Assembly: GCF_027924665.1 (NCBI RefSeq)
Contig: NZ_AP027043.1
Span: 4,092,001 to 4,156,000 of the forward strand
Direction: 5' to 3'
DNA from: Flavobacterium sp. GSB-24
Lineage (GTDB): Bacteria; Bacteroidota; Bacteroidia; Flavobacteriales; Flavobacteriaceae
Length of the DNA: 64,000 nucleotides
Of the stretch, positions 1 through 64,000 are shown in pieces. Below the pieces are notes generated by a model. That model was not told the DNA's origin and made no database searches. It was given only the letters and a program-made list of their open reading frames with translations. The position numbers and the translations under genes were made by a program. The stretch's first letter is position 1, and each line of letters begins with the position of its first letter.

Positions 1-1624
1 TTGGAGTCAAACCTAATTTACTCACTGTACCTCCTGTAACTCCTGGCAGAGCTTCATTATCATATAACATCCATCTTTGAACATCCCAGAAACGTTTTCC
101 TTCGTACGCCAATTCTACTCTTCTTTCATATAAAACAGCTTCAATTGCTTGATACTTATCAGATAATGTTCCAATACCATAATTGTTTGCAGAAGGAATA
201 CCAACACGATTTCTAATTCTTCCTAAATAAGTTAAAGTACTGTTAGTCTGTCCTAAAGCTGCATAACATTCTGCAATATTCAATAATAGCTCTGCATAAC
301 GATATTCAAAAATATCCGTTCCCGAATATTGGAAGTTGGTTTCTTTACTAGCATTAATATTAGTCATTTTTCTAACGAAAGCTGGACTAGAGATTGCAGT
401 GTTTCCATCTGAAAAACCTGCTTTATTTGAACCATCTACCCAACGGTAAGCCCAAAGAACGCTGTTAGGAGTTTCTTTACTTCCCCATTTTGAACCAGAG
501 AAAGCAAAAGTTCTGTAAAATCTTGGATCTCTGTTCAGGAAGAAAGTAAAATCGTTATAACCATTTGCTGCAGTTGGCCTACTACCATCTGCCATCGGAA
601 ATAAATCTATCATTTCTTTTGGAGCAGCAACTCCTCCTCCTGTACCGCCTAAACTCAATAAACGAATTCCTTTTTCCCATGAATTATTAATGGCTTGAGA
701 AAGATTACCAGTTCCGCAAAGCTGCACTGTAATTGCTTCTGAGCAAAAAGCATTGTCAATTAAAAACATTTGTTCCCATTGTTTTGCATTACTTCCGTAT
801 AATCCGTAACCGTCTGCAGTCAATTGAGCTTCTGCTTCTAATCCAGCTTTTAAAGCTGCTTCCCAACGCTCATTTGAACCATCCCAATTTTTATTAAACA
901 GAGGACTCGCAAATGTTAACAATACTCTTGCTTTTTGTGCCATAGCTGCTCCTCTTGTAAATCGTCCATAAGCACCTGATGCCCAATTCCCAGGTAATAA
1001 ACTTGCTGCCATATCTAAATCTTTTACGATTTGAGCTACAACTTCAGAAACTTTTGCTCTCGGAAGCTGAATCGATGGATCATCAGCTGCTGCTTCCTGA
1101 ACAGTCGTAACAATTGGTACACCACCATATACGCGCATTAAATCAAAATACTGCATCGCACGCATATAGTACATTTGTCCTTTTGCCTGATCACGAAATG
1201 TTTTATCCAAATTTGAACCTTTTACATCAACTTCTTCTATAAAAGCGTTGCATTCTCTAATTCTATTATAAGGATGGTTATTAATGCTTGTTGTTAATTT
1301 TGCTCCGTAATAGCCACTTCCATCAGCGGAGTTTACAAGGGTTTTATTAGGATTAATAAAATCTTGTGTACCTCCTAGTTCCTCTGTCAATCTTGAGTTG
1401 GCATCTGTATAAGAACCAATAATTGTAGAAGTTGGTGATTTATAAGCATTGTAAAAATCATAATATTGATTATCTACATAGGCTTGTGCACGCTCTTGAG
1501 TTTGGTAGAACGTATCATCATAAAAGCCATAACCTTTCTTATCTTTTAGAAAATCATCACTACAAGAAACCGCACTTGCAGCAAGTAATAATGATAGTGT
1601 TATATATTTAAATGGTGTTTTCAT
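1..1624 (-). CDS. SusD/RagB-family outer-membrane glycan-binding lipoprotein, C-terminus off the window
   Basis: This reading frame stays open from an ATG at 1622-1624 to the left edge, about 541 codons, so the protein is cut at its C-terminus. The N-terminus reads MKTPFKYITLSLLLAASAVSCSDD, a signal peptide ending in a lipobox-like cysteine. The body has SusD hallmarks: an early YDDTFYQTQERAQAYVDNQY stretch, tetratricopeptide-like helices (YMRAMQYFDLMRVYGGVPIV) and the late block EYRYAELLLNIAECYA followed by LGRIRNRVGIP and RRVELAYEGKRFWDVQRW. SusD proteins bind glycan at the cell surface and cap the partner SusC channel. It lies 19 bp downstream of the susC-like gene and is surely co-transcribed with it. 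The pectin enzymes next door suggest a pectic oligosaccharide ligand, which is inference. Confidence 0.93.
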   Translation of the reverse strand, partial: MKTPFKYITLSLLLAASAVSCSDDFLKDKKGYGFYDDTFYQTQERAQAYVDNQYYDFYNAYKSPTSTIIGSYTDANSRLTEELGGTQDFINPNKTLVNSADGSGYYGAKLTTSINNHPYNRIRECNAFIEEVDVKGSNLDKTFRDQAKGQMYYMRAMQYFDLMRVYGGVPIVTTVQEAAADDPSIQLPRAKVSEVVAQIVKDLDMAASLLPGNWASGAYGRFTRGAAMAQKARVLLTFASPLFNKNWDGSNERWEAALKAGLEAEAQLTADGYGLYGSNAKQWEQMFLIDNAFCSEAITVQLCGTGNLSQAINNSWEKGIRLLSLGGTGGGVAAPKEMIDLFPMADGSRPTAANGYNDFTFFLNRDPRFYRTFAFSGSKWGSKETPNSVLWAYRWVDGSNKAGFSDGNTAISSPAFVRKMTNINASKETNFQYSGTDIFEYRYAELLLNIAECYAALGQTNSTLTYLGRIRNRVGIPSANNYGIGTLSDKYQAIEAVLYERRVELAYEGKRFWDVQRWMLYDNEALPGVTGGTVSKLGLTP

Positions 1625-1643
1625 AGTTTCTTTTTAATTTTGA

Positions 1644-4600
1644 TTAGAATGATACGTTAAAATTAAGCGACCAAGTTCTAAGTGTAGGATAATTTACTGA
1701 AGAATTATCATACATATTTCTATAATGATCTGGATAAGGATTGTATAAATCCCAAAGATTATTACCTGTTATACCCAATGTTATAGCTGCAATTTTCGTG
1801 TCTGCAAAAACTTTCTTTGGTATATCGTAATTAACACTTAAGTTTCTAACAAAACAACGGAAAGTATTTAGCTGCCAGAAGTCTGATGGACTAGACATAT
1901 ACGTCCATTGTGCTACATTCGGATATTTACCATTTGGATTGTCCTCACCATACATATCTCTCCAGAAACTCTCACGAGACCACATATTATTTGCAGATGA
2001 TGTACCTTGATTTACTAAATCTACAAAATTAGCTCCTCCCCAAGATGTTGCAATTTGGGCTCTCAAAGAAAATCCCTCATATTTAAATCCTAAGTTTGTT
2101 GTAAAACCATAAGTTCTGCTGCTATTTGCTAATTTCACATAATCATTCTCTTTCATGATTTGTCCATCTGCTGGTGCTAAAGTTCCATCAGGATTAAGCT
2201 GACCTGCAACATCTTGATAAGCCAAAGATCCTTTTCTCATTCCTGCAGCAGAATTGATATCAAAATATCTTGGTACTCCTCCAGCCGCAGTAGCACGTTC
2301 AGTTAAGTAAGCCCAGTAATTTGCAATATCTTCGTCTGTACGCAAAATACCGTCTCCTGTTGATGTCCCTTTCCAAACTGCAAATCCCCACACTGGATTA
2401 AATGATGAATATCCCACTCGCGAAGTATTACTAGATGGAAGAACATTTCCTTGATCAGGGAATTTTTTGATTTCATTGTTATTGTAACTAAAGTTGATCC
2501 CAATATTGTAACTCAAATTACTTTTTATTTTATCACTCCAGTTAATAGCAACTTCATGTCCCCATGCATCAATTTGACCATAGTTTTGTTCAGCATAAGC
2601 TCCTCCTACAGAAATTGGCACACCTACAGCACTGCTCATATCTGTTAACATATCCTTATTTTTGTCGTAATAGAAATCATACGTTAAGCTTAATCTGTTT
2701 TTCAACAAATTAATATCAACCCCAATATTGTTTTTTATAGTAGTGTCCCATGTTACATCTCTGTTTGGATTTACTCTAGGAGTTAAACCATTTCCATTAT
2801 ATCCACCCCCGCTAGTAGGTGTACCAGATCCGAACTGAAAACCTTTATCTACAATTAGGTCATAATACTGCTCCCATCTCCATGGTTGAATATTATCTTT
2901 ACCTGTTTTACCAATAGAGTAGCGAATTTTAAAGAAATCAACCCACGGTACACTTTTTTCGAACCAGCTTTCTTTAGACATTACCCAACCCACTTGAACA
3001 GATGGGAAAGTTCCCCAATAGTTTTCTGGTGCAAATTTTGTCGATGCATCGCTACGAAGAATAAACTGGAACAAATATTTTTGTTTGAAACTATAATTGA
3101 AACGGCCAAAATAAGATAAAGTTCCTCCTTCAACTTTTGTAGCCTGGCTATTAGAAGTGCTTAATGTTCCCGCAGTACGATAATCTCCTAAATAGTCCTT
3201 ACCTGTGTTTTCATATGCTAAACGAGTAAATGTATTATACACTTCTGAAGCTTCACCTCCTACCATTGCGCCAATCTGATGATCTCCAAAAGTTCTGTCA
3301 TAGTTAATCATGAAATCTCCCTGAGTACTTTTTCCGTCTGTATTATTATAATAAACTCTTGAGTTTCTTGCATTCGTTTCTAGAATATAACTACCTGCCG
3401 GATTAGTTGTTCCATTATAAAAACTAGGATTAGCTGCACTTGCTAAGTGTCTGTCTTGAAGTTGATAATCTCTAATTCTAACTAAATCATATGGCAATTG
3501 AATTTGTTCTGTATATGATGAACTTTGATTTCTTGAATAAGTTACCTTAAAAGATAATCCTTTAACTGCAGCTACTTTATAATTTAATGAAGCATTTACA
3601 TTGAATGTATTATCATCAGTAACTTGATGTGAACCATTATTTAAATTTGCAAAATAGTTCCAGCCAGCAATATTGTTATTCGCATTTGCACTTCCAAAGT
3701 TTTTGTTTGAATTAGGAAATGGAGAAACATAATAATTTTTACCATCTATAGTTGTTTCCCAAGGCACATGTTGCGGCATATGCAGCAAGAATCCATAATC
3801 TGCTTGTTCTCCACCAGAAGCAGAAGCATAACTTCCGTCACTAATATTTGACGAGGCTTTGGTAAATGATTTATCAACTGTTCCTACGTTCCCAGAAACA
3901 GAAGCAGAAAAATCTAAATTCTTAGCAATTTTTGCATTTATTCCTGTACGGAAATTCCATTTATCATATTTTTGGTTTCCTAAATTAGCATCTTGTGTTA
4001 AATAAGTTGCACCTGCAAAATACGTAATATCTTCATTACCGCCACTCACGTTAAAAGAGTGTTTTTGTTGAATAGCTGGTTTCCAAGCTTCATCTAACCA
4101 GTTATAATTTAAACCTTTCATTTGCTCCAATTCTGAAGCTGAATATATAGTTGTAGGATCAATCACAGCTGGAGCAGCCACTCTTGAATTAAAAAATCTA
4201 TTACTGAAAACTCCAAACTCATAAGCATTCAATACCTTACTATGGCTAACTGCATCGTTGACAGCAAATTGACTGTTATAAGAAAATTTTGCTTTACCAG
4301 CTTTACCACGTTTGGTTTTTACCACAATCGCACCTTGTGAAGCACGAGAACCGTAAATTGCAGCAGAACCATCCTTTAATACAGTAATACTTTCAATCTC
4401 AGAAGGATCTAATCTATTAAATTGTTCCATTGTAGGTTTACCGTTACTCGGGTCAACTTGAATCATATCGTCAATGATTATCAAAGGAATACTAAAACCT
4501 CCATCTTTAGATAAACTAAAAGTTTGACGAATTTGAATAGTTCCTGATTCACCCGGACGACCTGTCCCACTAGTAACATTAACTCCTGGAACTAATCCTT

Positions 4601-5039
4601 TCAATGCATCAGATAAATTTGTCACAGGCAAATCCATCACATCATCTGGTTTAATTGTAGCAATCGCTCCAGTAAGCTCTTTTTTCTTCTGACTACCATA
4701 ACCAACTACAACAATATTTTCAAGTTGATTAAAATCGTCTTCCATTTTTGCATTAACTATAGAACGATTGTTAAGTGGTATTTCTGTTTTTTTCATTCCA
4801 ATGAAAGAAAAAACTAATGTTGAACCGCTTTTTACTTTAATCTGGTATTTTCCATTGTAATCTGTTGTAACTGAATTTTTAGTTGATTTTTCAGTAACGT
4901 TAACTCCAGGCAATAGTCCTCCTAAATTATCCGTAACAGTTCCTGTTACTGTAACTTGAGTAGAGTTTTGAGCATAACTCAGTACACTCATCAGTGTAAA
5001 CAAAAGAAAACTACATCTCTTTATAAGTGCTTGTTTCAT
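1644..5039 (-). CDS. SusC/RagA-family TonB-dependent outer-membrane transporter
   Basis: The protein has 1131 residues, a normal SusC length. A signal peptide ends near LSYAQ (residue 24). A carboxypeptidase-regulatory-like domain follows (about 28-105, VTVTGTVTDNLGGLLPGVNV). The TonB box region and plug start with VVVGYGSQKKKELTGAI, and the plug includes LKDGSAAIYGSRASQGAIVV. The rest is beta-barrel, ending in an aromatic C-terminal strand (SLNFNVSF). It imports oligosaccharides too large for porins using TonB energy, with the SusD-like lid encoded 19 bp downstream. It has its own promoter in the 700-bp gap upstream, which carries the same activator-site motif as two other pectin promoters. 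The pectic substrate is inferred from the neighbours. Confidence 0.95.
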   Translation of the reverse strand: MKQALIKRCSFLLFTLMSVLSYAQNSTQVTVTGTVTDNLGGLLPGVNVTEKSTKNSVTTDYNGKYQIKVKSGSTLVFSFIGMKKTEIPLNNRSIVNAKMEDDFNQLENIVVVGYGSQKKKELTGAIATIKPDDVMDLPVTNLSDALKGLVPGVNVTSGTGRPGESGTIQIRQTFSLSKDGGFSIPLIIIDDMIQVDPSNGKPTMEQFNRLDPSEIESITVLKDGSAAIYGSRASQGAIVVKTKRGKAGKAKFSYNSQFAVNDAVSHSKVLNAYEFGVFSNRFFNSRVAAPAVIDPTTIYSASELEQMKGLNYNWLDEAWKPAIQQKHSFNVSGGNEDITYFAGATYLTQDANLGNQKYDKWNFRTGINAKIAKNLDFSASVSGNVGTVDKSFTKASSNISDGSYASASGGEQADYGFLLHMPQHVPWETTIDGKNYYVSPFPNSNKNFGSANANNNIAGWNYFANLNNGSHQVTDDNTFNVNASLNYKVAAVKGLSFKVTYSRNQSSSYTEQIQLPYDLVRIRDYQLQDRHLASAANPSFYNGTTNPAGSYILETNARNSRVYYNNTDGKSTQGDFMINYDRTFGDHQIGAMVGGEASEVYNTFTRLAYENTGKDYLGDYRTAGTLSTSNSQATKVEGGTLSYFGRFNYSFKQKYLFQFILRSDASTKFAPENYWGTFPSVQVGWVMSKESWFEKSVPWVDFFKIRYSIGKTGKDNIQPWRWEQYYDLIVDKGFQFGSGTPTSGGGYNGNGLTPRVNPNRDVTWDTTIKNNIGVDINLLKNRLSLTYDFYYDKNKDMLTDMSSAVGVPISVGGAYAEQNYGQIDAWGHEVAINWSDKIKSNLSYNIGINFSYNNNEIKKFPDQGNVLPSSNTSRVGYSSFNPVWGFAVWKGTSTGDGILRTDEDIANYWAYLTERATAAGGVPRYFDINSAAGMRKGSLAYQDVAGQLNPDGTLAPADGQIMKENDYVKLANSSRTYGFTTNLGFKYEGFSLRAQIATSWGGANFVDLVNQGTSSANNMWSRESFWRDMYGEDNPNGKYPNVAQWTYMSSPSDFWQLNTFRCFVRNLSVNYDIPKKVFADTKIAAITLGITGNNLWDLYNPYPDHYRNMYDNSSVNYPTLRTWSLNFNVSF

Positions 5040-5172
5040 AAATGTTTTTTTTGGTTAGGTTATTAATTGTTAGTTAGTCATGTTTTAAACATGTTTTAGT
5101 TTTAATAAACTTTACTTAAAGAAATCTTAACAAAGAAGATTAAATGTCCAAAACACATTTATTTTAATATTC

Positions 5173-5217
5173 CAAAAATATGATGATGATACATTAGAAC
5201 CGTCCTGCTCTATCCTG
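5173..5217 (-). promoter_or_regulatory. susC promoter with CAGGA direct-repeat activator site
   Basis: Read on the minus strand, CAGGATAGAGCAGGAC (5217-5202) is followed by exactly 21 nt and then TATTTTTG (5180-5173), a perfect match to the Bacteroidota -7 box TAnnTTTG. The two CAGG half-sites are 10 bp apart, one helical turn, as expected for an AraC-type DNA-binding domain. The same layout and spacing occur before the genes starting at 28505 and 37553. The site covers the place where a -33 box would lie, and none is obvious, which fits a promoter that depends on an activator. The leader to the ATG is about 125 nt. Confidence 0.6.
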
Positions 5218-5652
5218 TTTTAATCGAGGAATGTCAAAAAAAATGCGACTAAAAAAACAATATTAATAAAAAACGAATGGAAAAAATAGACGAACCAAAA
5301 TATTTAAGACAAATGTTTGCTTAAAACAAAATTTACAAACTTAATTTGATTAAAATTCTACAAGATTAATATCAAAAATAAACATATAGTATATAATCTG
5401 CAAAATAACAACCATTGTGGCTGATAAATAAGAGCTTATACCAAGCGCTTTTTTTACGAAAACGATAGAGATAAATACTAATAGTATATTTATTTTATAC
5501 TACATAACCTACAAAAAAAAACGCATTGGATAGTTACAGGACAGTATAAAAGTTTAAATGTTTTTTATAAAAAAATTTTTTTTTTAAAAGTAAATTCTGA
5601 CCAACAAAATTTAAATACTTATTTTTTATTTGTTCATTTAACAGAAATCGCC

Positions 5653-5687
5653 AAAAAACCCGCTAAACATAGATGTTCAGCGGGTTT
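5653..5687 (-). terminator. Rho-independent terminator of the long pectin enzyme operon
   Basis: A 9-bp stem AAACCCGCT/AGCGGGTTT (5656-5664 with 5679-5687), extended by an AAC/GTT pair, is followed on the minus strand by a run of six T. It lies about 50 bp after the pectinesterase stop codon. It separates the enzyme operon from the susC transcription unit. Confidence 0.85.
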
Positions 5688-5735
5688 GTTAAAATAAATT
5701 TCGTTGTGTTTAACCGTTACCTCTTATAATGCTTA

Positions 5736-6722
5736 TCATTTATTCGGATTCCATCCGTTTAGGACTAAATCTCGATCATACTTTTTAATATCTTCTTTCT
5801 TCAATTGATGCGACCAAGAAACTCGTTGAGAAATCCCTTTAGCACTTAAACCTTTACTTCCAAATTCTGCATAATAAGCTGTTTTGTCTTTATCTGGAAA
5901 TCTTGTGTCAATCCATGCATTCCAGCCTTCTGGAATAATATGCGAACCTAAATCTGTATTGATGAAAACAGTTTGAGCATAAGGTCTCCAAGGTCTTCCC
6001 AAAAATACTTTATCGACAAATTTGTCTTTGGCTGTAAGTTTACAATCAACGAAAACAAATCCGTAAGTCTGACCTTGCGGAGTCGAAGCTGCCGTTATAT
6101 AAGAGTTCGTTAAACTTTCGATCGTACATTTATAAAAATAAGCTGTTGCAGCACCAAAAATAAAATCGGTTGTACCGTTGATGAAACAGTTTTCAAAATA
6201 GATACGCGTTTTTTCTTCAGATAAATACAGTGTATCCTGATTACCTAGAAGATTGCAATTCTTTACTATAACCCGATCACTTTTAATATGAAGCGCCACC
6301 GCCTGCCCTACTCTTCCTGCGGTATTTTCTACAGTAAGATTTTCTAGCGTACAATCATTTCCTTTTATTAAAAAAGAATACGAAGTTCCCGTTCCAAAAG
6401 CGGTCTTTCCTGATGGATCTTTTTCTCGAAGCGGTTTTCCCGAATAATCATCAAATGAAATAATCGTTTTGTTTCGATCAGTTCCTTTTAAAGTGATGAA
6501 CGTTTTAGAAACTGGAATCTCCAATTTCTCTTTATAAACTCCTGGCTTTATAGTTATTACAACACGCTTGTCTGAATTGTCTTTAACATTATTAACCGCT
6601 TCCTGAATGGTTTGAAAATCTCCTGAACCGTCTTGCGCAACGGTTAAAGCTAATTTGTTATCGAGCGTTTGTGCTGAAATTGAAAGTGTTGTTATTAAAA
6701 ATAATGCTAGAATGTATTTCAT
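5736..6722 (-). CDS. Pectin methylesterase (CE8), secreted
   Basis: This 328-residue protein removes methyl esters from homogalacturonan, opening it to pectate lyase and polygalacturonase. A signal peptide ends near SISAQ (residue 18). The right-handed beta-helix carries the family's catalytic signatures: GNQDTLY with D163 (acid/base), GTTDFIFG with D186 (nucleophile) and LGRPW with R243. The aromatic EGWNAW segment is also typical. It is the last gene of the enzyme run and is followed directly by a strong terminator. It probably works with the PL1 lyase two genes upstream and the GH28 enzyme at 38 kb. Confidence 0.95.
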   Translation of the reverse strand: MKYILALFLITTLSISAQTLDNKLALTVAQDGSGDFQTIQEAVNNVKDNSDKRVVITIKPGVYKEKLEIPVSKTFITLKGTDRNKTIISFDDYSGKPLREKDPSGKTAFGTGTSYSFLIKGNDCTLENLTVENTAGRVGQAVALHIKSDRVIVKNCNLLGNQDTLYLSEEKTRIYFENCFINGTTDFIFGAATAYFYKCTIESLTNSYITAASTPQGQTYGFVFVDCKLTAKDKFVDKVFLGRPWRPYAQTVFINTDLGSHIIPEGWNAWIDTRFPDKDKTAYYAEFGSKGLSAKGISQRVSWSHQLKKEDIKKYDRDLVLNGWNPNK

Positions 6723-6758
6723 AAAGTCTCATTTTAAAGTCTTAGATAAAGTGTATCT

Positions 6759-6858
6759 GTAGAGACGCACCGCAGTGCGTCTACGCGATGCTGATTTTAA
6801 TTGTCACTAATAATTATTGATCTAAATGCGTAAGACGCACAGCAGTGCGTCTCTACCA
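6759..6858. repeat. Paired GACGCAC palindromes in the pectinesterase upstream spacer
   Basis: Two near-identical hairpins, AGACGCACcgcaGTGCGTCT (6763-6782) and AGACGCACagcaGTGCGTCT (6833-6852), are flanked by GTAGAGAC on the outer left and GTCTCTAC on the outer right, so the whole block is also one long inverted repeat. It fills most of the 161-bp spacer between two co-directional genes. It is a dispersed palindromic repeat rather than a terminator: no T-run follows. Confidence 0.7.
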
Positions 6859-6883
6859 AAAATAGGAATCTATTTTGCAATTT

Positions 6884-8902
6884 CTAATGCGACATCCAAA
6901 CCGTCATTTCCCCTTTGCCTTTATTTCCCCATGCAAAATACGGAATCAATTTTACTGGTACTGCAGTTGCATCTTTCGAATTAAGCGGTTTGTACAAAGT
7001 TTTATTCCAAGAATTATCCGATTTTATGACCGCTTCTGCATCAATGCTTACTAAGTTTCTATTATTAAGGGTGAAATTGTTAGTCGTAAATTTCGAATTC
7101 ACATTTAATGCAATATCATTTACACTTGTTTTTGCAGGAAGCTGATCTGATTCTAAACAATAAACCAGCGGTCCTCTTTTTACAGCGATTTGATTTTTAA
7201 CTTCTTCAACCAAAGGATTGGCTTCCATCAATTCAACTGGCATTGGAAGATTTAATTCGATCAAATCTCCTTTTTTCCATTTTTGATTTAATTTTAAATA
7301 AGTGCCGGAAACGATTTTGTCATTAATCTTTGCGTTATTAACTGAAACCGAAGCATTCTGACTCCAGCCCGGAATTCTTAAAAAGAAATTCTGCAGATCT
7401 TTTGGAGCTTTTACAATTTTCAACGTTATTTTTCCATCCCACGGATAATTCGTCTGCTGTTCGATTTCGATTTCTTCTCCGTTTAACGATTTTGTTTTCA
7501 AAGAATTACTTCCGTATAAATTTACATACAAACCTTCTTTTGAAAGATTGTAAGCATAATTTCCAACTTCGGCAACTGTTCTTGTTACGTTTGGTGCACA
7601 ACAATTTGATAAGGCAATATAACCTTCACGTTCATTTCCCCATCTTTGGTGAAACGGCAGATCATTAGACACATTCAGCGGATTATTGTAAAGGAATTTT
7701 TCACCTTCCAAATCCATTCCGGAAAGTACGCTGTTATAAAGTGCCAACTCCACAATGTCAGCATATTTGGCATCTCCGGTAATTTGAAGCATTCTCCAAT
7801 TCCATAAAACATTTCCAATATTGGCACAGGTTTCGGTATGAGCTGTTGCATTTGGCAATTGGAAAGGTCTTCCGTACGCCTGATGAATTTTCTGTACTAC
7901 AGTTGGATCATAAGAAGTTCCGTCTGGTGAAACGCCGTCGTATAAAGAGCCGCAACCACCTGTAATGTACATTTTACGATATGTTACATCATCCCAAATC
8001 GATTGCAGATTGTCTAACAATTTCTTTTCTCCTGTCTCCGCATACAAATCGGCAACTCCTGCGTAAAGATAATTTGCTCTTACAGCGTGACCCATTGCGG
8101 TTGTCTGCTGTCTAAACGGAACTCTATCCTGATTATCATCGGTTCCGTCATTTGTAGTACCGCGAATGTCGATTAAATTATTGGCCAGTTCCAGATATTT
8201 TGGATTTTTAGTAGTTCTATACATTTCGACAATTCCCATATAATGTGACGGACAAATTGCATTTCGAGCCAGTTCAGGTGATGCTTTTTTGTAGAAATCA
8301 TATAAGAAATTGGCAACGCCTTTTGCAATATTTAAGAAGTTGGTTTTTCCTGTAGCACGATAATGAATGCAGGCAGCAGTCATTAAATGTCCCATATTAT
8401 ATTTCTCAAAACCCAATTGTTTTTTTACTTCTTCTGGTCCTAAGGTTCCCCAACGTTCGTCGATTAAAACGGGTGTATGAATGTAGCCGTCTTTGCGCTG
8501 TACTTTCGCGAAAAGCGCAATAGCCTTGTCCATTTCAGCATCCAGTTTTTTATCTTTTGTAACGGCATAAGTTGCCGCCATTCCTTCAAAAATTTTGTAG
8601 AAATCACCATCATGAAACGAAGGCCCTTTAAACGTTCCTTTGCTTACGCCTGCTGCAATTTCGAAGTTTTTGTAAGCATGCGAAATCTCATCGTTATGAT
8701 ACAAATCCCACATATAGGGCAGGGTGTTTTTGGTTTCTACATCAAATTGTTCTTTCCAGAAACCATTTGTCCATTTTACATCTTGTAAGCCAATGCTTTG
8801 CAGTTTTGAATACGGACTTTCTGAATTCGCAACCAAACCTTTGTTTTGTGCAAAGATTACTGTTGAAAGAAATAAAGAGGATAGGATGATGTTCTTTTTC
8901 AT
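6884..8902 (-). CDS. DUF1680 glycoside hydrolase (GH127-like beta-L-arabinofuranosidase)
   Basis: The 672-residue protein starts at MKKNIILSSLFLSTVIFAQ. The open frame runs 35 codons further upstream, but that part translates a dispersed repeat, and the signal peptide fixes the start at 8902. It shows the (alpha/alpha)6 DUF1680 fold and the zinc-thiolate motif AHTETCANIGN (E357, C359) with LSNCCAPN (C434, C435), which in family GH127 holds the cysteine nucleophile. It should release L-arabinofuranose from pectic arabinan or decorated side chains. By eye, the residue matching the proposed acid/base Glu of the bifidobacterial enzyme is Gln (Q341), so this may be a separate subgroup with another substrate. 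It is probably periplasmic and co-transcribed with the PL1 lyase upstream. Confidence 0.85.
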   Translation of the reverse strand: MKKNIILSSLFLSTVIFAQNKGLVANSESPYSKLQSIGLQDVKWTNGFWKEQFDVETKNTLPYMWDLYHNDEISHAYKNFEIAAGVSKGTFKGPSFHDGDFYKIFEGMAATYAVTKDKKLDAEMDKAIALFAKVQRKDGYIHTPVLIDERWGTLGPEEVKKQLGFEKYNMGHLMTAACIHYRATGKTNFLNIAKGVANFLYDFYKKASPELARNAICPSHYMGIVEMYRTTKNPKYLELANNLIDIRGTTNDGTDDNQDRVPFRQQTTAMGHAVRANYLYAGVADLYAETGEKKLLDNLQSIWDDVTYRKMYITGGCGSLYDGVSPDGTSYDPTVVQKIHQAYGRPFQLPNATAHTETCANIGNVLWNWRMLQITGDAKYADIVELALYNSVLSGMDLEGEKFLYNNPLNVSNDLPFHQRWGNEREGYIALSNCCAPNVTRTVAEVGNYAYNLSKEGLYVNLYGSNSLKTKSLNGEEIEIEQQTNYPWDGKITLKIVKAPKDLQNFFLRIPGWSQNASVSVNNAKINDKIVSGTYLKLNQKWKKGDLIELNLPMPVELMEANPLVEEVKNQIAVKRGPLVYCLESDQLPAKTSVNDIALNVNSKFTTNNFTLNNRNLVSIDAEAVIKSDNSWNKTLYKPLNSKDATAVPVKLIPYFAWGNKGKGEMTVWMSH

Positions 8903-8930
8903 TTTGATTTGTATTGTATTATTGAACGCT

Positions 8931-9067
8931 GATGAAACGGATTTACTTCGTAAAAACGCAGATGAATGCGGATTTTTTCTTTTGCCACGAATTACACTAA
9001 TTTTCACGAATTATTTTTTTATAGTAAGTACGAAAAAATTAGTGAAAATTAGTGTAATTCGTGGCAA
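8931..9067. repeat. Dispersed repeats: GATGAAACGGATTTACTTCG unit plus GCCACGAATTACAC hairpin
   Basis: Two repeat types sit back to back in the spacer between the PL1 and GH127-like genes. 8931-8976 carries a unit also seen at 24241, 28671, 28921 and 42899. 8982-9067 is a large hairpin whose arms begin TTGCCACGAATTACACTAA and end with its complement; related arms occur at 37724-37960. Both are read into the false N-terminal extension of the downstream gene. Confidence 0.75.
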
Positions 9068-9075
9068 CCCTTTTT

Positions 9076-11535
9076 TTATTTTACAAAGAAATTAATTGTT
9101 CTGCTCATTGAATCTCCATCGGCATCTTTTACCTTTAATACGAAAGAAGCAAAACCTTTTTCAACGGTTGTAAACTGAATTTCTTTTCCTTTTAAAACTA
9201 CTTTTCCATTTTTAAGATCAGAGAAAGTGTACACAGGTTTGTTTTCATAACCTTTGAAAAAATCTGCAGCATTTAAAACTTTCTTTTCACCTGAAGTCAC
9301 AAAATAATGTGGTGTTGACAACCAATTCAGATAATTATCTAATTGCGTAAAACCGTCTTTATCACTATCCTGATTCGCATCTGAAAAATCTCCTGCTTTC
9401 GAATTTTCGTTCAAGCCAAAAGATTTTTCCCACCAGTTTGGCAATCCGTCATGATCAGTATCCCAATCTGAAGGACGCGTTTCTGAAGCAAAATTTGGCC
9501 ATCCACCTGCATCTTGTTCGTTGTCTATCATACCGCCAAGACCGCTTTTACTTCCTTTATAAGTAAAAGTTCCTTTTAAAGTTTCATCTACAATTCGGTT
9601 ATCGTGTTTGTCGAAAAACGGCTGATTCGCCCCAACATCAGAAAGTACATTTTTATAAGCCGCTTTCGCCGATTGCGTTTCTACATAAGAAGGGAAAAAT
9701 GGTTTCTCTACGAAAGTTTCATATTCTACCTTTTCATTATGGCTTATAGTAGATTTTCTTCCTTTATCCTGAGATTTTTCATCAAAATAACCAGGCATAA
9801 TATTTCCGTTAAAGTAATAACGCTGCATTCCTTTTCCAACGCCTTCGTGCTGTGCATTTAAAGCCACAAATATTTTAGTTGAAGCGCCTGGTTTGTAATA
9901 ATTGTTTACAAAATTAACTTCGTTTGCACCACCGTCTGTAGTTCTTTGTCCCCAGTTGTAAACCACATTATTGGTAATATCCAATCGGCCGGTATAATAA
10001 CCATCACCGTTTAAACCGCCGCCAATACTCCAGTTACGGCCATAATTATGAGCCAATAAATTATGGTGAAAACTTCCAATATCTCCGCCAATTGTAGCAG
10101 CAAATCCGTGCATTTTTCCAGCTGGATATTTATCATGTCCCGCCACATTCAACGCTTCAGAAATTAAAGTTCTTTGTAACGTAATATGATGTGCACCACG
10201 CGAACTAAACGATTCGTCAATTGTCCAGCTAATCGAGCAATGGTCAATAATACTGTAATCTGCACCTGTTAATCCCATTCCGTCAAAAGTAGTACCGCCT
10301 CCAATTCTTACTTTTAAGAAGCGCACAACACCATCATTTCCAGTCAATCCAATTGGTGCTCTGCTAATGGTAATTCCTTCTCCCGGAGCGGTTTGTCCTG
10401 CAATAGTGATATAAGGCTGATTTGCTACTAATCTCGAAGCCAATTTTATATTTCCCGAAACATTAAAAACAATCGTTCTCGGTCCAATTTCCTGATTGAT
10501 GGCATCACGTAAACTTCCTGGTCCGTCGTCATTTAAATTGGTTACTTCGATTACTTTTCCGCCGCGTCCACCAACAGCATAACGGCCGTAACCTTCTGCA
10601 CCTGGGAAAGCCAATTGTGCCGGTTTAAACGACCATACATTTCCTAAAGTTACTTCTCCATTTGCATCAACTTCATCCACTCTCCAGTAATACGTTGTAC
10701 CTGAATATAAATCTGAAACCGTAAAACTTTTATCAGTTAGTTTTCCTTTGAATTCTTTTGAAGATTCCGTTGCATTTTCTACGGCATTTTTATCTTCGCC
10801 AAAATACAACTTATGAGCTGCCACATTTTTTACAGCATCCCATTTTAAAGTTAGAGTTTTACCCACTTCAACATGTTCGTCACGGTTTTTTGGTTCAGGA
10901 GTACGCGCCTGATTCATCAGGTTTGGCGTGTCAATTTCAAAACCATTAATCACGATTTGTTTTACAACATCTGGATTTGAAGTCGGATCAATTTCAAAAC
11001 GAACAATTACATCTCTGCCTTTTTCTGCATTAAAAGTGATATACGCCATCGATGCATCAATTTTAGCATTGGCTCTCTGACTTGCATTTACCGTTTGCTG
11101 CAGTTTTCCGTTTACGAATATTTTTATCGGAGAAAAAGTTTTTCCTGTAATGACATCAAAAGCGTTATGAAAAGTTAAAAGCGTGTGTTTTCCTGCTTTC
11201 AATCCACTGATTTTCAATTCTAAATTTTCAGAAGTTACTAATCCGTCGCTTCCTAATCTGTTATAAAACGGAGCACTCATCCCGACTTTGTACCACTTAG
11301 AAGTAAAATTTCCTTTTAACTTAAATGACACGTTATTAAATGATTTTTCAGCTTCTTTTCCTTCATTAATCACCCAAGAATCATAACTCGGATCGTGAAC
11401 CTCTTCTAGTCTTCTTTGAAAAAAGTCGAAATCGACTTTTACTATTTGTTTATCAGTATGCTGAGCTGATTGTGCTTGCCCGTTTGTGGTCAAAATCAGC
11501 GACAAAACAGCGGCGTTTATTAATTTCTTTATCAT
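9076..11535 (-). CDS. Secreted multidomain pectate lyase (PL1 type) with FN3 domain
   Basis: This 819-residue protein cleaves de-esterified homogalacturonan by beta-elimination. Order of parts: signal peptide (1-22, ending GQAQ); a beta-sandwich N-terminal domain (about 30-203); a fibronectin type III domain (about 210-304, ending YYWRVDEVDANGEVTLGNVW); then the lyase beta-helix starting FPGAEGYGRYAVGGRGG (310 on), with GSLRDAI, the SWTIDESFSSRGAHHITLQR block and FHHNLLAHNYGRN. A calcium-binding DWDTDHDGLPNWWE / DANQDSDKDGF segment and a short C-terminal strand domain follow. The PL1-type core is recognised from these blocks; the subfamily cannot be set by eye. It lies 15 bp downstream of the DUF5703 gene, so the two are tightly coupled. 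Confidence 0.88.
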   Translation of the reverse strand: MIKKLINAAVLSLILTTNGQAQSAQHTDKQIVKVDFDFFQRRLEEVHDPSYDSWVINEGKEAEKSFNNVSFKLKGNFTSKWYKVGMSAPFYNRLGSDGLVTSENLELKISGLKAGKHTLLTFHNAFDVITGKTFSPIKIFVNGKLQQTVNASQRANAKIDASMAYITFNAEKGRDVIVRFEIDPTSNPDVVKQIVINGFEIDTPNLMNQARTPEPKNRDEHVEVGKTLTLKWDAVKNVAAHKLYFGEDKNAVENATESSKEFKGKLTDKSFTVSDLYSGTTYYWRVDEVDANGEVTLGNVWSFKPAQLAFPGAEGYGRYAVGGRGGKVIEVTNLNDDGPGSLRDAINQEIGPRTIVFNVSGNIKLASRLVANQPYITIAGQTAPGEGITISRAPIGLTGNDGVVRFLKVRIGGGTTFDGMGLTGADYSIIDHCSISWTIDESFSSRGAHHITLQRTLISEALNVAGHDKYPAGKMHGFAATIGGDIGSFHHNLLAHNYGRNWSIGGGLNGDGYYTGRLDITNNVVYNWGQRTTDGGANEVNFVNNYYKPGASTKIFVALNAQHEGVGKGMQRYYFNGNIMPGYFDEKSQDKGRKSTISHNEKVEYETFVEKPFFPSYVETQSAKAAYKNVLSDVGANQPFFDKHDNRIVDETLKGTFTYKGSKSGLGGMIDNEQDAGGWPNFASETRPSDWDTDHDGLPNWWEKSFGLNENSKAGDFSDANQDSDKDGFTQLDNYLNWLSTPHYFVTSGEKKVLNAADFFKGYENKPVYTFSDLKNGKVVLKGKEIQFTTVEKGFASFVLKVKDADGDSMSRTINFFVK

Positions 11536-11550
11536 TTTGTTTGGTAATAG

Positions 11551-13878
11551 TTAGTTTAATTTTGTTTTTTCTGCTTCAGATTTTCCTAACAGATTTATAA
11601 TGTCTTTTTTTCTTTCTTCCGGAATAACTTTTAAAACCTTCAATTCGCCATTCAGGAGTTCGGCTTCAATTGTTGTATTTTGTTTTGCATGTAATTTAAA
11701 GTGAACATTCCAATCTTTTGGCCAAGCTGGGAAAAGATAGATTTTTCCGTCAGTTTCCTGCAAAAGCATTTCCTGCATGCCTATCATTCCCGAACCGCCC
11801 CAATTATGATCTGGAACCCAGTCAAATCCTGGTCCCCAAAAGGCAGGGAAACGTCTGTCTGAATTGGCCATTTTTAGCGTATTATATTTCATCGCTTCTT
11901 CTGTTAATCCCAAACGTGCTGCAAAAATATTGTCTTGTTTCCACCCAATATGACTTCTAAATTTTAAAGCATCGAGATCGTATTTCCAAGTGTTTAAAGC
12001 CGTTTCCAAATCAGGTTTTCCAATGCCGTAAATTCCCCACGGATAAACTGGATACAATTGTGGCACTTCCGAATTATTCACTCTTTCCCAAGATTTTGCA
12101 GGAAGTAAAACTTTGTGATTTTCAATCTGCCCAAAATTTAAAGGCGGAATTCTGTTTTGAAATCCTTTTAAATATTCGGCATCTTCTTTTGACAATTCTT
12201 TTGCCGAAAGGTTTAAAAGATTGGCTGTAATAACTTGTAAAGCTGAAATGGTACTATTGGCATTATTTGCCATTTTATACGTTTCTGCTCCCGAACCCGG
12301 AAAAAGAACCAATTTACCGTTTCCGTCCAAACCTTTTCTCCCTCTTTGTTTCGATAAAAATTGATAATGTTCATCAAAAAAGCGAAGACAACTGATTATG
12401 AAAGCATTGTATTTCTGAATATCTTCTCCAGCATATTCTTTTTGCTGTAACATCATTTTGCAGAATTCAAAAACCGTATCCCATTCATATTCCAGCCACG
12501 CATTATATTCCATTCCTGGATCGTAATCTGCAGGACGTTTCCATTCGTATTCTGCGGGATTTGGTAAACCGAAATTTTCCAGTTGTTCTGTAAATGATGC
12601 GCCGTTATGATTCCAATATACTTTGCTTCTTAATTCGGCATTTTTCTGTAAACTCAAATAATAATCCAGCTGTGATTTCATCATGTCAAAATCACCGCTT
12701 TTTACCATCGAAAAATAAACCAAACGCTGGTTTTGAGCCGTCATGGTTCCTCCTCCCCAATTCCTGAAATCGGGAGTAAAATCTAAATCGGGGTTTGTAA
12801 AAACAGGATCAACGGTAAACAATCCGCCGTTGAATTTTGTTGGATATTTTCCGTACGCATTACAGCCGAGCATATATCGAAACAGCTGATAATTCTGTCC
12901 GATTTGATAAACTGAATCTTTAGCATTGGATTGATTTTTCTGAGTAAAAATAAAACTGCGGTTCCAGAAAGTATTCCACCATTTTATCGTGTTTTTTTCT
13001 GCTTGTTTCGAAGTGTTCTTGTTAGCAGAAATCAGACTTTTCAATCCATTCTCCCAAGTAGAAAAATCAGATTGATTGGTATTTAAATAAATTTCTAGTG
13101 AATGTTTTTTGGATGGCTTTACGCTTTTTAAATTAAAACCTTTAAAATCTGTCGATTGGTATTTTCCTAAATACGTTCCGTCAGGTTTTAGATTTTCGCC
13201 AATCATAAATCCGCCGAAAGTTAAATTCTTAAGCGGATTAAGCATTTGGTCTTTAACCGATTCCATTTTCTGCTGTTTTACCGCTACATCAAAAACGGTG
13301 TTTTCTCTGTTTCTGTGATAGAATTTTATGCCGTTATTTTCAAATGCAATCGAATCTTTATAGGTAATAATATCTCCCTGAGGCGCCCATTTATAAGAAT
13401 TGGCATTATTGGCTTTTCCTTTTGAATCTCGGTTTTTATAACGCCAGCTTTCATAAGAAGCTGTCATTTTTAATGTCTTTTTACTTTCTAAATCAACATG
13501 GATGATCGGTTTAAAAACATCTACCCAAAGTTTGATTTTAGTGTCATTCTGCCCAACTAATACATATCCGTCTTTCAATTTCAATTCCTGATGAAAACCT
13601 GCTGCCTTCTCAAAAGGATTCGGATTTAAAGTTACTTTTACTCGTCCTAATTTCAATAAAGTATTGTGTTCGTCAAAAGTGCCGCTTCTTGAAAAATAAA
13701 AATACAAATCGCCTTTTTCTACCCACACATTCATGCCAATATCACCACCTCCCAAAGGCATTGATTCTGATGAATTATTGCTCTGTGTTGTCCAAACCTG
13801 ATTGTAATTTTCGAGCACAGGGACTTGTGCTTTAAGGCAAAGCGTTGTGAAGAGAAGTATGTATTTAATGTATTTCAT
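11551..13878 (-). CDS. DUF5703 / GH95-like secreted (alpha/alpha)6 protein, probable glycosidase
   Basis: The 775-residue protein has a signal peptide (MKYIKYILLFTTLCLKAQ). Residues 37-83 (SESMPLGGGDIGMNVWVEKG, then FSRSGTFDEHN) resemble the N-terminal beta-sandwich of GH95 enzymes, which begins MPLGNG. The middle and C-terminus are rich in aromatic helical segments (WNHNGASFTEQLENFGLPNP, GSGAETYKMANNANSTISAL, YPVYPWGIYG) typical of six-hairpin glycosidases, and the end is a small sandwich domain (GKIYLFPAWPKDW). I recall this architecture as DUF5703, without an assigned activity that I know of. Position between a CE20 esterase and a pectate lyase suggests it acts on a pectin side-chain sugar. 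Confidence 0.7.
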   Translation of the reverse strand: MKYIKYILLFTTLCLKAQVPVLENYNQVWTTQSNNSSESMPLGGGDIGMNVWVEKGDLYFYFSRSGTFDEHNTLLKLGRVKVTLNPNPFEKAAGFHQELKLKDGYVLVGQNDTKIKLWVDVFKPIIHVDLESKKTLKMTASYESWRYKNRDSKGKANNANSYKWAPQGDIITYKDSIAFENNGIKFYHRNRENTVFDVAVKQQKMESVKDQMLNPLKNLTFGGFMIGENLKPDGTYLGKYQSTDFKGFNLKSVKPSKKHSLEIYLNTNQSDFSTWENGLKSLISANKNTSKQAEKNTIKWWNTFWNRSFIFTQKNQSNAKDSVYQIGQNYQLFRYMLGCNAYGKYPTKFNGGLFTVDPVFTNPDLDFTPDFRNWGGGTMTAQNQRLVYFSMVKSGDFDMMKSQLDYYLSLQKNAELRSKVYWNHNGASFTEQLENFGLPNPAEYEWKRPADYDPGMEYNAWLEYEWDTVFEFCKMMLQQKEYAGEDIQKYNAFIISCLRFFDEHYQFLSKQRGRKGLDGNGKLVLFPGSGAETYKMANNANSTISALQVITANLLNLSAKELSKEDAEYLKGFQNRIPPLNFGQIENHKVLLPAKSWERVNNSEVPQLYPVYPWGIYGIGKPDLETALNTWKYDLDALKFRSHIGWKQDNIFAARLGLTEEAMKYNTLKMANSDRRFPAFWGPGFDWVPDHNWGGSGMIGMQEMLLQETDGKIYLFPAWPKDWNVHFKLHAKQNTTIEAELLNGELKVLKVIPEERKKDIINLLGKSEAEKTKLN

Positions 13879-13938
13879 TTTTTTCTTTCCTGCAAGGTTT
13901 TTAAATTTTTAATTTTCTCTCGCAGATTTATTCTCATT

Positions 13939-14031
13939 TTTGTCATTTCGACGAAGGAGAAATCTCCGTTGCATAATCGACAAAAATTACGGAGCTACTT
14001 GCGAAGATTTCTCCTTCGTCGAAATGACAAA
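13939..14031. repeat. Dispersed ~100-bp inverted-repeat element, copy A
   Basis: This element has long terminal inverted arms beginning TTTGTCATTTCGACGAAGGA and ending with the complement. Its inner part contains the shared words GGAGCTACTTGCGAAGATTT. Five more copies occur in this window (19351, 22891, 26145, 28736, 39847). It has no coding capacity of its own and looks like a MITE-like or BIME-like palindromic unit. Confidence 0.85.
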
Positions 14032-14038
14032 CTAACGT

Positions 14039-14097
14039 CACAATTCATAATTCACAATTCATAATTCATAATTCACAATTAACAATTCACAATTATA
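14039..14097. repeat. Degenerate tandem repeat of AATTCATA/AATTCACA units
   Basis: About seven units of 7-8 bp (ATTCATA, ATTCACA, ATTAACA) run right up to the stop codon of the CE20-type gene. Similar low-complexity runs built from other short words follow the genes ending at 26319 and 40014. Confidence 0.75.
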
Positions 14098-14099
14098 AA

Positions 14100-15533
14100 T
14101 CACCATTCATCTGTTCGAAAAGATGAAACGGGCAGACCGCCTGCACTAAACAATTCCGCTTTTGCAAAATCTTTCCATAAATAACGAATAGCAACTGGTT
14201 TCTTTACTTTATCCGAAGTCAAAACCACTGATTTTCTTCTTACTACCGTTTTTGCCGGATAGAAAACTTTGTCTTCTCCCGCTATTTCAAAACCTGTTAC
14301 TTCTTTGTCATAAGACGTAATTCCGTTGGCTACATCATCAAAAGAAACCGTAACCGCTCCGTCTTTTATTTCCATCGATTTGTATTTCGGACTTTCAAAT
14401 TCGAAACCTTCAATTCCGTAGGTTTTTGCTAAGGCCTGAAACGCCAGTCGGTTTCCTCCTTTTTCTTTGTCCATTGGGTGAATGTTATTTTCTTCTCCAA
14501 CGTCCATTAAAACGGCCATTCCTGAATTCGGAATTTCCTTTGAAGCTTTAAACTGCGCCTCTCTCAAATAAGCCGAATTGTATTTCTCCAAATAATCTTT
14601 TGGATGGAATGAAGCATAATTAAACGGCGCAATCTGAGCGTAATAAAAAGGGAAATCTCCTTGTTTCCATAAAGCTCGCCAGCTGGAAACCATTTTTTTC
14701 ATTAAAGCGGTATATTCAGATGCTCTTTCGTAATTCGATTCTCCCTGATACCAGATACAGCCTTTTATTCCGTAACCTATTACAGGCGAAAGCATTCCAT
14801 TAAACAAAGTCGTTGGAACACGGTTTGGATCTTTTGCCAATTCTTCTTTTGTGGTCGGAATTTTAGCGCTGGCAAAATCTTTCAGCATTTCCTGATTCAT
14901 CCACGCTTCCATACTTGATCCTCCATAAGAAACATGAATTAAACCAATTGGAACGTCTAAAACTTCCTGCAAAAGCGAACCAAAATACCATGCCGTGGCA
15001 CTAAAATTAGAAGTTGATTTTGGAGAAGCTTCTTCCCATTTTCCTTCAAAATCCTGCAAAGGTTCTAAAACAGTCGCACGCGGAATGGTGATTAACCGAA
15101 TATTTTTATTGGTTGATCTTACGATGATTTCGTTTCCGTTTTTTACGGGTTGTCCTTGAAAACCTTTTAACGGCATTTCCATATTTGATTGTCCGGAACA
15201 CAACCAAACTTCGCCCAGCAAAACATTTTTAATCGTTACTTTTTCGTTTCCTTCCGAAACTTCAATCGTGTAAGGACCGCCAAAAGAAGCTGTTTTCAAT
15301 TCGGTTTTCCATTTTCCAGAATTGTCTGCTTTTACTTTGTAGGTTTTAGAATCCCAAGAAGTTTTGATTACAATGTTGGCGTTCTTTTCTGCCCAGCCCC
15401 AAATTGACGCATTTGATTTTTGCTGCAACATCATGTTATCTGTAAACAATGCTGGTAGTTTGATTTTGGCATTCATTTGAAGGGTTGTCAAAAAGGCAAT
15501 TACAACAACAAAAATGTTCTTTAAATTTTTCAT
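14100..15533 (-). CDS. Secreted SGNH-type carbohydrate O-acetylesterase (sialate O-acetylesterase-like, CE20 type)
   Basis: This 477-residue protein has a signal peptide (ending QMNAK, residue 23). The SGNH hydrolase blocks are plain: block I LCSGQSNMEM with nucleophile S116, the HVSYGGSSMEAWM oxyanion segment, CIWYQGESN, and DVGEENNIHPMDK carrying the Asp/His pair. An N-terminal immunoglobulin-like domain (about 25-105) precedes the catalytic part and a sandwich domain ends it. Database names for this family mention sialate, but in pectin loci the natural role is more likely removal of acetyl groups from galacturonic acid or rhamnose in rhamnogalacturonan. That assignment is inference from the neighbours. 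Confidence 0.85.
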   Translation of the reverse strand: MKNLKNIFVVVIAFLTTLQMNAKIKLPALFTDNMMLQQKSNASIWGWAEKNANIVIKTSWDSKTYKVKADNSGKWKTELKTASFGGPYTIEVSEGNEKVTIKNVLLGEVWLCSGQSNMEMPLKGFQGQPVKNGNEIIVRSTNKNIRLITIPRATVLEPLQDFEGKWEEASPKSTSNFSATAWYFGSLLQEVLDVPIGLIHVSYGGSSMEAWMNQEMLKDFASAKIPTTKEELAKDPNRVPTTLFNGMLSPVIGYGIKGCIWYQGESNYERASEYTALMKKMVSSWRALWKQGDFPFYYAQIAPFNYASFHPKDYLEKYNSAYLREAQFKASKEIPNSGMAVLMDVGEENNIHPMDKEKGGNRLAFQALAKTYGIEGFEFESPKYKSMEIKDGAVTVSFDDVANGITSYDKEVTGFEIAGEDKVFYPAKTVVRRKSVVLTSDKVKKPVAIRYLWKDFAKAELFSAGGLPVSSFRTDEW

Positions 15534-15857
15534 TTTACTTTATGCTTTTAATTCTAAAAATTTGTGTCGCTCCTCTGGAGCTAAACTATTCCTATATATT
15601 ATTTTCTATAAATATTTCGCTCTTCCAGAGCTTGTCTTTGTCTCGAAAAAAGTCATGTCTTATTTAAAATAAAAAACATGTGTTTAAATATTCTATCCTT
15701 CCTAAACGAGTCCCAGAGGGACGAAATATTTATAGAATAAATTTTATCATCACACAAAAGCTCCAGCGGAGCGACATCTTTATCTGATTTCAAAACAACT
15801 AAAAATGCTTTTTTGCCATTTTCAATTGCCTCCAGCTAAAGCTTGAGGCAATTGATT
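15534..15857. repeat. Repeat-filled 324-bp spacer (CAGAGGGACGAAATATTTATAG and GCTCCAGCGGAGCGACAT types)
   Basis: No gene. It contains two related palindromic units facing each other. 15564-15660 has TCGCTCCTCTGGAGCTAAAC, ATATTTCGCTCTTCCAGAGC; 15703-15777 has GAGTCCCAGAGGGACGAAAT, ATTTATAG and AGCTCCAGCGGAGCGACATC. A third hairpin, GCCTCCAGCTAAAGCTTGAGGC, lies at 15826-15850, a few bases after the GH106 stop region. All are dispersed flavobacterial-style repeats. Confidence 0.7.
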
Positions 15858-18800
15858 TTATTTTTCTTTCAAAATCATAACTGGACCCAATAATCCCGCT
15901 CTCAACAACGGTTCTCCTTCTAAACGAAATGGCGCTGTTGTCCATGTCAATCTCTCTTCTTTTGGCAATTTTTGATCGCCAATTAATCTATTTGCCCAAG
16001 TATTTGTGATTTTAATTTCGATTGTATTTTTTCCTTTTTGTAAAGCTTTTGAAATATCAGTTTTGAAAGGGAAAGTCCATAATGTTCCACAATCTTTTCC
16101 GTTGATTGAAATCTCGGCGATATTAGAAATTTCACCTAAATCTAACCAGATTTTATCTGAAGTTTTTCCTTTCCAAATAAAATCTTTTTTATAGCTGACA
16201 GTTCCTGAATAATACTTAATCTGATCATTTTCAGAAGTGCTCCAATCAAAAAGTTTATTGATTTTAATTATTTCTTTTGGCCCTTTAAATGCTGGATCAA
16301 ATTGAAGTTCCCAATTTTCATCTAAAGTCTGCACTTTTTCAAATTCAGAAAATTTTGTTTGAACTAAAACTTCTTTCGTTTCTTCTTTAAAAATCACAAA
16401 ACCAGATTCGTTAGCCTCTAAAATTATTGAAACAATTGTTCTACCATTTTCGATTTTCCAATTGGTTAATTCCGAAATTTTATCGGTAACAGGATTGTAC
16501 CATTGCGGAACTTTTCCAGCTATTCTAAACGACGCATCAAATGTTCTTTTTTCTCCTTTTTGATTAGAAATAAAGTAAACGTCTTCAGTATCCGATTTGC
16601 GATGTGCCCATGCAATTGTTTCTGAATCTGCTCTGTTGAAATTTGGAAAATAGATGTCTTGTGTAATTCCGATGGAAGCAAAATCATTTCCTAAATATGG
16701 TAATTTGATAATCGTTCCTTTTCCGATTTTCCATGTTGATGAATTAGCATTATTCCAGATTTCATCAATTACATTCTGCCATTTCTTTTGGTCTGTTTCT
16801 GATTGGATTCCTGGTAGAATATTTGGTTTTTCATCCACAAAAATTTTAGCTCCGTCTTTTATCAATTGCAATATTTTTTCAGCAGAAGCTAAAGACAAAA
16901 TTCTGTTTGGTGCCATTTTGTGACTTCCCGGAAAGAATAAAGCTCCGTATTCAATTCCACCATCAAAAGAAATTTTTCCGTTTACCACTTTTGCACGATT
17001 AATTAAAACATCGGCGTTGAAAGAATCATATTGATAGCCATTTAACGGATTAATCCATTGTGATAAATCGGTAATATTTTTAGAATAGGTAACCTCTCTT
17101 GGCATTTTAGCCGTTGGCTGACCCTCATTTTCTAAACGGATTTTCTCGCTTTCCAGTCTTGCTGCACCAAACACATTTGGAATAAAAGGCACCAAACGAT
17201 CCGGCACAAAAGAACGTGAAGGAAAATCTTCGCCAATAAAAACTGCAAGATCAATCACAGGTTTTCCTTTCTGCAACTGAAACTGCACTCTTTGACAATA
17301 CTCAAACCAAGCCTTTCCAGGTTTCCACCAAGTTTGGTCTCTTTGGAAAAAAGTTCCAATGTCATCTAAAGTCATTCCCGGTTTTTTGTCTGTCCACGGA
17401 TTATGAACAAAAACGTGGTAAAACAAACGGTTGATTCCTAAAGCATAATTGCGGTCTGCAGTTGTTTTCAGATTTCCCGGATGTTCGTCCCAATCCATTC
17501 GCAAAGCTGTAAAAGATTCTGCCTGAATAATATCTTTACCGTAAATATGTCCACCCGAAATGGCATCTACCATATCAAAAGGTTTATCGTGTGTTGGGCT
17601 TTTCAGCCAAAATTCACCACCTGGATAATCGACATATTTATAATGCAGCAAAGCATCACTCATCATTGTTGGCGCAACGTTTTCTGAACTTAACTTAACA
17701 TCATTTTCTTTTGCAATCTGAGCAACAGTTCCGTAGAAATTATCGGCTACTAAATCGGCAATTGTTTTTCTAATATCGTATAAAACTTTCTCTGAGAAAT
17801 CGGCACTTTCTATCGGGATTCCCGCCATAACTGGAAGATAATCTACAAGATCATAACCACGTCTCTTTTTAAACTCAGCCTGAAAAACCGAAGACCAGTT
17901 TTGGCTTCCACATTCCCAGCTGTCAAAATGAAGGATTTCCAGAACTTTTGAAGTCAGTTCAGGAGCAGCCGCACGAACCGCTTCACCAAACCAATGATCT
18001 AGCTGAAAACGAATTAATTCGGGATTAAATTTATCTACTTCCAATCCTTTTCCTGCTCCGCCAGTTGCGTTTTCATGTCCTGTCGAAGTGTGTCCCATTC
18101 GGATAATTTTCCATTTTCCCTTTGGCGCTTTCCAGTTCAGATTTCCATCAGCATCAACAAAATTGGAAATATTAATAACTTCCGATTTTTTAAATGACTC
18201 CGAATTCGGAATCTGTTTGTCTGTAGTCTGCGGAGTCAAACGCCAAATTGCGCCTGATTTTCCTTCGTAATTATTTATTAATGACTGATTCGAAAGTGTT
18301 ATTTTACTCACTTTCAGATTTTGCTTCCATTTAGCAAAATCCAAATCTTCTGCTCCCGGTTCTGTTCCAGTTGGATCATAAACAAATCTGAAATATTTTG
18401 CCGTAACAGACGCAATAGCATGTGTGTTAGAAAAATCCATGTCCTGCCAGCCGTGACGTGGCGGAGTCATTCTTTCATGAAATCTAAAATTTATGCCGTC
18501 ATCACTCACTTCCACAATCAGACGCTGTGCCTGAAAATCTCTTCCTTTGGTTTCTATAACAATAGATTTACAGGTAAATGGCTGTGCAAATTCGTATTGA
18601 ATCCATCCTTTTTCTGCAAACTTGAAATTTTCATCTTTTTTAGGATCAGCCAAAAACGAAGCATCGGTACTGTTTGATGTCGTTACTTTTGGCAGTTGCA
18701 TCTGCGAAGTAATTTGATATTCTTTAATCGGAAGTGCAAAAATTGCAATGTCTTTATAATAGTCTTTGTAATGTTCTGGAACTGGCAGTTTTGAAGTCAC

Positions 18801-19247
18801 CTTTTTACCTCCTAAGATTTCTGTAGTTGACCAGACAACTTTCTGCATCGACATTTCTGGTGTAATCCACGGCCCTCCTGCAACGGCAAATCCGTCTGCT
18901 CCGTGAAAAGCCAATTTCAAACCTAAACGATCTGCTTCTTTAAAAGCCCAATGAATCATATCCCAAAATTCAGGACTCAGCTGTAAAACCGGCGGATCTA
19001 TTAATGGCGGATTTGCTGGTCCTTTAATAGTCATTAAATAAGCCCCCGCAATTCCTGCTTGTTTCATCGCTTCTAAATCGGCTGTGATTCCTGCTTTAGA
19101 ATAAGCCGATTTCATCCAATACCAATATACCCAAGGTTTTGAGGATTCGATCGTTGGCTGAAATGATATTTCTTTTTTATGGACTTCCTGTGCTGAGACG
19201 AAGCTTGCCAAAAGGAGGATAAAAAAGAGGTGTTTTTTTTGAAACAT
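15858..19247 (-). CDS. Secreted alpha-L-rhamnosidase, GH106 type
   Basis: The protein has 1129 residues, with a signal peptide ending SFVSAQ (19). The catalytic part opens with WVYWYWMKSAYSKAGITADLEAMKQAGIAGAY, a hallmark of GH106 alpha-L-rhamnosidases, followed by WDMIHWAFKEADRLGLKLAFH and SWECGSQNW, QAESFTALRMDW and LFYHVFVHNPW. A C-terminal jelly-roll ends with IKITNTWANRLIGDQKLP and TWTTAPFRLEGEPLLRAGLLGP. GH106 enzymes release terminal L-rhamnose; in pectin this means rhamnogalacturonan chain ends or decorated side chains. It lies between the GH2 enzyme and the CE20-type esterase in the same direction, which fits stepwise trimming of imported rhamnogalacturonan oligosaccharides in the periplasm. 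Confidence 0.9.
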   Translation of the reverse strand: MFQKKHLFFILLLASFVSAQEVHKKEISFQPTIESSKPWVYWYWMKSAYSKAGITADLEAMKQAGIAGAYLMTIKGPANPPLIDPPVLQLSPEFWDMIHWAFKEADRLGLKLAFHGADGFAVAGGPWITPEMSMQKVVWSTTEILGGKKVTSKLPVPEHYKDYYKDIAIFALPIKEYQITSQMQLPKVTTSNSTDASFLADPKKDENFKFAEKGWIQYEFAQPFTCKSIVIETKGRDFQAQRLIVEVSDDGINFRFHERMTPPRHGWQDMDFSNTHAIASVTAKYFRFVYDPTGTEPGAEDLDFAKWKQNLKVSKITLSNQSLINNYEGKSGAIWRLTPQTTDKQIPNSESFKKSEVINISNFVDADGNLNWKAPKGKWKIIRMGHTSTGHENATGGAGKGLEVDKFNPELIRFQLDHWFGEAVRAAAPELTSKVLEILHFDSWECGSQNWSSVFQAEFKKRRGYDLVDYLPVMAGIPIESADFSEKVLYDIRKTIADLVADNFYGTVAQIAKENDVKLSSENVAPTMMSDALLHYKYVDYPGGEFWLKSPTHDKPFDMVDAISGGHIYGKDIIQAESFTALRMDWDEHPGNLKTTADRNYALGINRLFYHVFVHNPWTDKKPGMTLDDIGTFFQRDQTWWKPGKAWFEYCQRVQFQLQKGKPVIDLAVFIGEDFPSRSFVPDRLVPFIPNVFGAARLESEKIRLENEGQPTAKMPREVTYSKNITDLSQWINPLNGYQYDSFNADVLINRAKVVNGKISFDGGIEYGALFFPGSHKMAPNRILSLASAEKILQLIKDGAKIFVDEKPNILPGIQSETDQKKWQNVIDEIWNNANSSTWKIGKGTIIKLPYLGNDFASIGITQDIYFPNFNRADSETIAWAHRKSDTEDVYFISNQKGEKRTFDASFRIAGKVPQWYNPVTDKISELTNWKIENGRTIVSIILEANESGFVIFKEETKEVLVQTKFSEFEKVQTLDENWELQFDPAFKGPKEIIKINKLFDWSTSENDQIKYYSGTVSYKKDFIWKGKTSDKIWLDLGEISNIAEISINGKDCGTLWTFPFKTDISKALQKGKNTIEIKITNTWANRLIGDQKLPKEERLTWTTAPFRLEGEPLLRAGLLGPVMILKEK

Positions 19248-19350
19248 TTTTGTTGTTTTATTACAATCTGCCTAATCTGCTAAATCTGCGGGAAAATTTA
19301 CTCCCGTAGATTTGTCTGATTTAGCGGATTTTTTTTGATTTTTCTCTTTT

Positions 19351-19454
19351 TTTGTCATTTCGACGGAGGAGAAATCTTCGTTAGAAGCTCGACAAAGATT
19401 GGCTTTTCTTTGCGGAGTTACTTGCGAAGATTTCTCGTTCCTCGAAATGACAAA
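19351..19454. repeat. Dispersed ~100-bp inverted-repeat element, copy B
   Basis: The ends are TTTGTCATTTCGACGGAGGA and CTCGAAATGACAAA, and the interior shares ACAAAGATTGG and GGAGTTACTTGCGAAGATTT with the other copies. Here the right arm carries the variant CGTTCCTCG. Confidence 0.85.
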
Positions 19455-19514
19455 CTGCATATTATAAACTATACTTGTACTATACTTAAAATATACTTTA
19501 TCTATAATACAAAA

Positions 19515-19546
19515 TACCTAACAGGTTTTGGAAACCTGTTAGGATA
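19515..19546. repeat. CCTAACAGG palindrome, copy 1
   Basis: TACCTAACAGGTTTTGGAAACCTGTTAGGATA is a 13-bp-arm hairpin split here as CCTAACAGGTTT / AAACCTGTTAGG. It starts 3 bp after the GH2 stop codon. Copies occur at 34882-34913 and 35005-35036, and a diverged one at 23024-23060. Confidence 0.85.
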
Positions 19547-19548
19547 TA

Positions 19549-22997
<3,449 letters not shown>

Positions 22998-23023
22998 ACT
23001 GTCTCTTTATTATTTTGTGGTTA

Positions 23024-23060
23024 TTAGACCTGAAAGGTTTTTAAAACCTGTCATGTCTAA
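23024..23060. repeat. Diverged CCTAACAGG-type palindrome
   Basis: TTAGACCTGAAAGGTTTT followed by TAAAACCTGTCATGTCTAA forms an imperfect hairpin resembling the CCTAACAGG family. It lies 28 bp after the stop codon of the gene at 23088-24212. Confidence 0.55.
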
Positions 23061-23087
23061 AACTTCATGTATATTAATACTCTGTAC

Positions 23088-24212
23088 TTAATTCTTCTTC
23101 TTTTTCTCCGGAGGAGCCACAAAATTCAATTTGCTTTTTCCTAAATCTTTAGACGTTGCGATTGCAATTCCTCTTTGTTCTGCTTTGTTAACGGCACAAT
23201 AGAAATGATAAACAACACCATCATGTTTTACCACAAATGATTTATGCGCAAACAAATCATCGTAAGGTTCAGAAGATTTAACCAAATCGTCACCTTTCCA
23301 GTCGGTCCAGTTTACTAGATCATTTGAAACTGCAAAACGGTTAAATGCACCTTGATTCCAACCCGTCCAAAAAGCTCCAAAATAGAACATCACCCAGGTA
23401 TCATTAATTCGCTGAATATAAGCATCTCCTGAAATTCCTTTATGATGATTGATTAATGGTTTATCGCCATAACGTTTCCATACTTTCATATCGTCTGATA
23501 CAGCCATGGCAATACGTTCAGCGCCTTTAGCAGGATTTATACTGTCGCCACGGGCATTGTAATACATTATAAAATTATGCCCTGTCAGTTTATCTTTATC
23601 ACGAATCACGCTGTTTTTATACATCGTGCTATTATCCCACCATTTTGCGTCTTTGTCTTTTGGCGTTAAAACCGGATTTTCTAATCTTTGAAATTCGTGT
23701 GGTTTTGTCGGCGCTTCTTTCGTATACGCCATTCCAATTGATAAAACGCCAGCTTCATAACCTTTGCTGTCTCCGCCAAAATAACTCATCCAATATTTAT
23801 CATCGTATTTTTCCCATTCATAACTTCCACCCCACGTTGGATCTTGCAGTGAAATATATCCTGCCTTTTGGTTGACATCCCAATGTTTTTCGTTTTCTGA
23901 GAACGACATTACTTTTCCTAAATATTTCCAATCTAAAAGGTCGTCACTTTCTGCTAACCATGTTTCGTAACCTCTTCCATCGTAAATTAAATAAGTCATA
24001 TACCATTTTCCGTCTTTTCTGAATACACTCGGGCAATCCATTTTATAGGAGTTGTCTGTTGGAACCATCACCAAACCGTATTTATAAGGCGTTTTGATTT
24101 CTTCGTAAATCTCCTGCATTACGGTTTCTGTAATTTCTCTTTTCTTGTACTTGGTTGCACAGCTGGTTATAGCAAGTGCTATTGTGGCAATAAGTAGATA
24201 TTTAATTTTCAT
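23088..24212 (-). CDS. Lipoprotein five-blade beta-propeller glycosidase-like protein (GH43/GH32-like fold)
   Basis: The 374-residue protein has a lipoprotein signal (IALAITSCATK, lipid-bearing Cys about residue 18). Repeating blade motifs are visible: DCPSVFRKDGKWYMTYLIYDG, TWLAESDDLLDWKYLG, YDDKYWMSYFGG, NFIMYYNARGD, RIAMAVSDDMKVWKRYG, RINDTWVMFYFGAFW and RFAVSNDLVNWTDW. This pattern of Trp/Tyr strands and S-D-D-W turns is that of the GH43/GH32/GH117 propellers. DCPSV near residue 60 is a plausible position for the first-blade catalytic Asp. The precise family and linkage cannot be read from sequence alone. The pectin setting suggests an arabinose, galactose or galacturonic acid linkage. 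Confidence 0.7.
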   Translation of the reverse strand: MKIKYLLIATIALAITSCATKYKKREITETVMQEIYEEIKTPYKYGLVMVPTDNSYKMDCPSVFRKDGKWYMTYLIYDGRGYETWLAESDDLLDWKYLGKVMSFSENEKHWDVNQKAGYISLQDPTWGGSYEWEKYDDKYWMSYFGGDSKGYEAGVLSIGMAYTKEAPTKPHEFQRLENPVLTPKDKDAKWWDNSTMYKNSVIRDKDKLTGHNFIMYYNARGDSINPAKGAERIAMAVSDDMKVWKRYGDKPLINHHKGISGDAYIQRINDTWVMFYFGAFWTGWNQGAFNRFAVSNDLVNWTDWKGDDLVKSSEPYDDLFAHKSFVVKHDGVVYHFYCAVNKAEQRGIAIATSKDLGKSKLNFVAPPEKKKKN

Positions 24213-24240
24213 TTTCTTTATGTAATTATTGAACGTTTTT

Positions 24241-24424
24241 GAACGCAGATGACACGGATTTACTTCGTAAAGACGCGGAAAAAACGGATTTTTTTATTTT
24301 TTTTCTATTTCTCAATCTTAGCATCTTTGTCAAAGTTTAAAATTTTGACAAAGATTAAGCGCGTTTATAAAAAAAATCCGCGCTAATCAGCGTCTTTACG
24401 AAGTAAATCCGCCTCATCCGTGTG
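24241..24424. repeat. Long inverted repeat with GATTTACTTCGTAAAGACGC arms
   Basis: The left arm (24241-24292) reads GAACGCAGATGACACGGATT onward, and the right arm (24375-24424) ends with the near-complement (TACGAAGTAAATCCGCCTCATCCGTG, split at its middle). About 80 bp of AT-rich sequence separates them. It fills the spacer between the two propeller genes. Confidence 0.7.
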
Positions 24425-24428
24425 CAAT

Positions 24429-26105
24429 TTATTTCAATTCTTTTAATTTAGACTCCATCACATCTTTATTCAATTTTACTTTTACCATTCCTGTTGGATG
24501 AAATCTTCTCTTTAAATCGATTGCATTGTACACTATTGTATAAACATCATTTCCTTCTGGAATTAAACATAAAGGAGTTCTCATAATATCCCACCATTTA
24601 TCTACTTTGGTTTCTATTGGAAGATAATGCGCTTCTGCCCAATTTATTCCGTCTGCTGATAATGAATAGGCAATCATATTAGGTAAATGATGTCCCCATC
24701 CGTCTGGGCCTCCGTCGAAAATAGCAATGTACAGACCGTTTGGTAATTGACTTACAATTGGATTTTCAACAAATTGTGGATGCATCGTTTTAATAGGTTC
24801 CAAACCTTTGTTCATTCTTGTCCAAGGTCCTTCTAAGCTTTTGGATTCAGCTAAAGCCACAAACCAACCTTTTCCTGATTTCTTTGGATAATCTGCCCAA
24901 GAGGTAAATGGATACGCCCCGCTGTAAAACCCGAAATATTTATCACCAACTTGATAAGGAAAAAACGAAGCAACTCCCTGACGGCCTTCCCAAGGCTGAG
25001 AATCTAATCCTGGTTCCATGATAATTCCCATATCTTTATAAGGACCACCGATTCCGTTGATACCTTCAACAGTTGATTCGCATCTCCAAATTCTTCCAAA
25101 TGAATGATTTGGCTCTATTTCTTTACTAACAGTATAAGCCAAATAATAGCCGTACCATTTATTAGCTTTTTCATTAAAAACAGGCATATACGACCAAATT
25201 GCTGCACGGCGGTCATTCATCGGGTTATCATCTTCGGTTACGGCATAAGTTCCGCTGGCTTGGTAGATTGTTGATTCTCTTTTCCAAGTAATTGCATCCT
25301 TACTTGTCCAATGTCCGATTCTGGTTTTTACACGATCGTAATAATAATCAACACCTTTTTCTCCTGCTCTTTCGGTTGGGAACATATGATAGGTATCGCC
25401 GACTTTCACTACACGTCCGCCTTCAAATCCACCCTGAATTCCTTCTGTTCCAGACATTCCTTCATCAATAACTGGTTTGCTTTCTCCGCCAATAATTTCG
25501 AAAAGTGGTTTTTCATCTGAAAATCCTTCAACGATAAAAGTCGGATTCCAAAGTTTTCCGTCTGGTAATTTGGCATCTCTTGCATTCAACTGCTGATCGA
25601 TTTTTAAAACTCCCAAGACAGCAAACAATCCTTTTTGATTTGGTAAAATAGTATGGGTTCCTTTTCCGTACGGAATTGCATAAACATCAACAGGCGGTAA
25701 ACCTGTAATGGTAACTCCGTTTGAAAGGATTTCATTATTATTCCCGATTTGATTTACTTGCAAGTATTCCGCATTTTTATCTTGAAATACACCAACCAAA
25801 ACAGTTACGGGTTCTTTAAACTTTAATTGTAATGGAGAATTGGTTCCGTTTTTATATTTTTCTAAAGGAAGTTCAACGCCTGTTAATCCTTGCAATTCTG
25901 GTGCTAAACGAACAATATTATGCTTGCTTCCTGAAAATACGTGAGCGTATTGGATGGTTTTGAAAGTTTTGTAATTGGATTTTACAATTTCAAATGAAGC
26001 AGGTTTCCATGCGGTATTTTGTGCTGTAGTTTGAATGCAGACAGTTAACAGCATTAGAAAAGCTGTTTTTAATTTGAAATTGTATTTTGTATTTTTTGAA
26101 AACAT
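24429..26105 (-). CDS. Secreted protein: N-terminal sandwich plus beta-propeller, glycosidase-like, family unknown
   Basis: This 558-residue protein has a signal peptide ending TTAQ (29). Residues 30-190 form a beta-rich domain (SGSKHNIVRLAPELQGLTGVELP). The rest shows propeller strands: GFEGGRVVKVGDTYHMFPTERAG, RIGHWTSKDAITWKRESTIY, DRRAAIWSYMPVFNEKANKWYGYYLAY, YQVGDKYFGFYSGAYP, GWFVALAESKSLEGPWTRM, QLPNGLYIAIFDGGPDGWGHH and AYSLSADGINW. The S-x-D-x-x-x-W turns are those of GH43/GH117-like propellers. I cannot assign a CAZy family. It is directly downstream of the GH78-like gene and upstream of the other propeller lipoprotein, so the two may act on successive linkages of one side chain. Confidence 0.65.
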   Translation of the reverse strand: MFSKNTKYNFKLKTAFLMLLTVCIQTTAQNTAWKPASFEIVKSNYKTFKTIQYAHVFSGSKHNIVRLAPELQGLTGVELPLEKYKNGTNSPLQLKFKEPVTVLVGVFQDKNAEYLQVNQIGNNNEILSNGVTITGLPPVDVYAIPYGKGTHTILPNQKGLFAVLGVLKIDQQLNARDAKLPDGKLWNPTFIVEGFSDEKPLFEIIGGESKPVIDEGMSGTEGIQGGFEGGRVVKVGDTYHMFPTERAGEKGVDYYYDRVKTRIGHWTSKDAITWKRESTIYQASGTYAVTEDDNPMNDRRAAIWSYMPVFNEKANKWYGYYLAYTVSKEIEPNHSFGRIWRCESTVEGINGIGGPYKDMGIIMEPGLDSQPWEGRQGVASFFPYQVGDKYFGFYSGAYPFTSWADYPKKSGKGWFVALAESKSLEGPWTRMNKGLEPIKTMHPQFVENPIVSQLPNGLYIAIFDGGPDGWGHHLPNMIAYSLSADGINWAEAHYLPIETKVDKWWDIMRTPLCLIPEGNDVYTIVYNAIDLKRRFHPTGMVKVKLNKDVMESKLKELK

Positions 26106-26144
26106 TTGTTTTTTATTTTTTATTGACTATAAATTTCTTCAATC

Positions 26145-26247
26145 TTGTCATTTCGACGGAGGAGAAATCTTCGTTTGCTGAGCACACCTAGCAGATCAAT
26201 CTTTGTGGAGTTACTTGCGAGGATTTCTCCTCCGTCGAAATGACAAA
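26145..26247. repeat. Dispersed ~100-bp inverted-repeat element, copy D
   Basis: The ends are TTGTCATTTCGACGGAGGAG and its exact complement CTCCTCCGTCGAAATGACAA. The interior contains CAATCTTTGTGGAGTTACTTG. It is one of the most symmetrical copies in the window. Confidence 0.85.
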
Positions 26248-26257
26248 CTGGACGTTT

Positions 26258-26318
26258 ACAAACTAAGAACTAGGGACTAATCACTAAGAACTAATCACTA
26301 GAACTAATCACTAATCAC
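26258..26318. repeat. Degenerate tandem ACTAATCACTAAGA repeat
   Basis: Units such as ACTAAGA, ACTAGGG, ACTAATC and ACTAGA repeat for about 60 bp and run into the stop codon of the GH78-like gene. Confidence 0.7.
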
Positions 26319-28505
26319 TCAAATTGCCCTATAACTCACTTTATACTCCACATTCGGTTTTACAATCAACTGATATTTATTCTTCGATAGTTCCTTAATC
26401 GTTCCTGAATTTGTTTTTGGTTTGCTGGCACTTTCAAAAATCAATTTTCCTTCTCCTTCGCCTGCTTTAACTTTAATTTCTTTGGTACTGCAATAGATGG
26501 CAACTTCGCCGTTTGGTGTTGGCACTTTTCCTTCCATCCATTTTAAACCGCCAAGATTTGGTTTGATTTCATATTCGGCATATCCCGGAGCTGTTGGTTT
26601 TACACCCAGATAATATTTCCCTAATAAGTAAATCGGACTTGCTCCCCAAGCGTGGCAAAGGCTTTTTCCGTAAGGACGACCATACATCGTTAAATGTTCC
26701 GTTCCTTTTTTGTTTGGATTGTATTCTTCCCAAAATGAAGTAGCGCCCTCATTCAGCATTCCACCCCAATAGTCTTTCATTTCTTTTAAAACGTAATCCT
26801 GTTCGCCCATTGCGCACAATGCTTCCAACTCGTAAAAACGCATGTATGGAGTTGTGATTTGAAGAACATCTTTATTAAGCAGCACATTATTTTTTACACT
26901 CTGTTTTTGTTCTTCATTAAAATAATTGAAGAAAATACCGAACATATTAGCATATCTGGTTACAATATTTTGGATTTTACCATCGATACGCTGGTGCTTC
27001 ATTACGTTTTCTTTTTTATCCCAAAACACATCAAATAATTTGGTTTTCAAATTATCTCCTAATTTTTGATATTCTTTTTGGTCTTCACTTTTACCAGCAA
27101 TTTCAGCACTCACCGCCATGGCTTCAAGACTTCTGGCTAAAAGCATTTGCTCAAAACTAACCTCGCCCGTTTTTGGCAATCCGTCTGCCCAATCAATAAA
27201 AACCCAATCTCCTTCTAATGGTTCAAGGAATCCGTTTTTGTTTCTTCTTTCTAAACAGAAATCCATAAGCGATTTCATTCTTGGATAAAAAGTTTTGATA
27301 AATTTCGTATCGCCTGTATGTAAGTAGTAATCGTAAACACCCACAAACCAATACAGCGAATAATCCATGATGATATTCACGTGAGCCGTTACAGGATCTT
27401 TTCCTCGAAGTGCTAACAGCGTTCGTTCTACAGAAGCCGAATCAAAGAATAAATAATAATTCATTAAATAACTTTGATAGGCATCGCCAGACCAAACCCA
27501 GCGGTCACGTTTAATTCCGTCTATAAAAAATTCACGAGAGGTTAAATGCATCGTATAAGCCGACACGTCCCAAATTTTATTCAGTTGTTCATCCGATGAT
27601 TTGAATGCACCACGATAGTCTAATGGCAAATATTCATAAAGCATCGAAATCGAATCGTATTTTATACCTGCATCTGCTTGAACCTGAACATAGCGAAATG
27701 CTTTCGATCCGTCGTGTGTATAGGTTTCAAGCTGTTTTCCATCAAAAGATAAATGATCTAAGGTTTCACATTTGGCAGAATCCAGCGCTTCTTCGCGAGA
27801 TTCTCCGTAATAAAGCGCTACTTTACCTTTTCCTTTCAAGCCATGAATTTTAATATAACCAAAAGTTTCTTTACCAAAATCGACCAACTGTCCAGCTCCT
27901 ATTTTTTCTGTTTTCTTTGCACTTAAAGGTTTAGTCGTCAGTTTAAACTCAGAAGGTTTGTTTTCTGGCGAATTAAAATTCCAAGAGCCAACAGGCACCC
28001 AAGGTGTACCAGATTGCTGTGCTTTTCCAGTTTCATCGATCCAGAGTTTATCTTCATTGGTTACTTTCCAAGAAGCGTCGGATTTAACATATTTACCATT
28101 AATATAAATAGCCGGCAACACTTCCTGATTGTAAACTTTAAAAGAAATTTTGTGTTTTCCAGCAGGAATTTTTATTGATTTTGGCTGTCCGTAGATTTGA
28201 ACACCATCTAAAAGTAGTTGAAAAGGTCCTTCCGAAAAGATTTTTGCCTCGTCTGGTTCCGGAATATTTACTTCTGTTTGAAAAGTTACCAAGGCATAAG
28301 GGCTGTAATATTGCCAAAGCGGTGGAAATACGGCTTCGCGTTCTGTACGTCTTACCTGCATTTTATTGCTTAACCAAACTTCGAAATCGCCTGGATACCA
28401 GATCCATGTCGCTTCTTTTGATTTTTCTTGTGCTGATGATAGCGAACAACAAAAAAGGGCAACAAAAAGAAGTAAAGTCTTAAAAATGGAAAAGCGGTTT
28501 AGCAT
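26319..28505 (-). CDS. Secreted alpha-L-rhamnosidase-like protein, GH78 type
   Basis: This 728-residue protein has a signal peptide ending SLSSAQ (26). N-terminal sandwich domains (about 30-300; IWYPGDFEVW, GPFQLLLDG, LVDFGKETFGYIKI, KAFRYVQVQ) precede an (alpha/alpha)6 barrel (300-640) with FFIDGIKRDRWVWSGDAYQS, the position of the GH78 signature RE(R)xxWxGD, and EGDWVFIDWADG. A C-terminal sandwich ends it (KYYLGVKPTAPGYAEYEIKPNLGGL). At the signature, the usual Glu appears as Asp334 (K-R-D-R), which may mark a subgroup with another substrate. It is the first gene of the long enzyme operon, with a promoter and activator site directly upstream and a leader of only about 12 nt. Confidence 0.85.
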   Translation of the reverse strand: MLNRFSIFKTLLLFVALFCCSLSSAQEKSKEATWIWYPGDFEVWLSNKMQVRRTEREAVFPPLWQYYSPYALVTFQTEVNIPEPDEAKIFSEGPFQLLLDGVQIYGQPKSIKIPAGKHKISFKVYNQEVLPAIYINGKYVKSDASWKVTNEDKLWIDETGKAQQSGTPWVPVGSWNFNSPENKPSEFKLTTKPLSAKKTEKIGAGQLVDFGKETFGYIKIHGLKGKGKVALYYGESREEALDSAKCETLDHLSFDGKQLETYTHDGSKAFRYVQVQADAGIKYDSISMLYEYLPLDYRGAFKSSDEQLNKIWDVSAYTMHLTSREFFIDGIKRDRWVWSGDAYQSYLMNYYLFFDSASVERTLLALRGKDPVTAHVNIIMDYSLYWFVGVYDYYLHTGDTKFIKTFYPRMKSLMDFCLERRNKNGFLEPLEGDWVFIDWADGLPKTGEVSFEQMLLARSLEAMAVSAEIAGKSEDQKEYQKLGDNLKTKLFDVFWDKKENVMKHQRIDGKIQNIVTRYANMFGIFFNYFNEEQKQSVKNNVLLNKDVLQITTPYMRFYELEALCAMGEQDYVLKEMKDYWGGMLNEGATSFWEEYNPNKKGTEHLTMYGRPYGKSLCHAWGASPIYLLGKYYLGVKPTAPGYAEYEIKPNLGGLKWMEGKVPTPNGEVAIYCSTKEIKVKAGEGEGKLIFESASKPKTNSGTIKELSKNKYQLIVKPNVEYKVSYRAI

Positions 28506-28524
28506 AGTAAGTTTATTTTGGGAC

Positions 28525-28569
28525 TAAAGATAAGTGTTCTCTTTACATTTCACAACCTGCACTATCCTG
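28525..28569 (-). promoter_or_regulatory. Promoter of the main pectin enzyme operon with CAGGA direct-repeat site
   Basis: On the minus strand, CAGGATAGTGCAGGTT (28569-28554) is followed by exactly 21 nt and TATCTTTA (28532-28525), which matches five of the six fixed positions of TAnnTTTG. Site, 10-bp half-site spacing and distance to the -7 box are the same as upstream of susC and of the gene starting at 37553. This promoter would drive the genes from 28505 down to the terminator at 5653. Confidence 0.6.
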
Positions 28570-28670
28570 CTAATTCATAAAAAATAGCACTTTTTGATAA
28601 TTTTTTAAGGGAAAAATTACGGCTTATCACTTTTTTAGTACTAAAAAAAATGATGTTAGAATTTTATGGG

Positions 28671-28977
28671 ACACTGATGAAACGGATTTACTTCGTAAAA
28701 ACGCGGATTTATACGGATTTTAATTATTCGGGTATTTTGTCATTTCGATCCCGAGGCTTCGGGAGAGAAATCTCCTCGAGAAGCTCGACAAAGATTGGAC
28801 TTTCGTAGCGGAATTACTTGCGAAGATTTCTCGTCGAAATGACAATGATTGTGGCTATTTGTATAAAATTAAAGTTCATAATCCTTTTTTTGACAAAGCT
28901 ATTGAAGAGAAATAAAAGAAAAAAATCCGCGTCAATCCGTGTCTTCGCGATAGCGAATCCGTTTTATCTGCGTTTAA
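28671..28977. repeat. Nested repeats: GATTTACTTCG-type arms enclosing inverted-repeat element copy E
   Basis: The left arm starts ACACTGATGAAACGGATTTA and the right arm ends AATCCGTTTTATCTGCGTTT. Between them, 28736-28845 is copy E of the 100-bp element (TTTTGTCATTTCGA to TCGAAATGACAA). Copy E has the extra word TCCCGAGGCTTCGGGA in its left arm; copy F at 39847 has the same word in its right arm. Confidence 0.75.
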
Positions 28978-28992
28978 ATTTAGGCTGACAAT

Positions 28993-29811
28993 CTAAGCAA
29001 TCATCATATCAGATTCATTTTCATCTTCTAAAATATAATTAGAAGGCGTTTTACCCAAATGCTTCTTAAACATATAGATAAAAGCGCTGGTAGTTTCGTA
29101 ACCCAAATTGAAGGCAATTTCTTTTATGGATTGTTTTTCGCCCAAACGTTTTATGGCTTCCAGCAATTTTAAACGCGTGCGCCAATCGCTAAAATTCATT
29201 CCCAATTCTTTAATAAATAAGCGGGATAAAGTTCTGGTGCTCATAAAAGAAAGTTCGGCGTAATGCTCTATCGTATTTTTACTTGCTATATCGTCCATTA
29301 AAAGTTCTACTACTTTTTGAAGTCTTTCGTGATTCGTTGTTGGCAGAAAGGTTGCACTTGGCTCAATTAAAGCCAATTCGTCTAAGAAAACAGAAATGAT
29401 TCTTTTTTGTGGCGGAGTGAGATTTCCTTCTATTCCAAAAGAAATGATTTTAAAAACCAACTGCTTTAAAAACATCGGAATATCAAAGGAAAAACTATTT
29501 GTTGGCAATCCTTCCATTGCTGACGGATCGATAAAAACGCTGTAATAATTAACGTCTTTCTGAAAAGTAACCTGATGCTCTACTCCGCCCGGAAGCCACA
29601 AGCCCTGCAACGGATTCACAACCCAAATATGATTGCCCACTACAACGTTCATTACTCCTCGAGTTGCATAGATCAACTGACCTCTTGGGTGCGAGTGCGA
29701 AATACACATTTCGTTGGTTACCATTTCGGTATAGCCAATAACAGGAATCGATGGATCAATTCTGTATCCATGCTCTTGCGCCATTCGATATGTCCGAATC
29801 TGGTTATTCAT
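28993..29811 (-). CDS. AraC-family transcriptional regulator
   Basis: This 272-residue protein has an N-terminal cupin-like domain (about 10-110; CISHSHPRGQLIYATRGVMNV, PLQGLWLPGGVEHQV). Its C-terminal double helix-turn-helix includes ELSFMSTRTLSRLFIKELGMNFSDWRTRLKLLEAIKRLG and IKEIAFNLGYETTSAFIYMFKKHLGKTP. It is divergent from an MFS pump gene with about 100 bp between the two starts. This arrangement is common for AraC-type regulators controlling their neighbouring exporter, so I think it regulates that pump and not the pectin genes, though it sits among them. Confidence 0.9.
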   Translation of the reverse strand: MNNQIRTYRMAQEHGYRIDPSIPVIGYTEMVTNEMCISHSHPRGQLIYATRGVMNVVVGNHIWVVNPLQGLWLPGGVEHQVTFQKDVNYYSVFIDPSAMEGLPTNSFSFDIPMFLKQLVFKIISFGIEGNLTPPQKRIISVFLDELALIEPSATFLPTTNHERLQKVVELLMDDIASKNTIEHYAELSFMSTRTLSRLFIKELGMNFSDWRTRLKLLEAIKRLGEKQSIKEIAFNLGYETTSAFIYMFKKHLGKTPSNYILEDENESDMMIA

Positions 29812-29912
29812 TGTCCAAATATAGCAATTCTGACATTACTATTCTTTTGATCTTTGTAAAAAATAATACAGCTGTTGTTTTTAAACCTAATTTAAGAATC
29901 AAAAATTACCAA

Positions 29913-31121
29913 ATGGACACTATTAAAGCAAACCCCGACATAGTTAAAAAAACCACCTACTCGATCTTATTTATTATAAGTTTTTCGCATCTAATCAATG
30001 ATCTTTTACAGGCTGTAGTGCCTTCAATTTATCCGCTTTTAAAGGACAATTTCAGTTTGAGTTTTACCCAAATTGGTATTATTACTTTGACTTACCAAAT
30101 GGTAGCGTCTATTTTACAACCATTTGTGGGAATGTATACCGATAAAAACTCAAAACCATATTCGCTGATTGTTGGAATGTGTTTTACCATGGTTGGACTT
30201 TTCTTTGTTTCGATCGCTTCAAGTTTTATCAACTTATTATTATCAGTAAGTTTAATCGGAATTGGATCTTCAATTTTCCATCCTGAATCTTCACGTGTGG
30301 CGCATTTGGCTTCTGGCGGAAAAAGAGGTTTGGCGCAGTCTATTTTTCAATTGGGAGGAAATGCAGGAAGTGCTATCGGACCTTTATTAGCCGCTTTTAT
30401 CGTTATTCCGCACGGACAATCTTATATCGCTTGGTTTTGTATTATTGCTTTAGTTGGAATTTTTGCTTTGTATAAAATTGCGATTTGGTACACGGCACAT
30501 TTATCTGAAAGAATGGCTAATAAATCGGCACACCAAATCGAAACGCATCATTTATCTAAAAACAGAGTAATTGCTTCGCTAATTATTTTATTGGTATTGA
30601 TTTTCTCTAAATACTTCTACATGAGCAGTATTACAAGTTATTATACTTTCTTCTTGATAGATAAATTTCACATCACAATTCAGCAGTCACAAGTATATTT
30701 ATTTTTATTCTCTGGCGCTGTTGCTGCAGGAACTTTGATCGGAGGACCAATTGGAGACCGATACGGAAGAAAATATGTTATCTGGGTTTCTATTTTGGGA
30801 GTTGCTCCTTTTACCTTGATGTTACCTTATGTTTCTTTATTTTGGGTTGGAACTCTATCTGTAATTATCGGATTGATTCTTTCTTCTGCATTCTCTGCAA
30901 TTTTAGTTTACGCAACTGAATTAATGCCCGGAAAAGTCGGACTTGTCGCAGGTCTTTTCTTCGGATTTGCTTTCGGAATGGGAGGTTTAGGTTCTGCTAT
31001 TCTCGGAAAAATCGCCGATGCGACAAGTATTGAATATGTATTTAAGATTTGTGCGTTTCTGCCTTTAATTGGTATTATCACTGGATTTTTACCAAATCTT
31101 GAGAAGAAAATTAAAAACTAA
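29913..31121 (+). CDS. MFS transporter, fosmidomycin-resistance (Fsr) type
   Basis: This 402-residue membrane protein has 12 predicted transmembrane helices. The start was set at MDTIKANPDIVKK (29913); the frame is open 54 codons further up but that part overlaps the divergent regulator and lacks protein character. Signatures are FSHLINDLLQAVVPSIYPLLKDNF and the loop VASILQPFVGMYTDKNSKPYS, with GSSIFHPESSRVAHLASGGKRGLAQSIFQLGGNAGSAIGPLLAA, typical of the Fsr group, and GGPIGDRYGRK in the second half. Proteins of this group export small toxic molecules or pathway intermediates. A terminator follows 10 bp after the stop. Confidence 0.88.
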   Translation: MDTIKANPDIVKKTTYSILFIISFSHLINDLLQAVVPSIYPLLKDNFSLSFTQIGIITLTYQMVASILQPFVGMYTDKNSKPYSLIVGMCFTMVGLFFVSIASSFINLLLSVSLIGIGSSIFHPESSRVAHLASGGKRGLAQSIFQLGGNAGSAIGPLLAAFIVIPHGQSYIAWFCIIALVGIFALYKIAIWYTAHLSERMANKSAHQIETHHLSKNRVIASLIILLVLIFSKYFYMSSITSYYTFFLIDKFHITIQQSQVYLFLFSGAVAAGTLIGGPIGDRYGRKYVIWVSILGVAPFTLMLPYVSLFWVGTLSVIIGLILSSAFSAILVYATELMPGKVGLVAGLFFGFAFGMGGLGSAILGKIADATSIEYVFKICAFLPLIGIITGFLPNLEKKIKN

Positions 31122-31130
31122 TATATACTA

Positions 31131-31164
31131 AAAAAAATGCTCTAAAATATTTAGAGCATTTTTT
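31131..31164. terminator. Bidirectional terminator between convergent genes
   Basis: AAAAAAATGCTCTAAA, a short loop and TTTAGAGCATTTTTTTT form an 11-bp stem with an A-run before and a T-run after, so it can stop transcription from both sides. It lies between the MFS gene (plus) and the gene ending at 31165 (minus). Confidence 0.9.
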
Positions 31165-32085
31165 TTACATTACGTTACTTGAAGTATATTTTTCCTTTTC
31201 CTGAGGAGTCATTTCTCTAAAAAGGACTTCATCATTATACTTTACTGTATACTTTTTATCGCTGTATAAGTTTTGATAACCTTCAGCAGTATAAAAAATT
31301 GGCATTACAGATCTTTCAATTACTTTATTTTTTTTACCATCTAAACCATCTACTTCTTCATCAGACAAATAATAAACATTAAATTTAAAGACATGATTTT
31401 TATCGTTATCCACAACGTTATCCATTACACCAAGCATAGAACCTGGATAAACTTGATCATTAAGTTTAACCGCTAATAAATTTTCATCCACACCGCTATA
31501 TGATGCATTTGTTCCATCAGCATGGTCAACTATGATTTCTGTTCTGAAAATAGTGTTTCCTTTATCTGAGACAGCAAATTTTCTTATCTCGGTAACTAAA
31601 CCTTTTCTCATTGAACATATGGTATCTTTAGTCTTAGAAAACACCGTATAATTTTTCCATATTTCAGGTTTAACATTAAATCTAAAGGTTTCATATATTC
31701 TTACCTCTTTATTCTGTTTAAATGGTAGAAAATAAACAATCGAGTTATCCAGCTGAGGCTTTATAGAACCTTTTCTATAGCTATAGGTATAAGAACAATA
31801 AATCGGCTTTTCTTTGTCAGCAGGTTCTAATTTAAAAAGTGTTCCCGAATCTTCGGTTAAATTTAAATTATATGTTTTTCTAAATGCAGAGATATTTTCA
31901 ACATTTGCAGCACTTTCTAAATCAAACTCTATAAAATAATTTCCTGGTACCGCTTTAGTATAATTGTATTCTACACTGTTATCACTTTTTTTGACGCTAG
32001 TGATAAAAATCTTTTGATTTTGCGAGGCCATCTTATTAATACTAATAAAAGAAAAAATTAAAACTGCTAATATACTTTTTGACAT
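31165..32085 (-). CDS. Secreted protein with degenerate LytM/M23-like domain
   Basis: Start chosen at MSKSILAVLIFSF (32085), which gives a signal peptide ending NKMASQ. The frame is open 14 codons more, but a good -7 box (TACATTTG on the minus strand, 32132-32125) puts the transcript start inside that extension. The 306-residue product has an N-terminal beta-rich part (to about 165). Then CSMRKGLVTEIRKF, EIIVDHADGTNASYSGVDENLLAVKLNDQVYPGSMLGVMD has the spacing of M23 peptidase cores (G-x-V, V-x-H-x-DGT-x-x-x-Y, V-x-x-G). The second zinc His and Asp motifs are not evident, so it is probably a non-catalytic LytM-like domain. It has no evident link to pectin. Confidence 0.6.
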   Translation of the reverse strand: MSKSILAVLIFSFISINKMASQNQKIFITSVKKSDNSVEYNYTKAVPGNYFIEFDLESAANVENISAFRKTYNLNLTEDSGTLFKLEPADKEKPIYCSYTYSYRKGSIKPQLDNSIVYFLPFKQNKEVRIYETFRFNVKPEIWKNYTVFSKTKDTICSMRKGLVTEIRKFAVSDKGNTIFRTEIIVDHADGTNASYSGVDENLLAVKLNDQVYPGSMLGVMDNVVDNDKNHVFKFNVYYLSDEEVDGLDGKKNKVIERSVMPIFYTAEGYQNLYSDKKYTVKYNDEVLFREMTPQEKEKYTSSNVM

Positions 32086-32124
32086 AATTACATTTTTATC
32101 ATTAAACATTTCGTAAAAGCGATG

Positions 32125-32132
32125 CAAATGTA
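32125..32132 (-). promoter_or_regulatory. -7 box of the LytM-like gene
   Basis: On the minus strand TACATTTG fits TAnnTTTG exactly. A TTG at the proper -33 distance is not present. The box decides the start of the gene at 31165-32085. Confidence 0.4.
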
Positions 32133-32193
32133 ATACAAAAACTACAAAACATTTAAATTAAAGTAATCTTTTTATTATTTATTTTTCTTCCGA

Positions 32194-33774
32194 TTAATTA
32201 AAATTAAAAACCAAATACAAAACCAAAATTGTCAAACCCAGCAAACCAAACAAAAGTTTCACCTTTTTACTAGTTTTAGGAATATCCGTTTCATCTGAAA
32301 AATTAACCTCAGGATTTTTATCGGTTAAAGAGATAATAACTGCTGCAATTAAAAGCACAGCAAAAATGTAAAAGGAAATCAATAAAAAGTGAGGCCAGGC
32401 TGGATATTTATCGGCAGGAAAAATCCATAAGTATAAAACCCCAACAAATAAACTAAAGGCAGACCCCCAAGAAAGTGTTGCATTTACGGCTTTTTTTGTG
32501 GTGCGTTTCCAGAAAACACTCAGCAAAAATACAACCGATAAAGATGGCGCCAGGAAACCTAAAACCGCCTGAAAAATATTAAATAAATTTTGCCCTTTGA
32601 TATTGTCAATTGCAACGGCAATCAGAATCGCAAAAACACAACCAGCTGCAATCGTTAAACGACCAATTTTGATTTGATCTTTGATAGTCGCCGTCGGATT
32701 GATTTTCTTTACGTAAATATCATTGGTAAAAACGGTGCTCAAAGCGTTTAAAGAAGAACCTATTGTTCCTACCAAAACCGCAATCATCACACAGATTACC
32801 AAACCGTTCATGCCGCTTGGAAAGAGATTCGTAACCATTGTCATATAAGCCAAATCGGAATTGCTTCCTAATTCGGGATATAAAGCATAACACAAAATTC
32901 CGGGAAGAATAAACAACGGCAAAGCCATGACTTTTAACCAACCAATGAAGTTTACGCCCAATTGCCCCTGTTCTAGATTTTTAGCTCCCAAAACACTCTG
33001 CACCATCGATTGATCGGTACAGAAAAAAGCAACTGCAGCTACAGGATATCCCAACAAAATAGCTGGCCAAGGATAATGGGCATCATCCGAAGGACGGACT
33101 AAATTCCAGAAGTTTGAAGGTGTTTTTGCAATTAAAACATCTATTCCGCCTAGTTTTTGCAAACCTAAATACGAAAGCGTCAGCGAAACTACAATCAGCA
33201 AAATCATCTGAAAAACATTCACTTTAGCAATCGCTTTTAATCCTCCGGCAAACGTAAATATTCCAGAGAAAATTACTAAAACCGTAACACTCTGCCACAT
33301 CGGAATTCCTAAAATCTGACGTACTAAAACGCCTCCGCTGAATAATCCTAAAGACAGCCAGCTTACTAATATTTTTACCAAAGCATACCACGCTAAAATA
33401 TTCTGAGTACTGTCGCCGTAGCGTTTCCCCATATATTCGGGCATGGTACTGACTTTACTCGCAATATATCTTGGTGCAAAAACCATCGCCAAAAGCAGTA
33501 AAAATACAAAGGCGTACCATTCGAAATTTCCTGCCACAATTCCTGTAGCATAACCAATACTCGCAAAAGCCAATAAGGACGAAGGCCCAACATTGGTTCC
33601 CCACATATTAAACCCGATGCTGTACCAGTTTAATGAATTGGAAGCCAGAAAAAGCGTTTCATTTTTCTTGCTCTGCTTCACGCTCACCACATAACCAATG
33701 ACTAATAAAGTCACCAAATAAACAGCTACAATTATAAAATCGAGCGTCGTTAATTTATCGTAGATGCTGTTCAT
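32194..33774 (-). CDS. Sodium:solute symporter (SSS family), sugar or sugar-acid uptake
   Basis: The 526-residue inner-membrane protein has about 14 hydrophobic helices. SSS features include DFIIVAVYLVTLLVIGYVVS, the LASNSLNWYSIGFNMWGTNVGPSSLLAFASIGYATG region, APRYIASKVSTMPEYMGKRYG and VGTIGSSLNALSTVFTNDIY. It overlaps the upstream Gfo/Idh/MocA gene by 4 bp, so the two are translationally coupled, and that pair lies downstream of the beta-helix/mutarotase gene. The likely cargo is therefore a monosaccharide or unsaturated uronate released by that enzyme; the exact substrate is unknown. Confidence 0.9.
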   Translation of the reverse strand: MNSIYDKLTTLDFIIVAVYLVTLLVIGYVVSVKQSKKNETLFLASNSLNWYSIGFNMWGTNVGPSSLLAFASIGYATGIVAGNFEWYAFVFLLLLAMVFAPRYIASKVSTMPEYMGKRYGDSTQNILAWYALVKILVSWLSLGLFSGGVLVRQILGIPMWQSVTVLVIFSGIFTFAGGLKAIAKVNVFQMILLIVVSLTLSYLGLQKLGGIDVLIAKTPSNFWNLVRPSDDAHYPWPAILLGYPVAAVAFFCTDQSMVQSVLGAKNLEQGQLGVNFIGWLKVMALPLFILPGILCYALYPELGSNSDLAYMTMVTNLFPSGMNGLVICVMIAVLVGTIGSSLNALSTVFTNDIYVKKINPTATIKDQIKIGRLTIAAGCVFAILIAVAIDNIKGQNLFNIFQAVLGFLAPSLSVVFLLSVFWKRTTKKAVNATLSWGSAFSLFVGVLYLWIFPADKYPAWPHFLLISFYIFAVLLIAAVIISLTDKNPEVNFSDETDIPKTSKKVKLLFGLLGLTILVLYLVFNFN

Positions 33775-34835
33775 AGTCCGTATTCGTTAAGAATATCGGC
33801 GATTTTAACCGGCATTCCAGTTTGCAGTGATTTGTCCATTGCCTGCAATAAAGCCACAGTTCCAATTCCTTCTTCCATGTTTGGATAGGCTTCAAAACCC
33901 TGCTCGATGCTGTCCACAAAATATTCTAAATAATTCTGATATTCCCCGCCGTGATGGCTTTGTCCTTCAAAACGGAAATAATATTTTATCGTGCTGTCGC
34001 CCCAGGTAATTACTTTTTCTTCTCCCGTTTTGTCTGTAACTGCATAACGCAATTCGTGATAATCGGCTTGGCTTGCTCCTTCTGTTGCTCTTAAAATCGT
34101 ACTCATTCCGCTGTCGCGTTGCGCTGGCTGAGTTGGCGAAGTATAGACACCGCTCACACGTGCAATTCTTCCATCGGTTGCCTTGAAGATAAAGTGCATC
34201 GTATCTTCATTTTTCAATCCTGCTGCTTGTCCGTTACTGCTGATCATTCCGTAACCCATTACTTCCTGAATGTTTGGCAGATACCATCTTATAAAATCTA
34301 CAGGATGGCTCAAACCTCCGTACAGCCATTTAAACGACTGTAAAAGCGACCATTCTTTCTTTAAAAACCATCTGTGATCGGCATGATACTGCGCTTCAAT
34401 TGTAATTAAATCTCCAATTAATCCTGCTTCATAATCGGCTCTTTGTCTTTTAGCTGGTTCGAAGAAACGGGAACTTTGTCCAATAAAGACTTTTTTTCCA
34501 GTCGATTTGCTTAATTCTAACAATTCTTTTGCATCAGAAAGATCATCGATAAAAGGTTTTGTACAAACAACATGTTTTCCGTGTAACAAAGCTTGTTTTA
34601 CGTGCTGTGCATGCAAATGATCCGGCGTGTAAATCGCAATTATATCAATTGAAGCATCCTTTAATAAATCTTCGTAATTGGTGGTGTACGAATGAAAATC
34701 AAATTCTTTTGCGCGCTGTTTGCACAAGTCTTCGTTTCTGTCGCATATTTTTACAAGCTCTAATTTTGAACTTTCTATAGCGGCTGACATGGTGCTTCGT
34801 CCTTCTCCAAGTCCCAGAATGGCTATTTTTAACAT
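33771..34835 (-). CDS. Gfo/Idh/MocA-family NAD(P)-dependent oxidoreductase
   Basis: The 354-residue protein is probably cytoplasmic. The Rossmann fold starts KIAILGLGEGRSTMSA. IIAIYTPDHLHAQHVKQALLHGKHVVCTKPF holds the catalytic Lys of the family (usually EKP, here TKP). The C-terminal substrate domain has GGLSHPVDFIRWYLP with the conserved His. Members oxidise or reduce sugars and sugar acids. The stop overlaps the start of the SSS symporter, which suggests it acts on the sugar the symporter brings in. The upstream spacer (34836-35048) is taken up by two CCTAACAGG palindromes. Confidence 0.88.
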   Translation of the reverse strand: MLKIAILGLGEGRSTMSAAIESSKLELVKICDRNEDLCKQRAKEFDFHSYTTNYEDLLKDASIDIIAIYTPDHLHAQHVKQALLHGKHVVCTKPFIDDLSDAKELLELSKSTGKKVFIGQSSRFFEPAKRQRADYEAGLIGDLITIEAQYHADHRWFLKKEWSLLQSFKWLYGGLSHPVDFIRWYLPNIQEVMGYGMISSNGQAAGLKNEDTMHFIFKATDGRIARVSGVYTSPTQPAQRDSGMSTILRATEGASQADYHELRYAVTDKTGEEKVITWGDSTIKYYFRFEGQSHHGGEYQNYLEYFVDSIEQGFEAYPNMEEGIGTVALLQAMDKSLQTGMPVKIADILNEYGL

Positions 34836-34881
34836 GAGATGTGGTTATTTTTAGATTGTTGATGTTAGTTTTTTTTGTACG

Positions 34882-34913
34882 TATCCTAACAGGTTTCTAA
34901 AACCTGTTAGGTA
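34882..34913. repeat. CCTAACAGG palindrome, copy 2
   Basis: The hairpin has arms CCTAACAGGTTT and AAACCTGTTAGG around a short TCTA loop. It is in the opposite orientation to copy 3, 120 bp away. Confidence 0.85.
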
Positions 34914-35004
34914 TTTTTCTTGCAACAGATTAAAGGATCTTCACAGATTAGAAAAATTATTTTAATCATTTAATCTTTGGTTTGTATTCCTTTGAACTTA
35001 CACA

Positions 35005-35036
35005 TACCTAACAGGTTTTGGAAACCTGTTAGGATA
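35005..35036. repeat. CCTAACAGG palindrome, copy 3
   Basis: It is identical in its core to copy 1 (19515-19546), including the TTGG loop. It lies 12 bp after the stop codon of the beta-helix/mutarotase gene. Confidence 0.85.
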
Positions 35037-35048
35037 AGTCGTCTGTAA

Positions 35049-37553
35049 TTATTTAGTTTCTGCTTTGTTCAAGAAAATCCAGGTTTCGTCTGGTTTTGCG
35101 CCTTCAATTCCGCTTTGATATTTCTTCATTAAAGCGTTCCATTCGTCTACACGCGGATTATTTTGGGTTGTTTTCGGATTTAGTTTGTCCAGATTTTCGC
35201 CCTTCGGAATACTGATTACCAAGATCAATTGCCTGTCTTTTTTGAAAACCTGTAACTGTTGGAAATCGGCGTTGCAGAAACCTTTTGCTACTTCCGGCCA
35301 TTTTTCAAATTGCGTTTTGTGGTACTCAACATATTCTTTCTGCCCTTTTTCATCGGCAGGAAGATTCGCTGTTAAAACAATATTTTCCCAATCCGATGCC
35401 GGTTTCGAATCTTTACATCTTTCGAAGTTTTGAAAATCGTAAACCAAATCATCATAGATTTTAATTTCTAAAGAAGGAAAAGCGCCTGCCAATTTTCTCT
35501 TTGTTCTTTCCGGCTGATTCATTTTTCCGTAAATCACCAAATGATTTTTCCATTGGTACAATTCCTGACCTACGATTCTAAAACCAACCAAAGTCGATTT
35601 GATTTTTTCGATGTCAAAATCATTACCTATCAATTCGATTGCATACGGTTTTGGCATTTCCTGCAGTCCCCATTTTTCATCGATTACAACTTCTTTTTCT
35701 AAATCTTTATAAGGCGCTCTAATTCCGGCTGCCTCTTTAATTTTTGTACTCACATACGGATCGTTATGTTCCCAGATATTTCCTTTCGGACCGTTATGAT
35801 TTTTTAGGATTTTTTTCTCGGCAATCCAGTTATTTTTAATTGTAAAACCTTCAGAACCTTCATCGGTATACAAATACAGCCATAAAAACGGATCGTGCGC
35901 ATACGGACTATTGTAAACTTTGTCGATATAATTTTCTTCAATTCGGCTGTTGGGTTGTGCCGAAAGCGTGTAAATTCCAGCTACATCATGCAAATGTTTG
36001 GCATAATGATGAATTTTATTCCCCAGAATTTTGTTGTTCTGCATCACGTTTGGTGTATGCGTCCATCCCCAGCCCATCGCCATTCCTGAATACGATACGT
36101 CTGAAATTTCATTGTGCTCTATGGTAATATTACGCACAAAACCTGCGCTGATTCCCAAAGTTCCCCAATCTTCATTGGTTACGTTGGTAATTAAATTATC
36201 GGCAATGACTTCATCAGAACACATTTCTCTTTCGTCTTTTATAATTAAAGGCAAATGCGCTTCAAAAGCTTCTTCAGAAAAAATACCTACATTGATGGCA
36301 CTTCCGCCAATATCTTTAAATAAATTTCCTTTTACGGTATTGTGATTTGTTCCTTTATTTAAATCCAAACCAGTCGAAGCCAAATGCTCAAAACGGCAGG
36401 ATTCAAACTGAATATTATTCGAATAATTTACTTCAACCGCCGCACGAGGTCTTCCCACCCACGCCTGATTTTCTAAATTCGCCTGATTTGGCGTTCCCGG
36501 CTGTTTCAATTTATAGGCATCTAACAAGTACAAACCCGATTGCAATGGCACATGACCTTGCTTTGAAGGACGAAGCCAGTTGCTGTACTGAAACGAAATT
36601 CCTTTAAATCTAAAATGACTTACAGGCGAATCAATTGTTCCTTTTATTTCAACCAGATTTTCTAAAACAGGCGCAGTTACAACTGCCGAATTAATATCTT
36701 CTCCAGCTCTCGGAACATAATAGATTTTGGCATTTTTCTTGTCCAAAAACCATTCTCCAGGTTCGTTCAGCATCGAGATCCCGTTATTCAAATAAAAAGC
36801 AGAATTTCCGTTATTTTTAGAGATCCACGGTGCCGGCCACGGGTGTTCGCTCTGAATACGGCTTTCAGGCTCTTCAAACGAAAGTCTGGCGCTGTCTTTC
36901 TGAACTTCAATATTTTTGATTCGGAGATTGGCAATCGACCACCATTGTACGATAAACATTTCCATTCCAGGCTCAAACTTTATCGATTTGTCTTTAAACG
37001 GAATCCAGCAGGTTTGCGACTGATGATCCCACGATAAAATTCGGTCCATTGCATTTCCAGCAGTGCTTTTGGCTCTCACTGCTTTTTTTCCATTTACCCA
37101 TAATTGTCGGTAATTGATAATTGAACCTGCTTTTTGAGGCGCATCGGCCACCCAAAATGTTCCTTTTTTACCATTTAAAATGCTGGTTTTTTTCCAGTTT
37201 TTAATTTCGATTCCCCCGCTAATAATTGGCTTTGCATTTGCATCGGCTTCAATTGTTGTTGGACTTTCTGGAGTTCCCGAATCTTCTGGTCTTACAAACA
37301 AAGGTTCGTTTAAATAATACGTTCCGTTCATTACTATAATTCGGATTCCGTCTTTTATAGATGGATCTTTTAGTCGGCGTAGTTCTCTGGCTTTTCGCAT
37401 TGCCATGTGAACCGTTGCCAGCGGATTTGATTTTGTTCCGATGTTGGAATCATTTCCCGATGGCGACACCCAAATTTCAGCAGCATTCGCCGAAAAAAAA
37501 GTGAATATCATTAAAAAAACGATCAGTAATTTGTTGAAAGGAAGTAAGCGCAT
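35049..37553 (-). CDS. Secreted right-handed beta-helix protein fused to an L-rhamnose-mutarotase-like domain
   Basis: The 834-residue protein has a signal peptide ending SANAAE (about 25). Residues 26-620 form a right-handed parallel beta-helix of the polysaccharide-lyase or esterase-like kind: EIWVSPSGNDSNIGTKSNPLATVHMAM, DGIRIIVMNGTYYLNEPLFV, FESCRFEHLASTGLDLNKGTNHNTVKGNLF and EHNEISDVSYSGMAMGWGWTH. Residues 627-740 form an alpha/beta segment. Residues 720-834 look like RhaM, with YHKTQFEKWPEVAKGF (H745, WPE), LQVFKKDRQLILVIS and PRVDEWNALMKKY. RhaM proteins interconvert L-rhamnose anomers. The fusion suggests the helix domain releases or exposes a rhamnose-bearing product. It is the first gene of an operon with an oxidoreductase and a symporter. 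Confidence 0.75.
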   Translation of the reverse strand: MRLLPFNKLLIVFLMIFTFFSANAAEIWVSPSGNDSNIGTKSNPLATVHMAMRKARELRRLKDPSIKDGIRIIVMNGTYYLNEPLFVRPEDSGTPESPTTIEADANAKPIISGGIEIKNWKKTSILNGKKGTFWVADAPQKAGSIINYRQLWVNGKKAVRAKSTAGNAMDRILSWDHQSQTCWIPFKDKSIKFEPGMEMFIVQWWSIANLRIKNIEVQKDSARLSFEEPESRIQSEHPWPAPWISKNNGNSAFYLNNGISMLNEPGEWFLDKKNAKIYYVPRAGEDINSAVVTAPVLENLVEIKGTIDSPVSHFRFKGISFQYSNWLRPSKQGHVPLQSGLYLLDAYKLKQPGTPNQANLENQAWVGRPRAAVEVNYSNNIQFESCRFEHLASTGLDLNKGTNHNTVKGNLFKDIGGSAINVGIFSEEAFEAHLPLIIKDEREMCSDEVIADNLITNVTNEDWGTLGISAGFVRNITIEHNEISDVSYSGMAMGWGWTHTPNVMQNNKILGNKIHHYAKHLHDVAGIYTLSAQPNSRIEENYIDKVYNSPYAHDPFLWLYLYTDEGSEGFTIKNNWIAEKKILKNHNGPKGNIWEHNDPYVSTKIKEAAGIRAPYKDLEKEVVIDEKWGLQEMPKPYAIELIGNDFDIEKIKSTLVGFRIVGQELYQWKNHLVIYGKMNQPERTKRKLAGAFPSLEIKIYDDLVYDFQNFERCKDSKPASDWENIVLTANLPADEKGQKEYVEYHKTQFEKWPEVAKGFCNADFQQLQVFKKDRQLILVISIPKGENLDKLNPKTTQNNPRVDEWNALMKKYQSGIEGAKPDETWIFLNKAETK

Positions 37554-37662
37554 TATTTATAGTATTGATTTTTTTCTTAGGATAAAATTATCAGGCATTA
37601 ATTTAAAGCACTAATAATTTTACAAATAAATGTGTTTTTAACACTTTTACCAAATAATTCGT

Positions 37663-37707
37663 CCAATTTACTTGAACATAAAGTTATATGTATCCTGTAC
37701 CCTCCTG
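37663..37707 (-). promoter_or_regulatory. Promoter of the beta-helix/symporter operon with CAGGA direct-repeat site
   Basis: On the minus strand, CAGGAGGGTACAGGAT (37707-37692), then exactly 21 nt, then TAAATTGG (37670-37663), which matches five of the six fixed positions of TAnnTTTG. This is the third promoter with the same layout. The leader to the ATG at 37553 is about 105 nt. Confidence 0.55.
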
Positions 37708-37723
37708 TTTGTGGTTTTTGATT

Positions 37724-37960
37724 TAGCCACGAATTACACGAATAGCACTAATTTTTTTATTTAATTAACTCCAATTGCCTCCAGCTTTAGATGAAGGTTT
37801 ATAATTTAAAGAGTAAAGGCTTTAGTCAAATTTTGAAATTTAGATAAAGCCTGGAAATGTTTAAAATATAACCCCCAGCTAAAGCTGGAGGCAATTCATA
37901 TTCATATTATTAATTACATAGAAAGAAAAATTAGTGCAATTCGTGTAATTCGTGGCAAAC
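37724..37960. repeat. Nested inverted repeats: GCCACGAATTACAC arms around CTCCAGCTTTAGC arms
   Basis: The outer arms, AGCCACGAATTACACGAAT (from 37725) and its near-complement ending ATTCGTGTAATTCGTGGC (to 37956), enclose inner arms AATTGCCTCCAGCTTTAG (37783 on) and CTAAAGCTGGAGGCAATT (to 37898). Each arm type occurs alone elsewhere in the window (8982 and 15826), so one unit has probably inserted into the other. Confidence 0.75.
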
Positions 37961-37977
37961 ATTTAAACTTTTTTTAA

Positions 37978-37999
37978 TAGATTTGTGTAATCGATTACA
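37978..37999 (+). promoter_or_regulatory. GH28 promoter -7 box overlapped by a TGTAATCGATTACA operator
   Basis: TAGATTTG (37978-37985) fits TAnnTTTG. It is followed at once by the perfect 14-bp palindrome TGTAATCGATTACA (37986-37999), which would cover the transcript start. A central CG palindrome at this place is typical for LacI-family repressors; which regulator binds is unknown. The leader is about 80 nt. Confidence 0.5.
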
Positions 38000-38070
38000 T
38001 TTAACTATTATTATTAATGTGAGAAGTAATTTTTCACATCTATAAAAATAACACCAAAAATTTACTAACA

Positions 38071-39747
38071 ATGAAAACCAACCGACTAAATCTTTTTTCT
38101 CTTGCAATGGCAATTATGCTTTGTATGGGGTCGAAAAATGTAAATGCTCAAAGCACCTCTTACGATACTTATGCTAATGTTGAATTCAAAATGCCAAAAG
38201 TAAACGAACCAATTATTCCAAATAATGTTGTGAACTTAAAGGATTTTGGAGCAGTCAACGGCGGTTATGTTTTAAATACAAAAGCTTTCGCTGATGCCAT
38301 TGATGGGCTTTCTAAAAAAGGCGGAGGAAAATTAGTTATTCCGCCTGGAATCTGGCTGACGGGGCCAATCATTTTAAAAAGCAATATTGAATTGCATGCT
38401 CAAACTGGAGCTTTAATTAAATTCTCTACAGACAAATCTTTATATCCAATTATCGAAACTAGCTTTGAGGGCCTAAATACATGGCGTTGTATCTCTCCTA
38501 TTTATGGTAAAAATCTAGAGAATATTGCTTTTACCGGAAATGGAGTTTGGGACGGTTCTGGCGAAGCTTGGAGACAGGTAAAAAAGAGTAAATTGACAGA
38601 GGAACAGTGGAAAAAGTTTGTGGCTTCTGGCGGAGTCTTAAATGAAAAGAAAGACAGTTGGTATCCATCTGAGCAATATTTAAAAGGTGCTAAAGGTGCA
38701 GATCAGAACGTTCGTCCTGATTTAAAAACGAAAGAAGATTTTGAAGCGATTCATGATTTCTTACGTCCAGTATTGGTGAGTATTCAAAATAGTAAAAGAG
38801 TGATGTTTGATGGGCCAGTTTTCCAAAATTCACCAGCTTGGAACATTCATCCTTTATTAATTGAAGATTTAATTGTTCGAAATATAACCGTTAGAAATCC
38901 ATGGTTTTCACAAAATGGTGACGGACTTGATGTTGAATCATGTAAAAATGTAATCATCGAAAACTCTAGCTTTGATGTTGGAGATGATGCCATCTGTATT
39001 AAATCTGGAAAAGATAAAGACGGACGTGACAGAGGCGTTCCTTGCGAAAATATCATTGTAAAAAACAATATTGTTTATCACGGCCACGGCGGTGTTACGG
39101 TTGGAAGTGAGATGTCTGGTGGTGTAAAAAATCTGCATGTTTCTAATTGTACTTTTATGGGAACTGATGTTGGTTTACGTTTTAAAAGTACTCGCGGACG
39201 CGGTGGTATAGTTGAAAACATTTATATCTCAGATGTTTTTATGACTGATATTCCTTCTCAGGCGATTTCTTTTGATTTGTATTACGGAGGAAAATCGATC
39301 GCTGAAACTCTAGCGGAAGGTGGGAATACTGTTAGTACAAAAGCGATTCCAGTAAATGAGGAAACACCTCAGTTTAAAAATATTGTAATCAAAAATATTA
39401 CGATTAAAGGCGCTCAGCAGGCAGTATTTTTACAAGGTCTACCTGAAATGAATTTAGAAAATATTGAAATCTCAAACTTGATTGCCAAAGCTCAAAAAGG
39501 ATTTTCTATTATTGATGCAAACGGAATTAAAATCACTAACGCTCAATTGGATATCGAAGCTAAAAATGCTTTTGAAATTTACAATACGCAAAACCTTTCA
39601 TTAAAAAACATCGAGTTTAATTCTGGTTCTTCTAATATGATTACAATTGATGGTGGAGCGAGTAAAAATATTGATTTGAGTGGTTCTAATTTATCGAAAA
39701 GTACTACTATTGGAAAGGATGTTCCTAAGAAAGCGGTTAAGTTTTAA
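38071..39747 (+). CDS. Secreted polygalacturonase, GH28
   Basis: The 558-residue protein has a signal peptide ending NVNAQ (27). A right-handed beta-helix carries all GH28 signatures: QNGDGLD (D284), VGDDA (D305, D306), GHGGVTVGSE (338-340) and RFKSTRG (R370, K372). It hydrolyses galacturonan, and the long loop at about 165-235 suggests an exo- or oligosaccharide-acting form, as in Bacteroidota enzymes that trim short products. It is monocistronic: it is divergent from the beta-helix operon, has its own operator-covered promoter and is followed by a terminator. Confidence 0.95.
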   Translation: MKTNRLNLFSLAMAIMLCMGSKNVNAQSTSYDTYANVEFKMPKVNEPIIPNNVVNLKDFGAVNGGYVLNTKAFADAIDGLSKKGGGKLVIPPGIWLTGPIILKSNIELHAQTGALIKFSTDKSLYPIIETSFEGLNTWRCISPIYGKNLENIAFTGNGVWDGSGEAWRQVKKSKLTEEQWKKFVASGGVLNEKKDSWYPSEQYLKGAKGADQNVRPDLKTKEDFEAIHDFLRPVLVSIQNSKRVMFDGPVFQNSPAWNIHPLLIEDLIVRNITVRNPWFSQNGDGLDVESCKNVIIENSSFDVGDDAICIKSGKDKDGRDRGVPCENIIVKNNIVYHGHGGVTVGSEMSGGVKNLHVSNCTFMGTDVGLRFKSTRGRGGIVENIYISDVFMTDIPSQAISFDLYYGGKSIAETLAEGGNTVSTKAIPVNEETPQFKNIVIKNITIKGAQQAVFLQGLPEMNLENIEISNLIAKAQKGFSIIDANGIKITNAQLDIEAKNAFEIYNTQNLSLKNIEFNSGSSNMITIDGGASKNIDLSGSNLSKSTTIGKDVPKKAVKF

Positions 39748-39802
39748 TTTTTTGTAAAAGGTTAAATGTTAACTGTAAAAGGTTAGCTATATTATAAAAT
39801 AG

Positions 39803-39838
39803 AAAAGAGGATGTTCAACATGAATATCCTCTTTTTTT
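39803..39838 (+). terminator. Rho-independent terminator of the GH28 gene
   Basis: AAAAGAGGAT, a 13-nt loop, ATCCTC and a run of seven T, about 55 bp after the stop codon. Confidence 0.85.
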
Positions 39839-39846
39839 GCGTTTTA

Positions 39847-39960
39847 TTTGTCATTTCGACGAAGGAGAAATCTCCGCAAGAAACTCCGCAAAGATTTACT
39901 TTGATTGTCGAGCTACTTATGAAGATTTTTCTCCCGAAGCCTCGGGATCGAAATGACAAA
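39847..39960. repeat. Dispersed ~100-bp inverted-repeat element, copy F
   Basis: The ends are TTTGTCATTTCGACGAAGGA and GGGATCGAAATGACAAA. The right arm carries CTCCCGAAGCCTCGGGATCG, the complement of the word found in the left arm of copy E. A 35-bp tandem run (ACTCATA, ACTTATA) follows at 39990-40024, up to the next stop codon. Confidence 0.85.
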
Positions 39961-40013
39961 CTATGCGTTAAGTATAGTAGCTTTGAATGCACTCGTAACT
40001 CATAACTCATAAC

Positions 40014-40844
40014 TTATAACTTATAAAACCTACTCACATTCTCAAACCAAACTTTATTCTGGTCTTCAATTGAAAATCCTGAAATATAATCTTCCAAAAT
40101 TTTTACCACTTCATTATAATCTGAAGCTACATTTAAAACCGGCCAATCTGATCCGTACATCAATTTATCGATTGAAAAGTTTTCAAAAATTACATCTAAA
40201 TACGGTTTTAGATCTTCTGGTTTCCAATTTTTCCAGTCGGCTTCTGTGACCATTCCAGAAATCTTACACCACACATTATTGTATTTTGCTATTTCTTCGA
40301 TGCCGCTTTTCCAAGAATAAATAGTTTCTGATTTGATGTTTGGCTTTGCTATATGATCGATTACAAACTTTTGGTTTGGAAAATCTTTCACCAAACTTAT
40401 AGCTGCCGGCAATTGGCGTTCGAAAATCAATATATCATACGTATAATCAAATGGTTTTAAAGCTGCGATTCCTCTTCTAAACGCTTCTCCATACATAAAA
40501 TCATCAGCTTCGCCTTGAACAACATGTCTAAAACCTTTCAGTTTTTCTTCGTTCGAAAAGAATTGTAAACGCTCATCGATATTTTCATTTCGTAAATCTA
40601 TCCAGCCGACAACACCTTTTATGAAATCATTTTTTGAAGCTAAATCCAATAAAAAATGAGTTTCTTCTTCAGACTGACTTGCTTGAACTGCCACACAGCC
40701 TTCAAACTGATTTTCTTTTAATAGTGGCTGTAAATCTTCTGGAAGAAAATCTCTCTGAATATTTTGCATCGTTTCATCAATCCAGCTGTCTCGAACGGGA
40801 TCAAACTTCCAAAAATGCTGATGGGAATCTATTCGTTTACTCAT
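40014..40844 (-). CDS. Amidohydrolase, L-fuconolactonase type (COG3618)
   Basis: The 276-residue cytoplasmic protein starts with the metal-binding motif RIDSHQHFWKFDP (H8, H10). It has the family blocks GVVGWIDLRN, LKGFRHVVQGE, KFVIDHIAKPNI and LMYGSDWPVL with the late Asp. Members hydrolyse sugar lactones such as L-fuconolactone, L-rhamnono-lactone or 2-pyrone-4,6-dicarboxylate. Sitting 6 bp after an SDR that looks like an L-fucose dehydrogenase, lactone hydrolysis is the natural role. It is the last gene of the four-gene leftward operon. Confidence 0.85.
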   Translation of the reverse strand: MSKRIDSHQHFWKFDPVRDSWIDETMQNIQRDFLPEDLQPLLKENQFEGCVAVQASQSEEETHFLLDLASKNDFIKGVVGWIDLRNENIDERLQFFSNEEKLKGFRHVVQGEADDFMYGEAFRRGIAALKPFDYTYDILIFERQLPAAISLVKDFPNQKFVIDHIAKPNIKSETIYSWKSGIEEIAKYNNVWCKISGMVTEADWKNWKPEDLKPYLDVIFENFSIDKLMYGSDWPVLNVASDYNEVVKILEDYISGFSIEDQNKVWFENVSRFYKL

Positions 40845-40850
40845 ATCTTT

Positions 40851-41648
40851 TTAATTAACATCGCTGATTAAAGCGCGGTCTAAATGTACGTAACCTCCAT
40901 CCACAAAAACAAATTGTCCTGTAGTATGCGATGATTTTTCTGAAATGATAAAAAGTGCCGTATCTGCAATTTCTTCTGTTTTGGTCATTCGGCTTTCTAA
41001 CGGAATACTTTTATTGATTTTATTTAAAACTGTTTCGCCGTCTGGCAATGTTTTAATCCAATCTTCGTAAGCCGGAGTATAACTTTCCGCAATAATAATT
41101 GCATTCGAACGAATTCCAAACTGAATCAAATCTACTGCCCATTCTCTGGTAAGTCCCAAAACTCCGCCTTTCGCAGCAGCGTAACCTGAAGTTCCGCCCT
41201 GCCCTGTTAAAGCTACTTTTGAACCAATATTTAAGATATTTCCTTTTGATTCTTTCAAATATGGAAGTGCATATTTAGCCAGTAGAAAGTAACTTACTAC
41301 ATTCAATTTCAATGAATTCATAAAATCCTCGTAGCTTGAATCTAATCCTGCACCGTCATTTACACCAACATTATTAATAATAGCATCGATTCTGCCGTAT
41401 TTTGCTGCGATTACTTTTACAGCATTTTCTATTGCTACGGGATCGGTTACATCTGTCTGAACAAATAAAGAATTAACGCCTCTTTTTTGAAGTTTTTCCA
41501 CGTATTCAAAACCTCTTGCATTTCTGTCAACCAAAACCGGAATTGCACCTTCATCTGCCAGTCTGTTAACGATCGTTTCTCCAATACTGCCTTCCTTTCC
41601 AGCCGAACCAGAAACAACAACTATTTTATTTTTTAAGTTTAAATCCAT
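40851..41648 (-). CDS. SDR-family dehydrogenase, L-fucose-dehydrogenase-like
   Basis: Start chosen at MDLNLKNKIVVVSGSAG (41648). The frame is open another 52 codons, but these translate a low-complexity inverted repeat. The 265-residue product has the NAD-binding SGSAGKEGSIG, NNVG, S143, and the YAAAK catalytic pair (Y156, K160). IIIAESYTPAYEDWI near the C-terminus resembles what I recall of bacterial L-fucose dehydrogenases. Expected reaction: oxidation of L-fucose, or a like deoxy- or galacto-configured sugar, to the lactone used by the amidohydrolase 6 bp downstream. Confidence 0.82.
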   Translation of the reverse strand: MDLNLKNKIVVVSGSAGKEGSIGETIVNRLADEGAIPVLVDRNARGFEYVEKLQKRGVNSLFVQTDVTDPVAIENAVKVIAAKYGRIDAIINNVGVNDGAGLDSSYEDFMNSLKLNVVSYFLLAKYALPYLKESKGNILNIGSKVALTGQGGTSGYAAAKGGVLGLTREWAVDLIQFGIRSNAIIIAESYTPAYEDWIKTLPDGETVLNKINKSIPLESRMTKTEEIADTALFIISEKSSHTTGQFVFVDGGYVHLDRALISDVN

Positions 41649-41676
41649 TTCTTTTTGTGTTAGATGTAATTTGTAA

Positions 41677-41857
41677 AATGTCTCTTTTGTAAAAAGTGAT
41701 TTGTGAAATGTAAAATGATTTTTCTTTTTGTGAAATATAAGAGGTGAAATGTGAAATGTAAAATCCGATCGCTTTATGTCTATATAACGAAAATCACATT
41801 TCACATTTCACATTTCACAAATCACTTTTTACATTTCACTTTTCACTTTTCACAAAT
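41677..41857. repeat. Low-complexity inverted repeat of TGAAATGTAAAA words
   Basis: Left half (41677-41765): AAAATG, TGATTTGTGAAATGTAAAA, GAGGTGAAATGTGAAATG. Right half (41790-41857): CACATTTCACATTTCAC, AAATCACTTTTTACATTTC. Together they can fold into a long imperfect hairpin that fills the spacer between the Zn-dehydrogenase and SDR genes. Confidence 0.75.
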
Positions 41858-42870
41858 TAATCAATTTCAATTAACGCCTTAATCACATTATTCTTCGGAT
41901 CAATCAAGCTTCCAAAATCATTAATCATTTCAGAAAAACTTGTTCTATGCGTAATGTATTTCTTCGGATCGATTTTGCCTTCTTTCAAACATTTCATTAC
42001 ATATTCAAAATCTTCGATTGTGGCATTTCTGCTGCTCATTAAAGTTGATTCTCTTTTATGGAAATCAGGATGACTGAAACTCAATTCTCCCTTTTGTAGT
42101 CCAACCAAAACAAATCTTCCGCCATGCGAAATATAGTTGAAAGCGCTGTTCATTACTTTCTGATTTCCAGTTGCATCGATCACCACATTTGCCATGTCGC
42201 CATTGGTCAATTCAGCTAATTTTTGCGCAACATCATCGTTTAACGGATTAATCGTTTCATCTGCATTTAATTCCGTTTTACAGAAATTTAATCTGTAATC
42301 GTTGATATCCATCACAATTACTTTTGCTCCAGCGATTTTAGCAAACTGAATCAAACCAATTCCGATAGGTCCTGCGCCCATAACTAAGACAGTGTCCGTT
42401 GACTTAACAGCCGCTCTTCTTACTCCGTGTGCTGCAATTGCCAAAGGTTCAACCAAAGCCAATTCATCATAATCTAAACCTTGACCGTGCAGTAAATATT
42501 GTTCAGGAATCGAAACATATTCGGCCATTCCTCCATCAATATGTACTCCAAAAACTTTAATATTTACGCAGCAGTTTGTCAATCCGTTTCGACACGCCAC
42601 ACATTTTCCGCAGTTGAAATATGGAATAAAAGTAACTTTATCTCCGGGTTTAAAACCTGCTGCATTTCCTTTTACATATTCCGCTGCCAATTCGTGTCCC
42701 AAAATTCTTGGATATTCAAAATAGGGCTGAGTTCCTCCAAAAGCATGAATATCAGTTCCGCAGATACCAATTCTTTTTATTTTCAATAAAACTTCGCCTT
42801 CTTTTGGTTCTGGAATACTGGTTTCTTTTAAAAGAAATTCCTGCGGCTTTTCGCAAACAATATATTTCAT
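41857..42870 (-). CDS. Zinc-dependent medium-chain alcohol/polyol dehydrogenase
   Basis: The 337-residue cytoplasmic enzyme has the catalytic zinc site GICGTDIHAFGG and GHELAAEYV, structural zinc cysteines (NCGKCVACRNGLTNCC), and a Rossmann segment VLVMGAGPIGIGLIQFAKIAGAKVIVMD. It resembles L-threonine, sorbitol or galactonate dehydrogenases. Within a deoxy-sugar-acid pathway the expected step is oxidation of a 2-keto-3-deoxy sugar acid at C4, giving the diketo acid for the FAH-family hydrolase upstream. This role is inference: in known L-fucose pathways an SDR often does this step. Confidence 0.85.
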   Translation of the reverse strand: MKYIVCEKPQEFLLKETSIPEPKEGEVLLKIKRIGICGTDIHAFGGTQPYFEYPRILGHELAAEYVKGNAAGFKPGDKVTFIPYFNCGKCVACRNGLTNCCVNIKVFGVHIDGGMAEYVSIPEQYLLHGQGLDYDELALVEPLAIAAHGVRRAAVKSTDTVLVMGAGPIGIGLIQFAKIAGAKVIVMDINDYRLNFCKTELNADETINPLNDDVAQKLAELTNGDMANVVIDATGNQKVMNSAFNYISHGGRFVLVGLQKGELSFSHPDFHKRESTLMSSRNATIEDFEYVMKCLKEGKIDPKKYITHRTSFSEMINDFGSLIDPKNNVIKALIEID

Positions 42871-42898
42871 TTTTTAATTCGTTTAAATTTCTAATTAT

Positions 42899-43020
42899 AC
42901 GCGGATGATACAGATTCGCTATCGCGAAGACACGGATTTAAACGGATTTTTGATTAATTTCTTAAATATAAAATCCGTTTGAATCTGCGTTTTTACAAAA
43001 TAAATCCATTTTGTCAGCGC
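42899..43020. repeat. Inverted repeat with ACGCGGATGATACAGATTCG arms
   Basis: ACGCGGATGATACAGATTCG and GACACGGATTTAAACGGATT (left) face AAAATCCGTTTGAATCTGCG and AATCCATTTTGTCAGCG (right). It belongs to the same family as the units at 8931, 24241 and 28671 and fills the spacer between the FAH and Zn-dehydrogenase genes. Confidence 0.7.
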
Positions 43021-43053
43021 CATCATTCGTTAGTACAATAACAGATCGTTATA

Positions 43054-43908
43054 TTACTTTTTATAAGCTACAGCTTTTTGTTTACTTGTCCCTAAACCTT
43101 CAATTCCCAATTCTACAACATCTCCTGCTTTAAGGTAAATCGGATCTGGTTTGATTCCTAAACCAACTCCCGGAGGCGTTCCTGTACTGATAATATCGCC
43201 AGGAAGCAAAGTCATAAACTGACTTAAATAATGCACCAAATAAGGAATTTTGAAAACTAAATTTAAGGTATTGCTGTCTTGGTATTTTTTGCCATTTACT
43301 GTCAGCCACATCTTTAAATTGTCAACATCTGCGATTTCGTCTTTGGTCGCCAAAAATGGTCCAAGAGGCGCAAAAGTGTCACTTCCTTTCCCTTTTGCCC
43401 ATTGCCCGCCGCGTTCCAATTGAAAAGCTCTTTCGCTGTAATCGTTCAACAAAGCATAACCTGCAACGTAATCCAAAGCTTCCGCTTCTTCTACATAACT
43501 TGCTTTTTTGCCTACAACAAATGCCAATTCTACTTCCCAATCTGTTTTTTCGCTGTTTTTTGGAATAATCAAATCATCATCTGGTCCGCATAAAGAAGTA
43601 GTCGATTTGAAGAAAATAATAGGTTCAGTCGGAATCGGCGCATTTGTTTCTTTGCAGTGATCGATATAATTCAAACCAATACAAATAATTTTAGAAGGTC
43701 GTGCAACTGGAGAACCCAAACGTACCGAAGCATCTACTTCTGGCAAAGTCGGATTGCTTTCTAATGCTTTTTGCAGTTTTTCTAATCCATTTTCTTCAAA
43801 GAAACTTTCGTTAAAATCGGTTACAATCGAAGAAACATCATATCTCTTTTCTCCAATTAAAACTCCTGGTTTCTCTTTTCCGATTTCTCCAAAACGTATT
43901 AATTTCAT
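43054..43908 (-). CDS. Fumarylacetoacetate-hydrolase-family protein, probable diketo-deoxy-sugar-acid hydrolase
   Basis: The 284-residue protein has the FAH domain (about 70-284): IICIGLNYIDHCKETNAPIP, PIIFFKSTTSLCGPDDDLIIP, the metal ligands in DWEVELAFVVG (two Glu) and NDYSER (Asp), and GDIISTGTPPGVG. Members of this subgroup include 2,4-diketo-3-deoxy-L-fuconate/L-rhamnonate hydrolase, which yields pyruvate and lactate. It is the first gene of the leftward operon, directly under the shared divergent control region, and with the Zn-dehydrogenase, SDR and lactonase would make up four of the five steps of a non-phosphorylating pathway. Confidence 0.85.
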   Translation of the reverse strand: MKLIRFGEIGKEKPGVLIGEKRYDVSSIVTDFNESFFEENGLEKLQKALESNPTLPEVDASVRLGSPVARPSKIICIGLNYIDHCKETNAPIPTEPIIFFKSTTSLCGPDDDLIIPKNSEKTDWEVELAFVVGKKASYVEEAEALDYVAGYALLNDYSERAFQLERGGQWAKGKGSDTFAPLGPFLATKDEIADVDNLKMWLTVNGKKYQDSNTLNLVFKIPYLVHYLSQFMTLLPGDIISTGTPPGVGLGIKPDPIYLKAGDVVELGIEGLGTSKQKAVAYKK

Positions 43909-44309
43909 AATCGTATATTTTTAATTGTTAGTTTATTTTTTTCTGATGAATGAACTTCATCAAACACTTCTGTTTTATGGCTAAGTCTTCTATTTACCAA
44001 TTCAATTTTGATAAAAAAGACCTAGCAAAAATAATAAATGTAAATTTTACAATTACAAAAGTAATTTTTAAAAATTAATATTCGAGATATATTTTATTTT
44101 CCATTACTTAAAATGACTAAAGTTTAAATTTTTATAACATTTTTTAGATGGTTTGTAAAAATTATATCACTAAATATCGATTTACGTAAAAAAAGATCTG
44201 CAATAAACATAGGATTTCTTGTTCATTTAAATCTTATTTCTACTTTTGTAATTGTATTTTTTACATTTATTATTTCAAACGATTTCACTACCCAAAATTC
44301 CTATATAAA
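43909..44309. promoter_or_regulatory. Divergent control region with two inverted 35-bp promoter-operator modules
   Basis: No gene. The plus-strand module at 44241-44275 and the minus-strand module at 44063-44029 match at 32 of 35 positions. Each begins with the -7 box TACTTTTG, continues TAATTGTA and, after three differing bases, TTTACATTTATTATTT. The rightward promoter has a full TTG (44219-44221)-N19-TACTTTTG. The leftward one has TCG in the -33 place. The shared sequence lies over and just after the expected transcript start, where a repressor would act. Inside each is a TGTAA-N9-TTACA dyad. Confidence 0.65.
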
Positions 44310-45458
44310 ATGATAAAATTAAAAGGCATAACTTGGAACCATACAAGAGGTCTGCTTCCTATGGTAGCCACATCGCAGCGTTTTACTGAACTACATCCAG
44401 AAGTTGAAATTTCATGGGAAAAGAGAAGTTTACAAGAATTCGCAGATGCTTCTATTGAAGATTTAGCCAAAAGATTTGATTTATTGGTAATCGATCATCC
44501 TTGGACTGGTTTTGGAGCGCAGACCAAAGCAATTCTTCCGTTATCTGATTATTTATCAGACGAATATATTAAAGATCAAGAAATTAACACTGTCGGAAAA
44601 TCTTACGGAAGTTATGTTTTTCATGATAAATTATGGGCGCTTCCTATAGATGCTGCAACTCCGGTTGCCTCTGCCCGCTTGGATCTTTTAGAAAAAAACA
44701 ACTTAGAAGTACCTAAAACGTACGACGATTTGTTGGCATTGGCTAAAAAAGGCTTAGTGGCTTTTGCTGGAATTCCGGTAGATGTTTTAATGAGTTTTTA
44801 TATGTTTTGCTGCAGTTTAGGCGAAGCTCCTTTTCTTTCTGAAGAAAAAGTAATTTCTAAAACAACAGGAATCAAAGCGCTTCAAATGTTTAGGGAATTG
44901 GCACAATTGATTGATCCAGCTAACTTTAACAGAAACCCAATTCAGGTTTATGAAGCGATGGTTAATTCAGATGAAATTGCTTACTGCCCGTTTGCTTATG
45001 GTTATTCTAATTATTCGCGAATTGGCTACAGCCGTAAACTTTTACATTTTTACGATTTAGTAAAATTGAATGATAATCCAATGATTTCGTCATTGGGCGG
45101 AACAGGATTAGCGGTTTCATCTTTCAGCCAGCATATTGATGAAGCGGTTAAATATGCTGAATTTACAGGTTCATCTCAAATACAGCAAAATATTTATACG
45201 GATAATGGTGGTCAGCCAGGCCATTTGCAGGCTTGGAAAAGTGAGCGAATTAATGGTGTAACGCATGATTATTTCAAAAACACTTTACCCGCTTTAGAAC
45301 GCGCATTCCTTCGTCCGAGATATTATGGACATATGTATTTCCAAGATCATGTAGGCGATGTGGTTCGCAATTATTTGATGAAAGGCGGAGACGAACTAAA
45401 AGTATTGGAAGAAATGAATTCGCTTTACGCAGAATCTCTAAAAATTCAGACAATATGA
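44310..45458 (+). CDS. Solute-binding-protein-fold protein without signal peptide (SBP1)
   Basis: The 382-residue protein resembles family 1 extracellular sugar-binding proteins of ABC importers (LKGITWNHTRGLLPMVATSQRF, DLLVIDHPWTGFG, LWALPIDAATPVASARLDLLE, KTYDDLLALAKKG, SSLGGTGLAVSSFSQHIDEAVKYAEF). Yet it starts directly at MIKLKGITWNH with no signal peptide or lipobox, and no upstream in-frame start could add one. No permease or ATPase gene is near. Its stop overlaps the next start by 4 bp, coupling it to two CoA-transferases and a second such protein. It may have become a cytoplasmic enzyme subunit, ligand sensor or substrate carrier. The function is unknown. Confidence 0.75.
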   Translation: MIKLKGITWNHTRGLLPMVATSQRFTELHPEVEISWEKRSLQEFADASIEDLAKRFDLLVIDHPWTGFGAQTKAILPLSDYLSDEYIKDQEINTVGKSYGSYVFHDKLWALPIDAATPVASARLDLLEKNNLEVPKTYDDLLALAKKGLVAFAGIPVDVLMSFYMFCCSLGEAPFLSEEKVISKTTGIKALQMFRELAQLIDPANFNRNPIQVYEAMVNSDEIAYCPFAYGYSNYSRIGYSRKLLHFYDLVKLNDNPMISSLGGTGLAVSSFSQHIDEAVKYAEFTGSSQIQQNIYTDNGGQPGHLQAWKSERINGVTHDYFKNTLPALERAFLRPRYYGHMYFQDHVGDVVRNYLMKGGDELKVLEEMNSLYAESLKIQTI

Positions 45459-46606
45459 AGCCTTTAGAAGGATTAATTGTTTTAGAATTCTGTCAGTTTT
45501 TGGCAGGACCTTCTGCTGGTTTAAAACTAGCCGATTTGGGCGCACGTGTCATCAAAATCGAACGTCCTGTAAAAGGTGAAGCCTGCAGACAATTGAGCAT
45601 CAAAGATTTATTTGTTGATGACAGCAGTTTGCTTTTTCATACCATAAACCGAAATAAAGAATCTTTTGCAGCCGATTTAAAAAATCCTGACGATTTAGTT
45701 TTAATTAAAAAACTGATTCAAAAGGCTGATATTATGACACATAATTTCAGACCTGGCGTGATGGAAAAAATCGGTTTAGATTTTGAAAATACGCTTTCTA
45801 TAAATCCACAAATTATTTACGGAACCATTACAGGTTACGGAAATGAAGGTCCGTGGGCAAAGAAACCTGGACAGGATTTATTATTGCAATCGCTTTCTGG
45901 ATTAAGCTGGCTGAGCGGACGCAAAAGCCAAGGTCCAGTTCCTTTTGGTTTGGCTGTGGCCGATTTAATGTGCGGGAATCATTTTGTACAGGGAATTTTG
46001 GCCGCACTTTTAAAAAGAGCTAAAACTAAAAAAGGTGTTTTGGTTGAAGTCAGTTTATTAGAATCGATTCTCGATGTACAATTTGAAGCCATTACTTCTT
46101 TCTTAAATGATGGAGGTCAATTGCCTGAAAGAGGTGATATTAAAGGAAGCGCACATGCTTTTTTAAGTGCCCCTTATGGTGTTTACCAAACGCAAGACGG
46201 TTATTTATCACTTGCAATGGGCGATTTACTTTTCATTGGAAAAGCATTAGGTTTAGATTTAACTGAATTTACAGATAAACATCTTTGGTTTGAAAAACGA
46301 GATGAAATCAGAACGATTTTAAGCGAAAGAATTCAAACCCAAACTTCTGATTATTGGATTGAAATCCTTCAACAAGAAGGAATCTGGTGCGGTAAAGTTT
46401 TCAATTACGAAGAACTGGATAATCAGCCTTTTGTAAATGAATTACAGCTGAAACAAACCGTAAAAAATGCCGAAGGCGAAACTTTGGTTACAACCAGAAG
46501 TCCGATTCAATTGGATGGAGAAATTCTGCTAAGCGAAAAAGCAGCACCAAAAGTAGGTCAGGATAATTTAAGCATACACGAACAATTTTTAAACGATTTG
46601 AAATGA
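45455..46606 (+). CDS. Class III CoA-transferase (CaiB/BaiF family), first of a tandem pair
   Basis: The 383-residue cytoplasmic protein has CaiB-type landmarks: LEFCQFLAGPSAGLKLADLGARVIKIE, HNFRPGVMEKIGLDF, IIYGTITGYGNEGPW, PGQDLLLQSLSGLSWLSG, and the catalytic Asp in GLAVADLMCGN (D170). These enzymes move CoA between organic acids. Start and stop overlap both neighbours by 4 bp. It is closely similar to the next gene, a tandem pair like the heterodimeric CoA-transferases of this family. The acid substrate is unknown; a sugar-derived hydroxy acid is likely given the MaoC-type hydratase and the leftward operon. Confidence 0.9.
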   Translation: MKPLEGLIVLEFCQFLAGPSAGLKLADLGARVIKIERPVKGEACRQLSIKDLFVDDSSLLFHTINRNKESFAADLKNPDDLVLIKKLIQKADIMTHNFRPGVMEKIGLDFENTLSINPQIIYGTITGYGNEGPWAKKPGQDLLLQSLSGLSWLSGRKSQGPVPFGLAVADLMCGNHFVQGILAALLKRAKTKKGVLVEVSLLESILDVQFEAITSFLNDGGQLPERGDIKGSAHAFLSAPYGVYQTQDGYLSLAMGDLLFIGKALGLDLTEFTDKHLWFEKRDEIRTILSERIQTQTSDYWIEILQQEGIWCGKVFNYEELDNQPFVNELQLKQTVKNAEGETLVTTRSPIQLDGEILLSEKAAPKVGQDNLSIHEQFLNDLK

Positions 46607-47742
46607 AGCCATTAGAAGATTATTTAATTGTAGATTTCAGTCAGTTTCTTTCGGGTCCGTCGGCGAGTTTACGTCTGGCAGACTTGGGAGCGCGTGTGAT
46701 AAAAATAGAAAAGCCGGGAACGGGAGACATCTGCCGTACTTTATATACTTCTGATTTGATTATGAATGGCGAATCGTCTGTTTTTCATACCATCAACAGA
46801 AACAAAGAATCATTTGCAATTGATTTTAAACAGCCTGAGGAACTTCAAAAATTAAAAAAATTATTAGCTAAAGCTGATGTTGTGATGCATAATTTCAGAC
46901 CTGGAGTTATGGAACGCATTGGTTTAAGTTATGATGAAGTTAAAAGTATTAATCCAAATGTGATTTATGCTTCGATTTCAGGTTTTGGAGAACATCCAGA
47001 TTTAAAAAATTTACCAGGTCAGGATTTGCTTTTGCAATCTTTAACGGCTTTGACTTGGTTGAGCGGTAATCAGGAAGACGGCCCGGTACCAATGGGACTA
47101 TCGATCGTTGATATGCTCGCTGGAGCGCATTTGGCGCAGGGAATTTTGGCTGCCTTATACAGAAAAGCAACGCATAATATTGGGGCGCAGGTTCAGGTAA
47201 GCATGCTCGAATCGGCATTTGATTTTCAATTTGAGACGATTACAACTTATTTTAATGACGGAGGCGAATTGCCTGTTCGAACCAAAACCAATAATGCACA
47301 TGCGTATTTGGGCGCGCCATACGGAATTTACAAAACCAAAAACGGTTATTTAGCACTAGCAATGGGATCAATTCCTGTTTTGGCTTCTCTGCTAAAATGT
47401 GATGATTTATTACAGTTTCCTGAAAATAAATTCACATTAAGAGACGAAATTAAAAATATTCTTGCGGATCATTTGCAAACGCAGGAAACACAGTTTTGGC
47501 TGGACATTTTAGAACCCGCAGATATTTGGTGTGCAGGAGTTTTAAATTATCAGCAGCTATTTGCTGAAGATGGATTTAAGGTGTTGAATTTTACCCAACA
47601 AGTCGAAATGCTTGACGGCTACACTTATAAAACAACACGCTGTCCAATAAAAATAGACGGCGAATATCTGACTTCTGGAAAAGGTTCGCCAAAACTGGGT
47701 CAAGACAACGAGAAAATTATTAAAGAATTTATAGACTGCTGA
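46603..47742 (+). CDS. Class III CoA-transferase (CaiB/BaiF family), second of a tandem pair
   Basis: The 379-residue paralogue of the preceding gene keeps the same frame of motifs (VDFSQFLSGPSASLRLADLGARVIKIEKP, HNFRPGVMERIGLSY, PGQDLLLQSLTALTWLSG) and the catalytic Asp at the same residue number (D170, GLSIVDMLAG). Both copies therefore look active. The two sequences differ throughout, so the duplication is not recent. It overlaps its upstream neighbour by 4 bp, and its stop codon shares one base with the next start codon (TGATG). Confidence 0.9.
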   Translation: MKPLEDYLIVDFSQFLSGPSASLRLADLGARVIKIEKPGTGDICRTLYTSDLIMNGESSVFHTINRNKESFAIDFKQPEELQKLKKLLAKADVVMHNFRPGVMERIGLSYDEVKSINPNVIYASISGFGEHPDLKNLPGQDLLLQSLTALTWLSGNQEDGPVPMGLSIVDMLAGAHLAQGILAALYRKATHNIGAQVQVSMLESAFDFQFETITTYFNDGGELPVRTKTNNAHAYLGAPYGIYKTKNGYLALAMGSIPVLASLLKCDDLLQFPENKFTLRDEIKNILADHLQTQETQFWLDILEPADIWCAGVLNYQQLFAEDGFKVLNFTQQVEMLDGYTYKTTRCPIKIDGEYLTSGKGSPKLGQDNEKIIKEFIDC

Positions 47743-48998
47743 TGGAAAAAATTAGAATCGCCGTTCGAAAATTCGATCCGTTCGAAAGTACACTTCAAAA
47801 ATTATGGGATGCTTTCTGCCTTCAAAACAATATAAAAATGGAAGCAGAAATGATTGCCTTAGAACTTCATGACTTGTATGAAACCACAATTTCAGAAAAA
47901 GGTTTAAAAGAAGGAAAATGGGATATTGCTCACATTAACACCGATTGGATTTTTGATGCTGTAAACGAAAATGCGGTTCTTAATTTGTTTTCCTTAATTG
48001 GAGAAAATCCACCAGAAAATTATCCTTTTGGATGGCATAAATCGCTTTTGCATTTACAAAAACTAAGTAATGGCATTTTCGGACTTCCCTTTCACGATGG
48101 ACCAGAATGTCTGATCTACCGAAAAGATTTATTCGAAAACAAAACAGAAAAAGAGAATTTTAGAAAACAGTTTGGTTACGAACTTTCTACACCAAAAACG
48201 TGGCAGGAATTCGCAGAAATTGCAACATTCTTTAATCGTCCCGAACAAAATTTATACGGTTCTGTTTTTGCCAATTATCCAGACGGGCACAACATGGTTT
48301 TTGACTTTTGTCTGCAATTATGGACAAGAGGCGGTTCTTTATTAAACAAAAAAAATCAGATTGACATTCATAATGAAGCAGCCATAAAAGCATTGGATTT
48401 CTATCGAAAAATGGTCACCGATAAAAATGCTGTTCATCCAAAATCGAGAGAATTTGGTTCGGTTGAAGCAGGTCTGGCTTTCGCCGAAGGACAAGCTGCA
48501 ATGGCAATCAACTGGTTTGGATTTGCTTCTATGGCAGAAGTAATTGAAGATTCGAAAGTAAAAGGAAAAATCGATATCACTTCCCTTCCATCCGATCCGG
48601 GTTATAAAACAGCTTCTTTGAATGTATATTGGCTGTATACCATTGGATCTGGAAGCAAACACAAAAAACTGGCATACGATTTTTTGCGTTTTGCCACAAC
48701 GCCAGAAAGCGACAAATTATTAACGACTGAAGGCGGTATTGGATGTAGGAAATCAACTTGGAAAGATGAAGAAATTAATACTTTAATTCCGTTTTATCAT
48801 AAACTGGAAATGCTTCATGAAAATGCGCTAACATTACCTCAAACACCAATCTGGCCAAAAGTAGCAGAACTGATTGACAGCACTGTTTTGAAAGCCATTG
48901 AAACCGATATTTCGTCTGAAATATTGTTAGAGGAAACTCAGAAAAAAATTAGAGAATTAAGTCAAGGAACAACATTACACAGCTCTGTCAAAAATTAA
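47742..48998 (+). CDS. Solute-binding-protein-fold protein without signal peptide (SBP2)
   Basis: This 418-residue protein has the family 1 sugar-binding layout: IRIAVRKFDPFESTLQKLWDAF, KWDIAHINTDWIFDAV, GIFGLPFHDGPECLIYRKDLFE, LSTPKTWQEFAEIATFFN, GQAAMAINWFGFASMAEV, and a late YDFLRFATTPESDKLLTTEGGIGCRKS. As with SBP1, the N-terminus (MEKIRIAVRK) is charged and non-hydrophobic, so export by Sec is not expected. It is distinct from SBP1 in sequence. Its start overlaps the stop of the second CoA-transferase by one base, so it belongs to the coupled four-gene unit. Function unknown. Confidence 0.75.
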   Translation: MEKIRIAVRKFDPFESTLQKLWDAFCLQNNIKMEAEMIALELHDLYETTISEKGLKEGKWDIAHINTDWIFDAVNENAVLNLFSLIGENPPENYPFGWHKSLLHLQKLSNGIFGLPFHDGPECLIYRKDLFENKTEKENFRKQFGYELSTPKTWQEFAEIATFFNRPEQNLYGSVFANYPDGHNMVFDFCLQLWTRGGSLLNKKNQIDIHNEAAIKALDFYRKMVTDKNAVHPKSREFGSVEAGLAFAEGQAAMAINWFGFASMAEVIEDSKVKGKIDITSLPSDPGYKTASLNVYWLYTIGSGSKHKKLAYDFLRFATTPESDKLLTTEGGIGCRKSTWKDEEINTLIPFYHKLEMLHENALTLPQTPIWPKVAELIDSTVLKAIETDISSEILLEETQKKIRELSQGTTLHSSVKN

Positions 48999-49031
48999 AC
49001 TTGGCAGGCTCAAATTCAAAATATAGAACAA

Positions 49032-50105
49032 ATGAATATTCCCTATAAACCATTACTTCCCGAAACAGAACAGCCAATTATCATTATCGGGGCGAGTGGT
49101 ATCGTAAAAGATGCACACCTTCCAGCTTACGAAATGGCTGGTTTTAAAGTTTTTGGTATTACGAACAGAACAATTTCTAAAGCATACGATTTACAGAAAC
49201 AATTCAAAATCGATCATGTTTTTGAAAATGTGGCAGATGCGGTTAAAAATGCGCCCTCAAATGCTGTTTACGATATTACCGTTTTACCTGACCAATACAT
49301 TGAAATTTTAGAACAGCTTCCTGATGGAGCCGCTGTTTTGATTCAGAAACCAATGGGAAATGATCTGGCTCAGGCACGGGAAATTGTGGCGGTTTGCGAA
49401 AGAAAAAATCTGGTTGCTGCAATCAACTTTCAGCTTCGATTTGCTTCGTTTGTCAGCGCTGCCCGTTATTTAATTAATGAAGGAATTATTGGCCAATTAT
49501 ACGATTTAGAGTTTAAAGTTACGGTAAATACACCTTGGGAATTATTTCCTTTAATTAAAGAACATCCGAGATTGGAAATTCTTTTTCACAGCGTGCATTA
49601 CATTGATTGTATTCGATCTTTCTTGGGAAATCCGAAAGGAGTTATGGCCAAAACGGCTAAACATCCGCTTAAAAAATTATCTTCAAGCAGATCGACAATT
49701 ATTTTAGATTATGCCGAAGATATGCATGTGGTTATTAATACGAATCATGATCATCACTTTGGTCCAAAACATGAGGAAAGTTACATCAAATGGGAAGGAA
49801 CAAAAGGTGCTATTCGAGCAAAAATGGGCTTATTAATGAATTATCCTGACGGTCTTCCAGACGTTTTTGAGTACGCTTTAGCTAAAAAAGATAATGAAAA
49901 AGAATACGAATGGACCGAAGTTAAACTGGAAGGATCTTGGTTTCCGGAAGCATTTATTGGCGCAATGTCTAATCTGATACGCTACAAGGAAGGTTCTGAT
50001 ACAATATTATCTGCCAGTGTTCAAGATGTTTTAGGCACAATGAAAGTTGTAGAAGCTTGTTATATCAGCAGTAAAAATGGCGGTATTTCTTTTGATGAAG
50101 TGTAA
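49032..50105 (+). CDS. Gfo/Idh/MocA-family oxidoreductase
   Basis: The 357-residue cytoplasmic protein opens its Rossmann fold with PIIIIGASGIVKDAHLPAYEMAG. AVLIQKPMGNDLAQAREIV carries the family Lys (QKP in place of EKP), and HSVHYIDCIRSFLGNPKG the C-terminal His. It starts 33 bp after SBP2 and looks co-transcribed. It shares only general family features with the oxidoreductase at 33771. A redox step on a sugar or sugar acid is expected; no closer assignment is possible. Confidence 0.87.
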   Translation: MNIPYKPLLPETEQPIIIIGASGIVKDAHLPAYEMAGFKVFGITNRTISKAYDLQKQFKIDHVFENVADAVKNAPSNAVYDITVLPDQYIEILEQLPDGAAVLIQKPMGNDLAQAREIVAVCERKNLVAAINFQLRFASFVSAARYLINEGIIGQLYDLEFKVTVNTPWELFPLIKEHPRLEILFHSVHYIDCIRSFLGNPKGVMAKTAKHPLKKLSSSRSTIILDYAEDMHVVINTNHDHHFGPKHEESYIKWEGTKGAIRAKMGLLMNYPDGLPDVFEYALAKKDNEKEYEWTEVKLEGSWFPEAFIGAMSNLIRYKEGSDTILSASVQDVLGTMKVVEACYISSKNGGISFDEV

Positions 50106-50214
50106 TTAAAACACTATATTTCAAAACCAAAAAACAAAATTTAAGTCCTCTTCAAAACAAACGTGATTTTGACATTTATTTGAAAGAGTCTGACGAATAA
50201 AAAGTAATTAGATT

Positions 50215-50658
50215 ATGTATTTTAAATCCACTTTTTTCGAAGATTATCAAATCGACGACAAACGAGTAACTTTAGGCAGAACCATCACAGAAACTGACTT
50301 TGTGGTTCATGCCGGACATACGGGAGATTTCTTCCCGCACCATATGGATGAAGAATGGTGTAAAACACAACCCTTCGGACAAAGAATTGCACACGGAACT
50401 ATGGTTTTCAGCATTGGAATCGGCTTAACGGCATCTGAAATTAATCCAGAAGCTTTTTCTAGGGGCTATGACAAAATGCGTTTTGTAAAACCTGTTCATA
50501 TTGGCGATACTATTCACTCAGAAATTACGATTTCTGAAAAAGGCGAAGCTAAAAATCCTGAAATGGGAACCGTAACCGAACATGTAGAAATTATCAACCA
50601 GCGAGGTGAAGTCGTTTTGGTATGTGATCATCTATTGCTTGTGAAGAAAAGATCCTAA
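50215..50658 (+). CDS. MaoC-type hydratase/dehydratase
   Basis: The 147-residue single hot-dog-fold protein has the hydratase-2 signature [14 protein letters not shown], keeping the catalytic Asp/His pair (D38, H43) though the usual Asn between them is Phe40. [18 protein letters not shown] follows in the expected place. MaoC proteins add or remove water on CoA thioesters. With two CoA-transferases in the same operon, a CoA-activated sugar acid could be dehydrated here. This is the main hint that the operon runs through thioester intermediates. Confidence 0.85.
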
Positions 50659-50795
50659 GATTCTAAGATACTAAGGTTCTAAGATTTTAAAAACTTTGCA
50701 TCTTAGAGGCTCTGCGAGATTATTTGCAAAACATTTTTTTTTCTCGAAAAGAAAAAAACTTAGAATCTCAGCACCTCAGAACCTTAGCAACTATA
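50655..50795. repeat. Inverted low-complexity repeat of CTAAGATTCTAAG words
   Basis: GATCCTAAGATTCTAAGATAC and GGTTCTAAGATTTTAAAAAC (left) face CTTAGAATCTCAGCACCTCAG and AACCTTAGCAAC (right) across about 35 bp. It fills the spacer before the permease gene and may let that gene be expressed at a different level. Confidence 0.65.
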
Positions 50796-50820
50796 AAAAA
50801 AACTAAAAAACTATCTAAAA

Positions 50821-52125
50821 ATGCAAATTACAAACCAAGCTGGCGATCTACATGAAGTGCCGACGGAAGGCGGAAATCAAAAACAATATCTTCTTCCTTT
50901 TATTTTAGTTACATGCCTATTTTTTCTTTGGGGAATGGCCCACAATTTAGATTCTGTTTTGATTCCGCACCTAAAAAAGGCTTGTGAACTAAACAACCGC
51001 CAATCTACTTTAATTGATACTTCAGTTTTCTTTGCTTACTTTATTATGGCGATTCCTGCCGGAATGCTGATTAAAAGATTTGGTTATAAAAACAGTATTA
51101 TAACAGGATTGCTGGTTTTTGCTGTTGGAGCATTTCTATTTGTACCTGCAGCCAATACGAGAACTTACGAATTGTTTCTATTCGCCTTATTTGTAATCGG
51201 ATGTGGTTTGACGATTTTAGAAACAAGTGCAAATCCGTATGCTGCGATATTAGGACCAGCTGAATCTTCTTCTAAACGATTGAATTTAGCGGCTTCTTTC
51301 AACGGATTAGCAGCAATGGTTGCTCCAATTGTAGGTTCATTATTTATTCTTTCTGGAACAAATCATACGCCAGAACAAATGGCTGCGATGCCAGAAGCCG
51401 AAAAAGCGGCCTATTTATTAGGAGAAGCTGCTTCTGTAAAAATGCCATATATCGTATTAGGAAGTATTTTGGTTTTGGTTGCCATTATTTTCTACTTCGT
51501 GCAATTGCCGTCAATGAAAGCAACGCATACCGAAGCTGAAATTAAACCGGGATTTTTCTCTGTTTTAAAATTTAGACATTTAAGCTGGGGAGTTGCTGCT
51601 CAATTTTTCTATGTGGGTGCACAAGTTTGTATCACAAGTTTCTTTATCAGAATTGCACAGCAAGGTGCTGGTTTAGACGAAAAAACGGCAGGATATTATC
51701 TGGGAATCTACGGCTTCCTTTTTATGGCAGGACGTTTTATTGGGACATTCTTTTTGCGTTATGTAAAAGATTATGTTTTACTTTCAATCTACTGCGTAAT
51801 GAGTGTTTTATTATGTCTAGTTGCTATTTATGGCTCTGGAATTGTAGTTATTTATGCTCTTGGAGGAATTGGATTTTTCATGTCAATTATGTTCCCAACT
51901 ATTTTCTCATTAGGAATTAAAGGTTTAAAATCGAATACTGAAACGGGATCTTCTTGGTTAGTAATGTCAATTGTCGGCGGAGCGATTATTCCTTACGGAA
52001 TGGGGACTTTAATCGACATGAATCATGATGATATTCAGTCCGGATATATTATTCCGTTAGTTTGCTTTTTGATTATTCTTTCTTTTGGGGTTTTTGGTCA
52101 TAAAGTAAAAACGGTTTCTGAATAA
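50821..52125 (+). CDS. fucP: L-fucose:H+ symporter-type permease (FHS family MFS)
   Basis: The 434-residue inner-membrane protein has about 12 helices. Its motifs match FucP: LPFILVTCLFFLWGMAHNLDSVLIPHLKKAC with D44, YFIMAIPAGMLIKRFGYK, and CGLTILETSANPYAAILGP with E134. These acidic residues correspond to the proton and sugar residues D46 and E135 of the E. coli protein. FHS relatives also carry glucose, galactose or acetylglucosamine, so L-fucose is likely but not certain. The SDR and lactonase on the other side of the control region support a 6-deoxy-sugar. A terminator follows 20 bp after the stop. Confidence 0.88.
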   Translation: MQITNQAGDLHEVPTEGGNQKQYLLPFILVTCLFFLWGMAHNLDSVLIPHLKKACELNNRQSTLIDTSVFFAYFIMAIPAGMLIKRFGYKNSIITGLLVFAVGAFLFVPAANTRTYELFLFALFVIGCGLTILETSANPYAAILGPAESSSKRLNLAASFNGLAAMVAPIVGSLFILSGTNHTPEQMAAMPEAEKAAYLLGEAASVKMPYIVLGSILVLVAIIFYFVQLPSMKATHTEAEIKPGFFSVLKFRHLSWGVAAQFFYVGAQVCITSFFIRIAQQGAGLDEKTAGYYLGIYGFLFMAGRFIGTFFLRYVKDYVLLSIYCVMSVLLCLVAIYGSGIVVIYALGGIGFFMSIMFPTIFSLGIKGLKSNTETGSSWLVMSIVGGAIIPYGMGTLIDMNHDDIQSGYIIPLVCFLIILSFGVFGHKVKTVSE

Positions 52126-52146
52126 TTTTAGATATATAATAAAATC

Positions 52147-52179
52147 AAAAAACGCCTCCAATTGGAGGCGTTTTCTTTT
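52147..52179. terminator. Bidirectional terminator after fucP
   Basis: AAAAAACGCCTCCAATTGGAGGCGTTTTCTTTT: a perfect stem with A-run and T-run, between convergent genes ending at 52125 and 52195. Confidence 0.93.
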
Positions 52180-52194
52180 AGTCATGTTTAAGAA

Positions 52195-52704
52195 CTAACG
52201 ACGATTGCCGTTAGAATGATCGTGGTCTTTGTTTGACTGTTGTTTGGAGTTTTTATCGTATTTATAATCTTTCTTCTTATCGCTATTGTCCTGCTTTTTC
52301 TGCCCTTTTGGTTTAGCGTTTTTTACTGGTTTTTCTCCTCTGTTTTTTTGAGGTTTTCCATGATAACCTTTTGGATAACTAGCTCTGTGTTTGGTGTGAT
52401 AAGAATATGGAGAATCTCCTCTATAATCGCTCAAAACTACTTTATAACCTGAATACAAATCATAGTTTCTATATCTCGATGGCAATCTTTTTTCACGTAT
52501 CCATTTTCCGCCGTTATCGTAGATAAATACGCTTTGATTTACATCATAATACACATCGATATCTGGCAGGTAATAATATCTGCTGTCATCATAACCTTGT
52601 GGACCCCAGCTTGGCGGTGTTCCAATATTTACATTTATGGATACTTGCGCTTGGGCGAAAAATACACTCATAAAGAGCACTGAGGCGAATACTAACTTTT
52701 TCAT
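52195..52704 (-). CDS. Small secreted protein with basic, low-complexity C-terminus
   Basis: The 169-residue protein has a signal peptide ending FAQAQ (20). Residues 21-110 are rich in Tyr/Asp (YDDSRYYYLPDIDVYYDVNQ, FIYDNGGKWIREKRLPSRYRNYDLYSGYKVVL). From 112 on the chain is Lys/Asn/Asp-rich without predicted structure (KPQKNRGEKPVKNAKPKGQKK, HDHSNGNRR). I recall similar proteins as unnamed in many flavobacteria; no function is known to me. The basic tail could bind surface polysaccharide or nucleic acid. Confidence 0.75.
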   Translation of the reverse strand: MKKLVFASVLFMSVFFAQAQVSINVNIGTPPSWGPQGYDDSRYYYLPDIDVYYDVNQSVFIYDNGGKWIREKRLPSRYRNYDLYSGYKVVLSDYRGDSPYSYHTKHRASYPKGYHGKPQKNRGEKPVKNAKPKGQKKQDNSDKKKDYKYDKNSKQQSNKDHDHSNGNRR

Positions 52705-53044
52705 GTTTTTAGATTTTTAAATGTTAATCTTAGTAGATAATAATCTAAAGTAATGCCAATAATTATGGTTCTTGCATTGATTATACAGAAGGGCAATACT
52801 AATCGACGAATAGTAATTTTCAACCGATATACAATAAAAAAAAACGCCTCATTTCTGAGGCGTTTGGAGTCATGTTTTTATTAAATAAGTGATCTACGAA
52901 TTATGATCTCAGTGGAACTTATATATGTTTTATTTTTTTTTAACCAGTTCAAAGGTATGTCCAATTTTTTAATACTAATTATTAATTAGACGAAAGGCTT
53001 AATTATTCCGACAAACGGTTATTTTTTCTCAATCAAAAGCATTT
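52705..53044. other. 340-bp gap with the efflux operon terminator
   Basis: No gene. It holds the terminator of the RND efflux operon (52836-52865) and, beside it, the presumed upstream region of the small secreted protein (52705-52830), in which I see no exact TAnnTTTG box. Between 52866 and 53044 there is only AT-rich sequence. Confidence 0.5.
52836..52865 (-). terminator. Terminator of the RND efflux operon
   Basis: On the minus strand AAACGCCTCAGAAATGAGGCG is followed by a run of nine to ten T. It lies about 180 bp beyond the stop of the outer-membrane factor gene. Confidence 0.85.
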
Positions 53045-54451
53045 TTATTTCCAACCTCCACCTAAAGCTCTGTACAAATTAACAACAGCCTGCAGTTTTT
53101 GGAGGTTGTCGTTTATACCGCTTAACTGCGCAGCTAACAAATTTTGTTCTGAAGTTAATACGTCTGTATAATTGGTTGCAGAACTATATTCTAAAAGCTG
53201 TTGTGTGTAATCTACAGCTTTTTCTAGAGCTTCAATTTGTTTCTTTCTTGAATCTTCTTTAGCAACAGCCATTTCATACGAATACAAAGCATTTGAAACT
53301 TCCTGACCTGCTGTTAAAAGACTTTGCTGAAAATTATTGTAAGCTTGTAATTGTTGAGATTGAGCCGTAGTTAATCTCATTTTATTCAATCCTTGATTAA
53401 AAATTGGCTGTGTCAAACCTCCAATTATTGAATAGAAAATAGAGTTACTAAAAAAGTCTTTCAATTCTAAATTCGAAAATCCACCGCTTGCTGTAAGCGT
53501 TAAACTTGGATAAAAATAAGTCTTAGCTAAATTTGTTGATTCAAATGCAACTCTGAAATTAAATTCTGCTTGACGGACATCTGGACGATTTTCCAATAAT
53601 TGAGAAGGCACTCCAATAGCAATATTCTCTGGAATAATCTGCGTTCCCAATTCTCCTCTATCAATTGGTCCAGGTGCTTGTCCTAATAAGATGTTCAAAG
53701 CATTTTCTGTTTCACGAATACTTTGCTTCAAATCTGGAATTAAAACTTCGGCTGCATGCTGGTTTGCTTCACTCTGCACCACTGCTGCGCCTGTTACAAT
53801 TGCACCTTCTTTTAATGCTTTGATTGTTTCAACATTTTTGATACGACTTGCTAATGTTTCCTCTGTGATTTTTAATGATTTATCGTAAGACAACAATAAA
53901 AAGTAGTTGTTGGCAATATCTGCAATTAATTGCGTTTGAACTGCCTGTTTTGCAGCATCTGTCGCTAAGTATGAAGCTAAAGCTGCCCTTTTAGAACTGC
54001 TTAATTTTCCCCATATATCAGCTTCCCAAGAAGTGCTTAAACCTAGTTTGTAAGTTGTTGTCAACGTATTAATATTAATTCCAGCTGGAAAGTTTAGTCC
54101 CGCCTGAGATTGTTTATTTCTAGTTACGTTGGCATCAAAATTTAACGTAGGATAGTAAGCCAGTTTGCTTTGGCGTAATGAAGCCTGCGCTTGTATGATA
54201 TTCTCAATTGCATTTTTCAAATTAAGGTTATTTTCTAATCCTTTTTGAATTAATGCATTTAGTTTTTCATCTTTAAAAATACTCTGCCATGGCATATCAG
54301 CAATTGTAGTCGTATCGGCAGAAGCCTGATCACGATACAGCTTATCTGTCGACAGCGTTGTTGGTCGTTCGTACTTTTTGGTAATCGAGCACGCACTTAA
54401 AAGTGCGGCTGCAATTACCATAAGAATATATTTATTTGAACTCTTAATCAT
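53045..54451 (-). CDS. RND efflux outer-membrane factor lipoprotein (NodT/TolC family)
   Basis: The 468-residue protein has a lipoprotein signal (AALLSACSITKKYERP, Cys at about 21). Two outer-membrane efflux repeats follow: PWQSIFKDEKLNALIQKGLENN, LGLSTSWEADIWGKLSSSKRAAL, and in the second half ENRPDVRQAEFNFRVAFESTNLA and YPSLTLTASGGFSN. It forms the trimeric exit duct of a tripartite pump. It lies 18 bp downstream of the RND pump gene and is the last gene of the operon. Confidence 0.93.
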   Translation of the reverse strand: MIKSSNKYILMVIAAALLSACSITKKYERPTTLSTDKLYRDQASADTTTIADMPWQSIFKDEKLNALIQKGLENNLNLKNAIENIIQAQASLRQSKLAYYPTLNFDANVTRNKQSQAGLNFPAGININTLTTTYKLGLSTSWEADIWGKLSSSKRAALASYLATDAAKQAVQTQLIADIANNYFLLLSYDKSLKITEETLASRIKNVETIKALKEGAIVTGAAVVQSEANQHAAEVLIPDLKQSIRETENALNILLGQAPGPIDRGELGTQIIPENIAIGVPSQLLENRPDVRQAEFNFRVAFESTNLAKTYFYPSLTLTASGGFSNLELKDFFSNSIFYSIIGGLTQPIFNQGLNKMRLTTAQSQQLQAYNNFQQSLLTAGQEVSNALYSYEMAVAKEDSRKKQIEALEKAVDYTQQLLEYSSATNYTDVLTSEQNLLAAQLSGINDNLQKLQAVVNLYRALGGGWK

Positions 54452-54469
54452 CTCTTTTTTAATTAAATT

Positions 54470-57400
54470 TTACTCTTTGTGAGCTTCTAATAAATGAATT
54501 TCCTCATCATCGTCATCGTCATCATAACCATCTTTTGCTGGACCGCTTATTCTCTCCTGCAATGTCTGGAAAATGATAAATAGAACTGGAATAACAAATA
54601 CTCCTAAAATTGTTCCGATTAACATACCTCCAACAGCTCCTGTACCGATCGATTTGTTACCAACAGCTCCTGCACCAGATGCAAACATCAATGGAACAAG
54701 TCCTAAAATAAAGGCGAAAGAAGTCATCAAAATTGGTCTTAAACGTGCTACAGCACCTTCAATTGCAGCTTGTACAATTGGCAGACCTTTACGTCTTCTG
54801 TCTAAGGCAAATTCGACAATCAAAATACCATTCTTCGCCAGAAGTCCAATCAACATGATTAAGGAAATCTGCAGGTAAATGTTACTATTCAATTTGAAAA
54901 TAATCGAGAATAAATAAGCTCCAGCCAATCCAAACGGAATGGAGAATAATACCGCAAACGGAAGAATATAACTTTCGTACTGCGCACTCAACAAGAAATA
55001 AACGAAAACCAAACATAAAATAAAGATGAAAATCGTTTCACTTCCTGAAGCTAATTCCTCACGTGTTAAGCCAGAGAATTCATAACCATAACCAGCCGGA
55101 AGATTTTCTGCCGCTACTTCCTGAATTGCTTTAATAGCATCTCCAGAACTGTAACCTGGTTTTGGTGCTCCCGTAATCGAAATAGAGGTAAACAAATTAA
55201 ATCTTGAAATAGATTCTGGTCCAAAAACCCTCGTCATTTTTACAAACTCTGTAATTGGCGCCATTGTTCCTGCACTATTACGTACAAATATTTTATTCAA
55301 TCCCTGTGTATTAGCTCTAAACTCTGGAGAAGCCTGAACCATTACACGGTATTGTTTCCCGAATTTATTAAAGTTCGAAGCGTATAATCCACCATAATAA
55401 CCCTGCATCGTTGACAAGATTGTATTTACAGAAACTCCCGCATCTTTCGCTTTCGCTAAATTAATATCCATCATATATTGAGGGAAACCAGGATTAAATG
55501 GAGTTGTCGCATACTGGATTTCTGGACGTTCAGCTAATTTTGCAAGGAATTCATTATTCACTTTATAGAATTCAGAAGTCGTGTGACCACCTTTATCCTG
55601 CAGCTGGAATTCGAATCCACCACTTTGACCAAAACCTTGAATTGTTGGCGGTGAAATAAAGAATATACTCGCTTCGCGAATTCCGCTCGTTTTAGCAAAA
55701 AGCTGTCCAATTACATCATCTACACTTAGATCTCGCTGGTCCCAAGGATATAACTTTACAATAACCATACTGTATGCACTACCCGCACCTGCAGTAAAGT
55801 TCTGCCCCACAATACGAAGTGTATTTTTAACTCCTGGAATAGTTTTAGCAATACTGTCTACTTTTTTAGCCATTATATCAGAACGTTCCATAGAAGCTGA
55901 TGGCGGTAAACTGATATTAGCAAAAACTGTCCCTTGATCTTCTGAAGGAACGAAAGCAGACGGCGTAGTTTTCATCATATAAAATAATCCCAAACCTGCT
56001 ATTAAAATCGAAGCTAAAACAATCCATTTTTTTACAGAAAGGAAACTTACCGAACGCTTGTATCTTTGGGTTACATTATCAAATGCAACGTTAAATGAAG
56101 TATAAAAACGCTGTAAATAACTTTTATGTTTATGATCGTCAGCATGTGGTTTCAATAGAAGCGCACACAATGCCGGACTTAATGTCAAGGCGTTTACAGC
56201 CGAAAGAATAATCGCTACAGCCAGTGTAATACCAAATTGCTTGTAGAAAACCCCTGTTGATCCTGTAATAAATGTTACCGGAATAAATACCGCCGCCATT
56301 ACTAATGTAATCGAAATAATCGCTCCGGAAATTTCGTCCATTGCATGGATGGTCGCTTTTTTAGCCGATTTATACCCGTGGTCAAGTTTGGCGTGAACGG
56401 CCTCAACAACCACAATCGCATCATCGACGACAATACCAATGGCCAGAACCATTGCGAAAAGCGTTAATAAGTTAATCGTAAATCCGAATAGATTCAGGAA
56501 GAAGAACGTTCCCACAATCGCAACCGGAACCGCAATCGCCGGAATTAAAGTCGATCTAAAATCTTGAAGGAAAATAAATACTACGATAAAAACTAAGATA
56601 AAAGCTTCGATCAAAGTATGAATAACTTTCTCAATAGAAGCATCCAAATTTTCATTCACGTCTACCATAATGGTATACTTCATTCCTTTTGGAAAACTCT
56701 TTGCGGCTTCTTCAATTAATTTTTTAGAATTAATAATTACATCACGAGCGTTTGATCCTGGAGTCTGGCTGATTGCCATTGCTGCCGATTCTACACCGTT
56801 TGTTTTAATTGTTGACGAATAACTTAAAGATCCTAATTCTACTTTAGCTACATCTTTAAGTCTCAGCATTTGGCCGTTTCCGACAGATTTTATAATAATA
56901 TCCTCAAATTCCTGAGCACTTGTTAAACGTCCTTTGTATTTAATTACATATTGAAATGCCTGATTTCCGTTTTCACCAAATTTACCTGGCGCTGCCTCGA
57001 TATTCTGCTCTGCCAAAGCTGCTGAAATATCACTCGGAATCAATTTATATTGCTGCATTACATCTGGTTTCAGCCAGATTCTCATAGAGTAATCTTTTGC
57101 ACCAAAAACGGTTACATCTCCTACCCCAACAACACGCTGAATCTGCGGTACAAGGTTGATCTTCGCATAATTTTGAAGAAACGTTTGATCATAAGCTTTA
57201 TCATCACTATATAAAGAGAAAATCAATAAGTTACTACTCTGGCTTTTGGTTACGGTAACCCCAGCCTGAGTTACCTCTACTGGCAATAAACTTGTTGCTC
57301 TAGAAACCCTGTTTTGAACGTTTACCGCTGCTAAATCAGGATTTGTTCCAACTTTAAAGAAAATTTTAATAGAAGCATTACCATCGTTAGTTGCTGTAGA

Positions 57401-57637
57401 AGTCATGTAAGTCATGTTCTCTACACCATTAATCTGCTCCTCCAACGGAATAACAATACTTTTAAGTACAACGTCGGCGTTGGCTCCGGTATAACTTGCT
57501 GCCACGTTAACTGTTGGCGGTGCGATATCCGGATATTGGGAAATCGGTAACTCAATTAGGCCTAAAACACCTAAGATGACGATAATAACAGATATTACCG
57601 TCGAGAGTACGGGTCTTTGTATAAATTTTTTAAACAT
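54470..57637 (-). CDS. RND multidrug efflux pump, inner-membrane HAE1/AcrB type
   Basis: The protein has 1055 residues, the standard length. It starts FKKFIQRPVLSTVISVIIVILGVLGL. The proton-relay motif LAIGIVVDDAIVVVEAVHAKLDHG carries paired Asp, and LVMAAVFIPVTFITGSTGVFYKQFG and PILMTSFAFILGLVPLMFASGAGAVGN are typical AcrB-class blocks. The acidic C-terminal tail (DGYDDDDDDEE) is unusual but probably harmless. It exports amphipathic drugs or detergents together with the adaptor 6 bp upstream and the duct 18 bp downstream. Confidence 0.95.
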   Translation of the reverse strand: MFKKFIQRPVLSTVISVIIVILGVLGLIELPISQYPDIAPPTVNVAASYTGANADVVLKSIVIPLEEQINGVENMTYMTSTATNDGNASIKIFFKVGTNPDLAAVNVQNRVSRATSLLPVEVTQAGVTVTKSQSSNLLIFSLYSDDKAYDQTFLQNYAKINLVPQIQRVVGVGDVTVFGAKDYSMRIWLKPDVMQQYKLIPSDISAALAEQNIEAAPGKFGENGNQAFQYVIKYKGRLTSAQEFEDIIIKSVGNGQMLRLKDVAKVELGSLSYSSTIKTNGVESAAMAISQTPGSNARDVIINSKKLIEEAAKSFPKGMKYTIMVDVNENLDASIEKVIHTLIEAFILVFIVVFIFLQDFRSTLIPAIAVPVAIVGTFFFLNLFGFTINLLTLFAMVLAIGIVVDDAIVVVEAVHAKLDHGYKSAKKATIHAMDEISGAIISITLVMAAVFIPVTFITGSTGVFYKQFGITLAVAIILSAVNALTLSPALCALLLKPHADDHKHKSYLQRFYTSFNVAFDNVTQRYKRSVSFLSVKKWIVLASILIAGLGLFYMMKTTPSAFVPSEDQGTVFANISLPPSASMERSDIMAKKVDSIAKTIPGVKNTLRIVGQNFTAGAGSAYSMVIVKLYPWDQRDLSVDDVIGQLFAKTSGIREASIFFISPPTIQGFGQSGGFEFQLQDKGGHTTSEFYKVNNEFLAKLAERPEIQYATTPFNPGFPQYMMDINLAKAKDAGVSVNTILSTMQGYYGGLYASNFNKFGKQYRVMVQASPEFRANTQGLNKIFVRNSAGTMAPITEFVKMTRVFGPESISRFNLFTSISITGAPKPGYSSGDAIKAIQEVAAENLPAGYGYEFSGLTREELASGSETIFIFILCLVFVYFLLSAQYESYILPFAVLFSIPFGLAGAYLFSIIFKLNSNIYLQISLIMLIGLLAKNGILIVEFALDRRRKGLPIVQAAIEGAVARLRPILMTSFAFILGLVPLMFASGAGAVGNKSIGTGAVGGMLIGTILGVFVIPVLFIIFQTLQERISGPAKDGYDDDDDDEEIHLLEAHKE

Positions 57638-57643
57638 TCTTTT

Positions 57644-58804
57644 TTATTTTAAGTCAGCATAAACCATTTCTGGTTTTTGGTTTTGAGCTTTAATTTCAGT
57701 TCCTTCTTTTAAAGAAGCTACTCCTTCTAATACAATTTCGTCTCCTGGTTTTAATCCGCTTGTTACCACATAATAATTTCCTGCTGAATTATCTAGTATC
57801 GTGATATTAGCATTTTTCGTTTTTCCGTCTTTTCCTAAAACTACCGCGAAAATTTTATCTTGAAGTTCAAAAGTGGCACTTTGCGGTACAATTATGGCAT
57901 CTTTTACATCAGTAGGAATTCTTACTGTTGTACTGCTTCCGCTTCTAATAATTCCTTTTGGATTAGGAAAACGAGCTCTGATATTTACCGAACCAGTTTC
58001 TGTATTAATCAATCCGTTTACCGTTTCAATATGTCCTTTTTCTTCATAAACAGAACCATCTGAAAGCAGTAAAGAAACTGCCGGCATACTTTTGATTTTT
58101 TGTGTTAAAGAAGCTCCCGTATTATTATTTTGGGTGAAATTTAAAAGCATTTTTTCGTTCATGGCGAAGTATGCATAAACGTTACCAATGCTTGAAACTG
58201 TTGTTAAAGGTTCTGTAGTATTTGAGCTTACCAAACTTCCTAAACGAAACGGAATTGAACCTACAACTCCATTTACCGGGCTTGTAACTGTTGTATATCC
58301 TAAATTTGTTTTTGCATTTACTAAAGCCGCATTTGCTTGAGCCAAAGCCGCTAAAGCTGACTCGTAAGTATATTGTGCTGATTCTAAATCATATTTACTG
58401 ATAATACCTTTTTCTACCAATGGCTTTACTTTATTTACAGCCAATTTAGCTGCACTTAAATCTGCCTGAGCACTTTTAATACTTGCAGTTGCAGTACGAA
58501 CTTGCTGCTCATATTCTGGTGCACTGATTTTGAACAAAGGCTGTCCAGCTTTTACAACAGCCCCTTCATCAACAAAGATCTTATCAATGTATCCTTCAAC
58601 TCTTGGTCGAATTTCTATATTTTGCTGTCCTTGAATACTAGCAGGAAAATCGCTGTTTAATGTAGCAGATTCCGGCTGTAATGTCACAGTTTTATACTCT
58701 TTTATCTGCGGTGCGCCCCCAGCCTGAGCCGATTTATCATTTTTACCGCAAGAAGCGATAACAATTGATGCTGCGAGAATACTTAAAAATGATTGCTTAT
58801 TCAT
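57644..58804 (-). CDS. RND efflux periplasmic adaptor (membrane fusion protein), lipoprotein
   Basis: The 386-residue protein has a lipoprotein signal (SIVIASCGKND, Cys about 19). Biotinyl-lipoyl-like half-domains flank a helical hairpin: IEIRPRVEGYIDKIFVDEGAVVKAGQPLFKI, AAKLAVNKVKPLVEKGIISKYDLESA, NLGYTTVTSPVNGVVG. Beta-barrel and membrane-proximal domains follow. It joins the inner-membrane pump to the outer duct. It is the first gene of the operon, divergent from the two-component genes, with 264 bp between them. Confidence 0.93.
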   Translation of the reverse strand: MNKQSFLSILAASIVIASCGKNDKSAQAGGAPQIKEYKTVTLQPESATLNSDFPASIQGQQNIEIRPRVEGYIDKIFVDEGAVVKAGQPLFKISAPEYEQQVRTATASIKSAQADLSAAKLAVNKVKPLVEKGIISKYDLESAQYTYESALAALAQANAALVNAKTNLGYTTVTSPVNGVVGSIPFRLGSLVSSNTTEPLTTVSSIGNVYAYFAMNEKMLLNFTQNNNTGASLTQKIKSMPAVSLLLSDGSVYEEKGHIETVNGLINTETGSVNIRARFPNPKGIIRSGSSTTVRIPTDVKDAIIVPQSATFELQDKIFAVVLGKDGKTKNANITILDNSAGNYYVVTSGLKPGDEIVLEGVASLKEGTEIKAQNQKPEMVYADLK

Positions 58805-59068
58805 TGTGAAAAATGTGTAATTATCGATTATATGTAGACAAAATAACTAAAATATAACTAATGAAAATTTTCAAATAGACGAAGAGCGAGAGAGAATCGA
58901 TAAAGGTAAGCTGACGACCGATGGAATTTTTCCAAATATTAAACAAGCGTTTAATTTTATCTTATCGACTCTAAAATGCTTTTTAGAGACTCTAAATCAG
59001 TCTTGGACGATTGCCCAAAATTTATGTTTAAATAAAATGTAATATTGCCCTTAAAACGATAAATTATA

Positions 59069-60118
59069 ATGACACCTAACTTTTTCAGACCCTACTTATT
59101 CACCGGATTACACATTCTTGGATGGTGTTTGTTAGGATATATTATGCTGTTTTACATCCCATTAACTTGGAATGTTGTGCTTCCGTCAGCATTTTGGCTT
59201 TGGCAGAGTATTGTGCTTTTTTTATTGATTGTTGTTTTTTATTCGACAGCAAAAATTATTGTGCCAAAAACAATTATTAAAGACAATACCTCTCTTTTTT
59301 TACTTTGGGCATTTCTTGCTATTTTCAGCATGCAGCTAATTGCTTATTTTTATACCTCTCAGACAGATCTTCATAATCAAATCAGTAAAGCTATTGGTTT
59401 TACAAAGTATAAAAATCCTTATTTCGATAATTATGTTTTTACGCTTACGCTTCTGGTTTTAGGAATAAGTACCAGCTGGGCAATGCTACAATATTGGCAA
59501 AAAGCCGCACAGCATAAACAAAAATTAGAACAGGATAAAACAGCCGCAGAATTAGCAATGCTGAAAGCACAGATTAATCCGCATTTTTTCTTTAATTCAT
59601 TAAACAGCATCTATTCACTTACTTATACTGATATTGAAGATTCGAGAAATGCACTTCATACTTTAAGCCGTATGATGCGTTATTTGCTTTACAGCACCGA
59701 AGGAGAACGAACAACATTATTAAAAGAAGTAGAATTTCTAAAGGATTTTATTGCTTTAATGAAACTTCGTGCGAACCGAAAATTAACTATCAATACAGAA
59801 ATTCCCGAAAAACTTCATGATTACCCAATTGTTCCCATGTTATTATTACCTTTAGTAGAAAATGCTTTTAAACATGGTATTCATGCCACAGATAAAAGCG
59901 AAATATACATTAAACTTTCACAAAATGGTACTGATTTAGAATTTGAAGTAGAAAATACTTTCTTCGAAAAAACAACAGTTACTAATGAAGGCGGAATTGG
60001 TTTAACAAATACCAAAAGAAGATTACACTTGATTTACCCAAATCATCATTTCATCACTTTTGGAATTACCGACCACGGAACATATAAAATTAAATTGAAA
60101 ATAACTTTAGAGCAATGA
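59069..60118 (+). CDS. Sensor histidine kinase, LytS/YehU type
   Basis: The 349-residue membrane protein has four hydrophobic segments (about 10-32, 40-60, 77-97, 122-142) and a short coiled stretch. Its His_kinase domain includes MLKAQINPHFFFNSLNSIYSL (H172) and an ATPase with LLPLVENAFKHGI and GGIGLTNTKRRL. It should phosphorylate the response regulator whose gene overlaps its end by 4 bp. The input signal is unknown. Divergent placement from the efflux operon suggests, but does not show, that it controls that pump. Confidence 0.93.
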   Translation: MTPNFFRPYLFTGLHILGWCLLGYIMLFYIPLTWNVVLPSAFWLWQSIVLFLLIVVFYSTAKIIVPKTIIKDNTSLFLLWAFLAIFSMQLIAYFYTSQTDLHNQISKAIGFTKYKNPYFDNYVFTLTLLVLGISTSWAMLQYWQKAAQHKQKLEQDKTAAELAMLKAQINPHFFFNSLNSIYSLTYTDIEDSRNALHTLSRMMRYLLYSTEGERTTLLKEVEFLKDFIALMKLRANRKLTINTEIPEKLHDYPIVPMLLLPLVENAFKHGIHATDKSEIYIKLSQNGTDLEFEVENTFFEKTTVTNEGGIGLTNTKRRLHLIYPNHHFITFGITDHGTYKIKLKITLEQ

Positions 60119-60846
60119 CCGTATTAAAATGCATAGCAGTAGATGATGAACCTTTAGCTTTAAAACTCGTAGAAACGTTTATACAGCAGACTCCATTTTT
60201 AGAATTAATTTCAACCTGCGACAATGCTGTTGAGGCTATGGGATTAATTAGGGAAACAAAACCTGATGTTGTTTTCTTAGATATCAATATGCCAAACTTG
60301 ACTGGAATGGAACTGGCAAGACTTATACAAGATCAGCCTGGACCTCTTCCAAAGATTATTTTTACTACCGCTTACAATCATTATGCAATAGAAGGATATA
60401 AAGTAAATGCTGTAGATTATCTTTTAAAACCTTTTAGTTACGAAGAATTTCTTCGCGCTTCTACGAAGGTTTTACAATTATCTGAAGAAGCAAACAATCA
60501 GTTTCAAAACATTGCTGCAGACGATGAATTTATCTTTTTAAAAGTAGAATATCAATGGGTTAGAATCTCGTTAAAAGATATTTGCTATATAGAAAGTTTA
60601 AAAGATTATGTAAAAGTTCATCTTGAAGATTCTCAGAAAGCTTTACTGTCACTTATTTCACTTAAGGCTTTAGAAGAAAAACTTCCTTCATCAAAATTTA
60701 TGCGTGTTCATCGTTCTTTTATTGTATCTCTGGACAAAATTAGTGCTATCAGCAAAAACTCGATTTTTATTGATAAAATAGAAATTACGGTTGGTGAACA
60801 GTACAAAGAAGCTTTTAAAATAGTAGTCGATAAATGGCTTAAATAA
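60115..60846 (+). CDS. LytTR-family response regulator
   Basis: The 243-residue protein has a receiver domain (1-120; IAVDDEPLALKLVE, phospho-acceptor D56 in VVFLDINMP, Lys in LLKPFSYEEF) and a C-terminal LytTR DNA-binding domain (about 140-240; FIFLKVEYQWVRISLKDICYIESLKDYVKVHL, SSKFMRVHRSFIVSLDKI). The start overlaps the kinase stop (ATGA), so the pair is translationally coupled. Confidence 0.93.
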   Translation: MTVLKCIAVDDEPLALKLVETFIQQTPFLELISTCDNAVEAMGLIRETKPDVVFLDINMPNLTGMELARLIQDQPGPLPKIIFTTAYNHYAIEGYKVNAVDYLLKPFSYEEFLRASTKVLQLSEEANNQFQNIAADDEFIFLKVEYQWVRISLKDICYIESLKDYVKVHLEDSQKALLSLISLKALEEKLPSSKFMRVHRSFIVSLDKISAISKNSIFIDKIEITVGEQYKEAFKIVVDKWLK

Positions 60847-60864
60847 ATTAGAATTATAAAAATT

Positions 60865-61158
60865 ATGGAAAAAAGATCAAATAAATATTACCTGACTTTA
60901 AGTCTTAAAGAATACGCTAACGGTGCAACAGAACCAGCAAAAGAGCTTGGAATCGAGTTTGACAATCACGATGAAATTTTCGGAATCATCGAAAAAATCA
61001 AAGAAAAAAACATCTTTGCCGATCAGTCAGAAGCTGTTCAATTTGCTTTGGGACTAAAATTATTCAGTGAGATTAAACTAAAAAATCGCAAAAATCCTCT
61101 TTTTGACGAATTAAATGAAGTTTTTCCTGTTTTTATGAAAAAACTAAAAAGTCTTTAA
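60865..61158 (+). CDS. DUF3861-family small protein
   Basis: This 97-residue protein matches the DUF3861 pattern as I recall it: KYYLTLSLKEYANG at the start, GIEFDNHDEIFGIIEKIKEKN, and FALGLKLFSEIKLKNRKNPLFDELNEVFPVFMKKLK at the end. It is presumably cytoplasmic. The function is not known. It begins 18 bp after the response regulator and may be read with it. Confidence 0.75.
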   Translation: MEKRSNKYYLTLSLKEYANGATEPAKELGIEFDNHDEIFGIIEKIKEKNIFADQSEAVQFALGLKLFSEIKLKNRKNPLFDELNEVFPVFMKKLKSL

Positions 61159-61512
61159 AAACTCCTTTAAAATTAAGACTTTAGACTCCTTATGCTTTTA
61201 AATTATAGTGTTAAATTTCAATAGAAATAAAGATTATCTAATTCTTCTCGGCAATAATTTGAAGGGATTTTCCGTTAAAAATAATGCATGTCCCACTAGA
61301 TGCTTTTCCAAAAGAAGTTTAATTTCTATTTGAAATTCTTTTGCTTCATATAAAATAGCATAAGTATTTAGGCAAATCTAAATTGAAGATAAAACGGAGA
61401 ATTTCATTTGAAACTGACCTTTTCATATTTAATGAATCTCTAAAAAAGAATATTCTTTTTCGATTGTTGGATAATGCAAATTTTATTTTTTAACCATTAA
61501 AATGAAAGCATT
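61159..61512. other. 354-bp gap, mostly featureless
   Basis: No full gene. It holds the possible coding remnant at 61234-61383 and the upstream region of the sugar dehydrogenase lipoprotein gene. I see no terminator hairpin after the DUF3861 gene and no exact -7 box. Confidence 0.4.
61234..61383 (-). pseudogene. Possible short coding remnant
   Basis: Read on the minus strand, one frame gives about 46 codons with protein-like composition (YAILYEAKEFQIEIKLLL, then EKHLVGHALFLTENPFK, LLPRRIR and stop), while a start codon upstream lies in another frame (MKRSVSNEILRF). This could be a frameshifted remnant or chance. I recognise no family. Confidence 0.2.
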
Positions 61513-62745
61513 ATGATAATTAAAAAAAGTATTTTTCTTCTTGCTGGGGTCTTAGCTTTAAGCAGCTGCTCCAACAATGATAATGATGATAGTACCAATA
61601 TAGGGCCGACTGGACCGCCGGTAGAAACAGGTACGGCAAATACAACCTACAAACCTGCATTTTCTGGACAAACGCGTGCAGGAAGTATTCAAACCACAAC
61701 AGAAATTGAATCTAAAGTTATCACCAACGGTTTAAGCGCTCCTTGGGGAGTGGCTTACCTTCCGGATGGACGTCTTTTGGTAACCGAAAAAGCAGGTAAA
61801 ATAAAAATTGTTACTCAAGCTGGAGTTATAAGTAATGCCTTAACAGGAGTTCCCGCTGTAAATCCAGCAGATCAAGGCGGATTATTAGGAATTTGTCTTG
61901 ATCCTGCATTTGCAACAAACCGCATGATTTATTGGGCTTTTTCTGAAGTAGTAGCAGGCGGAAATATTACAGCTGTTGCAAAAGGAAGAATCTCAGATAA
62001 TGATACAGCAATTGAAAATGCAACTGTAATTTATCGTTCTAATACACCAAATAACAGCACATTACATTACGGAGGCCGTGTATTATTTGACAAAACTGGA
62101 AATTTATTTGTGAGCATTGGCGAAAGATCTGTATTAGAAACTCGTCCGCTCGCACAGGCAGCAAACAGCAGTTTAGGTAAAATTGTACGCATTACTACAA
62201 ATGGACAAGCTGCATCTGGAAATCCAGTTTTCTCGCAAACTGGCGCTTTACCAGAGTTATACACTATCGGACATAGAAACCCACAAGGACTGGCTCTTCA
62301 CCCAACAACTGGAGAATTATGGCAGAGTGAACACGGACCAAGAGGCGGTGATGAAATTAACCGAATCACAGCCGGAGCAAACTACGGCTGGCCAACTATT
62401 ACATACGGAATTGAATACAGCGGTGCCAAAGTTGGCGAAGGTATTCAGCAGCAAACTGGAATGGAACAGCCTGTATATTACTGGGATCCTGTTGTTTCAC
62501 CAAGTGGAATGACTTTTTACGCAGGAAACCGTGTACCTGAATGGCAAAATAATCTTTTCATAGGAGCATTAAGTGGCATGCATATTGTTCGTTTAGCTTT
62601 TAAGGATAATAAAGTAGCTGGAGAAGAAAGATTATTGGCTGGTGAGGGACAAAGATTTAGAGATATCACACAAGGAAAAGATGAAGCATTATACGCCGTT
62701 ACTGATCAAGGAAGACTTTACAAAATTGATAAAAAACAGAAGTAA
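61513..62745 (+). CDS. PQQ-type soluble aldose sugar dehydrogenase, lipoprotein
   Basis: The 410-residue protein has a lipoprotein signal (VLALSSCSNNDNDD, Cys at about 19). It is a six-blade propeller of the glucose/sorbosone dehydrogenase family: GLSAPWGVAYLPDGRLLVTEKAGKI, QGGLLGICLDPAFATNRMIYWAF, HYGGRVLFDKTGNLFVSIGER, GHRNPQGLALHPTTGELWQSEHGPRGGDEIN and NYGWPTITYGIEYSG. The family oxidises aldoses in the periplasm using PQQ. Whether PQQ is made or taken up here cannot be told. It stands alone, with a terminator after it. Confidence 0.9.
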   Translation: MIIKKSIFLLAGVLALSSCSNNDNDDSTNIGPTGPPVETGTANTTYKPAFSGQTRAGSIQTTTEIESKVITNGLSAPWGVAYLPDGRLLVTEKAGKIKIVTQAGVISNALTGVPAVNPADQGGLLGICLDPAFATNRMIYWAFSEVVAGGNITAVAKGRISDNDTAIENATVIYRSNTPNNSTLHYGGRVLFDKTGNLFVSIGERSVLETRPLAQAANSSLGKIVRITTNGQAASGNPVFSQTGALPELYTIGHRNPQGLALHPTTGELWQSEHGPRGGDEINRITAGANYGWPTITYGIEYSGAKVGEGIQQQTGMEQPVYYWDPVVSPSGMTFYAGNRVPEWQNNLFIGALSGMHIVRLAFKDNKVAGEERLLAGEGQRFRDITQGKDEALYAVTDQGRLYKIDKKQK

Positions 62746-62771
62746 ACTAAACTTGTTCATTTATATTAGCC

Positions 62772-62805
62772 AAAAACGCCCCACTTATGGGGCGTTTCGT
62801 ATTTT
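62772..62805. terminator. Bidirectional terminator between convergent genes
   Basis: CAAAAACGCCCCACTTATGGGGCGTTTCGTATTTT: an AAACGCCCC stem with a short loop, between genes ending at 62745 and 62823. Confidence 0.9.
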
Positions 62806-62822
62806 ATAAAATAAAGAATTAA

Positions 62823-63434
62823 TTAAGCTTTAGCTTTTCTTTTTACTGTACAGCCAATTTCTTTAGTTTGAGTAATTGCTGGTTTTTGACCGCTTTTTAA
62901 AGATGCGATAACATCTTCGGCATATTTTACTTTATCAGCTTTATTTCCTTCTGGATCATTGTCGATTGCTCCAACATATTCTACAATATTTCCTTTTGAG
63001 GTTTTAGAAACGATGAAAATATGCGGTGTACGTTTTGCACCGTACTCGTCAGTAATTTTTTGTCCTGGATCAAATAAATATGGGAAAGGATATTTTTTAC
63101 TTTTTGCCAAGTCTTGCATTTTAGAAAAAGTATCTGCTGTAGAAGCTTCTGGGTCATTTGGATTGATTGCAATTACAGGATATCCTTGTGGTCTGAATTT
63201 TTTATCTAAATCGATAATTCTTTGCTCATAACCTATCGCATACGGACAAGTGTTGCAAGTAAAAACTACGATATAACCTTTTGCATCTTTAAAAGTTCCA
63301 AAAGAAACTTCTTTGTTGTCAACATTTTTCAGTTTAAAATCTGGTGCAGTATCTCCAGCTTTAAGAGTTGTAGTTTGTGCCTGAGAAAGAAAGGCTGAAA
63401 ATGCCAGTGCTAGTAATAAAATTATTTTTTTCAT
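62823..63434 (-). CDS. Secreted thioredoxin-fold protein, AhpC/TSA-like
   Basis: The 203-residue protein has a signal peptide ending LSQAQ (20). The peroxiredoxin/thioredoxin core has GDTAPDFKLKNVDNKEVSF and a redox centre FTCNTCPYAIGYE with C60 and C63. The Cys-x-x-Cys-Pro arrangement recalls the thiol-disulfide reductases often called redoxins. The late GCTVKRKAKA adds a third Cys. It is 12 bp downstream of a TlpA-like gene, so the two are likely partners in envelope thiol chemistry. Confidence 0.87.
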   Translation of the reverse strand: MKKIILLLALAFSAFLSQAQTTTLKAGDTAPDFKLKNVDNKEVSFGTFKDAKGYIVVFTCNTCPYAIGYEQRIIDLDKKFRPQGYPVIAINPNDPEASTADTFSKMQDLAKSKKYPFPYLFDPGQKITDEYGAKRTPHIFIVSKTSKGNIVEYVGAIDNDPEGNKADKVKYAEDVIASLKSGQKPAITQTKEIGCTVKRKAKA

Positions 63435-63445
63435 GGTTTCTGGAT

Positions 63446-63922
63446 TTATAGTTTTTTATATTCAGTTAATAATTGTTCGTATGTAAATTCCGTCTCGACA
63501 AATTTTCGTTTATCATTTTTAATGAATAACGTTGCTGGAATACTTCCTGACCAGTTTGGATCGATTCGGTCGATAAATTCCTGCGGACTGCTTTCGTTTA
63601 AAAGAAAAACTTCATTCTTCAAGTTTTTTCTTTTTACAAACGGAATTACGTTCGATTCTAGTTTCGATTTAAAATCTAAACTTACCAATAAAACAGCCAG
63701 TTTCTCTGACTTATATTCTGCACTCAACTTTTCAAAATGCGGTAATTCTTTAATGCAAGGCGCACACCAAGTTGCCCAAAAATTGACAACGTAAGTACTG
63801 TCTTTTCCATTTTTAATTCTCTCATTAAGCTGATTTATATTCAAGAGCTTTACGTTCTGGCTATAAGCCGAAATTGAAAAAATACTAATTAGAAAGATAT
63901 AGTAAAAAGACTTGATTTTCAT
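63446..63922 (-). CDS. TlpA-family thioredoxin-like protein, secreted
   Basis: The 158-residue protein has a signal peptide ending SAYSQ (22). The redox site is WATWCAPCIKELPHFEKL with C53 and C56, and the cis-Pro loop lies in GSIPATLFI. TlpA-type proteins reduce disulfides of envelope proteins, for example in cytochrome maturation. It is the first gene of a two-gene unit. Confidence 0.9.
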   Translation of the reverse strand: MKIKSFYYIFLISIFSISAYSQNVKLLNINQLNERIKNGKDSTYVVNFWATWCAPCIKELPHFEKLSAEYKSEKLAVLLVSLDFKSKLESNVIPFVKRKNLKNEVFLLNESSPQEFIDRIDPNWSGSIPATLFIKNDKRKFVETEFTYEQLLTEYKKL

Positions 63923-64000
63923 AAGAATACAATGCTTTAGGATTAAATTGTGCCTTACAAATATAAAGCAATGAAATCTTACTTTTTGTTAATAAAAGTT

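Follow-up and report, generated by a model that had tools for sequence, protein, structure and literature searches.

Gene Organization of the Locus

The window, i.e., the whole stretch of 64,000 nucleotides from Flavobacterium sp. GSB-24 that was analyzed, carries at positions 44310-48998 four genes in the order SBP1-Cai1-Cai2-SBP2. The outer two, SBP1 (44310..45458, + strand, 382 amino acids) and SBP2 (47742..48998, + strand, 418 amino acids), encode proteins of the sugar-binding-protein fold, and a hydropathy screen detected a signal peptide in neither. The inner two, Cai1 (45455..46606, + strand, 383 amino acids) and Cai2 (46603..47742, + strand, 379 amino acids), encode family III CoA-transferases of sister clades. 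Successive overlaps of 4, 4, and 1 bp were found in the ORF analysis, just as the first-pass annotation had described them. Among relatives the overlap lengths are conserved only in part. Counting longest-ORF starts, with window copies entered more than once, an overlap of 4 bp was found for SBP1-Cai1 in 72 of 90 neighbor pairs and for Cai1-Cai2 in only 12 of 84, and an overlap of 1 bp for Cai2-SBP2 in 39 of 83.

Further genes follow on the same strand: a Gfo/Idh/MocA oxidoreductase (49032..50105), a MaoC hydratase/dehydratase (50215..50658, PF01575), and a FucP-type sugar/H+ symporter (50821..52125, TIGR00885 at 364.6 bits with a cut-off of 280.4). Upstream lies a divergent intergenic region of 401 bp (43909..44309), in which promoters are presumed from sequence only. 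On the opposite (-) strand beyond it we found an FAH-family hydrolase resembling 2,4-didehydro-3-deoxy-L-rhamnonate hydrolase (43054..43908, 378 bits, under the cut-off of 500), a Zn-dependent sugar/alcohol dehydrogenase (41857..42870), an SDR dehydrogenase as candidate C4 dehydrogenase (40851..41648, counted from the ATG at 41648, with the ORF extending up to a GTG at 41804), and an amidohydrolase resembling L-fucono-1,5-lactonase (40014..40844, 265 bits, under the cut-off of 400). Homologues of the lactonase, SDR, and FAH hydrolase of the non-phosphorylative L-rhamnose/L-fucose route are thus present, with scores under the NCBIfam equivalog cut-offs. An aldonate dehydratase of the enolase, IlvD, or UxaA type was not found at the window locus.

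Conservation in Bacteroidota and Other Phyla

Loci were picked by SBP1 similarity, and the best 80 of 127 relatives, all Bacteroidota, were compared; all counts out of 80 below refer to this set. The complete order SBP1-Cai1-Cai2-SBP2 was found in 79/80 loci, the sole exception (L085) being a short contig; the proposed check for a conserved gene order came out positive, beyond what chance would give, in this set chosen by SBP1. A CoA-transferase gene accompanies SBP1 in 80/80. The Gfo/Idh/MocA gene is a near-constant neighbor (79/80), MaoC and FucP were each found in 78/80, and the quartet together with all three in 78/80. The amidohydrolase and SDR genes were present in 57/80 and FAH in 50/80. 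For 18/80 the stretch covered contained the unit but lacked genes for FAH, Zn-dehydrogenase, and lactonase alike. FAH genes were not found at E<=1e-40 in the unit-bearing genomes G154 and G107. In G206 the quartet and MaoC are absent together, with six neighbors kept. In G286, SBP1 lies next to an IclR gene with no CoA-transferase in its stretch; IclR genes are also close to several other SBP1 copies.

Genes for enzymes acting on pectin and rhamnogalacturonan (GH28, pectic acid lyase, GH88, GH106, rhamnosidase, GH141-rhaM) adjoin the unit in the window and at L183, L206, and L207, and GH29 fucosidases adjoin other copies. Because of the former neighbors L-fucose was rejected as sole substrate, and L-rhamnose is at least as likely. 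An ORF of 395-413 amino acids between SDR and SBP1 at L206 and L207 was considered as a hidden dehydratase and ruled out, as it encodes GH88.

The first-pass annotation mentioned similar neighborhoods in other phyla, and rightly so. Gene clusters on plasmids of Alpha- and Betaproteobacteria have a CoA-transferase gene adjacent to signal-less SBP1, and BLAST labels point to the same pair in Streptomyces. Of the non-Bacteroidota loci read, 18/19 had a CoA-transferase with SBP1, in both gene orders; Proteobacteria and Streptomyces were sampled from plasmids only, so the spread outside Bacteroidota is unevenly covered. SBP2 is dispensable and missing from several relatives. Among ten loci outside the close Flavobacterium type (18-19 kb stretches), L172, L173, and L179 carry SBP2, L175-L178, L180, and L181 have SBP1-Cai1-Cai2 without it, and L182 has SBP1 alone.

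The quartet stood as annotated, but the unit proved larger than four genes: an enoyl-CoA hydratase, which the first-pass annotation lacked, is a near-constant partner. Two folds with no relation to each other fill this place: MaoC, and crotonase in other clades. The window MaoC has a hotdog domain (PF01575, 77.8 bits), and its best PDB match is 4ffu (211.7 bits), which we take to be from S. meliloti; D38 and H43 are spaced as in the Asp/His dyad motif of R-hydratases. L117 carries both MaoC and crotonase alongside one transferase and one SBP1. L108, L114, and L192 combine CoA-transferase, SBP1, and crotonase with FAH, with no annotated classical dehydratase within 19-31 kb. In several proteobacterial clusters L-fuconate dehydratase, another MR_MLE enzyme, or UxaA parts adjoin the unit. 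Microvirga has SBP1 with a UxuA-like gene and no CoA-transferase in its stretch, and Martelella a CoA-transferase/crotonase cluster without SBP1.

CoA-Transferases and Binding Proteins

Cai1 and Cai2 matched CoA_transf_3 at 302 and 298 bits, above the PF02515 cut-off, and are the only PF02515 matches in the whole window genome. Residue 170 is D in both and invariant across 41 aligned CoA-transferases; its counterpart in formyl-CoA transferase and SUGCT is the D of GVAMTD. Alignments and profile matches therefore uphold the assignment as CaiB-type proteins keeping the catalytic Asp. AMACR-like racemases also keep an Asp there, and thus D170 does not exclude them; CoA-transfer activity and an interlocked dimer would be expected of family III members and are putative here. 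Natural tandem Cai fusions were found in 26 proteins, and the pair is therefore read as a heterodimer.

SBP1 and SBP2 matched Pfam SBP_bac_1/SBP_bac_8, in agreement with the fold first assigned. The absence of signal peptide and lipobox was likewise borne out by the hydropathy screen and the N-termini of both proteins. No signal peptide was detected in 40 SBP1 copies (mean peak 0.56, highest 1.48; ten exported SBPs used as controls peaked at 1.6-3.1) or in SBP2 and its orthologues. In 38/40 SBP1 copies the first-strand TW motif is only 1-13 residues away from the start; L095 and L177, the two copies with longer ORF starts, are the exceptions. Judged by these features of the proteins' sequences, the importer-type SBPs appear to remain cytosolic. 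Across 39 aligned copies from Bacteroidota to Proteobacteria, 30 of the 382 SBP1 positions are invariant. The SBP1 fold is near CUT1 sugar SBPs, and SBP2 is 26% identical to an exported SBP of a Pararhizobium cluster.

The annotated lack of permease and ATPase genes was confirmed with three rhizobial ABC queries (UgpC and two permeases), which matched nothing in the window (E<=1e-3) and nothing in any of the 80 related loci (E<=1e-8). ABC importer genes near conserved copies had been named as evidence that would speak against the idea; the 80 Bacteroidota loci gave none, yet alphaproteobacterial clusters do contain permease/ATPase genes, usually beside a separate SBP. The hydropathy screen scored this separate SBP as exported in L104, L107, L112, and L113. 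A permease gene shares 4 bp with the gene for SBP2 in L195, a protein without export signal. Where an ABC importer might be expected, there is a symporter encoded by a single gene, FucP or RhaT.

Two clean SBP1-Cai fusions (P0266 and P0267), one MaoC-Cai fusion (P0276), and one lactonase-SBP1 fusion (P0292) were found; the junctions of P0258 and P0268 look shifted, and P0297 and P0304 look frameshifted. A natural SBP1-Cai fusion folded as a single chain gave a pTM of 0.54 with no confident arrangement or SBP-Cai interface. Its SBP part reached a TMt of 0.80 against MalE3 and up to 0.82 against SmoF, and the predicted model of SBP1 only was modest (mean pLDDT 72.8, pTM 0.73). The proposed cytoplasmic assembly thus kept its missing export signals, its functional link between SBP and CoA-transferase (adjacency across phyla, fusions), and its sugar-acid context, but gained neither a physical complex nor a fixed ratio.

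A Possible Pathway Gap

In the window genome simple gap-filling by the unit was plausible at first. Its three MR_MLE matches comprise two proteins read from sequence as dipeptide epimerase and menC and a third, weak one taken as enolase, and there is one IlvD-type gene. This view was weakened by a GD_AH/UxaA-like gene (550 amino acids) at a second FAH locus (L169). The argument was therefore moved to 25 Flavobacterium genomes whose unit locus also carries lactonase, FAH, Zn-dehydrogenase, and two SDRs. Three kinds of dehydratase were looked for: fuconate-type UxaA, enolase-type (MR_MLE), and IlvD-type. Fuconate-type UxaA was absent in 23/25, just three MR_MLE matches with the score pattern of the window genome were found in 19/25, and one IlvD-type gene in 24/25. 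All three held for 17/25 genomes (16 if L053, whose second SDR fails a stricter ORF test, is omitted), i.e., these have no dehydratase for the acid among the kinds searched. Where the surroundings of the UxaA gene kept in these genomes were read, they mark it as altronate-type. Fuconate-type UxaA is encoded elsewhere in 12/12 window-form genomes tested and in the window genome; there the unit is not necessarily the sole dehydratase. Dehydratases of the kinds looked for were also missing from G206, which lost the unit and kept the rest. RhaA was absent in 38/39 genomes (present in G301) and the FucI N1 domain in 39/39, both also in the window genome, and the isomerase routes are therefore missing.

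Proposed Function and Alternatives

Our best reading, to which we give a probability of about 0.4, is a cytosolic module that works with CoA thioesters in the oxidative breakdown of 6-deoxyhexoses (L-rhamnose/L-fucose). It builds on the observed gene content, missing export signals, conservation, fusions, and hydratase company; from these we infer substrate, reaction order, a catalytic CoA cycle, and the role of the SBPs. FucP would import the sugar; oxidation would turn it into a lactone, and the amidohydrolase would open the ring to give the aldonate. Cai1 and Cai2 together would load CoA onto the aldonate carboxylate, MaoC would eliminate the 3-OH in an acyl-CoA beta-elimination, the enol would ketonize to the 2-keto-3-deoxyacyl-CoA, and the transferase would hand the CoA on to the next aldonate. 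C4 oxidation by the SDR and FAH cleavage would then yield pyruvate and L-lactate. The sugar-binding fold being retained, SBP1 (and SBP2) may serve as cytosolic, dedicated acid-binding partners of the transferases. Several observations weigh against this reading: the fuconate-type UxaA of window-form genomes, the classical dehydratases in several proteobacterial clusters, G206, units lacking FAH, SBP1 or CoA-transferases occurring apart from each other (G286, Microvirga, Martelella), the doubtful fusions P0258, P0268, P0297, and P0304, and the missing confident SBP-Cai interface. Tentatively, SBPs derived from ABC import might be substrate-presenting CoA-transferase subunits of a cytosolic CoA-thioester sugar-acid dehydratase that replaces enolase-, IlvD-, or UxaA-type enzymes in many bacteria.

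The acyl-CoA chemistry might instead serve another step of the same pathways beside a classical dehydratase, e.g., C3 epimerization by dehydration and rehydration, or an acid other than rhamnonate or fuconate. Classical dehydratases adjoining the unit in Proteobacteria, or lying elsewhere in window-form genomes, fit this possibility, as do the two hydratases of L117 and the FAH-less G154 and G107; the 17/25 genomes with the other pathway genes and no dehydratase of the three kinds, and L108, L114, and L192, make it less likely. The idea that the SBPs of the operon act in the cytosol as sensors or as enzymes in their own right, with coupling setting expression only, draws on the periplasmic-binding-protein fold that catalyzes in chorismate dehydratase MqnA. 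It would explain SBP1 next to IclR in G286 and IclR near several copies, the Microvirga arrangement, and P0292, but we consider it unlikely given the CoA-transferase accompanying SBP1 in 80/80 and 18/19 loci and the fusions P0266 and P0267.

That the four genes only share a transcript, with each product working by itself and the transferases using some unrelated acid, would agree with the missing interface in the fused-chain model and the variable Cai1-Cai2 and Cai2-SBP2 overlaps. Persistence across phyla, adjacency kept when gene order is inverted, joint absence in G206, and the fusions render it very improbable. Ordinary importer parts exported by an unseen route, or leftovers of a degenerate ABC importer, are hardly credible. 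The CUT1-like fold, the 26% identity of SBP2 to an exported SBP, the alphaproteobacterial ABC genes, and the L195 overlap speak for this view; SBPs without signal peptides, 30 invariant SBP1 positions, ABC queries empty in the window and the 80 loci, and a symporter in the importer's place speak against it.

Relation to Known Systems and Significance

The proposed CoA-thioester module resembles the CaiB/CaiD carnitine system, in which CoA-transferase and crotonase work in a CoA cycle: a family III CoA-transferase with catalytic Asp lies beside an enoyl-CoA hydratase, and a CoA-activated hydroxy acid would be dehydrated. It differs by its sugar-acid context, two transferases, SBP-fold partners, and, in the window, a hotdog MaoC; CaiB itself is a distant match (55 bits to Cai2, 43 to Cai1). 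BbsEF (PDB 9fn0) and SmtAB are heteromeric family III transferases that likewise come from two different CaiB-type genes side by side, a pair that in the present unit also occurs as tandem fusions. Both subunits keep the Asp here, and the better BbsEF subunit reaches no more than 91 and 112 bits. We know of no SBP partner for transferases of this type. The non-phosphorylative L-fucose/L-rhamnose diketo-hydrolase route shares FAH hydrolase, lactonase, SDR, and FucP homologues with the window locus, which has CoA enzymes and no classical aldonate dehydratase. CUT1 importer SBPs (MalE3, SmoF, LpqY) share the fold, but here there is no export signal, no importer at Bacteroidota loci, and coupling or fusion to CoA-transferases.

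UxaA/GarD-superfamily acid-sugar dehydratases perform the dehydration step proposed for the unit (PMC6336799). This family, with a relative at L169, is unrelated to the unit and uses no CoA. A description of such a unit was not found in the open literature. To our knowledge, no dehydration of aldonic acids as CoA thioesters was known before, and if our reading is true this would be a new chemistry. A very large bacterial binding-protein family would gain a non-transport job, many signal-less proteins named "ABC transporter substrate-binding protein" would need renaming, and in flavobacteria that degrade pectin a well-defined gap in a pathway would become testable.

Gene content and conservation of the unit

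The quartet SBP1-Cai1-Cai2-SBP2 lies at 44310-48998 on the forward strand. As the first-pass annotation had it, four open reading frames were found there with overlaps of 4, 4 and 1 bp, the outer two matched SBP_bac_1/8 and the inner two CoA_transf_3 (Pfam), and both Cai1 and Cai2 kept the catalytic Asp at residue 170. No further match to PF02515 was found in the genome of strain GSB-24 (G000). The quartet is followed on the same strand by genes for a Gfo/Idh oxidoreductase, a MaoC hydratase and a FucP-type symporter, and preceded by the divergent genes for FAH, a Zn-dehydrogenase, an SDR and an L-fuconolactonase-like amidohydrolase. The GTG-started SDR frame (40851-41804, reverse strand) carries a 52-residue extension of non-coding look, and translation probably begins at the ATG at 41648. 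The rest of the window encodes pectin enzymes: GH106, another rhamnosidase, GH28, GH127, a pectinesterase and a GH141-type protein. The latter (35049-37553, reverse strand) is a beta-helix protein with a leader-like N-terminus, to which an L-rhamnose mutarotase (rhaM) domain is fused at the C-terminus; it may be secreted and, besides acting as a glycosidase, interconvert the anomers of the sugar released.

A search of 296 Bacteroidota genomes found SBP1 in 16, among them G000. Despite a limit of 1e-20 the weakest match was 4e-118; SBP1 therefore forms a discrete family. The gene order was conserved: among the best 80 of 127 related loci from the genome scan the quartet was found in 79, the exception being a short contig (L085), and together with Gfo, MaoC and FucP in 78. 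Thirty positions of SBP1 were invariant over 39 diverse copies, and SBP2 was highly conserved over 18 copies. In the midpoint-rooted CoA-transferase tree the Bacteroidota Cai1 (100/99) and Cai2 (94/83) clades were sisters at 91/84 and separate from the proteobacterial copies, which points, with moderate support, to a pair that seems to have been born of duplication in or near Bacteroidota. Crotonase-associated transferases formed a distant clade.

The hydratase partner

The near-constant partner of the unit, left out by the first-pass annotation, is an enoyl-CoA hydratase. Most clusters carry MaoC; a crotonase is found instead in the Bacteroidota genomes G107 and G182, and crotonase clusters also occur in Sinorhizobium, Variovorax, Pseudosulfitobacter, Pararhizobium, Rhizobium, Jannaschia and Azospirillum. 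One slot filled by two unrelated folds argues for acyl-CoA (de)hydration as the probable reaction. By annotation or BLAST labels, 16 of 19 loci outside Bacteroidota (L099 and L101 counted as one, L193 together with L112) had a hydratase and 18 a CoA-transferase. The hydratase was not seen in S. meliloti pSymB (L099/L101), Microvirga (L106) and Streptomyces (L197), and the transferase only in Microvirga was not seen. In 2 of the 18 (L117, L196) transferase and SBP1 share a cluster without adjacency. L117 (9526-16125, Rhizobium sp. Q54) holds one CoA-transferase, one SBP1, both crotonase and MaoC, and TRAP transporter genes, which together might epimerise an acyl-CoA.

In genome G206 the quartet and MaoC are both absent, at two separate places and without remnants in tblastn, and Gfo, FucP, FAH, Zn-dehydrogenase, SDR and amidohydrolase are retained at 85-98% identity.

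Export signals and fusions

The SBPs had been proposed to lack signal peptides, and the hydropathy screen agreed. Over the first 35 residues the peak hydropathy of 40 SBP1 copies from Bacteroidota and Proteobacteria averaged 0.56 with a maximum of 1.48 (L177, with an alternative upstream start), below all ten exported control SBPs (1.6-3.1). In 38 of the 40, 1-13 residues separate the start from the TW motif of the first SBP1 strand, and in several Proteobacteria SBP1 shares 4 bp with the upstream CoA-transferase gene, so that a leader has no room. The SBP2 set (89 ORFs assigned by best BLAST hit) had a mean peak of 0.52. Two of its members, L106 and L108, do bear a signal, but these are exported SBPs of 23-24% identity caught by the search. 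SBP2 of L195 was judged by hand because its longest ORF was over-extended.

The fusion search favoured long proteins, and among the 120 of 123 matches examined at least 26 were tandem CoA-transferases of this subfamily, the first half closer to Cai1 and the second to Cai2 in 19 of 26. SBP1 and Cai are joined in P0267, without Met at the junction, likewise in P0266, with Met, and in P0258 and P0268, which have stretches of out-of-frame look; P0276 is a MaoC-Cai and P0292 a lactonase-SBP1 fusion. Where adjacent genes overlap, as here, a single-base error is enough to create a false fusion, and the argument was therefore limited to the tandem proteins and P0266/P0267. AlphaFold gave about 90 (confident) for the SBP part of P0267 but a pTM of 0.54 for the fused chain; hence no SBP-Cai interface is claimed.

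Dehydratases in Flavobacterium

Flavobacterium loci vary upstream of the unit. Besides the window form (FAH, Zn-dehydrogenase, SDR, amidohydrolase), a two-SDR form has a second SDR between FAH and SBP1 (31 loci; 30 by a stricter test that dropped L053), with GH88 also there in both such loci read. Seven loci had the neighbours and no FAH, and 18 of 80, including those outside Flavobacterium, had none of the FAH-group genes in the stretch. Dehydratases were compared in 25 genomes of the two-SDR form, 12 of the window form and 12 of the no-FAH form; G309, G311 and G324 share contig positions with G021, G202 and G222, so the two genome samples overlap. UxaA of fuconate type (81-100% identical to that of L169, labelled so because the gene lies beside FAH) was found in 12/12 window-form, 2/25 two-SDR (G300, G306) and 1/12 no-FAH genomes (G333). 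Among the 25 two-SDR genomes, five had strong extra MR_MLE genes (G296, G301, G302, G308, G309), and G311 a weak one plus a second IlvD-type gene. Of these 25, 17 (16 without L053) had no fuconate-type UxaA, extra MR_MLE or second IlvD-type gene, the three dehydratase kinds covered genome-wide; of the three forms compared, the MR_MLE and IlvD searches covered the two-SDR genomes only.

Another UxaA (51-57% identical) occurred in 48 of 49 genomes. In G000, G309 and G206, of which only G309 belongs to the 25, it adjoins a Mannitol_dh-family gene (tagaturonate reductase by NCBIfam in G309), with UxaC found in both genomes searched for it, G000 and G309; this context identifies it there as a predicted altronate dehydratase. 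L-rhamnose isomerase was absent from 38 of 39 Flavobacterium genomes (G000, G206, G296-G332), and the L-fucose isomerase N1 domain from all 39. L169 (G000 C1:1080000-1098000), a second FAH locus, holds RhaM, FAH (82-83% identical), an SDR, a 550-residue UxaA-like protein, an AraC-like regulator, an SDR and an SSF-type transporter, and is probably a classical fuconate/rhamnonate route. According to the consulted parts of PMC6336799, D-arabinonate is a substrate of dehydratases of the UxaA family, and L-fuconate was assigned to one pair of them from gene context and unpublished data.

Proposed reaction

From the hydratase partner, the conservation, the fusions and the pathway gap we infer, on good but unproven grounds, that the unit would dehydrate L-rhamnonate or L-fuconate as the CoA thioester. 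Compared with a carboxylate, a thioester has a much more acidic alpha proton, an activation that Mg provides in enolase-type dehydratases. Binding of the sugar acid would fall to SBP1, since such a hydrophilic polyol differs from what family III transferases customarily act on. The 3-OH of the aldonyl-CoA would be eliminated by MaoC, the enol product would yield 2-keto-3-deoxyacyl-CoA, and CoA would be passed to the next aldonate, closing the cycle. CaiB/CaiD run a comparable CoA cycle, likewise closed by transfer to the next substrate. The choice of MaoC versus crotonase may be set by the C3 configuration.

Several observations speak against this mechanism. Classical dehydratases co-occur with the unit in window-form genomes and several proteobacterial clusters, and G206 has neither the unit nor a classical dehydratase of the searched kinds. 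FAH was not found at E<=1e-40 in G154 and G107, and the unit stands without the FAH group nearby in the 18 loci mentioned. SBP1 stretches without CoA-transferase occur in G286 and Microvirga, and a Martelella cluster (L116, 16741-26403) has FAH, crotonase, CoA-transferase, SDR and aldose epimerase without SBP1, adjoining another cluster with SBP1. The Cai family also includes racemases with Asp at the same place.

The SBP1 gene of G286 (L182, 9385-10545) lies near IclR, GH29 and genes with aldolase/SDR-fusion and TIM-barrel isomerase domains; an adjoining 468-residue ORF has no Pfam match. In Microvirga (L106, 10988-13173) an SBP1-like gene overlaps a UxuA-like gene (mannonate dehydratase family) by 4 bp in a stretch lacking a CoA-transferase, an SBP putatively coupled to a different sugar-acid dehydratase.

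No description of the unit was found in open-licence PMC full text, judged by titles and abstract starts, nor in the consulted parts of PMC3454389, PMC11378808, PMC9007349, PMC10444878 and PMC6336799. The S. meliloti biosensor study reports, in the part consulted, CUT2 proteins as L-fucose and L-rhamnose binders (PMC3454389). The module is real and widespread and apparently undescribed so far, and comparative evidence across genomes supports well a tie of signal-less SBPs to CoA-transferases.
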